Assembly: GCA_017431785.1 (NCBI GenBank)
Contig: JAFRKJ010000037.1
Location: 62,001-126,000 of the forward strand
Origin: Bacillota bacterium
GTDB lineage: Bacteria; Bacillota; Clostridia; Peptostreptococcales; Anaerovoracaceae
DNA: 64,000 bases
Direction: 5' to 3'
Part shown: positions 1-64,000 of the stretch, piece by piece
Layout: each line of letters opens with the position of its first letter
How positions within the stretch are numbered: position 1 is the first letter of the stretch
Notes under the pieces: model-generated
The model's database searches: none
The model's input: only the letters and a program-made list of their open reading frames with translations
Told to the model about the DNA's origin: nothing
Translations under genes and position numbers: made by a program

Positions 1-756
1 GATCCGCACATCGATGACAGGGTTTTCTGATTTGAGTTCAATATGCGTGAACAGAACGCCCAGAAGTACGCCGCACACCAGAATCACCCATCCGAACCGG
101 AAGCTGTTGATTGCAGTCAGCCCATAGATCAGGCAGGCGATCATCAGAACATATGCAATGTTGCCGGCAAGATCGAAGGTCTTTCCTGCCCTCTTTTGTT
201 TATCCTTCGGAACGCCTGTGAATGTCAGAATCATCGACGTCAGTGCAATTGCGGCGCCGAACAGAAAGATAGCCTTCCATCCAAACAGATGGTTGAGAAG
301 CCCTCCCAATGCAGGACCCAGCGCCAGGCCCGTATAAATTCCTGACGTTACGATGCCGATGGCTTTGCCTCTCTCATTGCCCGGAAACGCGTCGATTGCG
401 ATCGGCATATTGGACGCGAATATCATCGCTGCGCCGATGCCCTGGATCGCCCGTGTGATCAGTATGGTCGCTGACGACCAGGCGAAGATTCCAAGCACTG
501 AAAACGCGCCAAAAACAGCGACTCCCGCCACCAGCATATTTCGTCTGCTCGTGCTGTCTGCTATTTTCCCGAAGGGGACCGCCATCGCTGCAATTACAAG
601 CATGTAGGTCGTTGTGATCCAACCTACATTCGCAGCGCCCATATGAAAATATGTTCCCATCGCCGGTATTGCCAGGTTCAGCGCACTGCCTGAAAAAGCA
701 GTTGTGAATGAAGTCCCGGTCGCTACCGCCAGTGCCATCTTCTGTTCTTTCGTCAT
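1..756 (-). CDS. MFS drug-efflux transporter, DHA2 type (3' end outside window)
   Basis: The first 252 codons of a membrane protein read open to the window edge. The ATG at 756 starts MTKEQKMALAVATGTSFTTA. The order is: helix 1, a central GWITTTYMLVIAAMAVP helix, the loop GKIADSTSRRNML (the MFS motif-A position), an ITRAIQGIGAAMIFASNMPI helix (motif B) and a GLALGPALGGLL helix (motif C of drug/proton antiporters). This is the pattern of EmrB/QacA-like 14-helix exporters in the cytoplasmic membrane; the substrate cannot be told. A TATAAT box ends only six bases before the ATG and the nearest GGAG is about 16 bases away, so the message may be leaderless. It is separated from the upstream operon by a strong terminator, so it is probably a separate transcript. 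Confidence 0.9.
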   Translation of the reverse strand, partial: MTKEQKMALAVATGTSFTTAFSGSALNLAIPAMGTYFHMGAANVGWITTTYMLVIAAMAVPFGKIADSTSRRNMLVAGVAVFGAFSVLGIFAWSSATILITRAIQGIGAAMIFASNMPIAIDAFPGNERGKAIGIVTSGIYTGLALGPALGGLLNHLFGWKAIFLFGAAIALTSMILTFTGVPKDKQKRAGKTFDLAGNIAYVLMIACLIYGLTAINSFRFGWVILVCGVLLGVLFTHIELKSENPVIDVRI

Positions 757-777
757 ATCAGTATTATAGAATCTCCT

Positions 778-820
778 AAAATACAAAAGCAAGAGGAATT
801 GCCTTACAATTCCTCCTGCT
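778..820 (-). terminator. Rho-independent terminator of the corrinoid/surface-protein operon
   Basis: On the minus strand a 14-bp stem with one mismatch (arms 788-801 and 807-820, five-base loop) is followed by a T-rich run. It lies just after the lipoprotein gene ending at 867 and before the efflux pump start. Confidence 0.85.
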
Positions 821-866
821 CTGTTCACTCAAAGAAACGCCGGAAAGGCATCTAACCATCTCTGCC

Positions 867-2042
867 CTACTCAAGCTTCTTCAGGTATTTCAAATCTGTC
901 GGATTCTTTTCCGAGAACAGTTTGTGGAAATCCAGTATCATCTCAGAAACGATGTCTGTTCTCTGATACATGGCACTTCCTGTAACCCAGCAGTTATTGT
1001 TCTTGACTGCGGTCAATTTCTTCATAATCGGATCCTTTGCTATAAGATCATCCATTGTCTTTACGGAACCGTCGATGCTTCCGTTATAGATGATGTAATC
1101 CGCATCCACAGCCGTATCATAGAATGTCTCCATTGAAACATCGATGGAAGTCCGACCACTTTCATCATCAAGATTTTTGAAAATGTATCTCGCTCCGGCG
1201 ATCTCGATCATCTTAGGGATATAGTCTGTGCTTCTGCGTACAACAGCTTTTCCATCCGTCGAAATATAGAAGAATGCTACCGTTTTTTCCGTGTTCTTAA
1301 AATCATCCAATGCCTTGATGGACTCCATCTGTCCAGCGAAAAATTCTTCTGCCTGTTCTTCATGATCTGTCAGAACTCCATAGAGCTTGATCCATTCTGC
1401 TCTGCCCATCGGGTCAGATTCGTAACTGGAGCGATCAACCATTACAGGAATTCCCAGATCCTCGAGCATTTCCTTCACTTCCGGCGTATGATCGATCATA
1501 GTCGACTCCAGCGCCAGATCACATCCTTCTTTCAGAATGGTTTCATAATCCGGCGCACTGTACTTGCCTGCAAAAATAATGTCCCCTTTTTCCATTGCCT
1601 CTTTTGGTTCATCAAAGGTCCAGGACTCCTTCGGAACAGATGACATGCGGATAGAATCAATTGCATCAATCGAACAGAACATTGCCATGGTTGCTGTGGC
1701 TGCCAGATAGATGTCGTCGATTGGCTTCTGCAGAACTATGATATCGCTCTCCAGATTTTCCGGAACTGCGCCGCCTTCCGGAACAATGAGAAAACGCTGG
1801 AATCCATGGATATCTATCAAATCATATCCGCCTTCGTAACGGTACACGCTGTATTCCGTAGCCCTCTGCAAATCCAGTGTCGATTCATAGGCCAGCCCAT
1901 CAATCTCAGGAACGCTTTCTGAAGACTGCCCGCTTGTTTCGCCACCGCAGCCAGTAAACAAACCCACAGTCAGCATACACAGCGATATGAACAACGCAAG
2001 CAGTCTGCGGGTTGTTTTATGCTTCTTATCACTATTGCTCAT
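867..2042 (-). CDS. ABC-transporter substrate-binding lipoprotein, BtuF/FhuD-like
   Basis: This 391-residue protein has a basic N-terminus, a hydrophobic stretch and a lipobox ending GLFTGC (about residue 32), so it is probably lipid-anchored outside the membrane. Two alpha/beta lobes follow, joined by a helix, as in class III binding proteins for siderophores, haem and cobalamin. Typical segments are IPVMVDRSSYESDPMGRAEW near residue 200 and a second lobe starting at EKTVAFFYIST. Its start overlaps the stop of the upstream surface-protein gene by 11 bases, with AAGGAAAAG as ribosome site, so the two are translationally coupled. Together with the upstream cobalamin riboswitch this points to corrinoid binding; haem or iron chelates remain possible. 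No permease or ATPase gene lies in this operon, so it must use a partner encoded elsewhere. Confidence 0.85.
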   Translation of the reverse strand: MSNSDKKHKTTRRLLALFISLCMLTVGLFTGCGGETSGQSSESVPEIDGLAYESTLDLQRATEYSVYRYEGGYDLIDIHGFQRFLIVPEGGAVPENLESDIIVLQKPIDDIYLAATATMAMFCSIDAIDSIRMSSVPKESWTFDEPKEAMEKGDIIFAGKYSAPDYETILKEGCDLALESTMIDHTPEVKEMLEDLGIPVMVDRSSYESDPMGRAEWIKLYGVLTDHEEQAEEFFAGQMESIKALDDFKNTEKTVAFFYISTDGKAVVRRSTDYIPKMIEIAGARYIFKNLDDESGRTSIDVSMETFYDTAVDADYIIYNGSIDGSVKTMDDLIAKDPIMKKLTAVKNNNCWVTGSAMYQRTDIVSEMILDFHKLFSEKNPTDLKYLKKLE

Positions 2043-5016
2043 TGTCTATCTTTTCCTTTTTATTTTCTTTGATATATTTTTCAAAAAGCTCATCAGAAGC
2101 TTTTTCTTCTCCATAGATCGCACCATACACCTTGATCCATTCCATATCACCATAGTTGGTTGTTTCATCCTTGGAACGGTCAATGATCATAGGAATGGAA
2201 AGGGATGAATATCTCATCTGCAATCTGTGTAACGTTTCCGTCTTTTCTTTGGATGCTTCTACCTGTTCGTCCGTACTCTTCTTTGTCACCTTCTCAGGGA
2301 GCGCCGTAGACGGAAACACCGCCAGATCTCCCTCTTCCAGTACGATTTTCTTAAAATCAGGCTTATCGTATTCTCCCAAATCATCCATTTTCTGAAGCAC
2401 ATCCTTCTTTCCAAGCTTTGAAATCTTATCGCCTGCTTCTTCCGCAAAAGCAAATGTGCTGTCTACCGGTTTATTGATGATAATACAATCTTTTTCTAAA
2501 CCTGCCGGGAGTTCTACGCCTTCAGGAACCACCAGATAATTGACGATGTTGTTCTGATACAGCTCATTTGTGAACTCATTCTCAGATTTGGCGATTGGCT
2601 TTCCTTCTTCATCGTATTCGATTTTTTCTTCACCATTTGCGGCGTCAGATTTTGCTTCTTCCGATTCCTTCTTTGGCTTTTTGTAAAGCGCAGTGTCCTT
2701 ACTTTGATCGATTTCGATCAGGGTGATTCCCTGTTCATATTTGAAAATTTTGAACAGCTCTGCATTCTTGATTTCCGTTTTTTCCTCAAACGTAAGGCCT
2801 ATCAGTTCCGGCGCTTTGTCCGACAGCTTATTGGTGCTGACCAGTTTTCCATCAGTTCCATCTTTGTCATCCTTCCCTCCTGTTGCACCGGCTTTATATA
2901 TGAATATCTTATACTGGACCCAATGCGGCTGCGACATAGCTGTCGTCCTGCCGATGATTGTATTATTAGCATTCAGTTTTACAGGAATGACAAACTTGGA
3001 GTTTCCGCCACCCTGTTTTGAATAGATTCTTCCGTTTGCTTTAAGCGAATCATACTTGCTGCTTCCAAATTCAATCGTCGCGAAAGCCTTCCCGCCTTTC
3101 ACGGTAATCTTATTGCAGCGGATGTATGCGAGTCTTCCTGAACCTCCGGACCACCTGAATTGATCCGGTGTATAAACGCCGTCCTTCAAGCTTGTCGAAT
3201 TATCAACTGCGCTCGTACTCTTGTTCCTGTCATCTTTCCACTTGGATTCCTTGTCAGCCTTATTATCGTTCTTGAACTCTTTCTGCGTCCCACTTGTCTT
3301 TTCGGAATCACTGGCCTTTTTCTTGCCCGGATTGATTGTTGTGCCGTCTTTTACTTTCTGAGCTCCTTTGCTATAGAACAATATCCACTTGTTAGGTCTC
3401 CATGGATCTGTGGTCGGATCCGCATCCAGTTCATACTTTTTGGAATGCGGTGTAATCGTCAGTTTCTTATCAAGCGATGAAACCGGAATCGTAAAGGTGT
3501 AGTACCCGTTTACAACTTTTGCTTTAATCCATTTACTTTTACCTGCGTTTCTCGCCTGCTTCGGTGTCCCCATATAGACATAGTCATATCCATCTCCTGA
3601 CAGGGTAATGGTTGCCGTCATGGATTTGTTTTTGTTGACCTTAAGAATCACCCATGCAGGATCTGTCGTCTTAGGATTCAGATAGAACATTTTTCTATCG
3701 GTTGTTGCCTTGACTTTCCATGTCCCAACAGAAAGCTTCTGTTTATCTTTTGGATCTACTGGTGTTGGGTCAACCGGAGTCGGATCCACCGGCGTCGGAT
3801 CAACTGGTTCTGTACCTTCCTCCGGGTTCGTTGGGATGTCCGTGCTGTCGCTGATTTTTTCAGAATCCGGCGTCAGTGTAATCTTATATGTATAATTTAC
3901 CCAGTGAGGCGCCGTCATCGCAGTTGTTCTGCCGCTAAACGGTTTTACTTCGTTTAAGACAACAGGTACAGATACCTGCTTGTTTCCGATGGTGTATACG
4001 TCTTTGCCCTTTTTCTTTGTTGCAGGATCGTACAGTTCAGGCGTTTCATTTTCAGAAGGTGCCGTTCCCATATAAACATGGGTCATCTTATCACTATTGG
4101 TAGTGAAAACCGCTGTAGCATTACCATTGATAACGATTACTTTGCTGCAGTCAAATTTGGCTTTTCCTGTTCCGCCATCAAATTCAAACTTATCCGGTTT
4201 ATAGGTGCCATCCTGGATGCCCGCATCTCCTATACGATCACTATCTTCGACAGAAACCGTAATCCTGTATGTGATCCAATGCGCATCCTCCATCGCGGTT
4301 GTCCGTCCGCTCAGGTACATCTCAGTGCCAATGCTTACAGGAATCGTTGCAAAAGCACCGTTGTCAGCGATATTTGTCTTATATACACCTTTCCCGATCG
4401 CACCCGTTGCTGTATTGTAGAGGTCCGTATTGGCATCATCACCATTGTTTTCCTGCTCTACAGTCCCTGTGAAAAAGTGTTCATACTTAGTGCTGCTCGT
4501 TCGGATAACAGCTTTCGCTTTTCCGCCCGATATGATGACCTTATCACAGAAGAACTTCGCCTTTTTGGTACCTCCGGAATAGCTGAAACCGCTTGCCTGA
4601 TATTCTCCATCAGCAAGACTGGTGCTGTTGTTTACTTCATAATAAACAGAATGACCGCTGCCTGCTGCCTTTACACTCTCAGAGCTGCCGGCATTTGTCT
4701 TCACTTCACTCGTAGATTGCTCTACAGATTCTGTGTTTGTCCCTGCTTCTTCTGAAGTGCTTTCTGTAGATAAGGATTCCTCTTGCTGAACCACGTCTTC
4801 AGACTGTTTTTCCTCTTCTGAAGGCTGTTCTTCCTTGACCGGTTCTTCTTCAGGCTCCGCCTTTTCCGCAGGCGCAGTCTCTTCAGTCACAGCCTCTGTG
4901 CTGCTTTCAGCTCCGGCTGCTGTCAATTGATCATCTGCAAAAGACGGAACGGTCCATGCCACTGCAACCATAATGGCCAGCAATACCGAAATGAACTTGT
5001 TTTTATAGTGCATCAT
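2032..5016 (-). CDS. Large secreted protein: repeated NEAT-like domains fused to one binding-protein lobe
   Basis: A 994-residue protein. It has a signal peptide (residues 1-27, ending VPSFA), a Glu/Ser/Thr-rich spacer to about 120, then beta-rich domains. Three copies share the pattern D-G-x-Y....GG(T/S)G-(K/R)-(A/L).....GRTTAM..xHW-(I/V)-x-Y (about 128-258, 262-385 and 610-715). A fourth, variant domain lies at about 425-545 (LSGDGYDYVYMGT...FTIPV), preceded by a PVDPT repeat linker. Residues 737-994 match the first lobe and connecting helix of the binding protein encoded next (compare IPMIIDRS...MEWIKVYGAIY). The size and last-strand pattern resemble NEAT domains of haem-scavenging surface proteins, but I cannot confirm the family. 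There is no LPXTG signal. RBS AAAGGATG. It lies in the cobalamin-riboswitch operon; the presumed role is capture of a corrinoid or similar tetrapyrrole and hand-over to the lipoprotein. Confidence 0.8.
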   Translation of the reverse strand: MMHYKNKFISVLLAIMVAVAWTVPSFADDQLTAAGAESSTEAVTEETAPAEKAEPEEEPVKEEQPSEEEKQSEDVVQQEESLSTESTSEEAGTNTESVEQSTSEVKTNAGSSESVKAAGSGHSVYYEVNNSTSLADGEYQASGFSYSGGTKKAKFFCDKVIISGGKAKAVIRTSSTKYEHFFTGTVEQENNGDDANTDLYNTATGAIGKGVYKTNIADNGAFATIPVSIGTEMYLSGRTTAMEDAHWITYRITVSVEDSDRIGDAGIQDGTYKPDKFEFDGGTGKAKFDCSKVIVINGNATAVFTTNSDKMTHVYMGTAPSENETPELYDPATKKKGKDVYTIGNKQVSVPVVLNEVKPFSGRTTAMTAPHWVNYTYKITLTPDSEKISDSTDIPTNPEEGTEPVDPTPVDPTPVDPTPVDPKDKQKLSVGTWKVKATTDRKMFYLNPKTTDPAWVILKVNKNKSMTATITLSGDGYDYVYMGTPKQARNAGKSKWIKAKVVNGYYTFTIPVSSLDKKLTITPHSKKYELDADPTTDPWRPNKWILFYSKGAQKVKDGTTINPGKKKASDSEKTSGTQKEFKNDNKADKESKWKDDRNKSTSAVDNSTSLKDGVYTPDQFRWSGGSGRLAYIRCNKITVKGGKAFATIEFGSSKYDSLKANGRIYSKQGGGNSKFVIPVKLNANNTIIGRTTAMSQPHWVQYKIFIYKAGATGGKDDKDGTDGKLVSTNKLSDKAPELIGLTFEEKTEIKNAELFKIFKYEQGITLIEIDQSKDTALYKKPKKESEEAKSDAANGEEKIEYDEEGKPIAKSENEFTNELYQNNIVNYLVVPEGVELPAGLEKDCIIINKPVDSTFAFAEEAGDKISKLGKKDVLQKMDDLGEYDKPDFKKIVLEEGDLAVFPSTALPEKVTKKSTDEQVEASKEKTETLHRLQMRYSSLSIPMIIDRSKDETTNYGDMEWIKVYGAIYGEEKASDELFEKYIKENKKEKIDNEQ

Positions 5017-5043
5017 TGAAATGCATCCTTTCTTAATAGCATG

Positions 5044-5078
5044 GCGGAAACCGCCCGTAAAAACAGGCGGTTTGCCGC
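5044..5078 (-). promoter_or_regulatory. Intercistronic stem-loop between the two surface-protein genes
   Basis: Arms AAACCGCC (48-55) and GGCGGTTT (66-73), extended by GCGG/CCGC outside, form a strong hairpin without a following T-run. It probably tunes or stabilises the operon message rather than ending it. Confidence 0.5.
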
Positions 5079-5110
5079 AATGAATTCGTTATGGGTAATT
5101 AACAATTCAC

Positions 5111-8017
5111 TTATTTTACTTTAACTTTAATTGTCTTTGTTACTGTGGCTGCTTTGTAGTTTGTTGACTTGGCAGCTGTTGCCTTTACCTTGATGGAATA
5201 AGTTCCCTTCTTGGTCTTTTTCTTTACCGTAATTTTACCAGTCGTCTTATTGATTGTTAACTTGCTGGAGCCGCTTACCTTGGCATAAGTGACCTTTGTT
5301 TTCGCACCGCTGACAGCTACCTTGCTTGTTGTCTGTGCCTTCTTTTTCAGCGCCTTGAACTTGACACTCTTTTGTGCTGCAGACATAGTAAGTTTCTGTA
5401 CAGCCGGATTGATCTTGATTGTCTTGTATGCGCTTCCGCTGTAGTTCCCCTTCAGTGTAACAGTAACTTTATAGCTTCCCGCATTGATGCGTCCTTTCGC
5501 ATAAGATACCGTATAATCCGTATTCTTGGTCAGTGTCTTCGCACCGTCCTTCACGGTAACAGCTGGCGTCTTTGCCTTACCATTATAGGTATAGGTGGTT
5601 GTCGACAGCGTTACTGCAGGTGTGATCTTTTTCGCATTGATCTTGAATTCTGCAGTCTTAGTGCCAGTGTAATTTCCTGTTCCATTAATTGTTACTGTTG
5701 CTGTACCCACATTTGTATTGCTGCTATATTCCACTGTATAATCTGTATCCTTAACCAGAGTCTTGCCGTCGAATGTAACAGTTGCAGGCGTAAGTGCTTT
5801 GCCGGTATAGGTCTGCGCAGGGACGTCAATGGTAGCAAATGAAAGCTTTCCTACGAGTGCCTTGACAGCCTGATCGATTGCGTTAGCCATTCCGTCAACA
5901 TCTGCCTGTTCGTTTGCTTTCTTATCGCGAACAACTGCATTTACTGCTTCTGTAACAGCTGCTGCAGTCTCTTTCGTGTATATGCTGAGATCTTCCGGTA
6001 CTTTCTCAAGTGCTGCATCTACTGCTGCATAATCCGCATCAAAATTCTCAAGTGCTGGTACAGCCAGGTAATACTGATCTGATGTCGTAGCGCCATCCTT
6101 CTTCTTGATAGGAGCTACCGGAACTGCCCATCCGCAATTCTCTGTGTCCAGATCAAATACGATCTTTCCATCGGAATCCAATTCTACATCTTTGGTCAGT
6201 TCTTCATTGATTCCGCCCCAATGCATCCACCCATATACCGTGGTGTTCTTAGGAGTGATAGATATATGGATTTTTCCATCACTGTAGGTGTATGTGGAGC
6301 CTTCCTGCGGAATCCACATTCCAAACGCTGATCCGTCTTTCTTGATGAACTGAACAGTTGTACCTTCATATTCGAACTTCGCTACTCGAAGTCCCTTGAC
6401 CGCTTTCTCGATTGCATCGGCCATTCCGTCAACATCTGCCTGCTCTACTGCTTTCTTACCGCGGACAACTGCATTCACTGCTTCGTTGACAGCCGCTGCG
6501 GTCTCTTCCGTGTATATGCTGAGATCTGCAGGGACTGTCTCAAGTGCTGCATCTACTGCTGTGTAATCAGCATCGGCAGTAAAGTACTCAAGCGCTGGTA
6601 CTGCCAAATAATACTGATCCGATGTCGTAGTGCCATCCTTTTTCTTGATAGGTGCTACCGGAATCGCCCATCCGCAATTCTCTGTGTCCAGATCAAATAC
6701 GATTGTTCCATCGGAATCCAATTCTACATCCTTAGTCAGTTCTTCATTGATTCCACCCCAGTGCATCCAACCGTATACTGTCTTGTTTTTTGGAATGATA
6801 GACATATGGATCTTTCCATCATTGTAGGTGTATGTGGAGCCTTCCTGCGGAGTCCACATTCCAAATGCTGACCCGTCTTTTTTGATGAACTGAACAGTTG
6901 TGCCATCATATTCAAACTTATCTACAGTAAGCGCGTCACCATTTATTTCTATAGTCTTTGCTGATTTATCTATCGTTACAGTTCTTACCACATTTGTTCC
7001 AGCCCCTACATAAGGCGCATCTTCGGCTACATGGAAAGTCATTTCAATAGGCGTCTTGTCCTTGAAAGCCTCTTTATTCGGTGCATTTGTCATTGAAATT
7101 GCAAACTTTCCATCTACCAGTGTAGCATCGGCTGTACTAATTGCGTTGCCAACTACTGTAGGGAATGTAACTTTGTCATATGCCGAGTCTTCCATTACCA
7201 ATGTAGGTGCCACACTGTAGTTGTTGGAATTCGGTCCTCCTACTACATGTGTTGCTGCCGTATCTGCAACTTTGAAGTCTGCCACATTGGACGTTACCGT
7301 ATAATTCGAAGTCTCATTGTAGTCATCCGTTACAATTGTCTTCGCTTCTCTGTCGACTGTGAACTGTCTCGGATAGAATGCTCTTGAAAGGTCATTTTGT
7401 CCATTGAGGTACTTCGTATAATATGAGTTGGATATGGCAACAACCGGTACGAAGGACTCATCTGCATTCAATGGAATCGTGAATTCGTATTTGCCTGCGT
7501 CATTTGTGGTGGAATGAATCCAGGTATTGTTACCTTTGTCAGCGGATCCGTCTCCGTTTTCAACTGCCGCTTCGTATGTTCCTTTATACAGTTCCTTGTA
7601 TCCTGTCCCGGAAAGTGCCATTACAAGATATTCCTGATCGTTCTTTGTAGTGAGATAGGCAGTTTCAGCCTTAAACATACTTGTATTATTTGTGATTGTG
7701 AGATCGATATCTTCGGACTGAGCGGTAAGTTCATCGCCCATAGCTGTCACTTCCGGTTCATCTTCCTGAACAACTGCTTCCTCTGCCGGCTCCTCTTCCT
7801 GAACCACTGTTTCGTCCGATGATTCTTCTTCCAGAACCACTTCTTCGCCTGCTGGTTCTGCTTCTGTTGCAACAGCATCACCTTCGTCCAGTGTCACGGC
7901 TGGATCATCGCTTGGTGTGCCTTCAACATTCTCTGCTGCGAATACATTGAGTCCCATGGTGAACATCAGCATGAGAGACAATGAAACCGCAATCAAACGT
8001 TTCCATACTTTCTCCAT
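5111..8017 (-). CDS. Large secreted surface protein with NEAT-like, duplicated FIVAR-like and Ig-like domains
   Basis: The start is placed at 8017 (MEKVWKRL, RBS GGAGGGAAAGGAAG), giving 968 residues. Reading further upstream would run through the riboswitch terminator. The signal peptide ends NVFAA near residue 28, and an acidic Glu-rich spacer follows. Then comes a beta domain (about 100-240) sharing LSGTGYKELYKGT...YEFTIPL with the neighbouring 994-residue protein. Two near-identical units (about 364-538 and 544-719) each hold a Trp-rich part (FGMW...YGWMHWGGINEEL) and a helical FIVAR-like part. Two Ig-like repeats follow (YTGKALTPATVTFDGK; YNGKAKTPAVTVKDG), then a very Lys-rich C-terminal domain. 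No sortase motif; the basic tail may bind wall polymers. It is the first gene after the cobalamin riboswitch. Probable role: surface capture of a corrinoid (inference). Confidence 0.82.
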   Translation of the reverse strand: MEKVWKRLIAVSLSLMLMFTMGLNVFAAENVEGTPSDDPAVTLDEGDAVATEAEPAGEEVVLEEESSDETVVQEEEPAEEAVVQEDEPEVTAMGDELTAQSEDIDLTITNNTSMFKAETAYLTTKNDQEYLVMALSGTGYKELYKGTYEAAVENGDGSADKGNNTWIHSTTNDAGKYEFTIPLNADESFVPVVAISNSYYTKYLNGQNDLSRAFYPRQFTVDREAKTIVTDDYNETSNYTVTSNVADFKVADTAATHVVGGPNSNNYSVAPTLVMEDSAYDKVTFPTVVGNAISTADATLVDGKFAISMTNAPNKEAFKDKTPIEMTFHVAEDAPYVGAGTNVVRTVTIDKSAKTIEINGDALTVDKFEYDGTTVQFIKKDGSAFGMWTPQEGSTYTYNDGKIHMSIIPKNKTVYGWMHWGGINEELTKDVELDSDGTIVFDLDTENCGWAIPVAPIKKKDGTTTSDQYYLAVPALEYFTADADYTAVDAALETVPADLSIYTEETAAAVNEAVNAVVRGKKAVEQADVDGMADAIEKAVKGLRVAKFEYEGTTVQFIKKDGSAFGMWIPQEGSTYTYSDGKIHISITPKNTTVYGWMHWGGINEELTKDVELDSDGKIVFDLDTENCGWAVPVAPIKKKDGATTSDQYYLAVPALENFDADYAAVDAALEKVPEDLSIYTKETAAAVTEAVNAVVRDKKANEQADVDGMANAIDQAVKALVGKLSFATIDVPAQTYTGKALTPATVTFDGKTLVKDTDYTVEYSSNTNVGTATVTINGTGNYTGTKTAEFKINAKKITPAVTLSTTTYTYNGKAKTPAVTVKDGAKTLTKNTDYTVSYAKGRINAGSYKVTVTLKGNYSGSAYKTIKINPAVQKLTMSAAQKSVKFKALKKKAQTTSKVAVSGAKTKVTYAKVSGSSKLTINKTTGKITVKKKTKKGTYSIKVKATAAKSTNYKAATVTKTIKVKVK
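5860..6935 (-). repeat. Tandem in-gene duplication, about 535-540 bp per unit
   Basis: Two adjacent units (about 5860-6395 and 6404-6935) inside the 968-residue surface protein are alike base by base over most of their length, for example the stretches at 6121-6200 and 6661-6740. The offset between matching points changes from 534 to 540 bases, so one unit carries a six-base indel. They encode the Trp-rich plus FIVAR-like module. Confidence 0.85.
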
Positions 8018-8041
8018 TCTTGTCTTCCTTTCCCTCCAAAC

Positions 8042-8073
8042 AAAAAACCTTTTTGCGACTTCTCGCAAAAAGG
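8042..8073 (-). terminator. Terminator (expression platform) of the cobalamin riboswitch
   Basis: On the minus strand a perfect 11-bp stem (arms 8063-8073 and 8048-8058, four-base loop) is followed directly by six Ts. It lies between the aptamer and the first gene's ribosome site, so transcription is probably stopped when cobalamin binds. Confidence 0.85.
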
Positions 8074-8169
8074 CCATAATCAATACATAAGAAACATAGA
8101 AAGGAAAACCATTCGGTCTTGTCCTGCTATACATATCATTGACGGAACTTTCTGCGGAAGTTCGTTTAT

Positions 8170-8380
8170 CAATCCCAAATCGGCAGGCTTCCTGGCTTAA
8201 GATCATCATCTCCCTGCGCCTTCTCAAATCCTTTCGGACTCAATGGCATCTGCAGGCAGACTCCCTATCACAGTGACCGGATCGCTCAGGTATCGCACCT
8301 GATTTCCTATTATCCCATTGAGCATTGAACTGTCCTTTCTCTAATACTCACCCAACGGGCACCGATCTGATATTAATTTG
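8170..8380 (-). promoter_or_regulatory. Cobalamin (B12) riboswitch aptamer
   Basis: Read on the minus strand, the hallmark elements come in order. GGTGCC opens near 8365. AATCAGGTG...CCTGAGCG...GGTCACTGTGATAGGGAG is the core of the aptamer. GCCATTGAG...GAGAAGGC forms the next paired element. The B12 box AAGCCAGGAAGCCTGCC lies at about 8181-8198. This matches the known adenosylcobalamin-class consensus closely. A terminator and the start of the surface-protein operon follow, so the operon is expected to be switched on when corrinoid is scarce. Confidence 0.93.
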
Positions 8381-8404
8381 TAGTTGTGCCTCATGCACGC
8401 GATT

Positions 8405-8433
8405 ACTGTAACATGAAACTTATTGCTTGTAAA
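8405..8433 (-). promoter_or_regulatory. Promoter of the cobalamin-controlled operon
   Basis: -35 TTTACA (8428-8433), a 17-base spacer and -10 TACAGT (8405-8410) on the minus strand. The predicted start near 8398 lies just before the aptamer. Confidence 0.55.
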
Positions 8434-8480
8434 GATTAAGTTTGATATGCCTAATCACACTGAATAGTCAGATGATTCCC

Positions 8481-9680
8481 TCACTTTATCAGCGACTCTT
8501 CTGTCTCCGCATCGAACAGATGCATCGCTTCTGTCTGCAATTTCAGTTTCAGCTTCGTTCCTGCACTCATCTCATCAATGTCCATGTTCAGTGTCGGCAC
8601 GATGGCGATGACTTCTGTGCCGGATGCATTCATGTGCAGGTGCATTTCACTGCCCATCATCTCCGCAACTTCAATCACAGCGTCAATGCCGGCTCCGTCA
8701 TCACTGATCACAACATTGACCGGTCTGACACCGGCGACCACTTCACGCTCACCGGAAGCACCGCAGACCTCTGCACCGTCCCCCAAAGCTTCTGCCAGTT
8801 TGCCAGGCAGTTCGAATGTTTCACCAAGTATCTCAACGCTGTACTTGCCGTCCGCAAAGCGCAGCTTGCTGCCCGGGAAGAAGTTCATCTGCGGCACGCC
8901 GATAAAGCCTGCCACAAACAAGTTCTTCGGGTTGTTGAACACTTCCTGCGGCGTTCCGATCTGCTGGATGAAACCGTCCTTCATGATGACGATTCTGTCC
9001 CCCAGCGTCATGGCCTCCACCTGATCGTGGGTGACGTAGATGAAGGTCGTGTCGATCTTTTTTCTCAGCTTGATGATCTCCGCACGCATCTGATTTCTGA
9101 GCTTTGCATCCAGATTACTGAGCGGTTCATCCATGAGGAAGACTTTCGGGTCTCTGACGAATGCTCTTCCCATGGCGACTCTCTGTCTCTGCCCGCCCGA
9201 AAGGGCTTTTGGCTTTCTGTTGAGGAGCGGTGTGATGTCCAGAATTTCAGCCGCTTCACGAACGTGTTTGTCGATCTCTTCTTTGCTGAACTTCTGCATC
9301 TTGAGGGAGAAGGCCATATTTTCATAGACCGTCATGTGCGGATACAGTGCGTAGTTCTGGAAGACCATCGCAATGTCTCTGTTCTTCGGAGCAACGTCGT
9401 TCATGCGTTCTCCATCGATATAGAGATCGCCTTCACTGATATCCTCCAACCCTGCGATCATTCTGAGCGTCGTGGATTTCCCGCACCCGGAAGGTCCGAC
9501 CAGCACAACGAACTCTCTGTCCGCGATGTCGAGGCTGAACTCTTGTACGGCGACAACGCCCTTATCCGTAATCTGAAGATTCATCGGTTGCTGTTCCGAC
9601 TCATCTTTTTTATCCTTTTTCTTTTCATCCTCTGTGAAAGGATAGATCTTCTTGATGTTCTTAAGAATTACTTCAGCCAC
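8481..9680 (-). CDS. Carbohydrate ABC importer ATPase, MsmK/UgpC/MalK type
   Basis: This 399-residue ATPase energises CUT1-family sugar importers from the cytoplasmic face. Visible are Walker A GPSGCGKST (62-70), the Q-loop in MVFQNYALYPHMT, the signature LSGGQRQRVAMGRA, Walker B VFLMDEPLSNLDA and the switch His in YVTHDQVEAMTLGDR. A C-terminal TOBE/regulatory region follows from about residue 245. A Lys/Glu-rich insert (about residues 16-36) interrupts the usual N-terminal strand; similar inserts occur in some gut clostridial relatives. It is the last gene of the sugar operon, 13 bases after the beta-helix lipoprotein, and most likely serves the two permeases and binding protein encoded upstream. 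It may also serve other importers, as MsmK does elsewhere. Confidence 0.93.
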   Translation of the reverse strand: MAEVILKNIKKIYPFTEDEKKKDKKDESEQQPMNLQITDKGVVAVQEFSLDIADREFVVLVGPSGCGKSTTLRMIAGLEDISEGDLYIDGERMNDVAPKNRDIAMVFQNYALYPHMTVYENMAFSLKMQKFSKEEIDKHVREAAEILDITPLLNRKPKALSGGQRQRVAMGRAFVRDPKVFLMDEPLSNLDAKLRNQMRAEIIKLRKKIDTTFIYVTHDQVEAMTLGDRIVIMKDGFIQQIGTPQEVFNNPKNLFVAGFIGVPQMNFFPGSKLRFADGKYSVEILGETFELPGKLAEALGDGAEVCGASGEREVVAGVRPVNVVISDDGAGIDAVIEVAEMMGSEMHLHMNASGTEVIAIVPTLNMDIDEMSAGTKLKLKLQTEAMHLFDAETEESLIK

Positions 9681-9693
9681 TTTTGAACCTCCA

Positions 9694-11070
9694 TTACTGT
9701 TCCCACAGTTCTATTTCTTCTTCATCCGGCACAAACGCCGATCCCACTCCCTCTATCTTTGACTTCAGTCCGTCGAGTGCTTTGCTCCTATCGCCCAGTA
9801 CTTTCTGCATTTGCATGCTGCTCTCCGGAATCAGGACTGCCAGATCATAATCTCCGGCATCTATCATCTCCTCAAAGTCAGCATCCTCCAGACACCAGGT
9901 GTTTCTTCCAAAATCGTTGATCATATCTTCCTGTCTGCAGTCACCATTGAACTCGATGCATGAATTTCCTCCCACGAAGAGATTGTCGTGGATGCTGTTG
10001 CCTTTGCTTCTCTGTATACCAATCTGCGTCTCATTATCGACGAGTGTATTGTGATCGAACTCACAGTCCTCTGTGAATCCCAGATTCCTGTCATAACCGC
10101 CGAAACATATTCCGCACCATCCCTCGCAGTTCGCGATCACGTTATCATGAACTCTGATGCCGGACACCTTGAACAGCGGATTGTCATCCGGACTGTGTTC
10201 CGTTGCAACCTCGACGCCGATGTCGCATCTGTAAACAAAATTGTTGAATATCTCAATGTCCTGCCCGCCGTCCACATAGATACCGTCGGCGCAGAGATCA
10301 TACTCACCGTCCTCATAATAAGCCGGATTGCCCTCGGCGCTGATGTTGTAGACCACATTGCCGAAGCACTTGCCGTTCCGTGCCATATCTGCATCGTAAG
10401 GATTCTCGAAATCGCTGTCCTCCGGATGCATCGCGGTCCCCTCAAATCCAATCATATCGATGCCGATGTTGTTGTTGTCGTGAATCCGGTTATTGGAAAT
10501 GGTGAAGCCATCGATGTTGCCGTTGAGCACCAGCGATTCACTGTCACCGCAAAGGCAATCCGACACCTCACAGTCATCTACCGTAACGTTCCGCACCGGT
10601 GCGAAATCATTGGCCGCGTAGAAGCAGATGCCATGGGCTCCGACAACGCCGCTGACCTTGCAATCCTTGATGGTGATGTTGTCAAAGGATTCTACACCCT
10701 TATTCGGCAAGCTCTCGTAGATGATGCCGTGAGTGCCGCCTTCCACCGTGAGGCCTTCCAGAATGACGTCATGTGCATTGCACAAGTAGATTCCATAGCT
10801 TGGTTCCAGTTCATCTGTCTCACCGCTCTGCACTTCACCCGGAGCGACTTTAATGACCGGAGACGCGCCTTCCGCTGCACGGATGATCGTCGGACTGTCT
10901 TTTGTTCCGGACAAATCGTAATCTATGGTGAATCCTTCATAGATTCCATCTTCGAGTATTGTTTCTTCTCCGGCTGTAACCTGTACCTGCATCGCTTCTT
11001 CCTCTCCGCATGCTGCAAAAGCAACACACATTGCTGCCGCAAGAACTGCTGTCAGAATGATCTTCTTCAT
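9694..11070 (-). CDS. Secreted right-handed beta-helix lipoprotein
   Basis: A 458-residue protein with a signal peptide and lipobox AFAAC (Cys21). The rest is built of short repeats typical of parallel beta-helix (PbH1/NosD-like, pectate-lyase-like) proteins: VILEGLTVEGGTHGIIYES, ITIKDCKVSGVVGAHGICF, FTISNNRIHDNNNIGIDMIG and IRVHDNVIANCEGWCGICFG. Asp-rich turns could bind metal. Such proteins are polysaccharide lyases, glycoside hydrolases or glycan binders. I cannot assign a catalytic family. Its place between the GatZ/KbaZ gene and the importer ATPase suggests that it acts outside the cell on the glycan whose products the ABC system imports. Confidence 0.8.
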   Translation of the reverse strand: MKKIILTAVLAAAMCVAFAACGEEEAMQVQVTAGEETILEDGIYEGFTIDYDLSGTKDSPTIIRAAEGASPVIKVAPGEVQSGETDELEPSYGIYLCNAHDVILEGLTVEGGTHGIIYESLPNKGVESFDNITIKDCKVSGVVGAHGICFYAANDFAPVRNVTVDDCEVSDCLCGDSESLVLNGNIDGFTISNNRIHDNNNIGIDMIGFEGTAMHPEDSDFENPYDADMARNGKCFGNVVYNISAEGNPAYYEDGEYDLCADGIYVDGGQDIEIFNNFVYRCDIGVEVATEHSPDDNPLFKVSGIRVHDNVIANCEGWCGICFGGYDRNLGFTEDCEFDHNTLVDNETQIGIQRSKGNSIHDNLFVGGNSCIEFNGDCRQEDMINDFGRNTWCLEDADFEEMIDAGDYDLAVLIPESSMQMQKVLGDRSKALDGLKSKIEGVGSAFVPDEEEIELWEQ

Positions 11071-11094
11071 CTTGCGCCTCCCTTCCTGCGCCTG

Positions 11095-12438
11095 TTATTC
11101 AAACAGTCCGCACGCTCTCCAGTATCTGGACAGCTCGTCGCACGTTTTGTCGATGACCAAAGCCTCAGGTTTCAGCTCCAGCATTCCTTCACGTGCATGG
11201 ACATACTGCTGCGGCATAAACTGGCTGAGCATGGTCAGTGTGATCCTGCCGTGCAGATTCTCCATCAGTTTCCTGATGGCTGCTTTTACTTCCGGCCTAT
11301 GCATATAGTATCTGCTGCGGTCGCTGTAACTGTACTTTCTGAGCAGTGTGCTCTCCGGTTCCTCGGCAGTGTAATGACCCTGCCAGCTGGACGGATCGTT
11401 TCGCATCACTTCGTCGAGGACCCCGATGAAGTCTGATGCCTCCCCGGCATCCAATACACCCGCTGCACACAATGTATCTTCCATCATGGCCAGCGCATAG
11501 AGACCTTCTCTCGCTGCAAATGTGAGCGCCGGTCCGACCTTCAGAATCGCGATGCCGTCTTCCACCATCTGTTTCAGACTGCTCTCACGCTGATAGTCCG
11601 TTGAATGACCTTCCAATACAATGCCCGGAATCTCTGCCGCTTCTTCCGTCAGCTGCGTCGCCTCTTCCGGCACGTATTCATGCACGTTGTCGTTTCCGAA
11701 TTCCACGCCCGGCTGCACAACTGCTGCGATGATCCGCCCCCATGGACTTCCTTCGCCGTCCGCCAGTCCTGCCTCTGAAAACTTCTCTTCGAAGCAGGTC
11801 AGCATCTCCTTCAGCGCTTCCGGTTTCGTCACACTGAGTGCGTCTTCCTCGCCGCTTCCGCCCGGTGTCGGCACTTCGCTGCCGATGACGTATACGGGTG
11901 CAAGCACTTCATCTGATGACGCGCCGGCGCGAACCGCTTCTTCCCGGTACGCCGCAAATCCTCTCTCTGACGCCTTGCACAGTCTGACGGTTCGATCCGC
12001 GATCTCCTCTGTGGAAAGCGTAACCTCACTGCCGAGAGGCATACTAGCATCAAGGTGAATCTTCGTAAATCCTGCCTTTGCGAATTCATAGGTCAGTTCC
12101 TCGGCCAGATCCATGGCTTCCGCCGCATCGCACTTCTGCCATGCGACAGGTCCGAGATGATCTCCGCCGAGAATCAGACGCTCCGCAGGAAGACCGAGCG
12201 CAGCTGCACGGTCCAGAACATATTTTCTGAAGTCCGCAGGCTTCATTCCTGTGTAGCCGCCCATCTGGTTCACTTGGTTTGCCGTAGCCTCGATCAGCAC
12301 TGGTGTTCCTGTTCTGACTGCCTGGGTGATGGCGGCGTCTATGACAAAAGGACTGCTGCTGCATACAGAGCAGATGCCTTCATGAATCCCATTCTTTTGT
12401 TTCTGTACTATAGTCTGAAGATGATGCGTGTACTCCAT
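11095..12438 (-). CDS. GatZ/KbaZ family protein (tagatose-bisphosphate aldolase subunit or tagatose-6-P 4-epimerase)
   Basis: The start at 12438 (MEYTHHLQTIVQKQ) follows a GGAGGAGAAGAAGG ribosome site and gives 447 residues, the usual family length. A TIM-barrel protein: ICSVCSSSPFVIDAAI near the N-terminus, VLIEATANQVNQMGGYTGM, LILGGDHLGP (metal-binding region), FTKIHLDASM and VLEGHSTDYQ. These are marks of COG4573. Classically it is the non-catalytic partner of class II tagatose-1,6-bisphosphate aldolase. Some members act alone as fructose/tagatose-6-phosphate 4-epimerases. No GatY/KbaY partner or tagatose-6-P kinase is encoded nearby, which favours the second role here (inference). It follows agaS by 20 bases in one operon. 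Confidence 0.88.
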   Translation of the reverse strand: MEYTHHLQTIVQKQKNGIHEGICSVCSSSPFVIDAAITQAVRTGTPVLIEATANQVNQMGGYTGMKPADFRKYVLDRAAALGLPAERLILGGDHLGPVAWQKCDAAEAMDLAEELTYEFAKAGFTKIHLDASMPLGSEVTLSTEEIADRTVRLCKASERGFAAYREEAVRAGASSDEVLAPVYVIGSEVPTPGGSGEEDALSVTKPEALKEMLTCFEEKFSEAGLADGEGSPWGRIIAAVVQPGVEFGNDNVHEYVPEEATQLTEEAAEIPGIVLEGHSTDYQRESSLKQMVEDGIAILKVGPALTFAAREGLYALAMMEDTLCAAGVLDAGEASDFIGVLDEVMRNDPSSWQGHYTAEEPESTLLRKYSYSDRSRYYMHRPEVKAAIRKLMENLHGRITLTMLSQFMPQQYVHAREGMLELKPEALVIDKTCDELSRYWRACGLFE

Positions 12439-12458
12439 CCTTCTTCTCCTCCCCGATG

Positions 12459-13613
12459 CTATTCCTCGTAGATAGTGACACCCTGCACGACTCTGTTTAC
12501 TTCTCCGGTCGGACAAGGGTTGTCAGGCGTGATTTCCAGCTTTATGGAATAGAGCATGGCCATGGTCTGGGCGACCATAATGTACGCTGGTGCCAGCTGA
12601 CAATTCGCAGCTTTGTTTCTGTATCCCATCGGAATCATCAGATCGCAGTATTTGCCGACTTCTTCATCTTCTGAAGCAGTCACTGCGACGAGCTTGCTGC
12701 CTTTGCGGTCTCTGTAAAGTTCTTTCAGAACATCCATCTCATACCGTCTCGTCCACGCATCATCTGAGAGGAAGACGACGCAGACGGTCTCATCGTCGAC
12801 GATCGATTTCGGTCCGTGACGGAACCCCATCGGAGTATCAAAGATGGCAGCCATTTGGCCAGCCGTCAGTTCAAGAACTTTCAGCGCTGCTTCCTGTGCG
12901 ATGCCTTTGAGCACATCGCTTCCCAGATAGACCACACGGCTGAAGCTGTTTCTGCTCACGAATCCCGCAAGATCCCTGAAGCCTTTTGTCAAAAACTTTT
13001 CTGCGCTGCTGATGGTCTCGTAGAAATCCATCTCAAAATCGCCGGTCAACGCCAAAAGCGCAGCCAGGTACATGCTCGTAAAGCTACTCGTCATAGCGAA
13101 GCTTCTGTCATTTGTTTCAGGTGCCAGCACGATGCTGAAGCAGTTGTCCTTCTCGTCAGCAAGCTTCGCAAGGGCGCCTTCCTCATTGCAGGTGATGAAT
13201 AGATGCTTCACCTTCTCTGAGATTCTGTCGGCTGCCTTGACCGCACCGACGGATTCCGGACTGTTGCCTGAACGCGCGAAGGAAACAAGCAGCGTTTTTC
13301 TCTCCGGCGATATGAACAGCTCCGGCGACGCCACGATATCCGTTGTACCGATAGCGTGCACGCGCCCCTGAAGCTTTTGCAAAAGCGCCGGATACAGGGC
13401 TCTCCCGACGTACTCGCTTGTTCCTGCGCCTGTGAGGATGATGTCGAAATCTCCATCGGATGTGACGTCTCCAACCAGTCTGCTGAGCGAGATGCGGATG
13501 CCTTTTACCTGGTCGATGGTCTTCTCCCATACAGCAGGCTGCTGTGCAATTTCCTCCGCGGTGAATATTGCATTTTTCTCTTTTAAATCTTCTTCTTTGT
13601 AGCCAAAGATCAT
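12459..13613 (-). CDS. agaS: AgaS-type SIS-domain sugar-phosphate isomerase/deaminase
   Basis: 384 residues with two SIS (sugar isomerase) domains. The first holds DIILTGAGTSEYVGRALYP and LLVSFARSGNSPES, the phosphate-binding Ser/Thr loops; the second holds RVVYLGSDVLKGIAQEAALK and FDTPMGFRHGPKSIVDDETV. The family converts galactosamine-6-phosphate to tagatose-6-phosphate with release of ammonia, in the cytoplasm. Length and motifs match AgaS of GalNAc/galactosamine pathways. The neighbours are a GatZ/KbaZ protein downstream and sugar permeases upstream, with short gaps, consistent with one amino-sugar operon. A GalNAc-6-P deacetylase (AgaA/NagA) is not seen in the window, so galactosamine may be the direct substrate, or a genomic NagA is shared. 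Confidence 0.9.
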   Translation of the reverse strand: MIFGYKEEDLKEKNAIFTAEEIAQQPAVWEKTIDQVKGIRISLSRLVGDVTSDGDFDIILTGAGTSEYVGRALYPALLQKLQGRVHAIGTTDIVASPELFISPERKTLLVSFARSGNSPESVGAVKAADRISEKVKHLFITCNEEGALAKLADEKDNCFSIVLAPETNDRSFAMTSSFTSMYLAALLALTGDFEMDFYETISSAEKFLTKGFRDLAGFVSRNSFSRVVYLGSDVLKGIAQEAALKVLELTAGQMAAIFDTPMGFRHGPKSIVDDETVCVVFLSDDAWTRRYEMDVLKELYRDRKGSKLVAVTASEDEEVGKYCDLMIPMGYRNKAANCQLAPAYIMVAQTMAMLYSIKLEITPDNPCPTGEVNRVVQGVTIYEE

Positions 13614-13623
13614 TCTGTTCCTC

Positions 13624-14460
13624 CTATTTCATTCCTGTCATCGACAGTCCTTTGATGAACTGCTTCTGGAAGATGATGAACACAATCGCCGCCGGAATCA
13701 TGATCAGGGCGGATGCCGCCATGGTTGCCGACAGATCCGTCGAGTGCTGGGTCGAGAAGTAGCTCAGCGCCAGCGGCAGGGTCATTTTCTCCGTCGATGA
13801 GAGGTAGATCAATGGATTGAGGTAGTCATTCCAGTATTCCATAAAGGTGAAGATGGCCAGAGCTCCGATGGCCGGCCGGATCTGTGGAATGACGATCCTC
13901 CAGTATATTGCGAAATCTCCAGCGCCGTCGATACGCGCGCTTTCGATGAGTTCCCGTGGTATTTCTTCGCAGTACTGCTTGCACAGATAGATGCCGAATA
14001 CGTTGACGAAGGACGGGATGATCAGCGCCCATACGGAGTTGTAGAGGCCGATGTCATCAATGATGATGAATGTTGTGATCATCGTGACCTGCGCCGGCAC
14101 CATCATAGTGAACATGAACATGGCAAACAGGAAATCCCTTCCTCTGAACCGGAATCTGGCGAAGAGGTATCCCACCAGTGTGCTGGTGAACAGGATTACG
14201 ATGGTATTGGTGCAAGTGATGAAGACCGAGTTGCCCAGCCAATGGAAGAATGGCGACTTGGTCAGCACTTTAATGTACCCATCCAGGGTGAACTCCTGCG
14301 GGATGATGTGCATCGGGTCTGTCAGTGTCTCGATCGTCGTCTTAAAGGAATTGCTGAGCATCCACACATATGGGATGACTACGATGATGGAGACCGCCAT
14401 CAGGATGGCGAAGATGATAACCCGACTTTTGAAATCTCTTGTGTATGCGAAATCTTTCAT
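13624..14460 (-). CDS. Sugar ABC importer permease, MalG-like (CUT1)
   Basis: The start is set at 14460 (MKDFAYTRDFKSRV) because GGGAG lies seven bases before it; an earlier in-frame start at 14511 has no such site. 278 residues. Six hydrophobic helices are visible, first VIIFAILMAVSIIVVIPYVW. The EAA loop is ELIESARIDGAGDFAIYWRIVIPQIRPAI (about 185-213), which docks the ATPase. It ends GLSMTGMK, typical of the family. The gene begins one base after the stop of the other permease, so the two are coupled and form the membrane channel of one importer. Confidence 0.93.
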   Translation of the reverse strand: MKDFAYTRDFKSRVIIFAILMAVSIIVVIPYVWMLSNSFKTTIETLTDPMHIIPQEFTLDGYIKVLTKSPFFHWLGNSVFITCTNTIVILFTSTLVGYLFARFRFRGRDFLFAMFMFTMMVPAQVTMITTFIIIDDIGLYNSVWALIIPSFVNVFGIYLCKQYCEEIPRELIESARIDGAGDFAIYWRIVIPQIRPAIGALAIFTFMEYWNDYLNPLIYLSSTEKMTLPLALSYFSTQHSTDLSATMAASALIMIPAAIVFIIFQKQFIKGLSMTGMK

Positions 14461-14461
14461 A

Positions 14462-15349
14462 TCAGTACTCCCAATCGACCCTGTTGATGCGCTGCTGAAC
14501 AATGCTGACAATGAGGATGAGCAGGAACAGCACTACAGACAGTGCCGACGCGTACCCCATCTCTTTGTAGATGAACGCATTCTCATAGATATAACTTGTG
14601 AGTACCAATCCTGAGTTCTGCGGTCCGTCCTTGTAGAGCAGGACACTGAACTGCGCGAACATCTGGAAGTAGGATATGAGTGTCATGAGTACTACGAAGG
14701 TCGTCGTCCTGCCCAGAAGAGGAAGCGTGATGTGATAGAACTTCTTCCATCCGCCAGCGTGGTCAAGTTCCGCAGCTTCGTAGACCTCTCCGGGAATTCC
14801 GTCAATACCGGCCGAATAGAGGATGATATTGTATCCCAGGTCGGCCCAGAGGGTGAAGACGATGACGGAGAACATGACATACTTGGCATCACCGGTCCAG
14901 GCGACACCGTCTCCTCCAAAGGCTTCAATGATCTGATTGACGAGTCCGATCTTCGTGTTGAAAATACTTCTCCCCCAGACAACTGCCGATGCGACCATCG
15001 GGGCCATGCACGGCAGGAACACGATCATCCGGAAGAAACTCCGGGTCTTGTTGCTCTTCATCTGGCTGATCAGTGTTGCAACGGTGAGAGAAATAACTAT
15101 ATTAAGCGCAACTGCAACGAGGGTGAATACGATGGTATTCTTTAACGCCTTCACGGCGTCCGGGTCATCCAGCAGTTCTCTGTAATTATCAAGTCCAACA
15201 AACCTCGATGAATGATTCAACGGGTTGTAATCCAAAAAAGATATGCCAAGCGTTCCCAGTATCGGAATGATCAGGAACACAAGAGCTTCGATAAATATTG
15301 GTATTAATATCAGCAGTAAAAATGTGCGGCTGGTTTTCAATTTGATCAC
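14462..15349 (-). CDS. Sugar ABC importer permease, MalF/UgpA-like (CUT1)
   Basis: About 295 residues. Hydrophobic helices begin at TFLLLILIPIFIEALVFLII. The EAA loop is EVYEAAELDHAGGWKKFYHITLPLLGRTT (about residues 190-218). It ends QQRINRVDWEY, as usual for MalF-like permeases. The start is uncertain. A GTG at 15388 sits directly on the end of a hairpin with no ribosome site; GTG at 15349 (GGGAG 12 bases upstream) or TTG at 15340 (preceded by AAGGTGATC) are better. It partners the MalG-like permease and the downstream ATPase. Confidence 0.9.
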   Translation of the reverse strand: MIKLKTSRTFLLLILIPIFIEALVFLIIPILGTLGISFLDYNPLNHSSRFVGLDNYRELLDDPDAVKALKNTIVFTLVAVALNIVISLTVATLISQMKSNKTRSFFRMIVFLPCMAPMVASAVVWGRSIFNTKIGLVNQIIEAFGGDGVAWTGDAKYVMFSVIVFTLWADLGYNIILYSAGIDGIPGEVYEAAELDHAGGWKKFYHITLPLLGRTTTFVVLMTLISYFQMFAQFSVLLYKDGPQNSGLVLTSYIYENAFIYKEMGYASALSVVLFLLILIVSIVQQRINRVDWEY

Positions 15350-15388
15350 CTTCGGGAATAACTCCCGGAATCTGCATCCGGGATTCAC

Positions 15389-15418
15389 AAAGCGCAGGGG
15401 CTAACGCCCCCGCGCTTT
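15389..15418 (-). promoter_or_regulatory. Strong intercistronic hairpin after the binding-protein gene
   Basis: A 13-bp stem with one G-U pair (arms 15389-15401 and 15406-15418, four-base loop) and no T-run. It sits between the binding-protein and permease genes, where such hairpins commonly protect the 5' message so that binding protein is made in excess. Confidence 0.65.
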
Positions 15419-15429
15419 TATCAATACAA

Positions 15430-16734
15430 TTATTTGATCAGCTTCTTGTTAAGTGTCTTCTCGAGTTCAGCCAGAGCTTCATCAGCAGTACCTGACTGTC
15501 CCTTGCAGTAAGCGCTGAATGCTTCGTTAACACATTCCTTGAAAACATCAGTGTTGAAGTCTCCGATAAACTGTGCTCCGTCGAGGATACCTACTAGCGG
15601 CTCAGCATATGGGAAGTTCTTGACGTATTCCGGATCCTGAGCAACCGCTTTCTTGGCAGGAATCTGTCCGCAAGCCAGATTGTGCTGCATGATTACTTCG
15701 TCGGAGAAGAAGTAGTTGAGGAAGTCAAATGCTGCTGCTTCCTTTGCCTCATCCAGTCCTCCGGCAACAGCCATGGACCAGCCAGTCTCAGCAGCGAACT
15801 TCGGCTCGGAACCAAAGAATGGCATTGCCACATAGCTGTAGTCTTTGCCGTATTCAAGACCGAAATCGTTCTGTCCTTCTGCCAGGCACCATGGTCCGCG
15901 CGGTACCATCATGACTTCATTCGTATACAGTTCCTGATATCCTTCGATATCACTTCCGTCATCAAGACCTGACAGGTTCGTAACCGCATTATCTCCGGAT
16001 GCCATTGCAGCCAGCTCTTCCCAAGCTGTCTTAGCAGCATCTGAAGTAACGTTGATTGTTCCGTCTTCATTCAGGTAGTTCTCGCCCTGTGAAAGGATCA
16101 TAGAAGTCCACAGATACATTACGCCGTCCCAGTTAACGAAATCAAAGCCTTTGACCTTGATCTTGTCTCCCTCTTTGACGGTTCCCTTTTCAGCTGCAGC
16201 TTTCAGCTCGTCCCAAGTGGTCGGAACTTCTACGCCAGCTTCCTTCATAACGTTGTTGTTGACAATCAGTCCTCCGCACTCAATGTTGAACTCCTGCGGA
16301 ATGCCATAGATGACGCCATCTGCTTCCAGTGCGCCGTAGGTGTTCGGATAGCATTCATCTTTTACTTCTGCCTGCATCTCCTCAGGAAGTGGAGCCAGGA
16401 CTCCTGCCGGCGCGAAATCGACGCCCCAGCCTCCCCATAGTTCGTAGATGTCAGCACCGCCCTCATCTGACATAAGTGCAGTCTGTACTTTTGACTCAAA
16501 CTCGTCATAAGGGAATGCTTCGATATTGATCGTAACATCCGGATGCTCTTCCATGTAAGCGTCCGCAATAGCCTGATAGGATTCGTTCCAGGTATCTTCA
16601 TCATTGTGTGTCCACAAGGTGAGTGTGTTGGCATCAGAGCTGCCTTCATCGCTTCCGCCGCATCCTGTAATCACGAGTGCAACTCCAAGAGTCAGCACGA
16701 CTGTCAGGGCGACTAGAATCAGCTTCTTCTTCAT
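15430..16734 (-). CDS. Sugar-binding lipoprotein of ABC importer (family 1)
   Basis: 434 residues, with signal peptide and lipobox VITGC (Cys25). The mature start NTLTLWTHNDEDTWNESYQA and DVTINIEAFPYDEFESKVQTAL are typical of extracellular solute-binding family 1. Several Trp residues (ELWGGWGVDFAP, VPRGPWCLAE, AETGWSMAVAGG) line the ligand site of this family. It delivers an oligosaccharide or glycoside to the two permeases encoded next. It is the second gene of the operon, after the GH4 gene, with RBS GGAGGAAAAAG. The exact ligand cannot be read from the sequence; the neighbouring enzymes suggest an alpha-galactoside or galactosaminide. Confidence 0.93.
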   Translation of the reverse strand: MKKKLILVALTVVLTLGVALVITGCGGSDEGSSDANTLTLWTHNDEDTWNESYQAIADAYMEEHPDVTINIEAFPYDEFESKVQTALMSDEGGADIYELWGGWGVDFAPAGVLAPLPEEMQAEVKDECYPNTYGALEADGVIYGIPQEFNIECGGLIVNNNVMKEAGVEVPTTWDELKAAAEKGTVKEGDKIKVKGFDFVNWDGVMYLWTSMILSQGENYLNEDGTINVTSDAAKTAWEELAAMASGDNAVTNLSGLDDGSDIEGYQELYTNEVMMVPRGPWCLAEGQNDFGLEYGKDYSYVAMPFFGSEPKFAAETGWSMAVAGGLDEAKEAAAFDFLNYFFSDEVIMQHNLACGQIPAKKAVAQDPEYVKNFPYAEPLVGILDGAQFIGDFNTDVFKECVNEAFSAYCKGQSGTADEALAELEKTLNKKLIK

Positions 16735-16771
16735 TTCTTTTTCCTCCTTAGAATCAGATAATAACCACCGA

Positions 16772-18088
16772 CTAGAAATTGAAATAACTTAAATACTCTT
16801 TATTCTTCTCAAGCATCTCCTGAACCATATCATGGATTTCCTCCATGCTGCATACGCTCGCCGTAAGCGGATCCTGAAGAATTGCCTGGAATACCAAATC
16901 CGGATCTCCCGTAATGGCCGCCTGCACTGCCAGCTCTTCAAGCTTGGCTGAATGCGATACCAACGCCGAGAGGTGTGCAGGAAGTGTGTATACTCCGTTC
17001 ACGTGGATTCCATCTTTATCTGCTGTAACAGGGACCTCCACGCAAGCACCTTCATCTATATTTGTGATATACCCCTTGTTCCTGAGGTTTGCATTGAATG
17101 GGAACGGTGTACCGTCGCCGTAGATTGCGTTGAAAATATTCGACGCGTATTCGTCACCGCGTTCCAATTCAACTTCACCGTTCTCAAGCCAATCAGAGTA
17201 TTCTTTTTCCCAGGTGTCTTCCCGCTGCATGTACTCTTTCAGGATGTAAGCGTATTCGCCCGGATTCCATCCTGTTCCATGAGTGCAGTACTTCTCGATG
17301 AGATCCGGTCTCTTGCGGAACCATGGGTTGTACTCGGAGTTGTGGCCGGACGATTCTGTCGGGAAGTACCTGAGATATTTGAACATCTCGATTCTGACAG
17401 GTTCTTCTGCTGCAACTTCCGGTCTCTTGATGGCTTCCCTGAGTGCCGGATACATATCTTCACCATTGTGTTTGAGGTCAAGATAGAATGCCTGGTGGTT
17501 GATACCGACACAAGTGTAATCCAATTCTTCCGTCTTCAACCCAAGCCATCCCGCCAGCATCTCGGCAGTCCCTTGCACACTGTGACAAAGACCCGTAATG
17601 CTCACGCTTGTCTGGGTCTGTAGGAAGCTTACCAGCATGGCCATCGGATTTGTGTAGTTGAGTACGATTGCGTCCGGGCAGAGCTCCTCCACATCGCGAA
17701 TGATTTCCAGCATGACTGGCGCAGTCCGCAGGAAACGGAAGATCCCTGATGGTCCTCTGGTGTCTCCCACACAGATATCCACACCGTATTTTTTCGGAAT
17801 CTCAATATCGTGCCGCCAGACTTCCACGCCGCCCTGCAGTACAGTGATCAGAACACCATCAGCTCCCGGGAGCGCCTCGCGCCTGTCCGTGGTCGCCGTG
17901 ACTGTCGCGTGATGCCCACCGGCCTTCACGACCTTCTCAATGCCGCGTCTGGCATAGTCCAGTCTCTTCGCATCGATATCCACGAGTGCAAGCTCACAGT
18001 CATCGAAACTTTCGTAGGTCATCAGATCTCTTACAAGGTCCCTGGTGAATTCCAGAGAGCCTGCACCGATAAATACAAACTTGTTCAT
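16772..18088 (-). CDS. melA: NAD-dependent GH4 alpha-galactosidase-like glycosidase
   Basis: 438 residues. The N-terminal Rossmann fold FVFIGAGSLEFTRDLVRDL binds NAD. GDTRGPSGIFRFLRTAPVM, NYTNPMAMLVSF, GLCHSVQGT (Cys and His are metal ligands in GH4) and CVGINHQAFYL follow in the family order. CHSVQGT is typical of the MelA alpha-galactosidase branch rather than the phospho-glucosidases. GH4 enzymes cleave by oxidation at C3 and elimination, needing NAD and Mn. It is the first gene of the sugar operon, behind a strong promoter and a 17-bp palindrome. The substrate may be an alpha-galactoside or alpha-galactosaminide; the AgaS gene in the operon hints at the latter (inference). Confidence 0.88.
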   Translation of the reverse strand: MNKFVFIGAGSLEFTRDLVRDLMTYESFDDCELALVDIDAKRLDYARRGIEKVVKAGGHHATVTATTDRREALPGADGVLITVLQGGVEVWRHDIEIPKKYGVDICVGDTRGPSGIFRFLRTAPVMLEIIRDVEELCPDAIVLNYTNPMAMLVSFLQTQTSVSITGLCHSVQGTAEMLAGWLGLKTEELDYTCVGINHQAFYLDLKHNGEDMYPALREAIKRPEVAAEEPVRIEMFKYLRYFPTESSGHNSEYNPWFRKRPDLIEKYCTHGTGWNPGEYAYILKEYMQREDTWEKEYSDWLENGEVELERGDEYASNIFNAIYGDGTPFPFNANLRNKGYITNIDEGACVEVPVTADKDGIHVNGVYTLPAHLSALVSHSAKLEELAVQAAITGDPDLVFQAILQDPLTASVCSMEEIHDMVQEMLEKNKEYLSYFNF

Positions 18089-18100
18089 GTGCGTTCCTCT

Positions 18101-18117
18101 TTTGTTTAGTAAACAAA
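18101..18117. promoter_or_regulatory. LacI-family operator before the galactosidase gene
   Basis: A perfect 17-bp palindrome, TTTGTTTA-G-TAAACAAA, lies 12 bases before the galactosidase start codon, downstream of its promoter. A close copy lies at 18236-18248 before lacI. Confidence 0.85.
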
Positions 18118-18145
18118 CCTCTTAAATGCGCTTTACGGTGATATT

Positions 18146-18174
18146 ATTATAGAGTGTTTTTTCCCGTTTGTAAA
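18146..18174 (-). promoter_or_regulatory. Promoter of the galactosidase/ABC operon
   Basis: -35 TTTACA (18169-18174), a 17-base spacer and a perfect -10 TATAAT (18146-18151) on the minus strand. The operator at 18101-18117 falls at about +22 to +38. Confidence 0.8.
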
Positions 18175-18207
18175 CTGTAAAAATAAGGAATATTCCCATA
18201 TTTGGTC

Positions 18208-18248
18208 TTGACGATACTTCTTTTATGGTGTAAAGTGTTTACTAAACA
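18208..18248 (+). promoter_or_regulatory. Promoter and overlapping operator of the lacI-kinase pair
   Basis: -35 TTGACG (18208-18213), 17 bases, -10 TAAAGT (18231-18236). The palindrome TGTTTA-C-TAAACA (18236-18248) begins at the last base of the -10 box and covers the start point, which implies autorepression. Confidence 0.75.
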
Positions 18249-18260
18249 AGGAGGTCTGTC

Positions 18261-19256
18261 ATGGCGAATATCAGACAAGTTGCGAAGAAGGCAGGCGTAT
18301 CACCTGCTACTGTTTCCCGGGTTCTCTCAGGCGATCCGGACTTCAGCGTGCGCGAAGAAACGCGGCGCAAAATCAGCGACGCTGTAGCTGTGCTCCAATA
18401 TGAGATTCCCGTGCGCGAACAGCATCAGTACCGCTTTGGCTGCATCCTTTCGGATACGACCGACAAGTATTCGGATCCATTCTTTGTCGACATTCTCGTC
18501 GCAATGGAAAACGAATGCAAAAGCAGGAACGCCACTATTGCTGTGGTCAAGTCATTCAAGGAACTTAACAATCCCCAGATTCTGCAGGAAATTATCGGTG
18601 CAGATCTGGACGGCGTTTTTCTCATGGAACACATTTCTCCTGATGCCATGACCGCCCTCAAGAAACACATCCCGCATATTATCTTTATCGATAAAGATGA
18701 ACCTGAATATGATTTCGACAACGTCGGATTCGATCATACGACTGCCAACTGGCAAGTTATGACCGCCCTGCTCGACCGAGGGTACCGGCGCATTGCCTTG
18801 ATCAGCGGAAGCTCTCCGGAAATTCCTCTCTCCGAATCGATTCGAATGGTCATTTACAGAGAGATGCTGCGGCGGGCCGGCATTGCCTTTGATGATACTC
18901 TGGTCAAGGACTGCGGTTGGGATCTGGATCTCTGCAAAAAACAAACGCAGCAGCTCATGGAGCTGCCGCAGCCGCCGGACGCTATCTTCGCCGGCAGTGA
19001 TTCGCTGGCGTCTGTCGTACTGGGCACACTTTATGAACTTGGATTCCGATGCCCGCGTGATGTCGGCGTCATCGGCTTCAATAATATCGACCTCAGTTCA
19101 CATATGGTACCGCCCCTTACAACAATTGAAGTTCCAACGACGGACATCGGCAAGGCGGCTGTGGAACGTATGCTGCAAATCATTAAAGATAAGGATTCGT
19201 CCATCAGACGCATCCTCTTCCCTACAAAGCTCATAGAAAGGAAGTCACTGAAATGA
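18261..19256 (+). CDS. LacI-family transcriptional repressor of the sugar regulon
   Basis: 331 residues. The N-terminal helix-turn-helix NIRQVAKKAGVSPATVSRVL (residues 3-22) with the following hinge is followed by a periplasmic-binding-protein-like effector domain (YRFGCILSDTTDKYSDPFFV onward; DAIFAGSDSLASVVLGTLYE; DVGVIGFNNIDLSSHMVPPLTTIE). RBS AAGGAGG is eight bases before ATG. Two matching palindromes, one in front of each divergent transcript, are its likely binding sites. Its stop overlaps the kinase start as ATGA, so the two are translated together. The effector is probably a sugar or sugar phosphate of the pathway. Confidence 0.93.
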   Translation: MANIRQVAKKAGVSPATVSRVLSGDPDFSVREETRRKISDAVAVLQYEIPVREQHQYRFGCILSDTTDKYSDPFFVDILVAMENECKSRNATIAVVKSFKELNNPQILQEIIGADLDGVFLMEHISPDAMTALKKHIPHIIFIDKDEPEYDFDNVGFDHTTANWQVMTALLDRGYRRIALISGSSPEIPLSESIRMVIYREMLRRAGIAFDDTLVKDCGWDLDLCKKQTQQLMELPQPPDAIFAGSDSLASVVLGTLYELGFRCPRDVGVIGFNNIDLSSHMVPPLTTIEVPTTDIGKAAVERMLQIIKDKDSSIRRILFPTKLIERKSLK

Positions 19257-20233
19257 ATACTCCTGAAACAAAATACTACATTGGTATCGATGGCGGCGGC
19301 ACGAAGACAAAGTTCCTGGTCGGACGTCTTGTGGAAGGTTATGACCGAAACGGCACGGAAGCTTCCGGACTTGAGGTGATCGGCGAATACACTGCCGGCG
19401 GTTGCCACTACATGCAGATCGGATTCGATGGCTTAGAAGAACTCATGCGCAAAGGCATTGAAGCCGTCTGTGAAAATGCAGGCATTGGAACAGATGAGGT
19501 CGCCTTTGTATATGCCGGTTTCGCCGGTTACGGCGACGTTGTTTCAGACCAGCCAATGATAGACGAGGCAATGAATAAAGCCCTTGGCGATATTCCATTT
19601 GCCATGGGCAACGACAGTGAAAACGCCCTCGAAGGAGCCCTTTCTGGTCACCCCGGCATCAATATCATCGCGGGCACCGGATCCATCGGCAGCGGGCGCA
19701 ATGCTTCCGGCGACTTTCTCCGCTGCGGTGGGTGGCATTTCGCCCTCGGCGGTGATGAAGGCAGCGCCTACTGGATCGCGTGGAATCTGCTGAAAGAATA
19801 CTCTCGTCAAAGCGACGGACGCGATGAAAAAACGCTCCTCTATGAAGCAGTCAATCGCGCGCTCAATTTAAAAACTGATGATGAGATGGTGACACGTGTC
19901 GTCAATGAATGGCATCTGGACCGCACACGCATCGCCGGTCTGGCGCCTGTCGTCAGCCAACTGTATGAAGAAGGCGACCCATACGCAATTGAGATTCTGA
20001 ATGGCTGTGCAAAAGAACTGGCCGATCTTGCCATCGTGCTCCATGACAAGCTCGACTTCGGTGATGGCAGTCTCGTCCCGGTCAGCGGCACAGGCGGTGT
20101 CTTTAAGATCGGTCCGGCTGTTACCGAACCATTTGACAGAATTTTGCGGGAGCACGGAATGGAATACGTGAAGCCGGCGCACACCCCTGACGTAGGCGCG
20201 CTCATGCTTGCAGTAAAGCACGGGCAAGCATAA
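19253..20233 (+). CDS. BadF/BadG-family ATPase, probable amino-sugar kinase
   Basis: 326 residues of the ASKHA fold. The phosphate-1 loop YIGIDGGGTKTKFLVG is at residues 8-23. ISSRAPD-side motif INIIAGTGSIGSGRNASG (about 136-153) and GGWHFALGGDEGSAYWIAW follow, as in N-acetylglucosamine kinases (NAGK-like) of the BcrAD/BadFG family. True BadF-type CoA-reductase activators carry Fe-S cysteines that are not seen here, so a sugar kinase is favoured. It overlaps lacI by four bases (ATGA). Next to AgaS it is a good candidate for phosphorylating galactosamine or GalNAc at C6 after import; this is inference from context. Confidence 0.82.
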   Translation: MNTPETKYYIGIDGGGTKTKFLVGRLVEGYDRNGTEASGLEVIGEYTAGGCHYMQIGFDGLEELMRKGIEAVCENAGIGTDEVAFVYAGFAGYGDVVSDQPMIDEAMNKALGDIPFAMGNDSENALEGALSGHPGINIIAGTGSIGSGRNASGDFLRCGGWHFALGGDEGSAYWIAWNLLKEYSRQSDGRDEKTLLYEAVNRALNLKTDDEMVTRVVNEWHLDRTRIAGLAPVVSQLYEEGDPYAIEILNGCAKELADLAIVLHDKLDFGDGSLVPVSGTGGVFKIGPAVTEPFDRILREHGMEYVKPAHTPDVGALMLAVKHGQA

Positions 20234-20249
20234 ATGCAGTATCTGCTCT

Positions 20250-20840
20250 CTACTCGTTGATCACTTCGAGCGGCACTGTATAAACTCCATCCTGCAATGT
20301 TGTTCGATAGACGGCGCAATTGGCGATGTGTTTGTTCCAATAAGTGCCCTGTGACTGCGGTGACAGATGCTCCAGAATCCCTTTCATAGCAATTGCATGC
20401 GTGGAGATCAGTATCGTCTGATCTCCTTTTTCATTGAGGCAGTCCATAAACCTGCCCATGCGCGCAACCAAATCGGACAGATTTTCCATCCCCTTCGGTG
20501 CGGGGTTGTTCACAAAGTCACGGAAGAATTCGATGATCTCCGGCGGTGGGTCAAGGAGACTGCAGCCCTCATAGGGACCGTAGTCCATCTCCAGGAGATG
20601 GTCATCCAGGATAAAATCGTCCGGCTCTTTCCCGGATATGATCTGCGCCGTCTTGACTGCGCGAATCAGCGGACTCGAATAGACTTTGTCGAAGCGGATT
20701 CCTTTCTCCGCGAAATACGCTTTCACCGTCTCTGCCTGTTTGACGCCCGCTTCATTCAGTGGCAGATCGCTTCTTCCCTGAAGCACGCGTTTTTTATTGT
20801 TGTCTGTCTCACCATGACGGACGATATAGATCGTGTACAT
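20250..20840 (-). CDS. Histidine phosphatase family protein (phosphoglycerate-mutase-like)
   Basis: 196 residues. The catalytic YIVRHGETDNN at the N-terminus, the arginine in VYSSPLIRAVKTAQII, the acid in LLEMDYGPYEG and the second His in LISTHAIAMKGILEHL are the marks of the branch 2-His phosphatase superfamily. The substrate (phosphosugar, phosphoglycerate or alpha-ribazole phosphate) cannot be told from motifs. The gene ends 16 bases from the convergent kinase and lies nine bases after trmL, so it is probably co-transcribed with trmL. Confidence 0.9.
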   Translation of the reverse strand: MYTIYIVRHGETDNNKKRVLQGRSDLPLNEAGVKQAETVKAYFAEKGIRFDKVYSSPLIRAVKTAQIISGKEPDDFILDDHLLEMDYGPYEGCSLLDPPPEIIEFFRDFVNNPAPKGMENLSDLVARMGRFMDCLNEKGDQTILISTHAIAMKGILEHLSPQSQGTYWNKHIANCAVYRTTLQDGVYTVPLEVINE

Positions 20841-20849
20841 GCTGCACCT

Positions 20850-21320
20850 CTATTCCAGCCCCGGAAAATCCAACTGCCTCAGTGCTTCGAACAGAACCAC
20901 AATGACGGAATTCGATAGATTGAACGAACGCAGCCGTGTATCTTTGCTCATCGGAATGCGCACCGCCTGCTCCTGATGCGCGGCGATGAAATCCCGCGGC
21001 AATCCAGCTGTCTCACGTCCGAAGAGAATCATGTCCTCATCCTGATAGGACACATCTGTGTAGTTCTTCCCGCCCTTTGTCGTAGCAAGCCACATGCGGC
21101 GATCCCCGTATTCTTCCATGAACTCATCAAGATTTTCATGCACTTCAAGTTTGACATACGGCCAATAATCCAGTCCGGCGCGCTTCAGACTTTTGTCATC
21201 GATGCTGAAGCCAAGAGGCTTGACCAGATGCAGCACACTGTCTGTGGCTGCGGCCGTTCTCGCGATATTTCCTGTGTTCGGCGGAATCTCCGGTTCCACC
21301 AGTACGATATGAATTGCCAT
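20850..21320 (-). CDS. trmL: tRNA (cytidine/uridine-34 2'-O)-methyltransferase
   Basis: The start at 21320 (MAIHIVLVEPEIPPNTGNIA) has AGGAG ten bases upstream and gives the usual 156 residues. SPOUT (knotted) methyltransferase motifs: N-terminal NTGNIARTAAAT, middle LFGRETAGLPRDFI, C-terminal IPMSKDTRLRSFNLSNSVIV, the AdoMet-binding knot. It methylates the wobble ribose of tRNA-Leu isoacceptors. It is encoded just upstream of the phosphatase. Confidence 0.95.
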   Translation of the reverse strand: MAIHIVLVEPEIPPNTGNIARTAAATDSVLHLVKPLGFSIDDKSLKRAGLDYWPYVKLEVHENLDEFMEEYGDRRMWLATTKGGKNYTDVSYQDEDMILFGRETAGLPRDFIAAHQEQAVRIPMSKDTRLRSFNLSNSVIVVLFEALRQLDFPGLE

Positions 21321-21391
21321 ATACTCTTCTCTCCTGTCTGCTGTCACGGCAGTGGTTGCCTTTGCATATATACTACCACCGCAAAAAAGTA

Positions 21392-21420
21392 TTTACAAAT
21401 AATGGGCAGAGGGTTATACT
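21392..21420 (+). promoter_or_regulatory. Promoter of the pantothenate operon
   Basis: -35 TTTACA (21392-21397), 17-base spacer, -10 TATACT (21415-21420). The predicted start near 21427 leaves a 120-base leader before the first gene. Confidence 0.75.
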
Positions 21421-21426
21421 CCCTAT

Positions 21427-21547
21427 GTGATGGACGGTATTCCACATTGGAAACTGTACCGCGAATGATCCCCGGACCGATATTGGGTCACACGGAGGAC
21501 CCCGGGAAAGGAACCACGTCACCTTTTTGAAGAGAAGAGGTGATCGA
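21427..21547 (+). promoter_or_regulatory. Structured 5' leader of the pantothenate operon, candidate regulatory RNA
   Basis: The leader folds into a first hairpin (CGGTA-TTCCA, loop CAT, TGGAA, bulge ACTG, TACCG; about 21433-21464). A second GC-rich hairpin follows (about 21468-21512: CCCGG with CCGGG outside, GACC with GGTC inside). Then GTCACCT (about 21518-21524) can pair with AGGTGAT (about 21538-21544), which contains the ribosome site of the first gene. Bulged double hairpins upstream of panB operons are known as the pan motif; I suspect this but did not match a model. Confidence 0.6.
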
Positions 21548-22426
21548 TTGAAAACAGGATTTATAGGAGCAGGCAAGGTAGGATTTACACTGGGTAAATT
21601 CTTCTGCAGCAAAGGCAGCACAGACTGCACAGAAAGCAGCAACAGTATTAAGGTTACAGGCTACTACAGCCGCAACACTCAATCTGCTGAAGAAGCAGCG
21701 AAGTTTACTGGAACGAAGGCGTTCACTGATATGGGTGCGCTTATAGAAGCAAGCGACGTGTTGTTCCTGACTGTTCCCGACGGAAGCATAACCGAAGTTT
21801 ATGAGCAGGTCCGTCAGTATCCGATCCAGGGGAAGTACATATGTCATTGCAGTGGATCACTCTCCGCAGGGGAAGCGTTCCCGGGCATTGACCAGACCGG
21901 TGCATACGAGTATTCCGTTCATCCGCTATTCGCTGTAAGCGACAAATACGAAGCTTACAAAGAATTGCAGGATGTTTTTTTTGCGGTCGAAGGAAATGAA
22001 GAACATCTTCCTGAGATCAAAGGAATGCTCAAAAGCGTTGACATCGATCTACAGGTCATCAAAGCAGAGGACAAGACCCTCTACCATGCGGCAGCAGTCA
22101 CAGCCAGCAACCTGGCGGTAGCACTTCTGGCAGAGAGCATCGACATGCTTTGCCAGTGCGGATTTGACGAAGCCGACGCACGTAAGGCGCTCACTCCTCT
22201 TGTAACAGGCAACGTACACCACGTTCTTGCGAAGGGACCTGCGGAGGCTCTGACCGGACCAGTGGAGCGGGGCGATGAGAAGACCATCGCAAAGCACTTG
22301 GGCTGTCTCGATGACAGACAGCGCGAATTGTACCGTGTACTATCATCGCGGCTTATTCCAATCGCGGAATCCAAACATCCGGACCGTTTGTACCAGAACA
22401 TCGAAGAACTTTTGTCAAAAAGTTGA
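21548..22426 (+). CDS. DUF2520/Rossmann-like dehydrogenase, candidate ketopantoate reductase
   Basis: A TTG start at 21548 is chosen because AAGAGGTGATC lies just upstream; an ATG at 21527 would have no site. 292 residues. The dinucleotide fold KTGFIGAGKVGFTLGKFF begins the protein, and VLFLTVPDGSITEVYEQV follows. The central YICHCSGSLSAGEAF and SVHPLFAVSD are typical of the Rossmann-like plus DUF2520 family. The helical C-terminal half (HAAAVTASNLAVALLAES onward) resembles 6-phosphogluconate-type dimerisation domains. It lies directly before panB and panC where a ketopantoate reductase (PanE) would be expected and no panE is seen, so it may supply that step. This is inference. Confidence 0.8.
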   Translation: MKTGFIGAGKVGFTLGKFFCSKGSTDCTESSNSIKVTGYYSRNTQSAEEAAKFTGTKAFTDMGALIEASDVLFLTVPDGSITEVYEQVRQYPIQGKYICHCSGSLSAGEAFPGIDQTGAYEYSVHPLFAVSDKYEAYKELQDVFFAVEGNEEHLPEIKGMLKSVDIDLQVIKAEDKTLYHAAAVTASNLAVALLAESIDMLCQCGFDEADARKALTPLVTGNVHHVLAKGPAEALTGPVERGDEKTIAKHLGCLDDRQRELYRVLSSRLIPIAESKHPDRLYQNIEELLSKS

Positions 22427-22449
22427 AAATCGGAGGAAAAGACAAAACA

Positions 22450-23277
22450 ATGAGAAATTCAGTACTTACTTTCAAAAAGATGAAAGAAGAAGGTAAAAAA
22501 ATCTCCATGCTGACGTGCTATGATTACACAACAGCCAAGCTGATGGACGGCAACATAGACGCGATCCTGGTTGGAGATTCACTCGGCAACACCATGATGG
22601 GATTCGGAGACACCATCCCAGTCACTGTTGACCATATGATCACCTATGGTGGTTCCGTTGTACGCGGAACAGAAACCACGATGATCGTCGTTGACATGCC
22701 GTTCATGTCCTATCAGGTGTCCATGGAACAGGCACTCGAAAACGCAGGCCGCATCATGAAGGAAACACACTGCCAGGCTGTTAAGCTCGAAGGCGGCGCA
22801 CGTGTTTGCCCGCAGATCAAAGCGATGACGGAAGCAGGTATTCCTGTTATGGCACACATCGGCCTGACGCCTCAGTCTATCAACGCTTTCGGCGGATGCC
22901 GCATCCAGGGTAAGACAGAAGACGCAGCCAGAGAACTTCTGGAAGATGCGCTCGCAGTTCAGGAAGCAGGCGCTTTCTCTGTCGTACTTGAATGCATCCC
23001 TGCACCGGTTGCAGCACTGATCACAAGCAAGCTCGATATCCCGACCATCGGTATCGGCGGCGGAACAGAATGCGATGGACAGATTCTCGTTTATCAGGAC
23101 ATGCTGGGAACCTTCACAGATTACACTCCAAAATTCGTTAAGCACTTCGCAAATATCGGCGAGGAAATGGTCAAGGCGTTCAAGGCATATGACGAGGAAG
23201 TCAAGGCTAAGACCTTCCCGGATGACGAGCACTCCTTCCAAATGAAGAATGAAGAAGCACTGAAGCGTCTTTATTAA
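22450..23277 (+). CDS. panB: 3-methyl-2-oxobutanoate hydroxymethyltransferase
   Basis: 275 residues from ATG 22450 (GGAGG 13 bases upstream); an in-frame TTG at 22423 lacks a site. Makes ketopantoate from 2-oxoisovalerate and 5,10-methylene-THF, the first committed step of pantothenate/CoA synthesis. Motifs: SMLTCYDYTTAKLMD, the metal-binding DAILVGDSLGNTMMGF, VVDMPFMSYQ, AVKLEGGARV, VMAHIGLTPQS and IPTIGIGGGTECDGQILV. Full length with all expected ligands (Asp in VGDS, Glu in KLEGG). It sits 23 bases after the DUF2520 gene and 49 bases before panC. Confidence 0.97.
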   Translation: MRNSVLTFKKMKEEGKKISMLTCYDYTTAKLMDGNIDAILVGDSLGNTMMGFGDTIPVTVDHMITYGGSVVRGTETTMIVVDMPFMSYQVSMEQALENAGRIMKETHCQAVKLEGGARVCPQIKAMTEAGIPVMAHIGLTPQSINAFGGCRIQGKTEDAARELLEDALAVQEAGAFSVVLECIPAPVAALITSKLDIPTIGIGGGTECDGQILVYQDMLGTFTDYTPKFVKHFANIGEEMVKAFKAYDEEVKAKTFPDDEHSFQMKNEEALKRLY

Positions 23278-23326
23278 TAAGCAAAAGCAACATACGCTGA
23301 ATCTCAAAGACAGTGAGGATCAATCA

Positions 23327-24187
23327 ATGAGAATAATAACGACAATAGCTGAGATGCACGCGCAGATCGAGACATGGAAAAACGCAGACCAGACAATCGG
23401 CCTCTGCCCGACTATGGGATATCTCCATGAAGGACACGCATCTCTGATGGACTACAGCAACGAAGACAACGATTACACCGTTGCTTCCGTCTTTGTCAAC
23501 CCGATCCAGTTCGGGCCGAACGAAGACCTCTCCAAGTATCCGCGGGATTTTGAACGGGACTGTCAGATTCTCGAGGCTCACGGCGTCGACGTTGTATTCC
23601 ATCCTGAGCCTGAGGAAATGTATTTCCCTGACTTCTGCACATATGCCGATGTGGATGTTGTGTCTGATACTCTTTGCGGTGCGACAAGAGAAAACCACTT
23701 CCGCGGTGTTTGCACTGTCATAGCGAAATTCCTCAATATCGTTCAGCCTGACAAAATTTACTTCGGCAAAAAGGACGCCCAGCAGCTGGCGGTCGTACGC
23801 CGTATGGTCAGAGACCTGAACTTCGATGTTGACGTGGTCGGCTGTCCTACGGTAAGAGAACCGGACGGATTGGCTATGAGCTCACGGAACGTCTACCTGA
23901 ACTCCGAAGAGCGCAAGGCTGCACAAATCCTGTCAAAAACGCTGCGTCTTGGTCAGGATATGATCCGCGACGGCTGTTCCGACGCAAAAGAACTGCTTGA
24001 TGCGATGAACGCCAATCTGGCTACTGAACCGATGGCTGACGTCGACTACGTTGAAGTCGTTGACGGACTGTCCATGCAGCCGATCGAGACCTTCGGCAAG
24101 GGTGATGTTGTCGCTATGGCTGTACGCATCGGTTCCACAAGACTCATCGACAACTTTACTGTTGGCGACATGGCTATCGACGTGTAA
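23327..24187 (+). CDS. panC: Pantothenate synthetase (pantoate-beta-alanine ligase)
   Basis: 286 residues, the full family length. Joins pantoate and beta-alanine with ATP in the cytoplasm. Motifs: GLCPTMGYLHEGHASLMDYS (HxGH nucleotide-binding signature), VASVFVNPIQFGPNEDLSKY, IYFGKKDAQQLAVVRRMVRD and GLAMSSRNVYLN (KMSKS-like loop). Last gene of the operon, followed by a strong terminator. No panD (aspartate decarboxylase) is seen, so beta-alanine must come from elsewhere. Confidence 0.97.
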   Translation: MRIITTIAEMHAQIETWKNADQTIGLCPTMGYLHEGHASLMDYSNEDNDYTVASVFVNPIQFGPNEDLSKYPRDFERDCQILEAHGVDVVFHPEPEEMYFPDFCTYADVDVVSDTLCGATRENHFRGVCTVIAKFLNIVQPDKIYFGKKDAQQLAVVRRMVRDLNFDVDVVGCPTVREPDGLAMSSRNVYLNSEERKAAQILSKTLRLGQDMIRDGCSDAKELLDAMNANLATEPMADVDYVEVVDGLSMQPIETFGKGDVVAMAVRIGSTRLIDNFTVGDMAIDV

Positions 24188-24224
24188 CCGCAAGGCTGTC
24201 AATTAAAAAAGAAATAAAAAAAGC

Positions 24225-24257
24225 AAGGGCTGGCGCATCAAAGGCGCCAGCCCTTTT
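24225..24257. terminator. Bidirectional terminator between panC and the ABC exporter
   Basis: A perfect 12-bp stem, AAGGGCTGGCGC with its complement, seven-base loop. T-run follows on the plus strand (TTTT) and a longer one on the minus strand (from the A-run at 24205-24222). It serves both convergent operons. Confidence 0.9.
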
Positions 24258-24280
24258 GTATTGCTTCTGCAGGAAGTGTT

Positions 24281-26173
24281 TTACCAGTCTTCTTCAGCCG
24301 CTCCCATAATCGGGTTGTCATCGGAGATCACATTTTTATTGGACAAAAGACCCGGATGCTCTTCTATATACTTCACAATGTTTTTATCCTCTGTTGTGAA
24401 ATTATAGTAACTTGTGTACTGCTCGAGTTCCGCAGTCTTTGCATCGGGCAGTCTGTAATCGACGCACACACTGAGACCGTAAGCCGACTTGTCCTTTGCT
24501 GGATCATACTCTTCATAGACGAAGATCTTACGACTATCGGCCGTCCAGTTTCTGATGTCTTTATTGGCCGTTTTAATCAGACCCTTCACATCTCTCTCTG
24601 GTACCAGATAGGTTTTGTCATTGATGTTTTCACCCTTTGCGTCCACATGCGCATCGTTGAGGGAAAGATACTGGCCTACCCTCAGCGGTTCCTCTTCGTT
24701 GAAGCACTCATGCTCTCTGACCGTCCTGCAGTTGTAGAACGGTGCATAAGCATTGTAGGATTCCGACAGGATGACCGGATAATTCCTCTTCAGCGTCTTA
24801 CCGTTGTTCAGCTTGTAGACCACTTCGATACCGCCGATGGAACCGTATATCGTGTTGTTTTGCCCTTCGATCTGAGTTTCAGTTTCTTCTGTTGTACCTT
24901 CACCCCTCTCTGCAATGCTTTTGTGCAGATCTGTGATCAGCGCAATCGTATCCTGATCTGTGATGTTTCTAATGTGTGTGTGCATCAGATTGCTGTCTTC
25001 AACTGTCACAGATTTCACATCGGATGCGGCCGGAACTCGCTTTTCAAATCCCGTTACGTCGAAGAGCGTGAATGCAAGGACAAGACACATAACTGCTGCA
25101 TATAGGATGAAGACCTTCGCGTTCCTGCTTTTGAATATCCGGAGGCTCTGGTCAGCGATCATGCAGAAAATCGGGAAGAACACGATGGTCGCCAGAATGA
25201 TCGTGATGACCGCACCTGCAGTTGTATCGATCGACAAGAAGCTCCGCGCAATGAACATGGCCATGGATACTGCGATCGCGGTGAGCAGAATCACCAGCAA
25301 TTCCGCAACGAAAGGCACAACGATGGTGTTCTCTTCATTCTCCAGCTTGATCCTTCTGTAGATGGCCGATGCCGCAAATGCCAGCAGCACTGATATGGCT
25401 GTGTACACAAGGAGCGTGACAGGCACAACCGCAAACGGATAGGCATCTCTCGTCACCAGGTACGCGTACGGTGAAAGATATCCCAAGAGGCTCACTCCCC
25501 CATCATAGCCGTACAGGAATGTGTTCATGTATCCCAGGAAGAATGTGTATATCACAGTCGGCAGCGCAATCAGCACGAGGGAAAGCAGTGCCTGTACGAC
25601 TGCCGTTCCTGCCAGAATTGCTGCAAAGCACGATACACAGTAGGTGAAGCCAATCACCAGAATGTTATCCAACATCCAGCCAATGATATGAGGTGCTGTG
25701 AGCGTATGCATGATGTCATCGTAGTTTTCAAATCCCCAGTCTTTCAGGATCACCACCATGTCGCCGGAAGCATGGGCTCCCATGAGGCACAGGTAGAGCA
25801 GTCCCGTCAGGATGACCGGTCCAACGATCATGACAAGCCCCGCGAAGAAGGAACCTCTGAACAGCTGTGTTCTCGTCAGCGGTCTGGCGTGGGCGTCGAT
25901 GACGGACGCAGTGCTGTGCAGATACTTGAATACTGCGCAGCTGACCACGACGCCGCCGGCGATACCGATGGCCATGTTCAGGATATTGGAGCCGGTTATG
26001 GCGCCGTATGTATATAAGATTACGTTTTCCAACCTGCTGTAGGACAGCAGGACAGGAAGTATATTGCTGAGGAAGTATGCCACAGCGATGAGAACAGGCA
26101 GCGCCTTGCAGCGCCTGAGCATTTCTGCGAACCATGTTCTCTCAGGATTCTTACATGATTTCGCTGAAGTCAT
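24281..26173 (-). CDS. ABC exporter membrane protein with extracytoplasmic domain
   Basis: The start at 26173 (MTSAKSCKNPERTW) has GGGAGGTGAGAAAT directly upstream and lies inside the 3' end of the ATPase gene. 630 residues. Hydrophobic segments include LPVLIAVAYFLSNILPVLL, IGIAGGVVVSCAVF, SFFAGLVMIVGPVILTGLLY, FTYCVSCFAAILAGTAVVQA, LVLIALPTVIYTFFLG, TLLVYTAISVLLAFAASAIY, LLVILLTAIAVSMAMFIA and VFILYAAVMCLVLAF. From about residue 380 a large soluble part follows, probably outside the membrane. This matches ABC-2-like permeases of GntR(YtrA)-ATPase-permease systems, which respond to cell-wall stress or peptide antibiotics. The substrate is unknown. Confidence 0.82.
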   Translation of the reverse strand: MTSAKSCKNPERTWFAEMLRRCKALPVLIAVAYFLSNILPVLLSYSRLENVILYTYGAITGSNILNMAIGIAGGVVVSCAVFKYLHSTASVIDAHARPLTRTQLFRGSFFAGLVMIVGPVILTGLLYLCLMGAHASGDMVVILKDWGFENYDDIMHTLTAPHIIGWMLDNILVIGFTYCVSCFAAILAGTAVVQALLSLVLIALPTVIYTFFLGYMNTFLYGYDGGVSLLGYLSPYAYLVTRDAYPFAVVPVTLLVYTAISVLLAFAASAIYRRIKLENEENTIVVPFVAELLVILLTAIAVSMAMFIARSFLSIDTTAGAVITIILATIVFFPIFCMIADQSLRIFKSRNAKVFILYAAVMCLVLAFTLFDVTGFEKRVPAASDVKSVTVEDSNLMHTHIRNITDQDTIALITDLHKSIAERGEGTTEETETQIEGQNNTIYGSIGGIEVVYKLNNGKTLKRNYPVILSESYNAYAPFYNCRTVREHECFNEEEPLRVGQYLSLNDAHVDAKGENINDKTYLVPERDVKGLIKTANKDIRNWTADSRKIFVYEEYDPAKDKSAYGLSVCVDYRLPDAKTAELEQYTSYYNFTTEDKNIVKYIEEHPGLLSNKNVISDDNPIMGAAEEDW

Positions 26174-27080
26174 ATTTCTCACCTCCCAATTCATATATGA
26201 ATACCTCTTCTAATGAGAGCGGCAGCACATCCAGAACGAGTGGATTGGCAGTTGCCAGTGTCTCCTCGATTTTCTCCGCGCTGTCTCTTGTAATGATCAG
26301 TTCGATGGAACCGTGCTTGTCACGATGCAGTACATTGAGCTTCGCAAGAGCTTCTTCGGCTTTGCTTTCCACTTCGCTGTCATCCTGATTGCCCTGCTTT
26401 TGCGCAAAGGCGACCTGGACTTTGTTGATGCCTTCTCTGATGGACTCCAGATCACGTTCCATCACAGTCTTACCGCTATCGATGATTCCAACGTAGTCGC
26501 AGATGGACTCCAGATCACGCAGGTTGTGAGAAGAAACCAGAACGGTCATCTCACGCTGAGCCACATCGTCTACGATTTGTTTCCAAACGAGCTTTCTGAT
26601 GATTGGATCGAGACCGTCGATCGGTTCGTCCAGCAGCAGGTAATCCGGCATGCTCGCCAGGGTCAGCGCGATGGCCGCCTGCTTTTTCATTCCCTTTGAA
26701 AATCCTTTCAGCTGTGCTGATTCATCGAGCCTGAAAAGTTTCGTCAGTTCATGCAGCCTCTCTTCGTCGAAGCTGTCGTACATCCCGTTGTAGATCTTGG
26801 TCATGTCTTTGATGGCATAACCCCTTGGAAAATACAACTCGTCCGGTACAAGTCCGATTTTCTGTTTGAGCGCGGTGTTTTCCAGCACCGGTTCACCATC
26901 AAACAGGATTTCGCCTTCGTCAGGTTTCAGAATGCCGGCCATGTGTCTGATCAGAGTTGTCTTGCCTGCGCCGTTTGTTCCGACAAGGCCGTAGATAGAT
27001 CCTCTGTTGATCGTCAGATCAATTCCGTCAAGGGCCTGGGTCTTGTCGAATTTTTTATGCAGATTCCTGACATTTATCAT
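26151..27080 (-). CDS. ABC exporter ATPase
   Basis: 309 residues. Walker A GLVGTNGAGKTTLIRHMAG (about 32-50), Q-loop KIGLVPDELYFPRG, signature LKGFSKGMKKQAAIALTLAS, Walker B YLLLDEPIDGLDPI, H-loop VLVSSHNLRDLE. The C-terminal extension (about 220-309) is common in YtrB/CcmA-type exporters. The start overlaps the stop of the GntR gene by four bases, and the permease start lies inside its 3' end, so the three genes form a tight operon. Confidence 0.93.
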   Translation of the reverse strand: MINVRNLHKKFDKTQALDGIDLTINRGSIYGLVGTNGAGKTTLIRHMAGILKPDEGEILFDGEPVLENTALKQKIGLVPDELYFPRGYAIKDMTKIYNGMYDSFDEERLHELTKLFRLDESAQLKGFSKGMKKQAAIALTLASMPDYLLLDEPIDGLDPIIRKLVWKQIVDDVAQREMTVLVSSHNLRDLESICDYVGIIDSGKTVMERDLESIREGINKVQVAFAQKQGNQDDSEVESKAEEALAKLNVLHRDKHGSIELIITRDSAEKIEETLATANPLVLDVLPLSLEEVFIYELGGEKYDFSEIM

Positions 27081-27478
27081 AAGTACCCCTCCTTTTTATC
27101 TTCATCAAACGGATCGGCGGCGATGTCCGATACCATCTTCTGAATCTCTTCTTTAGAAACTCCCAAGTAGCTGAGTTCCTGTATGCTGTTTCTGATGTCA
27201 TCGCAGACCTTTTGTACTGCCTGCGGGTCGATTCTGGACTCCTGCCTCGGACTGACGAATGTACCCCTGCCTTTGACCTTGTAGATGAATCCTTCCCGTT
27301 CCAGTTCTTTGAAGGCTTTTTGGACGGTGTTCGGATTCACGGTCAACGTCCGTGACAATTCCCTGATGGATGGGAGCTCACTGTCTTCAGGCAGCACGCC
27401 CCGTATGATCAGCTCTTTGATGTTGTCGATGATCTGTTCGTATATCGACTGCTGACTCCTTAGATTGATCTGAAACAT
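27077..27478 (-). CDS. GntR-family repressor, YtrA type
   Basis: The start at 27478 (MFQINLRSQQSIYEQIIDNI) has a GGGGAGGAT site. 133 residues: winged helix (ELPSIRELSRTLTVNPNTVQ at about 37-56; FIYKVKGRGTFVS wing) plus a short helical tail, the YtrA subfamily plan. It is the first gene of the exporter operon, and a palindrome in its own promoter is the probable operator, so it should repress its operon until an inducer, often a wall-active agent, appears. Confidence 0.92.
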   Translation of the reverse strand: MFQINLRSQQSIYEQIIDNIKELIIRGVLPEDSELPSIRELSRTLTVNPNTVQKAFKELEREGFIYKVKGRGTFVSPRQESRIDPQAVQKVCDDIRNSIQELSYLGVSKEEIQKMVSDIAADPFDEDKKEGYL

Positions 27479-27562
27479 TATCCTCCCCTCTCTTCTTGAA
27501 TCTCTGATTGATTTCCCAACGACTTCACCAATCACTGATCGACTGGTGTCCTTTGTGAACTA

Positions 27563-27592
27563 AGTGTACTACTTCAAATAGTACAGTGTCAA
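27563..27592 (-). promoter_or_regulatory. Promoter and operator of the GntR-ABC exporter operon
   Basis: -35 TTGACA (27587-27592), 18 bases, -10 TACACT (27563-27568). Between and over them lies the inverted repeat TGTACTA-7 bases-TAGTACA (27565-27585), which fits the position of a YtrA-type operator. Confidence 0.8.
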
Positions 27593-27593
27593 G

Positions 27594-27622
27594 TAAAAAA
27601 AGACTGGATCACATCCAGTCTT
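27594..27622 (-). terminator. Terminator of the oxoacid:ferredoxin oxidoreductase operon
   Basis: A ten-bp stem (27600-27609 with 27613-27622, three-base loop) followed by seven Ts on the minus strand. It lies just after the beta-subunit gene. Confidence 0.9.
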
Positions 27623-27633
27623 TTCAACAACGT

Positions 27634-28581
27634 CTATTTGCATCGTACGAGAAGTTTTTCCCACTTCTCGTCCACATACTGCTGTGCCTCTTCGATCATC
27701 CACTCATTTCCCGGGCGGAACATATGGGCAAATCTTCCCTGCCGCTCCAGAAAATCACAGACCGGAAGCTTGACGCGCGGTTCATAGGTCAGGTGCCACT
27801 CTCCGTCTACGACCTCGTACAAAGGCCATACGCATGTATCTACTGCCAACTGACAGATCTCCGCCAGATCTTCCATCTCATAACGCCATCCGCGAGGGCA
27901 TGGAGCGAGAACATTCAGGAAACACGGACCTTCTGTGTAGATGGCACGGCGGGCCTTCTCATGGATATCGCGGAAATTTCCAAGCATGGTGGTCTGCGCC
28001 GCATAAGGAACTCCATGGGCGGCAACGATGGCTGTCAGATCTTTTTTGTTTTGCTTTTTGCCGTAACTCTCACTGCCCACCGGCGTGGTGGTCGCATCTG
28101 CGAAGCGTGGCGTAGCTGAGGAACGCTGAATCCCGGTGTTCATGTAGGCTTCATTGTCGTAGCACACGTAGACCATGTCGTGGCCGCGCTCCATCGCGCC
28201 GGACAAAGACTGCAGTCCGATATCATAGGTGCCCCCGTCTCCGCCGAAGCAAATGAACTTGAAATTCTCGTCGATCTTTCCGCGTTTTTTCAGGACTCTG
28301 TATGCTGTTTCCACGCCGCCAGTCATGGCAGCGGCATTCTCAAAGGCACTGTGAATATAACTGTCTTCATAAGCTGTATCCGGATAGATGAATGTGGACA
28401 CCTCAAGGCAGCTGGTCGCATTTGATACAACCGCTCTGTCCTCTTCTTCCAAAGCGCGCAGCACTGCATTGACAGCAACTCCCGCGCCGCATCCTGCGCA
28501 AAGTCTGTGGCCCGGCGCGAAACGACATTTCTTATTCAGTTCGTCTTTCAGACGGTATTTGTAATCTGCTTTCTCTGTCAT
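27634..28581 (-). CDS. 2-oxoacid:ferredoxin oxidoreductase, beta subunit (TPP-binding)
   Basis: 315 residues. N-terminal cysteines in HRLCAGCGAGVAVNAV (Fe-S ligands in PorB), the TPP/Mg motif FICFGGDGGTYDIGLQSLSG (about 110-129), and DNEAYMNTGIQRSSATP typical of pyruvate/2-ketoisovalerate oxidoreductases. The subunit binds thiamine diphosphate and, with alpha, gamma and delta, splits a 2-oxoacid to acyl-CoA, CO2 and reduced ferredoxin, or runs in reverse. It is the last of four coupled genes; its start overlaps the alpha gene by four bases. Which oxoacid is used cannot be told from motifs; the T-box upstream hints at a branched-chain acid. Confidence 0.93.
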   Translation of the reverse strand: MTEKADYKYRLKDELNKKCRFAPGHRLCAGCGAGVAVNAVLRALEEEDRAVVSNATSCLEVSTFIYPDTAYEDSYIHSAFENAAAMTGGVETAYRVLKKRGKIDENFKFICFGGDGGTYDIGLQSLSGAMERGHDMVYVCYDNEAYMNTGIQRSSATPRFADATTTPVGSESYGKKQNKKDLTAIVAAHGVPYAAQTTMLGNFRDIHEKARRAIYTEGPCFLNVLAPCPRGWRYEMEDLAEICQLAVDTCVWPLYEVVDGEWHLTYEPRVKLPVCDFLERQGRFAHMFRPGNEWMIEEAQQYVDEKWEKLLVRCK

Positions 28582-29777
28582 CCTTGAATCCCTTCTTCAT
28601 CGCCGCGGACTCCAACATGTCTATATATGTTCTCTACCTTTCCCGCTTCAGCGGTGCGGGCAAGATCACCATAGATTTCGTCAAAGGTGGAAATGGTCAC
28701 GTCTCTTCCGCCCAGCCCATACACGAAGCTCATCATCAGCGGCCGCTGCTCTTCGCAGACATCGTACATAGCTGCCCGCGTCTCCGCGAACAGAGGTCCG
28801 CCCCAGCCTGAGAAGCCTTCGGACTTGTCCATCACTGCAACGGCCTTCACGCCCGACAGCGCCGCCTGCAGTTCCTCCCATGGGAACGGCCGGAACACGC
28901 GGACTTTTACAACGCCTGCTTTGACACCTGCATCACGCAGCTGGCGGGCTGCTGCCTTTGCAGTCCCTGCGGAGGATCCGATGAGTACGACGGCGAATTC
29001 CGCATCGTCCATCATGTACTCCTCAATCATTCCGTAGCTGCGGCCTGACAGCTTGGCAAATGCGTCCGCCACCTCATAGATGCGCCGGCGGCTGTCCTTC
29101 ATGGCCTCCGCCTGGGCCTTTTTGATTTCCATATAATACGCCGAGATTCCATATGGTCCTACGGCCAACGGTTCACCTTTTTTCAGCAGATAGTGATCCG
29201 GTTCATAGTTCCCGACAAATGTGCGGACCTGCTCGTCCTCCAGCAATTCGATGTTCTCGACTGCATGACTGGTGATGAAGCCGTCCTGACAAATCATGAT
29301 CGGAAGCCTGCAGTATTCGGCTATCGGCATAGCCTGAATATAATTGTCGTAGACTTCCTGATTGTTCTCAGCGTAAATCTGGACCCATCCTGCGTCGCGG
29401 CAGCCCATGGAATCCGAATGGTCATTGTTGATATTGATCGGTCCGGTCAGCGCTCTGTTCACCACCGCCATGGTGATCGGCAGTCTGCTGGAAGCCGCCA
29501 CATAAAGCAGCTCCCACATATAGGCTAACCCTGCTGAGGAGGTTGCTGTAATCGCTCTGGCTCCCGCAGCCGATGCGCCGATGCAGGTGGACATGGCCGA
29601 ATGCTCGGATTCGACTGCGACGAACTCCGTGTGGACTTCGCCGTCCGCAATGTACTTGCTGTAGTACTGCGGAATCTCCGTAGACGGGGTAATCGGAAAG
29701 GCACCCATCACATCCGGATCGATCTGTTTCATGGCAAAAGCAACCGCTTCGTTGCCGCTCATCCTATCTCTCTTCAC
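28578..29777 (-). CDS. 2-oxoacid:ferredoxin oxidoreductase, alpha subunit
   Basis: 399 residues. Domain I: VAFAMKQIDPDVMGAFPITPSTEIPQYYSKY, with VAVESEHSAMSTCIGASAAG (the Glu activates TPP) and ATSSAGLAYMWELLYVAASS. Domain II: VGPYGISAYYMEI and AVVLIGSSAGTAKAAARQLR; AVMDKSEGFSGWGGPLFAE closes the transketolase C-like domain. This is the PorA/VorA architecture. It follows the delta gene directly and overlaps the beta gene by four bases. Confidence 0.93.
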   Translation of the reverse strand: MKRDRMSGNEAVAFAMKQIDPDVMGAFPITPSTEIPQYYSKYIADGEVHTEFVAVESEHSAMSTCIGASAAGARAITATSSAGLAYMWELLYVAASSRLPITMAVVNRALTGPININNDHSDSMGCRDAGWVQIYAENNQEVYDNYIQAMPIAEYCRLPIMICQDGFITSHAVENIELLEDEQVRTFVGNYEPDHYLLKKGEPLAVGPYGISAYYMEIKKAQAEAMKDSRRRIYEVADAFAKLSGRSYGMIEEYMMDDAEFAVVLIGSSAGTAKAAARQLRDAGVKAGVVKVRVFRPFPWEELQAALSGVKAVAVMDKSEGFSGWGGPLFAETRAAMYDVCEEQRPLMMSFVYGLGGRDVTISTFDEIYGDLARTAEAGKVENIYRHVGVRGDEEGIQG

Positions 29778-30077
29778 TTATACTTCCTCCATGGTGATGG
29801 CTCCAAAACTGCATACTTTGACACAGATGCCGCAGCCTTTGCAGTGGTCCAGATCTGTCTCCAGACGCACGCCGTCCTCTACCGGAATGGATACATCCGG
29901 GCAGAATGGAACACAGAGCAGACACTGCTTACACTGATCATTATGAAAAACAGGCGTCAGGACGCGCCATTCACCTGTCTTTACCTCACGCGATGTGGCC
30001 GGTTCATAGATCTCAGCACCCGGCGTGAGCTCATACCATTTACTTTGTTCGTTTATGTTCATCATACTATCTCTCAT
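29778..30077 (-). CDS. 2-oxoacid:ferredoxin oxidoreductase, delta subunit (2x 4Fe-4S ferredoxin)
   Basis: 99 residues with two CxxCxxCxxxC-type clusters, CKQCLLCVPFCP (about 49-60) and CKGCGICVKVCS (about 79-90). These give two [4Fe-4S] centres that carry electrons between the TPP site and external ferredoxin. The start overlaps the gamma gene as ATGA. A 45-residue leader before the first cluster is usual for PorD. Confidence 0.95.
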   Translation of the reverse strand: MRDSMMNINEQSKWYELTPGAEIYEPATSREVKTGEWRVLTPVFHNDQCKQCLLCVPFCPDVSIPVEDGVRLETDLDHCKGCGICVKVCSFGAITMEEV

Positions 30078-30658
30078 CCAACCTTCAGCTGTGTCATGGA
30101 CATTCTCAGTGCTCTCATATTGCCTTCCACGACCTGCGGCTTGGAGGCAAACTTGTGGCGGAGGGAACCTTCCATATCTTCCAGGAATCTATCCTTGTCT
30201 ATCACTTTGCTGACTTCTACTGCTGCCGCCAGCATTGGCGTGTTCGGGATATTTCTGCCGAGAGTCTCACGGGATATGCTTCCTGCATCAACGGTGCAGA
30301 CTTTGCCTTTGTATCCGTGAAGCTGTTCTCTTACTTCCGCCGGACTCTTTCTGCTGTTTACGATGATCGCTCCTTCTTCGGAAAGACCAGACGTGACGTC
30401 TACGGATCTGAGGAGTGTTTCGTCAACGACGATTACAAAATCAGGATTGTAGATGTTTGAGTGAACGCTGTTTCCGGCGCCGCCGTCACAGATGCGGTTG
30501 TAAGCAGTAATCGGCGCCCCCATTCTCTCTGGACCGTATTCAGGAAAGCCCTGAACCTGCTTACCGGAACTGAACGCTGCGTCTGCCAGCAGCAGGCATG
30601 CTGTCTTCGCACCCTGTCCACCTCTGCCGTGCCATCTGATTTCTACTGTGTTACCCAT
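30074..30658 (-). CDS. 2-oxoacid:ferredoxin oxidoreductase, gamma subunit
   Basis: The start at 30658 (MGNTVEIRWHGRGGQGAKTA) has AGGAGG upstream; a longer reading would run into the T-box. 194 residues with RWHGRGGQGAKTACLLLADA (family signature), FPEYGPERMGAPITAYNRIC and VIVVDETLLRSVDV. First gene after the T-box leader. The gene order gamma-delta-alpha-beta is that of archaeal and clostridial POR/VOR operons. Confidence 0.94.
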   Translation of the reverse strand: MGNTVEIRWHGRGGQGAKTACLLLADAAFSSGKQVQGFPEYGPERMGAPITAYNRICDGGAGNSVHSNIYNPDFVIVVDETLLRSVDVTSGLSEEGAIIVNSRKSPAEVREQLHGYKGKVCTVDAGSISRETLGRNIPNTPMLAAAVEVSKVIDKDRFLEDMEGSLRHKFASKPQVVEGNMRALRMSMTQLKVG

Positions 30659-30685
30659 TTTGTATTTCCTCCTGTATAAATAAAT

Positions 30686-30950
30686 CCCGTCCTGTATCAG
30701 GACGGGAATTCGAATGACCCGCTTGTAAACCACCTGCTACAATGCACGCATACCATCATATGCTCTTCCTGTCACGGGGAAGGTCCGTCAGTGCTTAATC
30801 GCCGAAGCTTTCAGCCCTGCAACTCGGGAGTGATATTCGTTCATACGTTTTTATCGGTACCGGACTCACACCATAACCGGCTCGCTCTTACCTTTTGACG
30901 TATGCCTACTGTCTCCGTCAACGTCTTTGGTTCTCTATTTGATTGACAAC
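30686..30950 (-). promoter_or_regulatory. T-box leader with apparent Ile (ATC) specifier and terminator
   Basis: Read on the minus strand the parts come in order. Stem I distal part: AAGAGCGAGCCGG, then GGTGTGAGTCCGGTA. Specifier side: GAAT-ATC-ACTCCCGAGT, matching the known GAAN-codon-AC pattern, then GCAGGGCTGAA. A variant T-box/antiterminator, GCAGGTGGTTTACAAGCGG (about 30722-30738), follows. A 9-bp terminator stem (30686-30694 with 30698-30706) ends it. The gamma-subunit gene follows. The T-box core is less perfect than usual, but the overall architecture is convincing. Uncharged tRNA-Ile would raise expression. Confidence 0.82.
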
Positions 30951-30953
30951 GCT

Positions 30954-30982
30954 ATACTAACACTGCTTTTTTAGCATGTCAA
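30954..30982 (-). promoter_or_regulatory. Promoter of the T-box/oxidoreductase operon
   Basis: -35 TTGACA (30977-30982), 17 bases, -10 TAGTAT (30954-30959) on the minus strand, just before the T-box leader. The remaining bases to 31063 are AT-rich and hold no other feature I can see. Confidence 0.75.
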
Positions 30983-31063
30983 CACTGTTTCAGCAAGTTT
31001 TTGTGTATTTTTTACAATACATTTAATTTTTTATTGTTTGTATCTACCAAAATCACTTCTGGA

Positions 31064-32599
31064 TTAGTCGATTACGTTCTTGATCATGTCGATGACAGTA
31101 CCATCTCTGTACTCGACGACGCCGATGATGTCATTGCCGAACTTCGGTGGATTTGGCTTGCCTGTGATGGAGTAAGCCTTATCTCTCAGTTCCTTGATGT
31201 CGCATACAGGAAGTCCTGCCTTGACCAGTTCTGCCTTGAGAAGCGGATTGTTCGGGTTAACCGCGATGCCCCTCTCTGTTACAACAACGTCTACACTCGG
31301 TCCAGGTGTACAGATCGTCTGCACTTCATCCACAACGATCGGAATTCTCTTTCTGACGAGAGGACAAACAACGATGGCCAGTTTTGCGCCGGCAGCTGTA
31401 TCTGGATGTCCGCCGAGGGCTCCCATGACGTTGCCGTTTGATGCAGTCAGTACATTGACGTTGAAGTTTACGTCTACTTCTGTCGCTGACAGAATCATGA
31501 TGTCCAGATTGTTGGTAACACAGCCCTTAGTCAGAGGATCAGCGTATGTGCCGGCGTCCATCTCGATGTGGTTGCCGTTGTATCTGATGGATTCCACAGC
31601 GCCCTTGTCGAACGTCTGAACATCCAGCAGTCCTGTAAACAGTCCTTCATTCAGGAGTTCGACCATCGTCGATGTAATTCCGCCGGAACCGAAGGATCCG
31701 ATGATGTGGTTCTCCTTCATGTAGTCACGCAGGAACCTTACAACAGCCAGTGATACGCCGCCAGTACCTGCCTGATAAGAGAATCCGTTCTTGATCAGCC
31801 CGGATGCGATGAGCACTTGGCTGGCGTATTCCGCGATCGTGAGCTCAACAGGGTTCTTGGTTTTGCGTGTTGCGCCCTGCCCCATGAGTTCCGGATCACC
31901 GATCTGGTCGATGACTGCCACGATGTCGACGAGCGTCTGCGGGATGCTGACCGGGTAAGCCGGGAAGTCTACAAGGTTATCTGTAACGGCAACGACCTTC
32001 TTCGCGTAACGTGCGTCCACCATCGCATAACCCATTGATCCAAAGGCCGATGGTCCCTGCTGTCCGTTCATGTTGCCCATGTCGTCGCAGCATGATGTAG
32101 CGATGAATGCGACATCGATCGTAACATCACCCTTCTGGATGGCTCTGGCTCTTCCGCCGTGGGTTCTGAAGACGACAGCTGTATCAAGAAGACCTCTTGA
32201 TACCTGCTTGCCGAGCTCTCCACGCATGCCGCTTGTCTGCAGACCTTTGACAACACCTTTCTTGATGTAGTCGATCAGACATTCATGTGAACTTGTCAGT
32301 GATGATGCACATATCGTCAGGTCCTTGATGCCCAGCTCATCGATGGCTTCCATGACCTTCGGCAGAACCATGTCGCCGGCTCTCAGATGATGATGGAAGG
32401 AAATCGTCATTCCGTCCTGCAGCCCGGACTTGATGATAGCTTCTTTCAGGGATCCGACAACTTTACCGGTGTATACTTTATCGCTTTCTGTAATATAGTT
32501 TTCTTTTCTCTTACCGCTTCTGATATACGGTTTAACGTCGCCCATCTGCTTGACGCGTTCAGGAACTTCTCTTCCTATTTTGTTTTTCTGCAGTTTCAT
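31064..32599 (-). CDS. citF: Citrate lyase alpha chain (citrate:acetyl-ACP transferase)
   Basis: 511 residues, full length. MTISFHHHLRAGDMVLPKVM, GLQTSGMRGELGKQVSRGLL, TRKTKNPVELTIAEYASQVL, GSFGSGGITSTMVELLNEGL and RKRIPIVVDEVQTICTPG belong to the CitF CoA-transferase fold. It swaps citrate onto the acyl carrier protein; CitE then splits citryl-ACP to oxaloacetate. It overlaps citE by four bases. Genes for the ligase and prosthetic-group enzymes (citC, citX, citG) are not in the window. Confidence 0.96.
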   Translation of the reverse strand: MKLQKNKIGREVPERVKQMGDVKPYIRSGKRKENYITESDKVYTGKVVGSLKEAIIKSGLQDGMTISFHHHLRAGDMVLPKVMEAIDELGIKDLTICASSLTSSHECLIDYIKKGVVKGLQTSGMRGELGKQVSRGLLDTAVVFRTHGGRARAIQKGDVTIDVAFIATSCCDDMGNMNGQQGPSAFGSMGYAMVDARYAKKVVAVTDNLVDFPAYPVSIPQTLVDIVAVIDQIGDPELMGQGATRKTKNPVELTIAEYASQVLIASGLIKNGFSYQAGTGGVSLAVVRFLRDYMKENHIIGSFGSGGITSTMVELLNEGLFTGLLDVQTFDKGAVESIRYNGNHIEMDAGTYADPLTKGCVTNNLDIMILSATEVDVNFNVNVLTASNGNVMGALGGHPDTAAGAKLAIVVCPLVRKRIPIVVDEVQTICTPGPSVDVVVTERGIAVNPNNPLLKAELVKAGLPVCDIKELRDKAYSITGKPNPPKFGNDIIGVVEYRDGTVIDMIKNVID

Positions 32600-33456
32600 T
32601 TCTCCAGCCTCCCTGCCTGTATCAGTATTCTTCTCGCCTTGTTGATAATAGGGTAATCCACCATCTTATTGTCTACGGTGAATACGCCTATGCCGGCAGC
32701 TGTAGCTTCTCTTTCTGCGTCCACAACGCGCTGTGCGTGTTCAATTTCTTCTTCTGAAGGGCTGAGAAGCTTATGCGCGATCTTAATCTGCGCCGGATGG
32801 ATGCAGGATTTTCCTGTGAATCCTAATGTCTTCGCCCACTTAACTTCTTCGGCGAAGCCTTCTTCGTCTTTGTAATTTGACCATACGGTATCAACTGCGG
32901 TGATGCCTGCTTCAGCAGCAACGACCGGCAGATAGGTTCTGGCATAAGAAAGTTCATTGCCTTCTCTTGTTCTGACCGTACCCATGGAATTGGTGTAGTC
33001 TTCTGCGCCGAAGGAGAGGGAGATGACTCTGTCACTGGCTTTGACGGTCTCTCTCGCATTGAGAACACCCTTCGCAGTCTCGATGGAGCACTGGATCTTG
33101 ACTGTGCCGACCTCGATGTCATTCTCTTTTTCAACTTCCGTCAGAAGCTGGTCGAGCATGATAACATCATCCGGACAATCGCACATGGCCAGTCTCATAT
33201 ATCTGATTCCTGACGGAACGATGGCTCTGACATCATCTTCGAAGAATGGTGTGCCTGTTCCGTTTACTCTCGCGAATACCATACAGTCACCGAACTCAAG
33301 GGTTTCAATGGCTTTGCAGAGCAGGTCTCTTCCTGCGTCTTTTTCTGACATGGCAACGGCATCTTCCAGGTCGAACAGGATGCAGTCAGGCTTGAATACC
33401 GGTGCGTTCAGATACATCTTCGGCTTGTTCGCCGGACAGAATAACATTGTTCTCAT
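32596..33456 (-). CDS. citE: Citrate lyase beta chain (citryl-ACP lyase)
   Basis: About 286 residues from ATG 33456 (MRTMLFCPANKPKMYLNAPV), two bases after the citD stop. An in-frame GTG at 33474 inside citD is the alternative. HpcH/HpaI-like aldolase fold: DCILFDLEDAVAMSEKDAG (acidic metal site), VFARVNGTGTPFFEDDVRA, IQCSIETAKGVLNARE (metal-binding Glu) and FTGKSCIHPAQIKIAHKLL. Splits citryl-ACP to oxaloacetate and acetyl-ACP. Confidence 0.95.
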   Translation of the reverse strand: MRTMLFCPANKPKMYLNAPVFKPDCILFDLEDAVAMSEKDAGRDLLCKAIETLEFGDCMVFARVNGTGTPFFEDDVRAIVPSGIRYMRLAMCDCPDDVIMLDQLLTEVEKENDIEVGTVKIQCSIETAKGVLNARETVKASDRVISLSFGAEDYTNSMGTVRTREGNELSYARTYLPVVAAEAGITAVDTVWSNYKDEEGFAEEVKWAKTLGFTGKSCIHPAQIKIAHKLLSPSEEEIEHAQRVVDAEREATAAGIGVFTVDNKMVDYPIINKARRILIQAGRLEK

Positions 33457-33457
33457 C

Positions 33458-33730
33458 TTATACATCTTCTTCACCGTCCCTTGCTCTTCTTACTGCTGTT
33501 CTGATTCTGGCCTGAATGACGAAATCCAACGCGCTGTAATCATCAATTGTAACGTCTGCATGTTTCACGCCCAGAAGATCGAGCTCTTCCTGCGCTTTCT
33601 GAATGATCTGGTCACCGAACATCTTCTCCATCTTGCTGTTCAGGACGATGTTCAGATTACCTCTTTTCTTGAGCTTCACGGTTACTTGGCAGTCCTGAGA
33701 CTGTTCGTAGCCAGCTTCACCTTTCTTCAT
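33458..33730 (-). CDS. citD: Citrate lyase gamma chain (acyl carrier protein)
   Basis: 90 residues. It aligns by eye with CitD: the Ser in GYEQSQD (Ser11) is at the position that carries the phosphoribosyl-dephospho-CoA group; LNIVLNSKMEKMFGDQI and DDYSALDFVIQARIRTAVRR follow as in the family. First of the citDEF genes. It lies about 80 bases after fhs with an RBS GGGAGGA, so it could be co-transcribed with fhs. Confidence 0.93.
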   Translation of the reverse strand: MKKGEAGYEQSQDCQVTVKLKKRGNLNIVLNSKMEKMFGDQIIQKAQEELDLLGVKHADVTIDDYSALDFVIQARIRTAVRRARDGEEDV

Positions 33731-33808
33731 TTGGTTCCTCCCTGAGTTCTGCTGATCAACTCTATTATTTTGTTTATCAATAATCGGCCTTTGCCGGATT
33801 ATCCTCTG

Positions 33809-35485
33809 TTAGAACAGACCCGTTACGTGTCCGTCATTATCTACATCGATGTTCTCGGCGGATGGCCTCTTCGGCAGTCCCGGCATGGTCATGATGTCGC
33901 CGGTTCTCGCTACGATGAACCCTGCTCCGGAATTCGGTTTCACATCCGTTACGTGGATCTTGAATCCGGTCGGTGCGCCCAAAAGGGTCGGGTCATCTGA
34001 GAAGCTGAACTGTGTCTTGGCCATGCAGATCGGCAGATTGCCGTATCCCTGTGACTCAAGACGCTTGATCTGCTTCTCTGCTTTCAAGTCGAAGCCGACG
34101 GAATCAGCACGGTAAATGCGCTTCGCAATGGTCTCGATCTTCTCTGTAATGCTCATGTCCAGTGGGTAGGTGAATCCGAAGTTGTTCGGCTGCTCACAGA
34201 GCTTGATGACTTCCTCTGCCAATGCGATGCCGCCTTCGCCGCCCTTGGCCCATACTTCACTGAGAACTGCATTGATGCCGAGCTCGCTGCACTTCGCCTG
34301 CACGAGATCCAGCTCCGCCTGTGTATCTGTCGGGAACGCGTTAATTGCGACAACGGCCGGCAGACCATATACTTTTGTGACGTTCTCAAGATGTCTCATC
34401 AGGTTCGGCAGACCCTTTTCGAGGGCTTCCAGATTTTCTTCGTTCAGATGCTTCTTTGTCACGCCGCCGTGATATTTCAGAGCGCGTACCGTCGCAACGA
34501 TAACGCATGCCGACGGTTTTAAGCCTGCCTTTCTGCATTTGATATCAACGAATTTCTCTGCGCCCAGATCTGCTGCGAAACCGGCTTCTGTAATGGTGTA
34601 GTCTGAAAGCTTGAGCGCCATCTTTGTCGCCATGACAGAATTGCAGCCGTGAGCGATATTCGCGAACGGGCCGCCGTGTACGAAGGCCGGTGTGTGTTCC
34701 AGTGTCTGTACCAGATTTGGTTTAATCGTATCCTTGAGCAGTGTAGCAACGGCGCCCTGTACGTTCAGATCACGTACGGTAATAGGCAGTCCGTCATAGT
34801 TGTACGCCACGATGATGTTCGCGATTCTCTCCTTCAGATCATCGATGTCTGACGCCAGACATACGATTGCCATGATTTCACTGGCAACGGTGATCTTGAA
34901 GTGGTCCTCTCTCGGACGACCGTTGATGCTTCCGCCGAGGCCGTCGACAACATTGCGCAGCTGGCGGTCGTTCATATCCATAACACGCGTCCATGTGACA
35001 CGGCGCGTATCGATTCTGAGCGGATTGTCCTGATGGATGTGGTTGTCGATGATTGCTGCAATCAGGTTGTTCGCCGCTGTGATCGCGTGCATATCCCCTG
35101 TGAAGTGCAGGTTGATGTCTTCCATCGGTACGACCTGTGCATAGCCGCCGCCTGCGGCACCGCCCTTAATACCAAAAACAGGACCCATCGACGGTTCACG
35201 AAGCGCTACCATGACATTCTTTCCCATCTGGTGGAATGCATCCGCCAGGCCTACTGAAGTGGTTGTTTTACCTTCTCCGGCAGGGGTCGGGGAAATGGCT
35301 GTCACGAGAATCAGCTTTCCGTCTTCACGGTCCTGCAGTTCTTCTAACACATGATAGTCGATCTTGGCTTTGTAATGTCCGTAAAGATCGACATACTTCT
35401 CGTCGATGCCCAGATGATCTACGATCTCCGTAATAGGAAACATCTCATGTTCCTGGGCAATCTCAATATCAGTTTTGACTTCCAT
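33809..35485 (-). CDS. fhs: Formate-tetrahydrofolate ligase
   Basis: The start at 35485 ([20 protein letters not shown]) has GGGAG nine bases upstream and gives 558 residues, the family norm. P-loop [18 protein letters not shown] (about 67-84), [31 protein letters not shown] and [19 protein letters not shown] are diagnostic. The ATP-driven enzyme makes 10-formyl-THF, used in C1 metabolism and in the methyl branch of the Wood-Ljungdahl pathway. Possible promoters lie at about 35525-35600. No acetogenesis genes flank it; the neighbours are citDEF. Confidence 0.97.
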
Positions 35486-35630
35486 ATAAAGCAACTCCCT
35501 TATTATTTTTTCCAATAACGTAACATCGTCTCTATCGTCAAAACTACCACATATAGTAGGGATTATCCAGCAGTTTTTTCAGATTTTACAAAATTGCTTC
35601 TCAGTTAATCCTTTACCACAGTGAAGGGAT

Positions 35631-35659
35631 AATAAAAACGACCGCGTTTGCGGTCGTTT
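35631..35659 (-). terminator. Terminator after the flavodoxin-like gene
   Basis: A ten-bp stem AAACGACCGC with its complement (35636-35645, 35650-35659) and a four-base loop, followed on the minus strand by a T-rich run. Next to it a 12-base direct repeat, TGTGGTTCCTCT, occurs twice (about 35679-35704). Confidence 0.85.
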
Positions 35660-35711
35660 CCTATATATTTCTATATATTGTGGTTCCTCTTTGTGGTTCC
35701 TCTGGATGCGT

Positions 35712-36170
35712 CTACAGACTCTCTAGCCATTCTTTGAGCTCGGCAAGGTCCGCCACACGCACTGCATCCAGAACTTCCGCTCCATTCACATATGGCTGCA
35801 GCTTTTCCCTGGTTTTGCCAATACCGCTTCCGCCGGATGTTGCAAATGCTGCGACCTTCTTTCCTGTCCAGTCATAGGCTTTACAGAATGTGTTCACCAC
35901 GTTCGGTGCACAGCCGTACCAGATTGGGAATCCGATCAGCACTTCATCATAAGCATCGAAGCTCTCCACGGTACCTTCCACAGGGACATCTTTCTTGCCG
36001 AACTTCTCCTTGTTGCAGCGAGACATTGGATTCTTCCAATTAAGATCTGCCTTTGTATAAAGCTTTTGCGGTTTTATTTCAAAAGTATCCGCAATAAGTT
36101 CCTTTGCCAGTTTTTCTGCGAGTGCAGCGGTGGCTCCCTCCGCACTGAAATACACGATTAATGTTTTCAT
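35712..36170 (-). CDS. Flavodoxin-like protein
   Basis: 152 residues. The FMN phosphate loop is LIVYFSAEGATAALAEKLA (residues 3-21), followed by DEVLIGFPIWYGCAPNVVNTF and VAAFATSGGSGIGKTREKLQPYV. The loop differs from the classic T-x-T-G-N-T but is common in clostridial flavodoxin/NADPH-quinone-reductase-like proteins. Likely a small FMN electron carrier in the cytoplasm. RBS GAGAGGGGA. A GCCGCC/GGCGGC hairpin (36198-36216) sits in its leader. Confidence 0.88.
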   Translation of the reverse strand: MKTLIVYFSAEGATAALAEKLAKELIADTFEIKPQKLYTKADLNWKNPMSRCNKEKFGKKDVPVEGTVESFDAYDEVLIGFPIWYGCAPNVVNTFCKAYDWTGKKVAAFATSGGSGIGKTREKLQPYVNGAEVLDAVRVADLAELKEWLESL

Positions 36171-36280
36171 TCTTGTTCCCCTCTCTTTGTTATATCAGCC
36201 GCCTGCATCGGGCGGCGTCTCTTCATTACTATAATACCAAAAAGACTTCAGGACCGCCATCCTGAAACCTTCTCGGACAC

Positions 36281-36309
36281 TTGAAGCCGTTCATGCGAAT
36301 TGTTATACT
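36281..36309 (+). promoter_or_regulatory. Promoter of the putative metal exporter gene
   Basis: -35 TTGAAG (36281-36286), 17-base spacer, -10 TATACT (36304-36309). Confidence 0.65.
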
Positions 36310-36339
36310 GTCATATATTGATTCAGCAGGAGAGTTGTT

Positions 36340-37206
36340 TTGTTTGAAATTCTAATTGAAGCAATAATAGACGGCATCAAAGATACTGCGATCTGCATCC
36401 CGATTCTCTTCGCGACGTACCTGTTCATGGAGATTCTGGAAGGCAGCAGTAAGATCAACGAGGAGACGCTCTGTCGTTATTCCCGCAAAGTCGGCCCTCT
36501 GCTCGGCGGCATTCTCGGTGTCATTCCACAGTGCGGTCTGGCGGGATCCGCTGCGGCGCTCTATTCCACCGGCACGGTGACACTTGGCACCATGCTGGCG
36601 GTGTTTTTCGCTACCTCCGATGAGATGCTTCCTGTCATGCTCGCGTCCCTCTCCGGCAAATTCGCCATCGGTGTCGGCGCAATCGTCGCAATTCTCGCGG
36701 CAAAAGCAGCCCTCGGCGTTATCCTGGGTTACATTGCGGATATCGCCGTTAAAGTCAGCACCGGCAAGAACATCCACAGTCTGTGCGAACGGGATCACTG
36801 TGCATGCGACGAAGAAGAAGGAAGCGTCTTCCGCTCTGCGCTTATCCACACACTGAAAATCACCATCATGCTGCTCATCGTCAACGTGGTTTTGTCTGTT
36901 TTCATCAGAATCATCGGGATCGAAGCACTTTCCGGCACAATCATAAATCAGCCCGTCATAGGCGAGCTGATCGTAGGTCTGTTCGGGCTCATTCCGAACT
37001 GCGCGATTTCTATTATTATCACCGAATCTTATCTCAGCGGTGTGCTCGGTCTCGGCGGTCTCTTCGCAGGACTCCTTGCGAACGCAGGCATCGGACTGAT
37101 CGTCCTGTTCCGCACCAACGACAGGCAGAAAGAAAATCTGATGATCGTTCTCCTCATCCTGATTTTGAGCGTGGCGACCGGAACAGTCATTCAGTTTGTC
37201 GCTTAA
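36340..37206 (+). CDS. Putative heavy-metal/arsenical exporter membrane protein (ArsP_2-like)
   Basis: A TTG start (RBS AGGAGA eight bases before) gives 288 residues. Two halves repeat each other. Each has a GLIPQC/GLIPNC motif followed by hydrophobic helices: GGILGVIPQCGLAGSAAALYST (about 52-73) and VGLFGLIPNCAISIIITES (about 211-229). The loop between them is rich in metal-binding residues: HSLCERDHCACDEEEG (about 146-161). About eight to ten membrane segments. This matches families annotated as putative arsenic/manganese transporters (10-TM exporters). The transported species is not known. Confidence 0.78.
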   Translation: MFEILIEAIIDGIKDTAICIPILFATYLFMEILEGSSKINEETLCRYSRKVGPLLGGILGVIPQCGLAGSAAALYSTGTVTLGTMLAVFFATSDEMLPVMLASLSGKFAIGVGAIVAILAAKAALGVILGYIADIAVKVSTGKNIHSLCERDHCACDEEEGSVFRSALIHTLKITIMLLIVNVVLSVFIRIIGIEALSGTIINQPVIGELIVGLFGLIPNCAISIIITESYLSGVLGLGGLFAGLLANAGIGLIVLFRTNDRQKENLMIVLLILILSVATGTVIQFVA

Positions 37207-37233
37207 GATTTTCTTGCGGTCTAAATAATCCCC

Positions 37234-38061
37234 TTAGAACCCGCTCCGGCGTTCGAGTTTTTTGAGCGTTTCCGTTGCCGCGATATTGTCAATGACGGAT
37301 TTGACCGCCTTCTCAAGAGGTGAATCCTTGCGGTAGTCCGCCTTGAACGCGAAATTGACTCTGTTCTCACTGATCAGCCGCTCGGATTCTTTCTTATCCT
37401 TCTGATACACCACGATCGAATGGCCGCCGTTGACCTTGGTCAGTTTCATGCACGGAATATCTGTATCCCCATCGCCGAAATATATCATGTTCCGGAATGG
37501 GATCCTGCGCTTGTCTTCCGGAACGTATTCGTTCAGCGCACGCTGTTCGGTCACATCGAGAATGCCTTTGTTGATACGATAGAGGAACTGGGTTTTGCTC
37601 GTATAGTTCACTGCCATGGCCGGCCATTTGGCAACCCCATCTTCGTCATACAAAAACTCTGCAGCGTAGATTTCCTTGAACTCACCGGCAATCGGCGTGC
37701 CTTCAATGATTTCCTTCAGGCCCGATGAAATAATATAGTGCTCACATTTCAGCCCCTTCGACTCGCAATATTCATTGATGCGTCCGAACCAGGTCTGCAC
37801 GCCCGGAAACAGCTTCACGCTTTTGCCCAGCTCGCGGAAGCTCTCCCTCTTGAGCATATACTTACCGTGTCCCTTCTCCAACATCATATACATATAGGAA
37901 AGAATACTGTCCATCTGATGAGCCTTCGTCAGCTTGGTGCACGCCGCCCAGAACTCTTCACTGGTCACATCCAGTCCCTTCATGAAGCCGTAGTCCTGCA
38001 TGTTCTTCGGCGACAGTGTTTTATCAAAATCATACATCAGTGCAACGATCGGTTTCGCCAT
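37234..38061 (-). CDS. HAD-superfamily phosphatase
   Basis: 275 residues. HAD motif I ALMYDFDKTLSPKNM (the first Asp is the nucleophile), motif II YIISSGLKEIIEG, a Lys near PFRNMIYFGD and motif IV IYFGDGDTDIPCMKL. A helical cap lies between motifs I and II (about 30-100). The arrangement resembles phosphoserine-phosphatase-like HADs; the substrate is unknown. It is convergent with the metal-exporter gene. Confidence 0.9.
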   Translation of the reverse strand: MAKPIVALMYDFDKTLSPKNMQDYGFMKGLDVTSEEFWAACTKLTKAHQMDSILSYMYMMLEKGHGKYMLKRESFRELGKSVKLFPGVQTWFGRINEYCESKGLKCEHYIISSGLKEIIEGTPIAGEFKEIYAAEFLYDEDGVAKWPAMAVNYTSKTQFLYRINKGILDVTEQRALNEYVPEDKRRIPFRNMIYFGDGDTDIPCMKLTKVNGGHSIVVYQKDKKESERLISENRVNFAFKADYRKDSPLEKAVKSVIDNIAATETLKKLERRSGF

Positions 38062-38135
38062 AATTGTTCCCTCACTTCGTATCGCAGTTTTCTCATTTCG
38101 CGGTGCGGTATCTGTTATTTTATGCGCTCATTATA

Positions 38136-38402
38136 TCACATTTTGTAGAGCTGCCATTCACAGGTCGAGCAGTAATACTTCAGCTCAAAACGTTTCTCCC
38201 TCCCGTTAATTGTGCTCTGACACAGGTAAAGAATATTCTCAGCGCCGCAGACTTTTGACTTGGTCGCATCGATAATCTGATCGACCTGCACCTTCACAGT
38301 CTCACCGTTCTCCTCCAGTTTGAATTTATACGGACGCGGTATTCTGGCCTCCGCCCGGAACACGACGAGCATATCGACAGGCTTTGCTAAAAGTTTCATC
38401 AT
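38136..38402 (-). CDS. Conserved small protein under a LexA box (function unknown)
   Basis: The start at 38402 (MMKLLAKPVDMLVVF) has GGGGAGGGATC directly upstream; 88 residues. The sequence (AKPVDMLVVF, IPRPYKFKLEENGETVKVQV, a cysteine-containing turn ILYLCQSTINGREKRFELKY, ending STCEWQLYKM) looks like a compact beta-rich domain that I recognise only as a conserved clostridial hypothetical. The promoter contains a perfect Gram-positive LexA operator, so it is probably made during DNA damage. No repair gene lies beside it in this window. Confidence 0.8.
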   Translation of the reverse strand: MMKLLAKPVDMLVVFRAEARIPRPYKFKLEENGETVKVQVDQIIDATKSKVCGAENILYLCQSTINGREKRFELKYYCSTCEWQLYKM

Positions 38403-38421
38403 GATCCCTCCCCTCGCCCTT

Positions 38422-38450
38422 ATTATACGAACATACGTTCGCAAAGTCAA
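38422..38450 (-). promoter_or_regulatory. Promoter with LexA (SOS) box
   Basis: -35 TTGACT (38445-38450), 17 bases, -10 TATAAT (38422-38427). The palindrome CGAACATACGTTCG (38428-38441) fills most of the spacer and fits the Gram-positive LexA consensus CGAACRNRYGTTYG at every position. Confidence 0.88.
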
Positions 38451-38491
38451 CAGCAAGCTTTGCTCGAAGGAAGCCATATCACACCAGACTC

Positions 38492-38520
38492 TTGAACGGT
38501 CGGGAGTTCTGACTTATAAT
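38492..38520 (+). promoter_or_regulatory. Promoter directly abutting the alpha/beta-hydrolase start
   Basis: -35 TTGAAC (38492-38497), 17 bases, -10 TATAAT (38515-38520). The ATG begins at 38527, six bases after the -10 box, about where transcription should start. Confidence 0.75.
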
Positions 38521-38526
38521 CCTTAC

Positions 38527-39288
38527 ATGGCCAAGAACAAGAAGAAACACAGCAAACTGTTCAAGATCTTCATCGCACTGCTCATCGCATTGGGCGTATT
38601 TGAGCTGGCTGCTTTTGGTGCGCTCGCCTTCTATCTTTCAGATTACGAGCATGCCGATGCAAACGCAGAAGCTGCTATGAAATCCGGCGATGGTGTTCAA
38701 GTCGTCAAGACAGATGACTGGGTCGAATTCACTCCGCCCGGCGGCAGTGAGCTGACCACCGGCATCATCTTCTATCCTGGCGGCAAAGTCGAGTACACAG
38801 CTTATGCACCACTCATGAGAGATTTCGCAGAGGAAGGATATTTCTGCGCTGTTGTGAAAATGCCGTTCAATCTGGCGTTGTTCGATAAAAACGCAGCGAA
38901 GGATGTGCGGGAAGCGCATCCTGAAATGACGAATTGGATCATCGGAGGCCACTCCCTCGGCGGTGTCGTCGCAGCCAATTACGCTGCCATTTCCGATTTC
39001 GACGGACTGTTCCTGCTCGCCGCTTATCCAAGCACCGACATGTCCGATAAAAACATAAAAACAGCGTCCGCATACGGTGATGCGGACGGTATTCTGAACA
39101 TGGATGAATATGAGGCAAGCAAAAGCAACCTGCCTCCTGATTTGGCAGAGTATGTGATCAAAGGCGGCAATCACTCACAGTTCGGCTCCTATGGCCTGCA
39201 GGAAGGCGACGGCAAAGCCACCATCTCCGCGGAAGATCAACGCAAGCAGACTGTGAGCTTCGTCCTCGACACCCTCATCGCAGACTGA
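38527..39288 (+). CDS. Membrane-anchored alpha/beta hydrolase
   Basis: ATG 38527 (MAKNKKKHSKLFKIFIALLI); an upstream open frame overlaps the divergent LexA-box gene and is not used. 253 residues: basic start, one hydrophobic helix (LFKIFIALLIALGVFELAAFGALAFYL), then an alpha/beta-hydrolase_5-type domain. IIFYPGGKVEYTAYAPLMRD forms the oxyanion region; the nucleophile Ser is in WIIGGHSLGGVVAANYAA; an acid may be Asp in YGDADGILN; the His is in IKGGNHSQFGSYG. The catalytic domain is probably outside the membrane. No Shine-Dalgarno sequence precedes the ATG. Substrate unknown. Confidence 0.88.
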   Translation: MAKNKKKHSKLFKIFIALLIALGVFELAAFGALAFYLSDYEHADANAEAAMKSGDGVQVVKTDDWVEFTPPGGSELTTGIIFYPGGKVEYTAYAPLMRDFAEEGYFCAVVKMPFNLALFDKNAAKDVREAHPEMTNWIIGGHSLGGVVAANYAAISDFDGLFLLAAYPSTDMSDKNIKTASAYGDADGILNMDEYEASKSNLPPDLAEYVIKGGNHSQFGSYGLQEGDGKATISAEDQRKQTVSFVLDTLIAD

Positions 39289-39305
39289 CAATTCCAGTAA
39301 TAAGC

Positions 39306-39336
39306 AGCCCGGCAGATTTTCCCCGCCGGGCTTTTT
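39306..39336 (+). terminator. Terminator of the alpha/beta-hydrolase gene
   Basis: Stem AGCCCGGC with GCCGGGCT, eleven-base loop, followed by TTTTT. Confidence 0.9.
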
Positions 39337-39355
39337 GATTGCACCTATCTGATTG

Positions 39356-39736
39356 CTATTTCACTGCAAAAGCTTCAATTTCCACTTTCGCGCCTTTCGG
39401 CAGATTTGCCACTTCAAATGCTGCTCTGGCAGGCAGTCCTTCGCCGAAGAATTTCGCGTAGACTTCATTCATCGGAACGAAATCATTGATGTCATCCAGA
39501 AATACCGTCGTTTTGAACACATCGTCCAGCGTCGCACCTGCTTCTGCAAGAATTGCTGCGATGTTGCGGATACTCTGCTCTGTCTGCGCTTCGATCGTAT
39601 CGCCCGCAAATTCTCCCTTTGCCGGATCGATCGGGAGTTGACCGGATACTGCGATGATGCTGCCCTGTGCGATCACGCCCTGTGAATATGGTCCGATTGC
39701 TGCAGGGGCTTTGTCTGTGCTTATAAACTGTTTCAT
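39356..39736 (-). CDS. ridA: RidA-family enamine/imine deaminase
   Basis: The start at 39736 (MKQFISTDKAPAAIGPYSQG) follows GGAGGTG; 126 residues, the usual length. YSQGVIAQGSIIAVSGQLPI, VFKTTVFLDDINDFVPMNEV and LPARAAFEVANLPKGAKVEI (with the catalytic Arg and the Glu near the end) are diagnostic. It hydrolyses reactive 2-aminoacrylate and related imines from PLP enzymes. Single gene. Confidence 0.95.
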   Translation of the reverse strand: MKQFISTDKAPAAIGPYSQGVIAQGSIIAVSGQLPIDPAKGEFAGDTIEAQTEQSIRNIAAILAEAGATLDDVFKTTVFLDDINDFVPMNEVYAKFFGEGLPARAAFEVANLPKGAKVEIEAFAVK

Positions 39737-39858
39737 GCTGCACCTCCATTTATATTGCCTTTGCATTATTATACCCCATGGGTTGTTGCTTTTGTGTTAA
39801 AATGATGCTGTAATTCAGTAAAACATTAATCTTGCGATAAATGAAAGGAGGCTGTAAT

Positions 39859-40629
39859 ATGGCCAACACAAAACTTTGGGATATTGTCAATGAACTCAAG
39901 GGACCCGGCTATAAATGGGTAAACCTCACACATGAACTGAGTCCGCAGACACCGCACTGGTTCGGATTCAAGCCACTTGAAGGAGAGCTGCTCTTTGACT
40001 ATCTGGAAGGCACTCCTGACGACAAGATGGCTCCAATGCGCTGCCACCAGTGGAGTGTTGCCAGCCAGTACGGCACACACGCTGATGTTCCAAGTCACTT
40101 CCACGCTGACGGACGCGACATGAGCGAGATCACTGAAAAAGAACTCGTATATCCGATGGTCGTCATCGACAAGTCAAAAGAATGCGCAGAGAATCCTGAC
40201 TTCGTTCTCTCCATCGATGACATCAAAGAGTGGGAAGCTGAATACGGAAGGATTCCGGAAGGTTCCTTCGTTGCATTCCGTTCCGACTGGTACCTGAAGG
40301 ACGACCTGGAAAACAAGGACGCCGAAGGCCAGCCTCACTATCCGGGATGGGATACAGAAACCATCAAATGGCTCGTGGAAGAACGCAACATCGGCTCCAT
40401 CGGCCATGAACCGGCTGACACGGACCCTGCCATCGTTACGACAAAAGAGGACGCCTATCCGTATCCTGCAGAGCAGTACATCCTGTCTGTAGACAGAATC
40501 CAGATTGAAGTCATGAGAAACCTGGATCAGCTGCCGCCGGTCGGCGCAGTCATCTTCATCGCTTTCCCGAAGCTCAAGGACGGCACCGGATTCCCGACAA
40601 GAGTATACGCAATCTGCCCGGAAGAATAA
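39859..40629 (+). CDS. Cyclase-family protein (kynurenine-formamidase-like metal hydrolase)
   Basis: The start at 39859 (MANTKLWDIVNELKGPGYKW) follows AAAGGAGG; 256 residues. The metal-binding QYGTHADVPSHFHADGRDMS (about 76-95) is the HGTHxDxPxHF signature of the cyclase/KynB family. VAFRSDWYL, PGWDTETIKWLVEERNIGSI and GHEPADTDP follow. Members hydrolyse cyclic amides or formamides such as N-formylkynurenine, or isatin. The exact substrate is unknown. 58 bases downstream lies an AhpD-like gene with its own RBS, so the pair is probably one operon. Confidence 0.88.
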   Translation: MANTKLWDIVNELKGPGYKWVNLTHELSPQTPHWFGFKPLEGELLFDYLEGTPDDKMAPMRCHQWSVASQYGTHADVPSHFHADGRDMSEITEKELVYPMVVIDKSKECAENPDFVLSIDDIKEWEAEYGRIPEGSFVAFRSDWYLKDDLENKDAEGQPHYPGWDTETIKWLVEERNIGSIGHEPADTDPAIVTTKEDAYPYPAEQYILSVDRIQIEVMRNLDQLPPVGAVIFIAFPKLKDGTGFPTRVYAICPEE

Positions 40630-40687
40630 GCGCTGAATCGGCATAACATTGAACCGGCCGCGCCGGTAAGACATTTGGAGGTAACAC

Positions 40688-41296
40688 ATGGCATTAGAAT
40701 TTGATGAACAATTATCGCGTTTGCAAAAGCCTGTCAGGGAAGACATGACCGATGAAGAATACGCAGTCTTTGATAAGAATGTGGAGTTCATGATGGAGAA
40801 CTGGGGATTCATCAACAACCTGTTCAAAGTTCTCCCGCTCAACGCCAAGGAATACATCGGCTTTCTGAACTTCAAAGGCTCCCTGTACAACGACAGCTGC
40901 TATCTGACGGATGCGCAGAAAGAGATGATCGGTATCGTCGTATCCTCATACAACTGCTGCACCTACTGTCTGCAGACACACGGAGACAATCTCCGCGGCA
41001 TGTGGCAGAACGCATCCCTGGTCGACAAACTATCCGGAAACTTCCGCGCGTGCAAGGATGAACTTTCCCGCATCGACTATGCCCTCTGCGAATATGCATG
41101 GTTTGTCACAGCGCACCCTCGCGACATCGACGGCACGCAGATCGACAAGCTGCGCGAAGTGGGACTCAATGATCACCAGATTTTGGAGGCAGCTTTCGTC
41201 GCCGGTTTCTTCAACTACACGAACCGCTGGGTCAGCACCATCGGTCCGGAAGTCAACCCGGGACACTTCAAGCACAACAGGGACTTCGAGAAATAA
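40688..41296 (+). CDS. AhpD-like/peroxidase-related protein (carboxymuconolactone decarboxylase fold)
   Basis: 202 residues, all helical. The redox motif CTYCLQTHGDN (about 97-107) matches the AhpD CxxC...H active site. ITDAQKEMIGIVVSSYN-like helices precede it, and FFNYTNRWVSTIGPEVNPGH closes the protein, as in uncharacterised peroxidase-related enzymes. Likely a thiol-dependent peroxide-detoxifying or disulfide enzyme. RBS GGAGG. It follows the cyclase gene. Confidence 0.87.
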   Translation: MALEFDEQLSRLQKPVREDMTDEEYAVFDKNVEFMMENWGFINNLFKVLPLNAKEYIGFLNFKGSLYNDSCYLTDAQKEMIGIVVSSYNCCTYCLQTHGDNLRGMWQNASLVDKLSGNFRACKDELSRIDYALCEYAWFVTAHPRDIDGTQIDKLREVGLNDHQILEAAFVAGFFNYTNRWVSTIGPEVNPGHFKHNRDFEK

Positions 41297-41334
41297 CAAA
41301 CTGCAAAAGCAATGAAAATGCAAAGGCAACACAA

Positions 41335-41366
41335 AAGGGACGGCCCAAACGGCCGTCCCCTTTTTT
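41335..41366. terminator. Bidirectional terminator between convergent operons
   Basis: Perfect nine-bp stem GGGACGGCC with GGCCGTCCC (41337-41345, 41351-41359), five-base loop, TTTTTT after it on the plus strand and AAAA before it, so it can serve both strands. Confidence 0.9.
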
Positions 41367-41375
41367 CGTTATGCG

Positions 41376-43382
41376 TTAGAATATCCAACCGGTTTCGAAC
41401 CCTTCACGGATGGCTGTTGCGATGCGTCCGCCTTTGCGGGCGTCGCCGGCAACGAGCACATTGTTGAAGTTCGCCTTGAACTGATCGACAATGTCTGTGC
41501 GCGGCTTGATTCCAGCTGCCATGATGACAGTATCCGCTTCTATGTCGAACTGCTTGCCGGTGACAAGCTCTTCGACGGTGACGGTGCAGCTCTGCCCGCC
41601 ATCCGAAGAACCTTCCTGTATAGACACGAGGGCGTGACCTGGATATAGATCCGGTTCGAACGGTTTGATTCGGCTCATCTCATCATTGAGGATCGCGCCG
41701 AAGATTCCAGGACCGATCTGATCCAGCATCTCGACGATGGCGACTTTGCGGCCATCTGCCAGAAGCATCTCGGCAGTCTCAAGTCCGGTGAGGCCGGAAC
41801 CGATGATGACAACTTTGCCGCCGACCTCTGCCTTGCCTGTGATCACATCTTCTGCAGTGACCACATTCGGGTTGTCTGCGCCCGGCACATTCGGAATGAC
41901 TGGCTGTGCACCGCAGGCGACGATGACGCCGGCCAGCTTCGGTGCGCCGATTGCATCCGCTTCCAATTCTCTGACATTTTCCACGGTTGCTTCCTCGCCA
42001 AGTCTCCACTTCACACCGAGAGCGTTGAGCTCGGCGACCATCGAATCAATCAAATCCGTGATCTTATCTTTCAAAGGAGGCTTGTCCGCGATGTTCAGCG
42101 TGCCGCCAGGCTGTTCTGCTTTATCGAATATAACAGGTGCGTATCCGCGCAGGGCCAGAACTCTGGCAGCTTCCATGCCTGCAGGTCCGGCGCCAATGAC
42201 AGCGACATTACGACCTGCGCCGTCAAACTTTGTTCTGACCGGATTCCTGTAGTCCGGAAATTCGATTTCACGTGCAGTACGAGCGTTGACAGCACAGCGG
42301 ATCGGAAGCCCTTCGCCTAAAATGCGTTCTCTGCAATAGAGACATCCGATGCACTTGCGGATCTCATTCGTTTTTCCTGCCTTTGCTTTATTCATGAATT
42401 CCGGGTCGGCCAACTGGGAGCGCCCCATGGCTACGAAGTCACAGACACCTTCCTCAAGAAGCTGCTCTGCGAAATCCGGATTTTTGATGGTATTCGTGGC
42501 GATGACCGGAATGTTCAGTGCCTCTTTGTATGCCTTTGCAACGTGTTTTTTCCAGCCCGGCTTGTAGGAGAATGGTTCGCAGTTGGCGTCTGCGTTCCGG
42601 GAACTGCCCATGCTGATGTCGATGGCGTCGATGCCCAGACTTTCCAGATACTTCGCGATCTCAATGCCTTCTTCAAGATCAAAGAACCCTTCGATCGGTG
42701 TCATCTCATCGCCGCACATGCGCACGAGAATCGGATACTTCGGGCCGAGTTTTTCCCGGATTCCTGTAATGATCTCCGCGATGAACCGGCAGCGGTTTTC
42801 CACACTGCCGCCATACTCGTCGGTTCTGCGGTTGTAGTATCTGTTGAAAAACTGCGTCAGCAGATATCCGTGTGCACCGTGAAGTTCGACTGCATCATAG
42901 CCCACCTTCTGGCATCTGACCGCGGCGTCGATGAACTTGCCCTGCACGCGCTTGATATCCTCTAGTGTCATTTCACGAGGCACCGGTTTGCCGTCCGCAA
43001 TCGGCACCGCACTCGGTGCAATATTGTCCCGGCCTGTGTAGGCAGGATTGGATGTGGAACCTGCGTGATGAAGCTGCGCGACGATGCGGCAGTCGTACAT
43101 GTGAACTGCATCGACAAGTGCTTCCGCAGCCGCCAGGTTGTGGTCTCTGGCGACTCTGTAATAGTTGACCGACGGCATACTATCTACGTCGTCAACTCCC
43201 GTATACTCGTTCACGATCATGCCAATGCCGCCTTTGGCTCTCTCCTGATAATACTTGATCTGTCTCTCCGTGGCGTTACCGTCATTTCCCGCCAGATTGG
43301 AACCCATCGGCGCCATAACGCCGCGGTTCTTTATGGTCATCGTACCAATTCTGCCCGGTTCAAAAAGTTTTTCGTAAGCCAT
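41376..43382 (-). CDS. NADH:flavin oxidoreductase with Fe-S and FAD domains (enoate/2,4-dienoyl-CoA reductase type)
   Basis: 668 residues. An N-terminal old-yellow-enzyme barrel (residues 1 to about 350) has NRGVMAPMGSNLAG, IVAQLHHAGSTSN, DAVELHGAHGYLLTQFFNRY and RRTDEYGGSVENR for FMN and substrate. The 4Fe-4S cysteines are CIGCLYCRERILGEGLPIRC (about 343-362). Then come an FAD domain, VAVIGAGPAGMEAARVLALR, and an NAD domain, VVIIGSGLTGLETAEMLL. This is the plan of enoate reductase, DCR and bile-acid or aromatic enone reductases. It reduces an activated C=C bond. RBS GGAGGG. Substrate unknown. Confidence 0.93.
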   Translation of the reverse strand: MAYEKLFEPGRIGTMTIKNRGVMAPMGSNLAGNDGNATERQIKYYQERAKGGIGMIVNEYTGVDDVDSMPSVNYYRVARDHNLAAAEALVDAVHMYDCRIVAQLHHAGSTSNPAYTGRDNIAPSAVPIADGKPVPREMTLEDIKRVQGKFIDAAVRCQKVGYDAVELHGAHGYLLTQFFNRYYNRRTDEYGGSVENRCRFIAEIITGIREKLGPKYPILVRMCGDEMTPIEGFFDLEEGIEIAKYLESLGIDAIDISMGSSRNADANCEPFSYKPGWKKHVAKAYKEALNIPVIATNTIKNPDFAEQLLEEGVCDFVAMGRSQLADPEFMNKAKAGKTNEIRKCIGCLYCRERILGEGLPIRCAVNARTAREIEFPDYRNPVRTKFDGAGRNVAVIGAGPAGMEAARVLALRGYAPVIFDKAEQPGGTLNIADKPPLKDKITDLIDSMVAELNALGVKWRLGEEATVENVRELEADAIGAPKLAGVIVACGAQPVIPNVPGADNPNVVTAEDVITGKAEVGGKVVIIGSGLTGLETAEMLLADGRKVAIVEMLDQIGPGIFGAILNDEMSRIKPFEPDLYPGHALVSIQEGSSDGGQSCTVTVEELVTGKQFDIEADTVIMAAGIKPRTDIVDQFKANFNNVLVAGDARKGGRIATAIREGFETGWIF

Positions 43383-43440
43383 TTCGCCCTCCTAAATGAT
43401 CGGCTCAGCTGCTGCCTCTGCCGCTGCTTCAGTCACTGCT

Positions 43441-44625
43441 TCAGCAGTTTCCTCTGAGTATTCCCGCATCGATTCCTTTCAGCGCTTCCCGATCGATCCC
43501 TTTCAGTCCGTCGATGAGCGCATCGATATCTTCTTTCGTATTAAACACGCCGAGGCTGATGCGGATCGTCCCGTCGTATTCTTTGTTCTTCAAATATTTG
43601 TGAATCATCCCGGCGCAGTGGTGTCCTGCCCGCACTGCAATGTCGTCGTTTTTATCCAATATGGCCGCTACTTCGTTGGCTCTGAAGTCTTTGATGTTGA
43701 TGCTGATGACCCCTGCCTGCTGCGCACTTGGCGGCGCTTTATAGATTGTCAACTGGTCCACCTCCGGCAGCTTTTGAAGCAGATAGTCCATGAGTTCCGA
43801 TTCAATCTTCCACGGGTCCACCGTCTTCAGCCATGCAAGAGCAGTGTGCAGCCCGCAGATCGCCACCGAATCCATGCTGGCGCACTCCATCTTCTCCGGC
43901 ATGAACTTCGGCATGTTCGGATCCTCTGATTTGATGCCGTTGCCGCCTGCCAGAAGCAGCTCCAGATCTACGTCGTTTTTGATGAGGAATCCTGCGACAC
44001 CGAATGGAGCATACAGCGTTTTATGCCCTGCAAAGGCAACACAATCCGCCTTAAGCTGCGCAAACCGCATCTGCAAAAGCCCCATCGCCTGCGCAGCGTC
44101 AAGCACAGTGAACGCATTATACTTCTTAGCCTCGGTGAAGATCTCTGCAGCTGGGAGCACGTATCCTGTCACATTGCTGATGGCTGTAACAGCCACAAAA
44201 TCCGGCGGACACTTTGCAAAGGCATCTCGCACACCGTCCATATCAATGGAAAGATCCTCTTTTAGTGGGAGCACCGCAATACGGATGTGATGCTTTTGCT
44301 CCATGAGTTTCAAAGGACGGAGCACCGCGTTGTGTTCATATGGCGTCACATAAGCGGTCATGCCTTCCTTCCACTTCTGCCCCTGAATGATCTGGTTCAA
44401 AGCAATCGTAACAGAAGGAGTCAGCGCCACCTCGGCCTGACCCCTGGCATCGACGAGACTGAGCAGTCCGGTCTTGACCTCGCGAATCATCTCGGTGGCC
44501 CGGCGGGCTGCCTTATAGGCTCCCCTGCCTGCGTTGACTGCGCCCTCGCGGGCGAATCTGTCCGTCTCCTTATATACGCATTCCGGTTTCGGAAAAGTTG
44601 TTGCTCCGTTATCGAGATATATCAT
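43441..44625 (-). CDS. Cysteine-desulfurase-like class V aminotransferase
   Basis: 394 residues. Starts MIYLDNGATTFPKPECVYKE, as SufS/NifS-type enzymes do. YEHNAVLRPLKLMEQ holds the catalytic-site His, VLDAAQAMGLLQM the PLP Asp, VAFAGHKTLYAPFGVAG the PLP-binding Lys. VRAGHHCAGMIHKYL holds the Cys loop. It moves sulfur from cysteine for Fe-S or thio-cofactor synthesis. It overlaps the AAA+ gene by four bases. After its stop, a shifted frame reads an Ala/Glu-rich tail of about 24 codons; see findings. No IscU/SufU partner is adjacent. Confidence 0.92.
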   Translation of the reverse strand: MIYLDNGATTFPKPECVYKETDRFAREGAVNAGRGAYKAARRATEMIREVKTGLLSLVDARGQAEVALTPSVTIALNQIIQGQKWKEGMTAYVTPYEHNAVLRPLKLMEQKHHIRIAVLPLKEDLSIDMDGVRDAFAKCPPDFVAVTAISNVTGYVLPAAEIFTEAKKYNAFTVLDAAQAMGLLQMRFAQLKADCVAFAGHKTLYAPFGVAGFLIKNDVDLELLLAGGNGIKSEDPNMPKFMPEKMECASMDSVAICGLHTALAWLKTVDPWKIESELMDYLLQKLPEVDQLTIYKAPPSAQQAGVISINIKDFRANEVAAILDKNDDIAVRAGHHCAGMIHKYLKNKEYDGTIRISLGVFNTKEDIDALIDGLKGIDREALKGIDAGILRGNC

Positions 44626-46346
44626 TGCTGTTCGTCGCTTGCTTCTTTGAAAGCGTCGTCAAGAGATCCTGTGAGAGAATCTGCAACCGGCGCATCGGCT
44701 TCTACTCTATCGGCCAGTTCCTTCAGTCTGGCGGCATTTTCCGCCAGCTTTTCAGCTGCGTCCGCTGCAAATGCCTCGTCCGTTCCCATGACGGATTCCA
44801 GATCCTCCTTCGTGAGGAGTTTTAGCTGATCATCCGTTACTTCTTCGAGAGCAGCCAACCTGTCTGCCTGTACACCGATGGCTTTCTCGAAGAGATTACG
44901 CACCGTTCTGGCGTTGCCGAAGTTCTCATCACGATTCTCATACATGTTGTCAAATCTGACTTTGAGCATCTTCTCTGTTTCGTCGTCGATGGTGTATCCA
45001 TTCTTCTTGCAGAACATATTGAAGATGCCGAGGAGTTCATCGCCGTTGTAGTCTTTGAACTCGAAGTATTTATTGAATCTGGATGACAGTCCCGGGTTAG
45101 AATCGATGAACTTGTGCATCAGATCCGGATAACCTGCCACGATGACCACGAGTTCATCTCTGTGATCTTCCATGGCCTTGAGGATCGTCTCAATGGCTTC
45201 CATACCGAATCCGTCATCCTTGTTGTTTGCGAGTGCATATGCTTCATCGATGAACAGCACGCCGCCCATGGCCTGGTCGATGACCTTCTGCGTCTTAATG
45301 GCGGTCTGCCCTACATAGCCGGCGACCAGCAGGCCTCTATCGACTTCCACAAGTTGTCCCTTCGGCAGCACGCCGATCTGATAGTACAGAGACGCGATCA
45401 GACGGGCGATGGTGGTTTTGCCTGTGCCCGGGTTACCTGTAAACACCAGGTGATAGGACATCTTGGAATTCTTCAGCCCGCGCTCTTCACGGAGCTTGGT
45501 GATCTTGATGAAATTCATCAGACTGCGAACGTCGCTTTTGATGTTCTCCATGCCGACGAGTTCATCCATTTCTGCCAGCAGTTTGTCCAGTTCTTCCTGG
45601 CTTCTCGGTGTCTCCGGTTCCTTGGCCTCTGCCTGTTTCTCGCCCGGCACGCCACCGTCGGAAACCTGTCCACGCGGGCCCTTCGGTTTCTTGTTCGCCA
45701 GTTCCTGCAGCTCCTTCTGGAACTCATCCAGTGAGCCGTAATCATCGCCCGTGCTGCCTGCACCGCTGTTGCCGCTTGCGCCGTCTGCACCGCCATCGCT
45801 GGAACCGTAATCAGATTCGCCATAGTCAGATCCGCTCGAACCCATTCCGCTGATGTCCGGCACGCTGCCCAGCAGCTCATCCATAGCGCCGAACACAGGA
45901 CTCAGCAGACCGCTGAAGCCTCTCTGTCTGCCGAAACTGTAGAACTTATACATAATGCGTTGCACTTCATTGGCTTCCGCAAGATTGAAGTCTCCATCGA
46001 TGGACGCCAGCGAAACGAGCAGGCTGTTGAATCCGGTCAGGAACTTGGAGATATCATTGTCGTGGCCGGTCATATTTCTGAAAAACTGAGGCACGTCCGG
46101 TCCCTGCACTCTGCCCTGGAAGGAATCCATGATCAGCCTTACCTGCTGCTCCGTGTAGATTTTTCCTGAAATGAGTTCGAGTGCTTTTGCAAAATCCTCG
46201 CTGTAGGCTCCGCTCTTTCCCCAGACTCTGGCCGCGCATTCTACGGTGAAGTGCTGGAATTCCTTGTCTTCACTGGCAGCGCGGTACGGAGAGGTGAGCT
46301 GCTCGAGACTTGTGTAATCTGCTTTTAACTGTTCAAACTTATCCAT
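44622..46346 (-). CDS. AAA+ ATPase of the CbbX/SpoVK type
   Basis: 574 residues. The N-terminal helical region (1 to about 160) is followed by a Gly/Ser/Asp-rich linker (about 165-205) and a charged segment, then one AAA+ domain. LDKLLAEMDELVGMENIKSD leads into Walker A VFTGNPGTGKTTIARLIASL (about 310-329), the pore-loop region VDRGLLVAGYVGQT, Walker B GGVLFIDEAYALA, sensor 1 ELVVIVAGYPD and arginine-finger LSSRFNKYFEF. CbbX, SpoVK and ESX EccA share this plan. The target is unknown; overlap with the desulfurase gene suggests remodelling of that protein or of a shared complex. It ends with an acidic Ala-rich tail. Confidence 0.9.
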   Translation of the reverse strand: MDKFEQLKADYTSLEQLTSPYRAASEDKEFQHFTVECAARVWGKSGAYSEDFAKALELISGKIYTEQQVRLIMDSFQGRVQGPDVPQFFRNMTGHDNDISKFLTGFNSLLVSLASIDGDFNLAEANEVQRIMYKFYSFGRQRGFSGLLSPVFGAMDELLGSVPDISGMGSSGSDYGESDYGSSDGGADGASGNSGAGSTGDDYGSLDEFQKELQELANKKPKGPRGQVSDGGVPGEKQAEAKEPETPRSQEELDKLLAEMDELVGMENIKSDVRSLMNFIKITKLREERGLKNSKMSYHLVFTGNPGTGKTTIARLIASLYYQIGVLPKGQLVEVDRGLLVAGYVGQTAIKTQKVIDQAMGGVLFIDEAYALANNKDDGFGMEAIETILKAMEDHRDELVVIVAGYPDLMHKFIDSNPGLSSRFNKYFEFKDYNGDELLGIFNMFCKKNGYTIDDETEKMLKVRFDNMYENRDENFGNARTVRNLFEKAIGVQADRLAALEEVTDDQLKLLTKEDLESVMGTDEAFAADAAEKLAENAARLKELADRVEADAPVADSLTGSLDDAFKEASDEQQ

Positions 46347-46413
46347 GATTGTTTCCTTGATTGTTATTCAATGTGTTTGTTGCTTTTGCTCTGTAGTTTA
46401 CCCATTTATTATA

Positions 46414-47958
46414 CTACAGTCTCCGCAGCATTTCCTTCAGGAAATTGTAGGAGTTTATGATTGATGAAGCACGGACGCGTTCCTGCGGCGAATGGAAGTA
46501 CTCGCAGTCCGGACCGATGGAGATGATGTCCATTCCCGGACGCTTTTCTGCAAAGAATCCGCACTCGAGTCCCGCGTGCAGCGCGAGCTGTTTCATCTCG
46601 CTGCCGAACATCTCTTTGTATAAATCGACCGCCAGATTTCGTAGCTGGGAATCCGCCGAAAATTCCCACGGGACATAGGCCGCGAAGTATTCAACGCCTG
46701 CACCCAGGGTGGCAGCCAGAAGATCGATGGTCTTCACGATATCATCAACTGTGGAACGGTACGCCCCGCGCACTTCGGAGGTGATCGTCAGCACACCGCC
46801 CTCCGTCGAAATGATACCGATATTGTCGGAACTCTCGACCAGTCCGTCGAAGCTGCCGTTCATATTCACGATACCGTTCGGATAGAATCTAACCGCCGCC
46901 GCGATTTTTATAAACGCAGCATCGGTCAGCGGCGGAGCCGCTTCTGCTTCTTCACAGATGATATCCAGGTCAGGCGCTGCGCCGCTGTACTCCCTGCAGA
47001 AGACTGCCTTTGCATTGTTGACGATACTGCGAACGGTCTCCTCATCTGCCGCCAGTACCACTGCCTCCGCTTCACGCGGAATCGCAAGACGGTTCGTGCC
47101 GCCGCTGATTGATACAGTCTGGAGATTTGAATTTTCAAGCACGCGCAAAAGCAGGTTGATGGCGTTGCCTCTTCCTCTGTGAATATCCTCACCGGAATGT
47201 CCGCCCTTCAAACCTGTCACGCAGATGCGCCATGCAGTCACACCTTCCGGAACTTCCTCTTCAAACTCAATCGGCATGACAAAGCGCACACCTGTACCGC
47301 CGCAGCTTCCGACGATAAGTTCACTCTCGTCTGCATGGTCGATGTTGATCAGGCGCATTGCCTTGAGTTCACTGATGTCCACGTTCTCTGCACCTGCGAA
47401 AGTCGTCTCTTCCTGCACGGTAAACACGACTTCCAAAGGCGGATGTTCAAGGGAATCATCAGCCAGCACAGCCAACGCCTCTGCAACGCCGACACCGTTG
47501 TCTGCGCCGAGAGTCGTTCCCGTTGCCGAAGTGATCCACTCACCGTCGAAGTCGAATTCAATTGGGTCAGTGTCGAAGTTGTGGTCACTGTCGTTGTTCT
47601 TCTCACAGACCATGTCGATGTGCGCCTGCAGCATGACCGGCGCGTGATCTTCATATCCTTTGGACGCCGGCTTGCAGATGATCAGGTTCCAGATGTCATC
47701 CTGAGTCACCCTCAGGCCTTTGTATTCTGCCCATTTCCCGATCCAGTCACTGATTGCCTTTTCATTTCCTGACTCACGCGGAATCCTGCTGATGTGTCTG
47801 AAAATATCGATGACTTCGTGGTTCAAAACGTTGTTGTCGTCCTTGTCCTCGCGTTTCAGACTGCCATCGTCTTCCTGTTTCGAAGCGTCAGTGTCTTTGT
47901 GATTGAAAATGTCGATGTCCCCGAGGTTTATGGTGTCTCTGCTGTATATGTCCCTCAT
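46414..47958 (-). CDS. pepD: Aminoacyl-histidine dipeptidase (M20 family)
   Basis: 514 residues with RBS AAAGGAG. VMLQAHIDMVCEKNNDSDHN (first metal His and Asp), ATGTTLGADNGVGVAEALAV (bridging Asp), FTVQEETTFAGAENVD (catalytic Glu pair), LINIDHADESELIVGSCGGT and VTGLKGGHSGEDIHRGRGNA are diagnostic of PepD. It hydrolyses Xaa-His and other dipeptides with two Zn ions in the cytoplasm. An N-terminal extension of about 45 residues, rich in Asp and Lys, precedes the usual start and is unusual; an internal start near NHEVIDIFRHISRIPRES is not supported by a clear Met codon. Confidence 0.94.
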   Translation of the reverse strand: MRDIYSRDTINLGDIDIFNHKDTDASKQEDDGSLKREDKDDNNVLNHEVIDIFRHISRIPRESGNEKAISDWIGKWAEYKGLRVTQDDIWNLIICKPASKGYEDHAPVMLQAHIDMVCEKNNDSDHNFDTDPIEFDFDGEWITSATGTTLGADNGVGVAEALAVLADDSLEHPPLEVVFTVQEETTFAGAENVDISELKAMRLINIDHADESELIVGSCGGTGVRFVMPIEFEEEVPEGVTAWRICVTGLKGGHSGEDIHRGRGNAINLLLRVLENSNLQTVSISGGTNRLAIPREAEAVVLAADEETVRSIVNNAKAVFCREYSGAAPDLDIICEEAEAAPPLTDAAFIKIAAAVRFYPNGIVNMNGSFDGLVESSDNIGIISTEGGVLTITSEVRGAYRSTVDDIVKTIDLLAATLGAGVEYFAAYVPWEFSADSQLRNLAVDLYKEMFGSEMKQLALHAGLECGFFAEKRPGMDIISIGPDCEYFHSPQERVRASSIINSYNFLKEMLRRL

Positions 47959-47976
47959 ATGAGTCTCCTTTCTAAA

Positions 47977-48002
47977 CAGGGAGTGCCCTGCGGCACTCCC
48001 TG
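47977..48002 (-). terminator. Hairpin between the aconitase-family gene and pepD (terminator or attenuator)
   Basis: A perfect 11-bp stem, CAGGGAGTGCC with GGCACTCCCTG, four-base loop, followed by only TTT on the minus strand. It may end most aconitase transcripts or allow partial read-through to pepD. Confidence 0.6.
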
Positions 48003-48017
48003 CGTCGTTGTTTTTGC

Positions 48018-50342
48018 TTATACTCTATTGAAGTTGATCAGGCATCCCTTGAGGATGATTTCTCTCTCGTCGTCAGTCAGCTCGCCCAGCTGCAGGTCGA
48101 ACTGTGCAATTGTACAGTCGCCTTCCTTGCAGCAGGAAGCCTCACAACATCCTTCTGCGCCCTTGATGACGTAAGCCGGAATCGTTGTCAGTTTTTCCTC
48201 GATCGCTTCACGCAGCTGCGGAATGAAGATGTAGTCGCCGTTTGCGAATGGCAGGTCGCCTTCCGGGATGATAAATGGAACCATACCCCAGTTGATCAGG
48301 TTCGAACGGTATCTCTTCGTTGCGTATTCGTTGGCGATGTTAGCCCATCCGCCGAGCACCTTCTGGCAGGAAGCCGCCTGTTCTCTTGCAGAACCATCAC
48401 CAGGCTTCACTGCAAAGATTGTGCTGCCGACGCCCATGTTGTCTGCGCTGAGGGAAGGACAAACTGTCTTCGCCTTCATCAGAACGCATACCAGTTCAGG
48501 CAGTGCTACAACAGGATCCTCACCTGCTTCCAGTGCCTTCTGTGCTTTCTGTACTTCCTTCGCGCGGCCGACGTATGCCGGGTCTTTTCTTGACAGTGCG
48601 AACTCAGCCAGTCCGAGCGGATTTGATCTGTAGGATGATGTCTCGCCTGACGGAATCAGTTCGTCCGTCGTGGTAACCGGATCGTGAATCTCAGAAACGA
48701 CCTTGAGAATCATGTTCTCAGGCAGTGCGCTCATCTCCGGCCAATCCTTGATGTTCGGTCCTAATTTGATTTCTGTATCAGGGTCTGCGATGCCTTTGCT
48801 GTCGAATACTCTGTTCTTGTAGATTTCAGCATCGAAGAAGTACTTCGGAGCCTTGATCTCGCAATCCATTTCTGTCGCTGCCGTCAGGAAGCCTTTGTTT
48901 GCTGCCGTCGCCGCGATGGAACGTGCGTCCATAAGAGCAACAGATGAAATCTGACCGTTCTGCAGTTTGGAACCTTCTCTGTTCGGGAAGTTTCTGGTGG
49001 AGTGTCTGATTGAGAACGCGTTGTTGGCAGGCGTATCTCCTGCGCCGAAGCATGGACCGCAAAATGCCGTCTTCATGATTGCGCCTGACTGGAGAATGGT
49101 CTGGGCCGCGCCGTTCTTAAGCAGCTCCATGTAAACCGGAGTACTTGCCGGATATACACTGAGTGTAAACTCGTCCGCACCGATATATTTGCCCTTCAGG
49201 ATGTCTGCTGCCGCGCAGATGTTTTCGAATCCACCGCCGGCGCATCCTGCGATGATACCCTGCTCAACGTAGAACTTGCCATCTCTGATCTTGTCCTTGA
49301 GGCTGTACTCGACCTGACCGTCCAGGCTGACCAGCGCGCGCTTCTCGACATCTGCGAGCACATCTTCCAGGTTCTTCTGCACGTCTTCAATTGTGTATGT
49401 GTTGCTTGGATGGAATGGCATTGCGATCATCGGCTTGATGGCTGACAGATCGATCTCAACGCATCCGTCGTAGTAAGCAACATCAGCAGGCGCCAGTTTT
49501 TTGAAGTCGCCGGCTCTGCCGTGGATCGTGTACCACTCCTCTATGTTTTCGTCCGTTACCCAAATGGATGACAGACAAGTTGTTTCTGTTGTCATAACGT
49601 CAACGCCGATTCTGAAGTCTGCGCTCATTGACGCAACGCCAGGCCCTACAAATTCCATGACCTTGTTGTTGACGTATCCGTTCTTGAATACTTCACCGAT
49701 GATGGACAGCGCAACGTCCTGCGGTCCAACGCCGTTGGCAGGAGCACCTGTCATGTGGATCGCGATCACGCCCGGCATGTTGATATCATAAGTCTGATTG
49801 AGCAGCTGCTTAACCAGCTCCGGACCGCCTTCGCCCATAGCCATCGTTCCCAGTGCACCGTATCTCGTATGGGAGTCGGATCCGAGGATCATGCCGCCGG
49901 ATTCAGCCAGCATTTCACGCGCATACTGGTGGATAACTGCCTGATGCGGAGGTACATACACGCCGCCGTACTTTTTCGCGCAGCTCAGACCAAACATGTG
50001 GTCGTCTTCATTGATCGTACCGCCTACCGCGCAAAGGCTGTTGTGGCAATTGGTCAGCACGTACGGAATCGGGAATTTCTCAAGTCCGGACGCTCTTGCT
50101 GTCTGGATGATGCCGACGAACGTAATATCGTGGGACGTCATCTTGTCAAACTTGATCTGCAGCTTTTGCATATTGCCGGAAGTGTTATGCGCTTCCAGGA
50201 TGCCATAAGCCATTGTGCCTTTCGCTGCTTCTTCCTTGCTCGTAGTGATGCCCTTCTGCGCCAGCTTCGCCGCCGCCTCACCGTTGTCTTCTATAATATC
50301 AGTACCGTTTACCAGATAAATACCGTTTTCATATAACTTCAT
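48018..50342 (-). CDS. Aconitase-family hydratase (YbhJ-like)
   Basis: The start at 50342 ([20 protein letters not shown]) has AGGAGG nine bases upstream; the longer frame overlaps the next gene's end and is not used. 774 residues. [79 protein letters not shown] and [20 protein letters not shown] supply the 4Fe-4S cysteines and swivel motifs. It resembles the YbhJ group of hydratases more than AcnA/AcnB; citrate or another hydroxy-tricarboxylate is the likely substrate. The C-terminus holds an extra cysteine patch, [13 protein letters not shown], not usual in aconitases. It could feed or drain the citrate pool used by citrate lyase. Confidence 0.88.
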
Positions 50343-50379
50343 GTTCTTTGCCTCCTGATTCGGGAATACCGTATGGTTC

Positions 50380-50409
50380 ATTATAGCATTTATATCGGTG
50401 TTGCGGTAA
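50380..50409 (-). promoter_or_regulatory. Promoter of the aconitase-family gene
   Basis: -10 TATAAT (50380-50385), 18-base spacer, -35 TTACCG (50404-50409) on the minus strand. Confidence 0.55.
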
Positions 50410-50460
50410 CCATAATACGAAAGCAGAACAATAAAATCATATTTGCGGTTACACCCTTGT

Positions 50461-51336
50461 TTACATGTACGGCAGGATGCGTTTTGCGATAATAAGTTGG
50501 ATTGTCTCCAACTGTTCCACATCTTTCTCGAATGTCAGTATGAGATGGTCATCATCGCAGATACCATTCTGCCGGTAAGCTGCAATCTTCTCCATGTTAT
50601 GCTTTCTGTATTCTTCCAGGTCAACTCTGCCCAGGTGCTCCCAAATGATGAACTTTCCATCCACCGTCCGTATCACAAAATCAGGGTAGACGTTCTTGTA
50701 CCTGCCGTTTGTCAGCCAATCAACGCCTTCCATCCAACTCATATCCAAATTGATCTCAGGTTCATATCTATACGGAATCCCCCTGACTTCCAGCGCGTTT
50801 CCGATGGACTGCTCAGACTTCGAACGCACTTTGATTCCTGAGTATGTTTCGTAGATTAGTTGTTCAGAGTTTTTCATATTTTTCCTATATGTTGCCTTTG
50901 CCCACTTGTACAGTTCCGGCGTACAGGTAATCCTCAAGATGTCGAGACCGGCACGACCGTACCTGTCCAGCAGTTTTTCTGTTGGTGAAAAGGATTCCCT
51001 TATCATTTGTGCGGTCTTCTTTCGAGACACACCCGCCAAAACACCAATCTGCATCATCAGATTTTCCTGCTCCTTGACCCTCAGTTGCAAGTACCTTTTC
51101 CGCGCCAGCTTGTAAACCAGATCTTTATCACGGGAGATGCCCTTGGTAGTTTCATTGCCTATTTGGCGGTAATAGTTATTTCCATTATTTGTCAATATGC
51201 TAAGACGCCCTTCTGGTAAACCGCTGATTTCCGCTTTATAGACATCCACCTTGTTCTTTTCAATCTGAAGCAGCATTTCTAGAAGAGAGCTCATTGCATC
51301 GATATTACTTTCATCATTTAGTGTTTCCTTTTTCAT
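50461..51336 (-). CDS. Hypothetical protein with PD-(D/E)XK nuclease-like C-terminal domain
   Basis: The start is set at 51336 (the third codon of the open frame) because GGGGAT lies eight bases upstream; 291 residues. The N-terminal half is helical and charged, with [20 protein letters not shown] and a repeated Arg/Lys pattern. From about residue 170 the layout fits a PD-(D/E)XK fold: [20 protein letters not shown] (helix with Glu), [20 protein letters not shown] (the D...ExH core), then [20 protein letters not shown]. Similar core motifs occur in restriction-type and phage endonucleases. The last motif has Glu-His rather than Glu-x-Lys. It is AT-richer than its neighbours and sits beside a hairpin array. 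Function unknown. Confidence 0.75.
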
Positions 51337-51384
51337 GTGCATATCCCCATCCCATTAATCACCTTTTAATTCCTTTATTTCCAT

Positions 51385-51413
51385 ATATTAACATTTATAG
51401 CGTGGACAGTCAA
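51385..51413 (-). promoter_or_regulatory. Promoter of the nuclease-like gene
   Basis: -35 TTGACT (51408-51413), 17 bases, -10 TAATAT (51385-51390). The hairpin array begins about 30 bases upstream of the -35 box. Confidence 0.7.
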
Positions 51414-51441
51414 ACTTTCGTGCAGCGTAATAATCATATTA

Positions 51442-51774
51442 ATTAGTTCAAATGCCCATCGCTATGCTGAAATATCTCTATTCGTTTAAAACAGCATAGT
51501 TTCCACTTGGGTAACTATGCTGAAATGGTATCATTTGCATTAAAAGGTATAGTTTTTATCTATGCAATTATGCTAAAACATCTCAAACTATTTGAAATGG
51601 CATAGTTTTCATCCGAACAACTATGCCGGAATGGCCATGTTTACACAAAACGGCATAGTGAAACTCTTTTTACTATGCCGTTTTTATAACTAATAGCAAA
51701 AAGAGTATAGTTTTTCATTAGGAAACTATACTCTTCTGTTCTAAATATGAGATTTCAGTATAGTGCCAAACCCA
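51442..51774. repeat. Array of 53-bp-period hairpin repeats
   Basis: Units begin YATAG at 51495, 51548, 51601, 51654, 51706 and 51759, with a decayed one at 51442: spacing 53, 53, 53, 53, 52, 53. Each of the central units is an inverted repeat with 8-13 bp arms, and the arms change together: CAGCATAG/CTATGCTG, CGGCATAG/CTATGCCG, GAGTATAG/CTATACTC. The region is AT-rich and fills the 440 bases between the nuclease-like gene and the amidohydrolase. The unit at 51706 ends in TTTT on the minus strand and can act as terminator of the amidohydrolase gene. Confidence 0.85.
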
Positions 51775-53538
51775 TCACACAATACTCTGCACTCTTCCTT
51801 TGACGTAAACGCGTTCTGGAATCACTTCGTGCAGGCGGTACGGATCCACCTCGAAGAGGTTCTCACCCAGGACGAGGAAGTCCGCGTCTTTACCGACCTC
51901 GATGGAGCCGAGCCTGTCGTCGATGCCGAGTTGCTTAGCGCCATTGATTGTATAGCCCTTGATGAGTTGCGAAAGTGTAAGGCGCTCGTCGACCGACGGG
52001 TAGATCGGCGCGGTGCGTCCATCGAGTGTGCCGTCCTCCAGCGGTTCTCCGAAGTCAGGATCCTGACGGGTCATGCCGACTTCCATGCCCCAGAACGGGC
52101 TCCAATGTTCCAGATTGTGCAGTTCCACCTCGTCGGAACTGAAGGAAACGACTGCGCCGGTATCGAAGATGGTCCTGCTCTGTAAGGTGCAAAGGCCACG
52201 CTCCAGGCCGAGTAATCTCTGCATATTCTCTGGTTCGGATCCGCAGTTGCCGCCGTTCCAGCTTGGGGTGAAGTTGGCAACGATGCCGAGTTCTTTGAAT
52301 CGGTCGATGTCTTCCAGACAGATGACTTCGTCATGAGCACAGGTAACCGTGATGCGGAACGGCTCACCACCAGCGGCCTCATCCGCAGCACCATCCGCGG
52401 TTGCCCCTTCTGCCTGCAGGCGTTCCACGCAGTTCATGACTTTGCGCATAGCGGCTTCCCCAACGGTGTGGAGATGGAAGTCGATGCCTTCGTGGTTCAG
52501 GGCGCGCATAAATTCCAGCAGTTCCGATTCGGAAATCAGGGTGCCCCCGCTTGTCCCGGTGTCGGCGTACGGCTCGACCATGCACGCCGTATGAATCCGC
52601 TGTGTTCCGTCGTACATCATCTTCATGGTCTCGAAACGAATGTTGTCCGTTTCATACTTTGCTTTGCACCGCTTCAGCTCTTCAATCGCGGAAGGAACCA
52701 TGTCCGGGTGCCAGAGCATGTGACACATGAACATGCGGACCGGGATCTTCCCTTCTTCATCCATTTCCTTAAAGGTCCGGAAGATCATATCTTCGTCTGT
52801 CATGTTTCCTGCGTCAAAAATCGTCGTCACGCCGCGGGAAATCAGGTAGCTCAACAGCTTCGTGATACCGAAGCGCAATTCTTTTTTTGATGGTTTCTGT
52901 GCTGCCAGAATCGGCACCAACGTCATCTCTGTGATGAATCCGGTCAGCCGGCCTTTCTCATCCCGATCGTAGCGGCTCAGCCCCGGCGCAATATCCGGTG
53001 TATCTTCACGGATCTTAAAATACCGAAGCGCTGCAGAATTCAGAAATGCGCTGTGGCATTCATTTTCCATCAGAACGACAGGCCGGAAGCGCACAATCTT
53101 ATCCAGGTCATCCCTTGTCAGCGGATCGTCGGCAAGCGCTTCGATCTGTCCGTAGAACATGGCATAGAACAACCGAAACGGGTGCTTCTTCACCATAGCC
53201 TTGAGCTTGTCGAGAATCTCGGCTTTTGACTTGCAGTCATACATCGGAAACTCGTCATCATCGTCGTCGCCGCCCATGAATGCACTCATGGCAATATGTG
53301 TGTGGGAGTCGATGATTCCCGGCATGACGAACTTGCCGCCCAGATCCAGCTCCGGAACCGCGGCTTCTGCTGCCTTTGCATCACCTGTGGCTTCTGCTGC
53401 CTTTGCACGATCGGCCGCCCACTGCCGCACTTCTTCGTTGCTGCCGACGCAGGCGAACTTGCCATCCTCTATTGCAAAGGCTTCCGCCGTCGGCATCGCA
53501 TCATTTTGTGTATAGACTTTTGCATTTGTGACAATCAT
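51775..53538 (-). CDS. Amidohydrolase, YtcJ-like (metal-dependent, amidohydrolase_3)
   Basis: 587 residues. Composite N-terminal beta domain (MIVTNAKVYTQNDAMPTAEA), metal site VMPGIIDSHTHIAM (HxH, about 75-88), MYDGTQRIHTACMVEPYADT, LHTVGEAAMRKVMNCVERL, the His in VTCAHDEVICLED and the last Asp in VVSFSSDEVELHNLE. Ends with GYTINGAKQLGIDDRLGSIE and VGKDADFLVLGENL. An insert of Ala/Lys/Glu residues lies at about 42-62. A paralogue of the two amidohydrolases at 61-64 kb. Cytoplasmic hydrolase of an amide or related C-N bond; substrate unknown. Its 3' end overlaps the first unit of the hairpin array region. Confidence 0.9.
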   Translation of the reverse strand: MIVTNAKVYTQNDAMPTAEAFAIEDGKFACVGSNEEVRQWAADRAKAAEATGDAKAAEAAVPELDLGGKFVMPGIIDSHTHIAMSAFMGGDDDDDEFPMYDCKSKAEILDKLKAMVKKHPFRLFYAMFYGQIEALADDPLTRDDLDKIVRFRPVVLMENECHSAFLNSAALRYFKIREDTPDIAPGLSRYDRDEKGRLTGFITEMTLVPILAAQKPSKKELRFGITKLLSYLISRGVTTIFDAGNMTDEDMIFRTFKEMDEEGKIPVRMFMCHMLWHPDMVPSAIEELKRCKAKYETDNIRFETMKMMYDGTQRIHTACMVEPYADTGTSGGTLISESELLEFMRALNHEGIDFHLHTVGEAAMRKVMNCVERLQAEGATADGAADEAAGGEPFRITVTCAHDEVICLEDIDRFKELGIVANFTPSWNGGNCGSEPENMQRLLGLERGLCTLQSRTIFDTGAVVSFSSDEVELHNLEHWSPFWGMEVGMTRQDPDFGEPLEDGTLDGRTAPIYPSVDERLTLSQLIKGYTINGAKQLGIDDRLGSIEVGKDADFLVLGENLFEVDPYRLHEVIPERVYVKGRVQSIV

Positions 53539-53541
53539 TTT

Positions 53542-54063
53542 TTACTTCTCCAGTTCCCTCACATAGTACCCGCGGGTGCCTTCGTCCAGCAGATACCAGG
53601 CGACGTAATCCAATGCTCCCGGGTGTTCTTCAACAAAAGCACGCACGGTCCCGACAGCGATGACTGCAGCCAGATCCAGCGGGAAGTGATACACGCCTGT
53701 TGAAACCGACGGGAAGGCGATTCTTCTCACACCGTTTTCCACGGCGACTTCCAAAGACCTGCGGTAGCAGGATTCCAGCTTTTCCGGTTCTCCTTTTTTG
53801 CCGCCGCGCCAGATCGGTCCGACTGTGTGGATGACGTGTTTGCACGGAAGATTATAGGCGCCGGTGATTTTGGCATCACCTGTGTCGCAACCGTGCAGTG
53901 TCCGGCACTCCTTCAGGAGTTCCCTGCCTGCCGCACGGTGAATGGCGCCGTCCACGCCTCCGCCTCCGAGCAGAGATGTGTTCGCGGCATTGACAATGGC
54001 GTCCACATCCGAAACCTTCGTCAGATCTCCGATGCACGCTTCGATTACAGTTGCACTTGCCAT
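53542..54063 (-). CDS. Macro-domain protein (O-acetyl-ADP-ribose deacetylase type)
   Basis: 173 residues. [20 protein letters not shown], the ligand loop [21 protein letters not shown] (about 27-47), [10 protein letters not shown] and [15 protein letters not shown] are the YmdB/MacroD signature with the catalytic Asn and Asp. It removes acetyl or ADP-ribosyl groups from ADP-ribose adducts. It ends three bases before the amidohydrolase start, so the pair is probably one transcript. Confidence 0.94.
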
Positions 54064-54211
54064 AATAGCCCTCGCTTTCCTATCTATTGGTTTGGCGCCT
54101 GATGTTTCGCCCCTGATACTGGTTTTTCTTCGGTTTTTTTACTAAAATATACGCAGAAGTTTCTGCAGGAATGCTTCAATCGGAAGTCCTCCCGCGGACA
54201 GGAGAGTCCCA

Positions 54212-54388
54212 ATGGATACACTTATTGTACTGATCATTATTCTTGTGGCAGTGCTGTCGACGCCGCTGACCCTGAAAAAGCTGATCGACCAGGCCAACCG
54301 CCGTAAATCGGAACAGTCGGACGATAGCTCCAGCGCGCCATCAAGCAAAACCTACAAAACCTACGACGACGATGACGACTGGCCATAA
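54212..54388 (+). CDS. Small single-helix membrane protein, 58 residues
   Basis: ATG 54212 with RBS GGAGAG upstream. It encodes MDTLIVLIIILVAVLSTPLT, then KKLIDQANRRKSEQSDDSSS and a tail KTYKTYDDDDDWP. One N-terminal membrane helix, a basic stop-transfer segment and a very acidic tail inside the cell. The frame is closed by TAA. It is on the opposite strand to both neighbours. I do not recognise the family; such proteins are often holin-like or regulatory partners of membrane complexes. Confidence 0.7.
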   Translation: MDTLIVLIIILVAVLSTPLTLKKLIDQANRRKSEQSDDSSSAPSSKTYKTYDDDDDWP

Positions 54389-54412
54389 GTCGCCATGTCA
54401 CTGGCCGCTTTC

Positions 54413-54748
54413 TTACAGGTAATCTTCCCGCACCGGCGAGAAGGACACGACCAGTGTCCCTGCTTCCAGGCATTTGACGCAGTGCGGTTCGTCCGGTCCC
54501 ATGTAAGCCGTGTCGCCCTCATGAAGTACGTAGGTCTCGCCGCCGGCGGTGAACTCGAAGACGCCGCTTTTGACGTAAGGGATCTGCACCGGCGTGTGGG
54601 TGTGCACCTTCGACTGCGCTCCCTCTTCAAACACCAGCTCCTCGACCATCAGACTGTCGTCGTATGACAGAATGCGCTTCGTAATTCCGTTGTTCATGAC
54701 CTCTGCCGTCGCATCTTCATGCCGCATGAAATGTTTCTTACCGCACAT
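54413..54748 (-). CDS. Small cupin-domain protein
   Basis: 111 residues. Cupin motif 1: SKVHTHTPVQIPYVKSGVFEF (two His and one Glu-like position as metal ligands), motif 2: DTAYMGPDEPHCVKCLEAG (His). The first seven residues (MCGKKHF) could be skipped for a start at 54727. A mononuclear metal binding protein or enzyme such as a small isomerase or sugar-binding regulator; substrate unknown. It lies six bases after the Cys-rich protein gene. Confidence 0.88.
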   Translation of the reverse strand: MCGKKHFMRHEDATAEVMNNGITKRILSYDDSLMVEELVFEEGAQSKVHTHTPVQIPYVKSGVFEFTAGGETYVLHEGDTAYMGPDEPHCVKCLEAGTLVVSFSPVREDYL

Positions 54749-54754
54749 CGACTT

Positions 54755-55048
54755 TTACCATCCCGTCTTTTCCGCAAAAACTGCAACAGCGTTTTCCCAA
54801 TTATTATGGTCGATCACCAGGTTGTCGATCACTTCGCTCGCCTCCGCGCACTCGGAATCGCACCCGCTGATCCGCAGAACCAAATCATATTTCTTTTCTT
54901 CTTGCTTCTTATACGAATACTCAAATGTGCAGGTTTCTGCAAAAGCATCCACCAGTGTCTGAAGCACTTTCCGGCGGTCAAATTTGCAGAAGCATCCTGC
55001 GCACATACGTACCGCGATTTTATGTTTTGTTTTCTTTTTTCTTGCCAT
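54755..55048 (-). CDS. Small cysteine-rich protein (function unknown)
   Basis: 97 residues. Basic start MARKKKTKHKIAVRMCAGCF, with CAGCFCKFDR (about 16-25), Cys in AETCTFEYSYKKQ and a second pair in RISGCDSECAEASEV (about 59-73). The order beta-CxxC-helix-beta-CxxxxC suggests a thioredoxin-like [2Fe-2S] or zinc fold, but I cannot name the family. It is followed closely by the cupin gene and preceded by a nitroreductase, all on one strand. Confidence 0.7.
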   Translation of the reverse strand: MARKKKTKHKIAVRMCAGCFCKFDRRKVLQTLVDAFAETCTFEYSYKKQEEKKYDLVLRISGCDSECAEASEVIDNLVIDHNNWENAVAVFAEKTGW

Positions 55049-55078
55049 GATTACCTTGTCAAAAATGAATATCCTGAT

Positions 55079-55594
55079 TTATCTATGCACTTTCTCCCAT
55101 TTCAGTTCGTCCAACGCATAAGGTTCTTTCTCTTCCGCCGGCATGCCCAGTGCCATGATGCCAACCATTCTCCACGGCAATTCCACGCCCAGAATGTCGC
55201 GCACGTTCTGCTCGGCGTCACCGTCGGCTTCGTCTTTTCTCATGCGCATCTGCACCCAGCAGCTACCCACGCCCTGCTCGGCTGCCATCAGATCCATGTA
55301 CGCCAGGGCGATGGAACTGTCCTCGATCCAGGCGTCCGATAAGTCGCTGTCTGCAAAAACAGCAATGGCTGTATTGCACCCAGCCAGCAAAGCCGATCCG
55401 TGCTTTTTCGCCTTGGATAGTTTCTCTAAAACCTCCCGGTCTTTAACCACATAAAACTCCCACGGCCGCTTGCCTCTGCTGGTCGGTGCCAGCAGCGCTG
55501 CCTGCAGAATCTTGTTCAGCTTTTCTTCCGGGATTTCTTCGTCCGTATATTTGCGAATGCTCCTGCGCCTCGCCATTAATTCTATCAGTTCCAT
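55079..55594 (-). CDS. Nitroreductase-family FMN protein
   Basis: The start at 55594 (MELIELMARRRSIRKYTDEE) follows AAAGGAT; 171 residues. RRRSIRKYTDEEIPEEKLNK and ALLAPTSRGKRPWEFYVV bind FMN; SSIALAYMDLMAAEQGVGSCW and VGIMALGMPAEEKEPYA close the fold. Reduces nitro- or quinone-like compounds with NAD(P)H. The typical short clostridial form. It is the first gene of the group ending with the cupin. Confidence 0.93.
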   Translation of the reverse strand: MELIELMARRRSIRKYTDEEIPEEKLNKILQAALLAPTSRGKRPWEFYVVKDREVLEKLSKAKKHGSALLAGCNTAIAVFADSDLSDAWIEDSSIALAYMDLMAAEQGVGSCWVQMRMRKDEADGDAEQNVRDILGVELPWRMVGIMALGMPAEEKEPYALDELKWEKVHR

Positions 55595-55631
55595 TGATGG
55601 TATCCTTTCTTTGCTTGCTACCCCTATTCTA

Positions 55632-55660
55632 ATCATACCATATATAGAACAGCAGTCCAA
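55632..55660 (-). promoter_or_regulatory. Promoter of the nitroreductase gene group
   Basis: -35 TTGGAC (55655-55660), 17 bases, -10 TATGAT (55632-55637) on the minus strand. Confidence 0.6.
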
Positions 55661-55692
55661 AAAGGAAAAGTCCCGGAGTCGCGTCTCCGGGA
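55661..55692 (-). terminator. Terminator of the DUF6485-like gene
   Basis: Stem CCCGGAG with CTCCGGG (55672-55678, 55685-55691), six-base loop, followed by a T-rich run on the minus strand. Confidence 0.85.
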
Positions 55693-55704
55693 GCAATTCT
55701 GTTA

Positions 55705-55914
55705 TTACTTTTTTTCCAGCACTAACCGTGCAAAATCTTCAAACTTATAGCCTTCTCCTGCATAGTCCGGATCTGCCTTCTTGAATAAGCATGTCGGAAC
55801 CTCATTCTCTTTTATGTTTTTAGCAATGCAAGGGGTGCATCCCTTGTCATGATTCGTCGGGTGGAATGGACAGGACAAATCTGTGCAGGTGCAGAATGTA
55901 ACCATATTACTCAT
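55705..55914 (-). CDS. DUF6485-like small cysteine-rich protein
   Basis: 69 residues. MSNMVTFCTCTDLSCPFHPT, then KGCTPCIAKNIKENEVPTCLF: six cysteines in CTC...C...CTPC...C plus a His, likely binding zinc or another metal. The family is known only as a short conserved clostridial protein often near redox genes. A ribosome site and start codon are duplicated upstream; the closer ATG (55914) is followed here. Confidence 0.78.
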   Translation of the reverse strand: MSNMVTFCTCTDLSCPFHPTNHDKGCTPCIAKNIKENEVPTCLFKKADPDYAGEGYKFEDFARLVLEKK

Positions 55915-55943
55915 AACAGTTTTTTTCCCCCCTCATTACTCAT
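55911..55943 (-). CDS. Ten-codon upstream ORF coupled to the DUF6485-like gene
   Basis: AGGAGG lies nine bases before an ATG at 55943. The frame reads MSNEGGKKLL and its TGA overlaps the ATG of the cysteine-rich gene (ATGA). Its first codons and leader are a 29-base duplication of the downstream start region. Translation here probably feeds ribosomes to the real gene, which has a weak site of its own. Confidence 0.5.
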   Translation of the reverse strand: MSNEGGKKLL

Positions 55944-55982
55944 GACAGTTTTCCTCCTCATTTCCGTATGAACAAGCACTTT

Positions 55983-56303
55983 CTACAATTGATCGTACTT
56001 CGCTGCGGTTCCTCTGGCTTTTTCGACCGGGTATTTGGCTTCGTTTTTATCCATCTTGGCGTTGATGATTTCATCGGCGTCCAGGTCCAGCTCGTCGAGC
56101 ATGTTCTGGCAGTAGACGATGACGTCGGCCAGTTCTTCCTTCACGTGTTCGATATCAAATTCTGTATCACCCCACTGGAAGCACTCCAGAAGCTCCCCTG
56201 CCTCGATGCTGATGGACTTCGCCAGATTCGACGGCGTGTGGAACTGTTCCCAGTCCCGGTCTTCTGTGAACTTGCGGATGCGATCGATCGTCTCCTGTTT
56301 CAT
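55983..56303 (-). CDS. MazG-like nucleotide pyrophosphohydrolase
   Basis: The start at 56303 (MKQETIDRIRKFTEDRDWEQ) has AAGGGCGTT upstream; 106 residues. SISIEAGELLECFQWGDTEF (ExxE) and VKEELADVIVYCQNMLDELD (ExxD) are the Mg-binding helices of the dCTPase/RS21-C6 group. It cleaves non-canonical or excess nucleoside triphosphates. It is the last gene of the transporter-dehydrogenase operon or a separate unit. Confidence 0.93.
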   Translation of the reverse strand: MKQETIDRIRKFTEDRDWEQFHTPSNLAKSISIEAGELLECFQWGDTEFDIEHVKEELADVIVYCQNMLDELDLDADEIINAKMDKNEAKYPVEKARGTAAKYDQL

Positions 56304-56370
56304 AACGCCCTTATAATCCTCCCGTTGCTTCTTGCATCTTGCTGTGCTTCTGCACACTGCTGCTTCTGCA

Positions 56371-58077
56371 TTACCATGTTTCTTCTGCGCTTCCGCTCAT
56401 GGCTTCCTGTCTGTCTTCTTCGCTGAGAATGACAGGCTGCGGAATGTACCTGTCGACCTTCTTACCTACCAGAAAGAGAATTCCGCCGATGATTGCCAGG
56501 ACGATACCCATGACCAGAAGTACATTCAGCATACCATAGAAATCACTCAGAAGGCCAGTTCCGTATTCTTCAAGATAGTATTCCGGTCCCCAGCTTCCTT
56601 CGATGAACCTCAGGAAGACGCGTCCGGCGAGACAGACTGCCGCCATGATTTCAAGCAGAATTGCGATGCGGAAGGTATCTCCATATGCCAGCTTGGTCTT
56701 AGGGTTTCTCGGCCACTTGTCAGGGTTCTTCTTCCAAGGACCGCCCCAGATCCATTTGCAGATCACATATAGCACGACGCCGGCCAAAATCAGGAATACA
56801 CCATAAAGGAAGTAATCGGTTCCGTTCAGGAAGAAGGCTGCAACTGAAACACAGCAAATGGACGCTGTACATAAAACGGTTCCAACCTTCCCTCCCGGGA
56901 TCTTAAATGTCTCCGGTCTGCGAATCTCTTCCGGATACATTTTGCGGCTTTTGTATACCATGACTGCCAGGCAGAAGGCTGCTGCGAACTCCGGAATGAC
57001 CTGAATCAAAACCAGTGTTGTGAATTCCATCTGCATCAGCAGGATGGTAACCAGGGCCATAGACAAAATACCGATGGATGGGACGCCGGTTCTCTTCGTC
57101 AGCCATGTGAAACACGGCGGAGCCAGATGATCGTCTGCAACAACGAAAACGCTGCGCGATCCACAGGTCATATTGGTGTTGAATATGGCCATATTACCAA
57201 CAACAGCTGTGATGACGACCAACACGCCGCACCATCCGCCTACATTCTGTGTAAGAACGGTAGCATAGCCAACGCCATCTGAAGCGACCAGATCTGTGGT
57301 CCATGAATCCCAATGACCAACGGAGGCCACACCGGCTATGGTCGGCAGAACATAAGAAAGACCGATCAGCGGACACACGATAAGGATACTTTTCGGAATG
57401 ACCATCTGGTTTTTGACCTCACCGGAAAGCTGGTTGATCATGGCCCATCCGCAGTACATCCAGACGCCGATCGACAGCGCCTGTCCGATGGAGCTGGACA
57501 CACCTTCATCCTCATTAAAAATCGGTTCCATCGGATCGTAATTCCAGTTTCCGAATCCAACGACTGTGATAAAAGCAAACACAAGCAGTATGAAAACGGA
57601 GAAGATAATGCTGGCGATGCTGACTTCCTTGAGCCCCGCCAGATTCAGAACAGTAAATGCGATGACGATAATCAGTTTGACAATGAAAGCCTGGGCGTTG
57701 TTCCATTCAAAGAAGTAACCCATGTAGTTCGTTGCCAGAACGATGTACGTTCCACTGGCAGTGTAGTACGAAATTGCGTACCACACGCCTTCCTGGAAGG
57801 AGTAGAATTCCCCCAGCGTGTGTTTCGCCCAGAAGATGTCGCCACCTTCCGCAGGCAATACCGATCCTACTTCTGCAACGCAAAAGCAGTCAGGGATTGC
57901 CCAGACGAAAACCATTCCGACCAGAGCGATAATCGTCATGCCCGGTCCGCAGGTAGAGATCATTTCCTCAATACCAAAAGCGCCTGCAGCAACGGAACAA
58001 TACATTAGTGCGACAACAGCGACGACGCCATAGTGTTTCTTGTTAACATTTGCCACGCCTTTACGAATGTCTGCCAT
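56371..58077 (-). CDS. Amino acid permease, APC superfamily
   Basis: The start at 58077 (MADIRKGVANVNKKHYGVVA) has GGAGGTG six bases upstream; 568 residues. About 13 membrane helices. Helix 1 is VVAVVALMYCSVAAGAFGIE with the G-A-G-x-G-like unwinding. CFCVAEVGSVLPAEGGDIFW and VWYAISYYTASGTYIVLATN follow, then a conserved IGVWMYCGWAMINQLSGEV. It ends in an acidic tail. It imports an amino acid or amine. It sits 70 bases after the saccharopine-dehydrogenase-like gene. Confidence 0.92.
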   Translation of the reverse strand: MADIRKGVANVNKKHYGVVAVVALMYCSVAAGAFGIEEMISTCGPGMTIIALVGMVFVWAIPDCFCVAEVGSVLPAEGGDIFWAKHTLGEFYSFQEGVWYAISYYTASGTYIVLATNYMGYFFEWNNAQAFIVKLIIVIAFTVLNLAGLKEVSIASIIFSVFILLVFAFITVVGFGNWNYDPMEPIFNEDEGVSSSIGQALSIGVWMYCGWAMINQLSGEVKNQMVIPKSILIVCPLIGLSYVLPTIAGVASVGHWDSWTTDLVASDGVGYATVLTQNVGGWCGVLVVITAVVGNMAIFNTNMTCGSRSVFVVADDHLAPPCFTWLTKRTGVPSIGILSMALVTILLMQMEFTTLVLIQVIPEFAAAFCLAVMVYKSRKMYPEEIRRPETFKIPGGKVGTVLCTASICCVSVAAFFLNGTDYFLYGVFLILAGVVLYVICKWIWGGPWKKNPDKWPRNPKTKLAYGDTFRIAILLEIMAAVCLAGRVFLRFIEGSWGPEYYLEEYGTGLLSDFYGMLNVLLVMGIVLAIIGGILFLVGKKVDRYIPQPVILSEEDRQEAMSGSAEETW

Positions 58078-58149
58078 AGCATTCACCTCCAAGTTTGAGT
58101 CATATAGACCTTTTGTTCACAGAATTCTTTAGCTCACATTATTTCCAGA

Positions 58150-59454
58150 TCAGTCACAGACCTCCTTTGGATCTTTGATCTTGGTATCAAGTGTAATCTT
58201 GAGTTCCGCTGCGTATTCAAAGAATTTATCGCACTGTTCCTGGGTGAGCATGTCAGAAGAGATCAGACCACTCATGTCTCCGAAATCATCATTGATAAAC
58301 AGCTTTGAGAAGAGGTATCCGCTCTGTCCGGTCAGATACATTTCGGCAGTGATTCCCGCCAACTCAAAGGACTCGACAAATCCCGGCGCGCTCACATGCA
58401 CTTCTACCAGTGTATCCTTACCGTCTTTCTTGCCGTAGGATTCTATCACCATGCAGCCGGAATCCAGCGCCAGTCCCTCGTCGATGAATTCCTGTATGTC
58501 TTCCTTGAAATGCGGTGCCGGCGGAATATGACTCATGATGTAGTCAAATGGAACGATCTTCTGTCCGTTGTATTCCTCCTCTTCGTGGCTCAGAAGACCT
58601 GCCGGATAAAGCTGTGAAGCGAAATCCATGCCTGCTCCGGCATACTTGAAGTAAGCATTCTTCAGCCCTTTGAATTCTGTGGCCGCATTGAATGCATACT
58701 GGAAAGGCTCATCATGGCAGTGTTCTCTGAATATAACCGGCTCATCCATGTAGTCATACTGTCTCTTCACAGGTCTGCTGAATGGAACCGTGTCCAGGAT
58801 CTTCCCGTCTTCAAAGGCAACCGCCGGGTCCGACATGTCGCTCATTGCTGTAATCGGAGACCACCAGAATGGCTGGAATCTCTTGGCATAGGCGCCTTCC
58901 CATACGAAATTGTAGATCGTATCGCATGTATCAAGATATCTCATTGAGTATTTTGTTGCAGCGCAGATCAGTCCAGGCGCGGAACCCGTCCCGAAGATAG
59001 CCAGCTTGCCGATCTCCTTGAATTTAGGAGCGTAGATCTTGAACATTGCCATGTAGCTCTTCCACCATCTCTCTGTTTCCGGTGAAAAACCTTCCGGCAC
59101 TTTGTACTGACTGCTGAACTCGCTTTCATCCCACAGCTCATGGAGCTTGTCTGTTCCATTGTAGTCCTGATAGTTTGTTTTGACAGCCAGTGCTGCTTCC
59201 AGAACGTTCTGATTGAATGTCAGTGCCAGTGCGTTCAGTATGAGATCGACTCCCTCTGCTGCTGCAATGATGCTGTTGATATCTGTTGCATCAACACGGA
59301 TTCCCTTCGCCTTGGTCAGTTCAGCGACTAATTCGTCTACTGCCTTTGCATCATAATCCGCTACGATGATTTCACTGACGCCCGAATCTTTATCAAGCCT
59401 CTTCGCCGCAGCGCTTCCCTGTGCTCCAACTCCTAAAACTAGTACTTTCTTCAT
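58150..59454 (-). CDS. Saccharopine-dehydrogenase-like NAD(P) enzyme
   Basis: 434 residues. The N-terminal Rossmann motif VLVLGVGAQGSAAAKRLDKD is at residues 4-23. IIVADYDAKAVDELVAELTK, LILNALALTFNQNVLEAALA and FGTGSAPGLICAATKYSMRY follow, as in the saccharopine dehydrogenase/carboxynorspermidine family. Likely a reductive-amination or amino-acid dehydrogenase acting on a substrate brought in by the flanking transporters. Which amino acid is unknown. Confidence 0.9.
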   Translation of the reverse strand: MKKVLVLGVGAQGSAAAKRLDKDSGVSEIIVADYDAKAVDELVAELTKAKGIRVDATDINSIIAAAEGVDLILNALALTFNQNVLEAALAVKTNYQDYNGTDKLHELWDESEFSSQYKVPEGFSPETERWWKSYMAMFKIYAPKFKEIGKLAIFGTGSAPGLICAATKYSMRYLDTCDTIYNFVWEGAYAKRFQPFWWSPITAMSDMSDPAVAFEDGKILDTVPFSRPVKRQYDYMDEPVIFREHCHDEPFQYAFNAATEFKGLKNAYFKYAGAGMDFASQLYPAGLLSHEEEEYNGQKIVPFDYIMSHIPPAPHFKEDIQEFIDEGLALDSGCMVIESYGKKDGKDTLVEVHVSAPGFVESFELAGITAEMYLTGQSGYLFSKLFINDDFGDMSGLISSDMLTQEQCDKFFEYAAELKITLDTKIKDPKEVCD

Positions 59455-59502
59455 GCTTTCACCTCAATATGCTTTTTTCTTAAGCCAAGTTATGCTTTTG
59501 TA

Positions 59503-60945
59503 TTAAATTAAGTGGTCAAATTTTGACATATCTATTTCTTTACCTTCGTCGCGGTCCGCAATCGCCTGTGTTACTTCATCGAAATCTTTTCTGGTCAGAT
59601 TGTATCCCAGGAGGAAGATCATACTGATTGCGATGAAGATTCCAGGAACGATCGTTCCAAAGGACCAGATGACCTTCTGAAGGAATGGCGTAACGGCTTC
59701 TCCTCCGGTATAACCGAAGAGCTGCAGTCCCCAGCCAAGGAACAGTGTTGCGATCGCTTCACCTGCTGTCTGTGCCAGATTCTGAAGCGCCAGCATTTCG
59801 CCCTCTTTCTGTTCGCCTGTTGCCAGATGGTATACGTCGCAGCAGTCATACATCAGAGAGTACAGCAGTGAATAGAACGCACAGGTTCCTAAGGCTACCG
59901 GCAGGCAGAAAATGACGAAAAGGACAAATGGTACGACTGAGACCATGCCGAAAACAAACCAGATGACCAAACCGATCAGATATGCTGCCGTGAATAAGAA
60001 CATAGCCTTCCTCTTGTCCCATTTATTGGCGATACCGAATACGAGAGGAATGCACGCCGTAGAAATGACTGTGTTCATTACCCAGAACAGAGACTGCTGA
60101 GCTTCGCCCAGTCCTAAACAGTTTACCATCATATATACAATGGCTTTATCCATCATAAGATATCCGACAACGAACAACAGTGAAAATATAATGATTTTTC
60201 TGTACAGTTTCAGCTTCAAAAAGCTTCCATAGTCTTTGATCAGTTTTTTCACACTGAGTCTTTCTGCCTTGAGTGCTGCTTTTTCTTCCTCAGTAAGTGA
60301 AGGCGGCACTTCTTTTACGGTCTTTACAACGGTAAAGGCACCAAGGAGCATGATGATGGCCAGTGCGGTTGCCGCATAAAACCAGCTTCTGCCATAACTT
60401 ATGCCTCTTGCCGAGAAGAGGCCTACCATTGCGATGGTTCCGGAAGAACCAAGGAGCATAAGCGGTACTGCAATATAGGCAACCATACTTCTGATGCTGT
60501 TTCTTTCCTTATAATCCGATGTCATTTCTGCTCCCAGAGCAGTCCATACATTGAAATATGCAGCATAAAAAGTATAGAACAAAATCGCGAGTACTGAATA
60601 ATATGCGACCTTCAGTCCCATGCTGCCGCCGATCGGATTGAACAGCAGTGCTGTCGTAATTGCGAATGGAATGACGGATTTTATAAGAATCGGCATTCTT
60701 CTTCCCTTCGGATTTGTTGAATTATCCGATATGTAAGCTACGATCGGTCCGGTTATTGTCTGCACAATAATTGCAACGAAGGAAATGGTTCCTGCGATAC
60801 CTGCCGGTACACCGGCAACATCAGTCAGGAAGAACATGAAGTACGTTGCGAACAGAATGTAAGGTATCGTGTCACACGCCGTACCGCATCCGTATCCCAG
60901 CTTCGTTTTCATTGGGAGTTTTCTCTGGTTTAATTTCTCTTCCAT
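59503..60945 (-). CDS. MFS transporter of the GPH/MFS_2 (glycoside-pentoside-hexuronide) type
   Basis: 480 residues with about 12 helices. KLGYGCGTACDTIPYILFAT, the loop AYISDNSTNPKGRRMPILIK (DxxTxxxxGRRRP-like signature of GPH symporters), LGAEMTSDYKERNSIRSMVAY and YDCCDVYHLATGEQKEGEML are typical. A cation symporter for a small polar solute. Placed between the amidohydrolases and the dehydrogenase, it probably imports their substrate, which need not be a sugar. RBS GGAGA. Confidence 0.92.
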   Translation of the reverse strand: MEEKLNQRKLPMKTKLGYGCGTACDTIPYILFATYFMFFLTDVAGVPAGIAGTISFVAIIVQTITGPIVAYISDNSTNPKGRRMPILIKSVIPFAITTALLFNPIGGSMGLKVAYYSVLAILFYTFYAAYFNVWTALGAEMTSDYKERNSIRSMVAYIAVPLMLLGSSGTIAMVGLFSARGISYGRSWFYAATALAIIMLLGAFTVVKTVKEVPPSLTEEEKAALKAERLSVKKLIKDYGSFLKLKLYRKIIIFSLLFVVGYLMMDKAIVYMMVNCLGLGEAQQSLFWVMNTVISTACIPLVFGIANKWDKRKAMFLFTAAYLIGLVIWFVFGMVSVVPFVLFVIFCLPVALGTCAFYSLLYSLMYDCCDVYHLATGEQKEGEMLALQNLAQTAGEAIATLFLGWGLQLFGYTGGEAVTPFLQKVIWSFGTIVPGIFIAISMIFLLGYNLTRKDFDEVTQAIADRDEGKEIDMSKFDHLI

Positions 60946-61040
60946 TTCAGCTCTCCTTTATGATCGTCAACCTTTAACTGCATCTATAAACATTAACCTT
61001 TAGCTTCTTCATCTCCCGGTGCTTCCGCATCACCGAAACG

Positions 61041-62699
61041 CTATTTCATCTTCTTTCCGCCGAAATAGACCTCCAGCGGTTCGTTATAACTGAACCCTGC
61101 AGGCTCAGCTGCAAGCAGATCATTGTCGAATACCAGGAAGTCCGCATCCTTTCCTGCCTCAATGGAGCCTTTGCTGTCTTCGACACCGAGCTGCTTCGCG
61201 CCGTTTATCGTATACCCCAGAATCATTTCTTCGATGCTCATCTTCTCGTCTGCCGGAGGGAATGACTGAGCCATCCTGTATATTTCAGGAGCGTTGGTCT
61301 TCTCACAGAGCCAGCGTGTCATTCCGATCTCCATTCCGAGATACGGGTTCCATGTTGCAAAATCCTGATAAGCGACATTGTCACTGGACCAGGTGACAAG
61401 AGCGCCGCTGTCCCAGACTGATTTGCAGCGGTACATGGTCGTCGCGCGTTTTTCACCAAGAAGCGCGCTGAGCACTTCGCCCACATATCCCGTGTGCCAC
61501 CAAGGCGTATAATTGGCGATCACACCGAGTTTCGCGAAACGGTCCAGATCATCGTCATGCTGTACCTCCAGATGAGCGCAGGTGACCTTAACACGGAAAT
61601 CATCACCAAGATCCTGTCTGGCCAGCTCTACGCCGTCCAGTATGATGCGGGATGCCCGTTCGCCGACAGTGTGAACGTGAAGGTCCAGTCCTGCCTCATT
61701 CAGTTCCTTGATGATCTCCGCAATTTCTTCCTTGTTGTAAGTTTCTGCTCCCAGTTCATCTGTGCCTTCATACGGTGTGAGCATAGACGCAGTCCTGATC
61801 TTCATAGTGCCGTCCATATAAAGCTTTAAGGTATGGACGTTCAGATGCTCTGTGTTGAATTCACAACTGAAACGCTTCGTCTCTTCTATCGCTTCCTTCA
61901 CTTCATTCCAGTTTGTGAGGAAATAGCTTCCGTCAACATAGACCGGCAGTCTTCCCTGCTTGTCCATTTCGCGCATATACGAATAGAACCTCTCCTGCAG
62001 CCAGTTGTGCTCAGGGAACCCGGCATCAAATACTGCGCTGACGCCCATTTTCTGACAGTATTCGATCCAGCGCGAGATCGACGCATCGATCATCTCATCT
62101 GTCAGATTATCTCTCAGGTGATCGAAGAGGAACCGCCATGCAGCAGCTTCAAATGCATTGCCGGTCAGCTTACCGTCCTTTCGCACATAATAGCTCAGCC
62201 CCGGCGCAGGGTCCGGCGTCTCGTATGTGATCCCGTGCTTATCAAGAACCTTAGAGTTCACCCATGCGCTGTGACATTCTCCTTCCAGGATCACAAGTTC
62301 ACTGTCAGGACAGATGGCATCGAGTTCCTCTTTTACAAGATCTTCCCCATTCAGGGATGCCTTCTCCATATAGAATCTGTAGCGCTCCAGTCCGGGATTG
62401 TTCTTGATAAAGTCTGCCATAAACTCTAAAGCCTTCTGTTTGCTGTCGCACAGAACAAACTCCCCGACATCTGTATAATCAAAGGCAGCGCCTATGGTCA
62501 CATGGACATGGCTGTCAATGATGCCCGGCATAATGAACTTACCACCAAGATCTGTAACTTCTCCTTCAAAATCAGAAAGGCCTGCCTCATCACCAACATA
62601 GACAAACTTGCCATCTTTCACCGCCAGAGCTGTTGCCTGCGGATGGTCTTTGTCCGAGGTGAATATTTTAGCATTCTTAATGATTTGATCTGCTTTCAT
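61041..62699 (-). CDS. Amidohydrolase, YtcJ-like, second copy
   Basis: 552 residues. MKADQIIKNAKIFTSDKDHP, metal site IMPGIIDSHVHVTIG (HxH), LKLYMDGTMKIRTASMLTPY, LDLHVHTVGERASRIILDGV, His in VTCAHLEVQHDDDLDRF, and VTWSSDNVAYQD (Asp). Ends LAAEPAGFSYNEPLEVYFGG. A close relative of the partial gene just upstream (spacing 21 bases) and of the gene at 51.8 kb. The tandem arrangement suggests two enzymes for related substrates in one operon with the MFS transporter. Confidence 0.93.
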   Translation of the reverse strand: MKADQIIKNAKIFTSDKDHPQATALAVKDGKFVYVGDEAGLSDFEGEVTDLGGKFIMPGIIDSHVHVTIGAAFDYTDVGEFVLCDSKQKALEFMADFIKNNPGLERYRFYMEKASLNGEDLVKEELDAICPDSELVILEGECHSAWVNSKVLDKHGITYETPDPAPGLSYYVRKDGKLTGNAFEAAAWRFLFDHLRDNLTDEMIDASISRWIEYCQKMGVSAVFDAGFPEHNWLQERFYSYMREMDKQGRLPVYVDGSYFLTNWNEVKEAIEETKRFSCEFNTEHLNVHTLKLYMDGTMKIRTASMLTPYEGTDELGAETYNKEEIAEIIKELNEAGLDLHVHTVGERASRIILDGVELARQDLGDDFRVKVTCAHLEVQHDDDLDRFAKLGVIANYTPWWHTGYVGEVLSALLGEKRATTMYRCKSVWDSGALVTWSSDNVAYQDFATWNPYLGMEIGMTRWLCEKTNAPEIYRMAQSFPPADEKMSIEEMILGYTINGAKQLGVEDSKGSIEAGKDADFLVFDNDLLAAEPAGFSYNEPLEVYFGGKKMK

Positions 62700-62720
62700 A
62701 GTGTTTCACTCTCCCTGTCT

Positions 62721-64000
62721 TTATTTCATTTTTTTGCCGCCAAAATATACTTCTGCAGGTATATTATAGCTGAATCCTTCCGGTTCTGCTGTAAGCAGGT
62801 CGTTTTCGAACACCAGGAAGTCGGCGTCTTTGCCGGCTTCAATGGAACCCTTAGTTGCTTCGATGCCAAGCTGCTTCGCCCCGTTGATCGTATATCCCAG
62901 GATCATCTCCTCGATGTTCATTTTCTCCTCGTCAGGAGGGAATGAATAATCGCCAATGTAGAACTCCGGAAGTCTTGTCTTTTCGGTGATCTGGCGCGTC
63001 ATCCCGATTTCCATGCCCAGGCTAGGGTTCCAGCATGTGAAATCTTCGAATGTGATGTTATCGCTTGACCAGGTTACAAGGGCGCCGGTGTCCCAAACCG
63101 TTTTGCATCGGAACATATTCTTGGCCCGTTTCTCACCAAGCAGCGGAATCAACGATTCAAGAGGCTCTCCGCCATGCCACCATGGCGTATAATTCGCGAT
63201 GACACCAAGCTCTGCGAAACGCGGGAGATCTGCATCATCCTGAACCTCCAGATGAGCGCATGTGACCTTCACATGGTAGTCATCGCCCAGCTCCTTTCTG
63301 GCCAGCTCCACGGCATCAAGTACAACGCGGGATGCGTTATCGCCCACAGTGTGCAGGTGAAGATCAAGATCTTCCTCATTCAGTAATTTAATCAGCTCTG
63401 CAAGCTCTTCTTTCGTAAAAGCCGGGCACCCCTTTGTCTGCTCGTCAGCGTACGGATCAATCATAGCTCCGGTATGGATCTTCAGGGTGCCATCCATAAA
63501 CGCCTTCATGGTATGCACCTTCAGGTGTTCCGTGTTAAACTCGCGCCGGAAGCGCTTCAGTTCCTTCATACCTTCTTCCATTTGCCACGCCGCCGCGATC
63601 ACGAAGCAGCCATCGATATATACCGGGAGCTTACCCTGTCTGTCCAGATCGCGCAGACGTTCGTAGGCACGCTCATGGAACGCGTTTAATCCGGGGATAC
63701 CACAGTCAAAAACACCGCTGACACCGGCCTCTACAGAATAATCGATCCAGCGCAGCAATTCCGCGTCGATCTGTTCATCGGTCAGGTCCATAGCGCCTTC
63801 CAGAATGATAGGCATTTCTGCTGTCCCTTCGATGATATTTCCGGTCACATGTCCGTCTTTTCGCACGTAATAGCTCAAACCCGGAACAGGATCCGGCGTG
63901 TCATCTGTGATGCCGTGTTTCTCGAGGATGCGGGAGTTTACCCATATACTGTGTCCTTCCCCTTCGTGGATCTGCAGTTCACTGTCCGGGCAGATCGCGT
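62721..64000 (-). CDS. Amidohydrolase, YtcJ-like, third copy (5' end outside window)
   Basis: The frame stays open to the window edge. The last 122 bases encode DAICPDSELQIHEGEGHSIW and the following GITDDTPDPVPGLSYYVRKD, which match the paralogue at 61041-62699 residue for residue in most positions, so a TTG at 63878 is internal and not the start. About 426 residues are visible: FMDGTLKIHTGAMIDPYADE, LDLHLHTVGDNASRVVLDAV, VTCAHLEVQDDADLPRF, VTWSSDNITFEDFTCWNPSL, GYTINGAKQLGIEATKGSIE. It ends EVYFGGKKMK like its neighbour. The N-terminal metal-binding HxH must lie outside. Confidence 0.92.
   Translation of the reverse strand, partial: AICPDSELQIHEGEGHSIWVNSRILEKHGITDDTPDPVPGLSYYVRKDGHVTGNIIEGTAEMPIILEGAMDLTDEQIDAELLRWIDYSVEAGVSGVFDCGIPGLNAFHERAYERLRDLDRQGKLPVYIDGCFVIAAAWQMEEGMKELKRFRREFNTEHLKVHTMKAFMDGTLKIHTGAMIDPYADEQTKGCPAFTKEELAELIKLLNEEDLDLHLHTVGDNASRVVLDAVELARKELGDDYHVKVTCAHLEVQDDADLPRFAELGVIANYTPWWHGGEPLESLIPLLGEKRAKNMFRCKTVWDTGALVTWSSDNITFEDFTCWNPSLGMEIGMTRQITEKTRLPEFYIGDYSFPPDEEKMNIEEMILGYTINGAKQLGIEATKGSIEAGKDADFLVFENDLLTAEPEGFSYNIPAEVYFGGKKMK

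Follow-up and report, generated by a model that had tools for sequence, protein, structure and literature searches.

Gut bacteria compete for B12, and its capture at the cell surface has been described mainly for Bacteroides. In Gram-positive bacteria the NEAT fold is used for haem in the Isd relay, which is under iron control. According to excerpts of three reports, Bacteroides has the surface lipoproteins BtuG and BtuH, which act together with a transporter of the outer membrane (PMC6143338, PMC8941943, PMC10404256). Transcobalamin-like SLBB proteins are presented, in an excerpt of a further report, as extracellular proteins found also in low-GC Gram-positive bacteria and predicted to scavenge B12 or its precursors (PMC1796856). 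As for NEAT domains, excerpts of two papers define their haem-binding motif as S/YxxxY (PMC7815599) and describe 51 NEAT domains of the Clostridial Group without YxxxY, for which other haem ligation or an unidentified role was proposed (PMC4143258). The word cobalamin does not occur in the text of either of these two papers, and at the level of titles and beginnings of abstracts the open-access literature searched yielded no link of NEAT with corrinoids; five texts, among them PMC5736727, contain both 'cobalamin' and 'NEAT domain'.

We analysed a 64-kb stretch of DNA (the window), part of contig C83 of a 2.72-Mb genome that is 81% complete and contains six cobalamin riboswitches. An operon in this window combines a cobalamin riboswitch with two large secreted proteins and a BtuF-like lipoprotein.

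The window operon

The features of the operon are as follows.

8165-8381, minus strand: cobalamin riboswitch aptamer (RF00174), full-length covariance-model match, 94.7 bits, E 2.8e-22
8046-8075, minus strand: putative attenuator, a hairpin like an intrinsic terminator with 13 pairs and a T-run, downstream of the aptamer and ahead of the ATG at 8017
5111-8017, minus strand: gene of the 968-aa secreted protein (ORF listing)
2032-5016, minus strand: gene of the 994-aa secreted protein (ORF listing)
867-2042, minus strand: gene of the 391-aa BtuF-like lipoprotein (Peripla_BP_2; ORF listing, PF01497 E 1.8e-37)
786-822, minus strand: terminator-like hairpin at the operon end, 17 pairs

The riboswitch and the gene order are certain. 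The RF00174 alignment spans positions 1-189 of the 189 of the model, scores 94.7 bits against a gathering cut-off of 31.5, includes the B12 box AAGCCAGGAAGCCTGCC and is the sole Rfam match above the gathering score within the window. A sequence-only reading of this DNA had described a full cobalamin riboswitch, a terminator platform ahead of the first gene, three genes in one direction and a terminator closing the operon, and each of these was recovered, the hairpins at 8075-8046 (-) and 822-786 (-). The promoter it had placed before the operon fared less well: a candidate 9/12 site lies at 8433-8405, but the stretch holds 8 promoter-like sites, fewer than the mean of 13.0 in shuffles. The fold of the leader beat 100 of 100 shuffles (z -3.62). 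The 968 residues of the first protein are counted from the ATG at 8017, the longest open frame there starting further upstream and reaching 1038 aa, and the genes of the 994-aa and 391-aa proteins overlap by 11 bases. Signal peptides of both large proteins and the lipoboxes were judged by eye. No permease, ATPase or CbiK gene was found in the operon, and a motif search of both large proteins detected no LPxTG-type motif.

Domains of the two large proteins

Alignment of the internal repeats with proteins encoded elsewhere in the genome defined two related domains of about 100-120 residues, A and B. Domain A starts with a [SGN]-x-Met-Phe stretch and ends mostly in WYD[HR]. Domain B carries a C-terminal TTAM..PH...Y motif, its PHW/PHE part being among the best-conserved parts of the domain. 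Independent A and B profiles, built solely from the relatives' loci L057-L136 and containing no window sequence, gave the E-values cited below for the A and B domains.

7337-7723, minus strand: A domain of the 968-aa protein, residues 99-227 (independent A profile, residues 102-210, E 3.2e-12)
6572-6916, minus strand: A-prime copy 1 of the 968-aa protein, residues 368-482 (repeat alignment)
6032-6376, minus strand: A-prime copy 2 of the 968-aa protein, residues 548-662 (repeat alignment)
4243-4620, minus strand: B domain 1 of the 994-aa protein, residues 133-258, motif GRTTAMEDAHWITY (independent B profile, E 5.3e-9)
3868-4221, minus strand: B domain 2 of the 994-aa protein, residues 266-383, motif GRTTAMTAPHWVNY (independent B profile, E 3.3e-10)
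3364-3738, minus strand: A domain of the 994-aa protein, residues 427-551 (independent A profile, residues 427-533, E 6.1e-18)
2887-3192, minus strand: B domain 3 of the 994-aa protein, residues 609-710, motif GRTTAMSQPHWVQY (independent B profile, E 1.3e-19)
2035-2817, minus strand: C-terminal region of the 994-aa protein resembling the N-lobe of the BtuF-like lipoprotein (E 3e-14, 159 residues, 26% identity)

The 968-aa protein thus consists of one A domain, a middle domain (M), two A-prime copies, FIVAR-like repeats and a repeat-type C-terminus, and the 994-aa protein of B, B, A and B followed by a half BtuF, a C-terminal region in which no C-lobe of BtuF was found. The GRTTAM..PHW motif had been taken to be shared by both proteins. 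It is indeed repeated, with three copies in the 994-aa protein, but TTAM is absent from the 968-aa protein, in which the best E-value of the independent B profile was 0.96. We also considered A-prime as a form of the A domain and rejected it, since none of the independent profiles (A, B, NEAT) picks it up; A-prime matched no Pfam family above cut-off and showed no relation to NEAT. It occurs as well in relatives' proteins in L140, L142 and L143.

Neither large protein matched a Pfam or NCBIfam family above cut-off. Compared with solved structures, the 994-aa protein gave nothing below E 0.17, and the sole matches of the 968-aa protein were to hexosaminidases, in their FIVAR-like parts (best E 0.0004). 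A structural or adhesive role at the surface, with synthesis tuned to B12 and domains that bind no ligand, would also suit proteins of this size that combine many domains, FIVAR-like and repeat-type ones among them. We hold this to be highly unlikely in view of the small lipoproteins that consist of A+B alone, the B-BtuF fusions and the common operon order described below.

Relation to NEAT domains

Profile-profile alignment with clostridial NEAT sequences gave a probability of 95.9% for B and 94.6% for A. In control runs with 200 column shuffles for each domain the maxima were 4.2% and 32.9%, respectively, the reversed profile reached 0.2-0.3%, and five other domain sets compared with the NEAT profile, including A-prime and the middle domain, stayed at or below 10.9%. 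This first NEAT profile held three sequences of genome G448, two of them from a riboswitch-bearing contig. After removal of all three (leaving four sequences from two genomes, none of them linked to a riboswitch), B still scored 94.6% over 100 columns and A 94.1% over 83 columns, while 100 column shuffles of each gave at most 1.7% (B) and 4.6% (A).

We then considered the Pfam NEAT model (PF05031). Among the 47 A+B rows of alignment A5 (46 of the 49 relatives found, plus the window fragment), 40 matched with E-values of 1e-3 or lower, 9 of them with 1e-7 or lower, and the fused relative L118 scored 34.4 bits, above cut-off. No match was obtained for the window proteins or the window A+B fragment; the own-genome paralogues P0002 and P0001 scored 23.3 and 22.5 bits, below the cut-off of 32.8, and Pfam NEAT at E ≤ 0.001 matched nowhere in the genome. 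The family is thus NEAT-related, with window members too diverged for Pfam. The best solved-structure matches of the B alignments were weak (E 0.004-0.03) and fell on 3sz6/3sik, labelled 'Conserved domain protein', which we take to be the NEAT domain of Bacillus anthracis Hal. The relationship to NEAT suspected for these beta domains is in line with the profile-profile probabilities of 94-96% against controls of at most 33% and with the 40/47 matching rows, and there is strong evidence at the level of profiles that A and B are distant NEAT relatives.

Neither A nor B carries the S/YxxxY haem-binding motif. HxxxY was present in 71 of the 80 motif-bearing B domains (of 81 B domains), the own-genome paralogue P0001 having Val in place of His. 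Comparison of HxxxY with YxxxY, together with the end-to-end profile alignment, suggests that the His of domain B stands where haem NEAT domains carry the iron-ligating Tyr; we infer this register of His against Tyr, because the clostridial NEAT sequences used also lack YxxxY there.

The lipoprotein and haem as a possible ligand

Residues 115-356 of the 391-aa lipoprotein aligned with positions 5-233 of the 235 in PF01497 (E 1.8e-37; 129.5 bits, cut-off 27.5) and so carry a nearly complete Peripla_BP_2 domain, in agreement with the earlier description of the protein as BtuF-like. It is 70% identical over 381 residues to P0004, a paralogue in the same genome whose gene adjoins FecCD and ATPase genes. 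No NCBIfam model matched the lipoprotein above cut-off; the only named model near it was that of the haem protein IsdE (E 6.3e-6, 25.6 bits, cut-off 298.65). The best models for the FecCD and ATPase genes were BtuC and the corrinoid ATPase, both below cut-off.

The weak IsdE match and the kinship of A and B to NEAT would both be expected of haem-binding NEAT proteins that happen to be under B12 control. Against this, B lacks YxxxY and has HxxxY, and the transporter genes of this genome score best, if below cut-off, against the corrinoid models. Moreover, of nine genomes with Pfam-passing NEAT matches, five have cobalamin riboswitches, and in four of the five NEAT is not near a riboswitch. We regard haem as a very improbable ligand, and set it aside as the main explanation because of the B12 context.

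The exception is G448, a genome of another family, which offers an independent case of the B12 link: a cobalamin riboswitch is followed directly, after about 240 bases, by a NEAT gene that passes the Pfam cut-off (50.1 bits), and CbiJ lies on its other side. Downstream of this NEAT gene follow an ORF with no match to the BtuF query, then FecCD, an ATPase and CobN. The locus L178:2188-14953 (-) holds in one run a riboswitch, a Pfam-passing NEAT gene, FecCD, an ATPase, CobN, a second NEAT gene and two AAA-type chelatase-like ORFs (by eye), and is a possible operon for corrinoid or tetrapyrrole metal exchange. In L179 and L180, NEAT genes lie far from a riboswitch and near nitrogenase-type reductase-like ORFs (by eye) and ABC transporter genes.

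A and B proteins elsewhere in the genome

Matches to A or B at E ≤ 1 (seven and ten, the ten being of A and including two A-prime) fell in four proteins, confined to the window operon and the B12 gene region of the same contig in this 81% complete genome. Because the profiles were seeded from those same proteins, the telling part of this search is the absence of matches elsewhere; the two A-prime matches are circular, since A-prime seeded alignment A2.

The two A+B proteins of the B12 gene region are encoded about 39 and 45 kb from the window operon. A riboswitch lies upstream of a CbiK lipoprotein gene and an A+B lipoprotein gene on the same strand, and the FecCD, ATPase and BtuF-like lipoprotein genes adjoin these on the opposite strand. 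The second A+B protein has a C-terminal membrane segment and its gene follows a second CbiK gene and a tetrapyrrole methylase gene. Further B12 biosynthesis genes in this region were judged by eye. In this genome, homologues of the cobaltochelatase CbiK with a lipoprotein signal (lipobox by eye) were seen downstream of cobalamin riboswitches at L007:11234-12538 (+) and L010:1723-2946 (+). L010 (contig C56, 3.5 kb) carries a pair of cobalamin riboswitches separated by about 1.6 kb, and a CbiK lipoprotein gene follows the first of them.

Link to the cobalamin regulon within the family

Domain B was present (E ≤ 1e-4) in 30 of the 148 genomes of the family, our own included, and in 14 of 245 genomes of a wider sample of the class. 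Cobalamin riboswitches were found in 28 of the 29 other B-bearing genomes, G125 having no riboswitch match. Within the family, B occurred in 29 of 107 riboswitch-bearing genomes versus 1 of 41 others (one-sided Fisher p 2.6e-4). The majority of riboswitch-bearing genomes thus lack B, and its presence in 30/148 genomes, though 107 have a riboswitch, indicates that B is not a general part of B12 supply.

The B matches listed in the 29 related genomes were grouped into 53 B genes, and riboswitches were counted at E ≤ 0.001. A same-strand riboswitch lay within 8 kb upstream of 38 of these genes, against 0.6 expected from random placement, one of the 38 pairs resting on a match just under the gathering score; 15 genes had none within this distance. 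With either strand allowed, 43 genes were within 10 kb of a riboswitch and ten were not. B genes within one cluster are not independent, but counted per genome 23 of 29 still have at least one riboswitch-linked B gene.

Loci in named genomes

A profile search of contigs of named genomes yielded at least 584 confirmed relatives, of which the best 80 loci were kept; by their titles these are mostly from Lachnospiraceae and other Clostridia, and also from Coriobacteriia. Contig numbers could not be linked to accessions, so each riboswitch mapped here also had to carry a B12-box-like sequence. There is a slight overlap between the two surveys, as the L057 contig, which agrees with the G120 contig in length and in the position of its riboswitch, is apparently the G120 contig.

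The covariance model placed a riboswitch upstream in 59 of the best 80 loci (of at least 584), including 57 of the 61 with CbiK. The usual order after the riboswitch among these best 80 is CbiK, A+B, BtuF, FecCD, ATPase: a same-strand CbiK homologue was found in 61 loci, a BtuF homologue in 66, and CbiK, BtuF and FecCD together in 54. Among the species with a riboswitch, an A/B domain and BtuF together at one locus are Roseburia inulinivorans, Blautia caecimuris, Gemmiger formicilis and Faecalibacterium longum. The sequence-only reading had suggested looking for the same domains beside B12 riboswitches; the 38 of 53 B genes against 0.6 expected and the 59 of the best 80 loci answer this positively and make the tie of the family to the cobalamin regulon very strong.

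The 21 of the best 80 loci (of at least 584) without an upstream riboswitch comprise four with CbiK, seven others with BtuF, nine solitary B genes and L096, beside which no B12 neighbour was recognised. Several of those with CbiK or BtuF start at a contig end. The solitary B genes are those of L062, L070, L077, L084, L104 and L131 (Coriobacteriaceae, Atopobiaceae, an actinobacterium) and of L110, L124 and L127 (Blautia); their surroundings showed neither an upstream riboswitch nor BtuF nor an A domain. They were considered as counter-examples to the B12 link and rejected as such, their neighbours looking, by eye from ORF starts, like B12 biosynthesis genes. Pfam confirmed such neighbours for L070 (CobU, CobS, histidine phosphatase, DBI_PRT, CbiC), L062 (CobS) and L110 (one tetrapyrrole methylase), so that for the Blautia loci the B12 case is the single methylase of L110.

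Several relatives are fusions. B and BtuF share one open frame in six of the best 80 loci of at least 584 (L095, L102, L107, L113, L118, L132), and L147 encodes a complete BtuF-like protein joined to a B domain. In six of the eleven regions L137-L147, namely L137-L142, an A/B protein of 767-1168 aa has a half BtuF at its end, and the gene immediately after it encodes a complete BtuF-like protein, with FecCD also downstream in five of the six. CbiK and A and/or B share one open frame in ten of the best 80 (of at least 584): L065, L085, L087, L089, L098, L103, L106, L109, L113 and L116; chelatase and NEAT-like domain would then be parts of a single protein. The B/BtuF and CbiK/A-B fusions are the strongest evidence from sequence that the NEAT-like domains, the transporter binding protein and CbiK act jointly.

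Two larger proteins were also seen. One, of 1595 aa, is encoded by L137:984-5771 (+) right before the gene of the 994-type protein; it has two CbiK domains, and its C-terminal part is of fibronectin type. The other, of 1467 aa, is encoded in L144:1337-10108 (-) and combines A and B domains with FMN-binding domains and a Shr-like domain. Its gene lies behind a cobalamin riboswitch together with genes for an ApbE protein and FMN-binding proteins, a cluster that perhaps serves corrinoid reduction outside the cell.

The presence of CbiK in 61 of the best 80 loci (of at least 584) is not explained by simple capture and leaves room for a precursor or cobalt role. The ligand might be a B12 precursor or a cobalt-bearing tetrapyrrole (sirohydrochlorin, cobalt-sirohydrochlorin, cobinamide) instead of a finished cobamide, with a secreted CbiK acting on it extracellularly. 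The ten CbiK/A-B frames, the two CbiK domains of the 1595-aa relative, the lipoprotein-like CbiK of our genome (lipobox by eye), the placement of its A+B proteins among tetrapyrrole genes and the CobN in the riboswitch-linked NEAT run of G448 would all fit. Set against these are the window operon itself, which has no CbiK; nine of the best 80 loci (of at least 584) that have BtuF and lack CbiK (66 with BtuF, 57 with both); and the solitary B gene of L070, whose neighbours act late, in nucleotide-loop assembly: CobU, CobS and a phosphoribosyltransferase of the CobT type. On balance we judge a precursor as ligand to be rather unlikely.

Proposed function

We consider it probable that the window contains an operon that is repressed by cobalamin and serves to capture corrinoids outside the cell with domains from a divergent NEAT branch, as a B12 counterpart of the Isd haem relay. 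At low intracellular cobamide the aptamer would be empty, the attenuator at 8046-8075 would be bypassed and the operon would be expressed. The secreted 968-aa and 994-aa proteins, presumably retained at the surface, would then bind corrinoids through their A and B domains, a role for which gene context and domain relationships give good grounds. In domain B the conserved HxxxY would lie at the place of the YxxxY that ligates iron in haem NEAT domains, with His as the putative ligand residue. The 994-aa protein, via its half BtuF or directly via B, would load the corrinoid onto the BtuF-like lipoprotein, which may in turn feed the FecCD permease and ATPase whose genes lie about 37 kb away, next to that of the 70%-identical lipoprotein. 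Against capture speak the failure of the window domains to match Pfam NEAT, an operon with neither permease nor ATPase, a His that is not universal, and the occurrence of B in only 30 of 148 genomes.

Corrinoid capture by the window operon could be one case of a wider specialisation. We give about an even chance to the idea that a whole branch of the NEAT superfamily, widespread among gut Clostridia and also found in Coriobacteriia, is dedicated to corrinoids, with a His suited to cobalt in place of Tyr, hand-off to a sometimes fused BtuF and an extracellular, likewise sometimes fused CbiK in the relay.

If capture is correct, common gut Clostridia possess capture machinery of their own, derived from a fold that serves for haem in other Gram-positive bacteria. 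A family of secreted proteins that lack an assignment would gain a function, and a ligand would be predicted for many 'NEAT' proteins that score below threshold. With purified domains one could then test directly how the same fold accommodates tetrapyrroles of iron and of cobalt.

Comparison with known systems

As in BtuFCD, a Peripla_BP_2 lipoprotein adjoins a FecCD permease and an ATPase in our genome (models below cut-off) and in relatives, whereas the window operon holds the binding protein alone. To our knowledge, BtuFCD as described so far has no counterpart of the half BtuF that the 994-aa protein carries. With Isd/NEAT (PF05031) the window system has in common the repetition of NEAT-related domains on secreted proteins and a neighbouring Peripla_BP_2 lipoprotein, and relatives have FecCD-type genes. 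It differs in its cobalamin riboswitch, its B12 gene neighbours, the HxxxY of domain B, the lack of LPxTG and the lack of a match to the Pfam model. With BtuG and BtuH, as far as the excerpts cited above describe them, it would share extracellular B12 capture ahead of uptake, but it employs NEAT-like domains, and the named relatives of its genome belong to Clostridia and Coriobacteriia. Finally, the SLBB proteins, according to the excerpt available, have a beta-grasp fold and CbiO/CbiQ-type neighbours (PMC1796856), in contrast to the NEAT-like domains with BtuF and FecCD described here.
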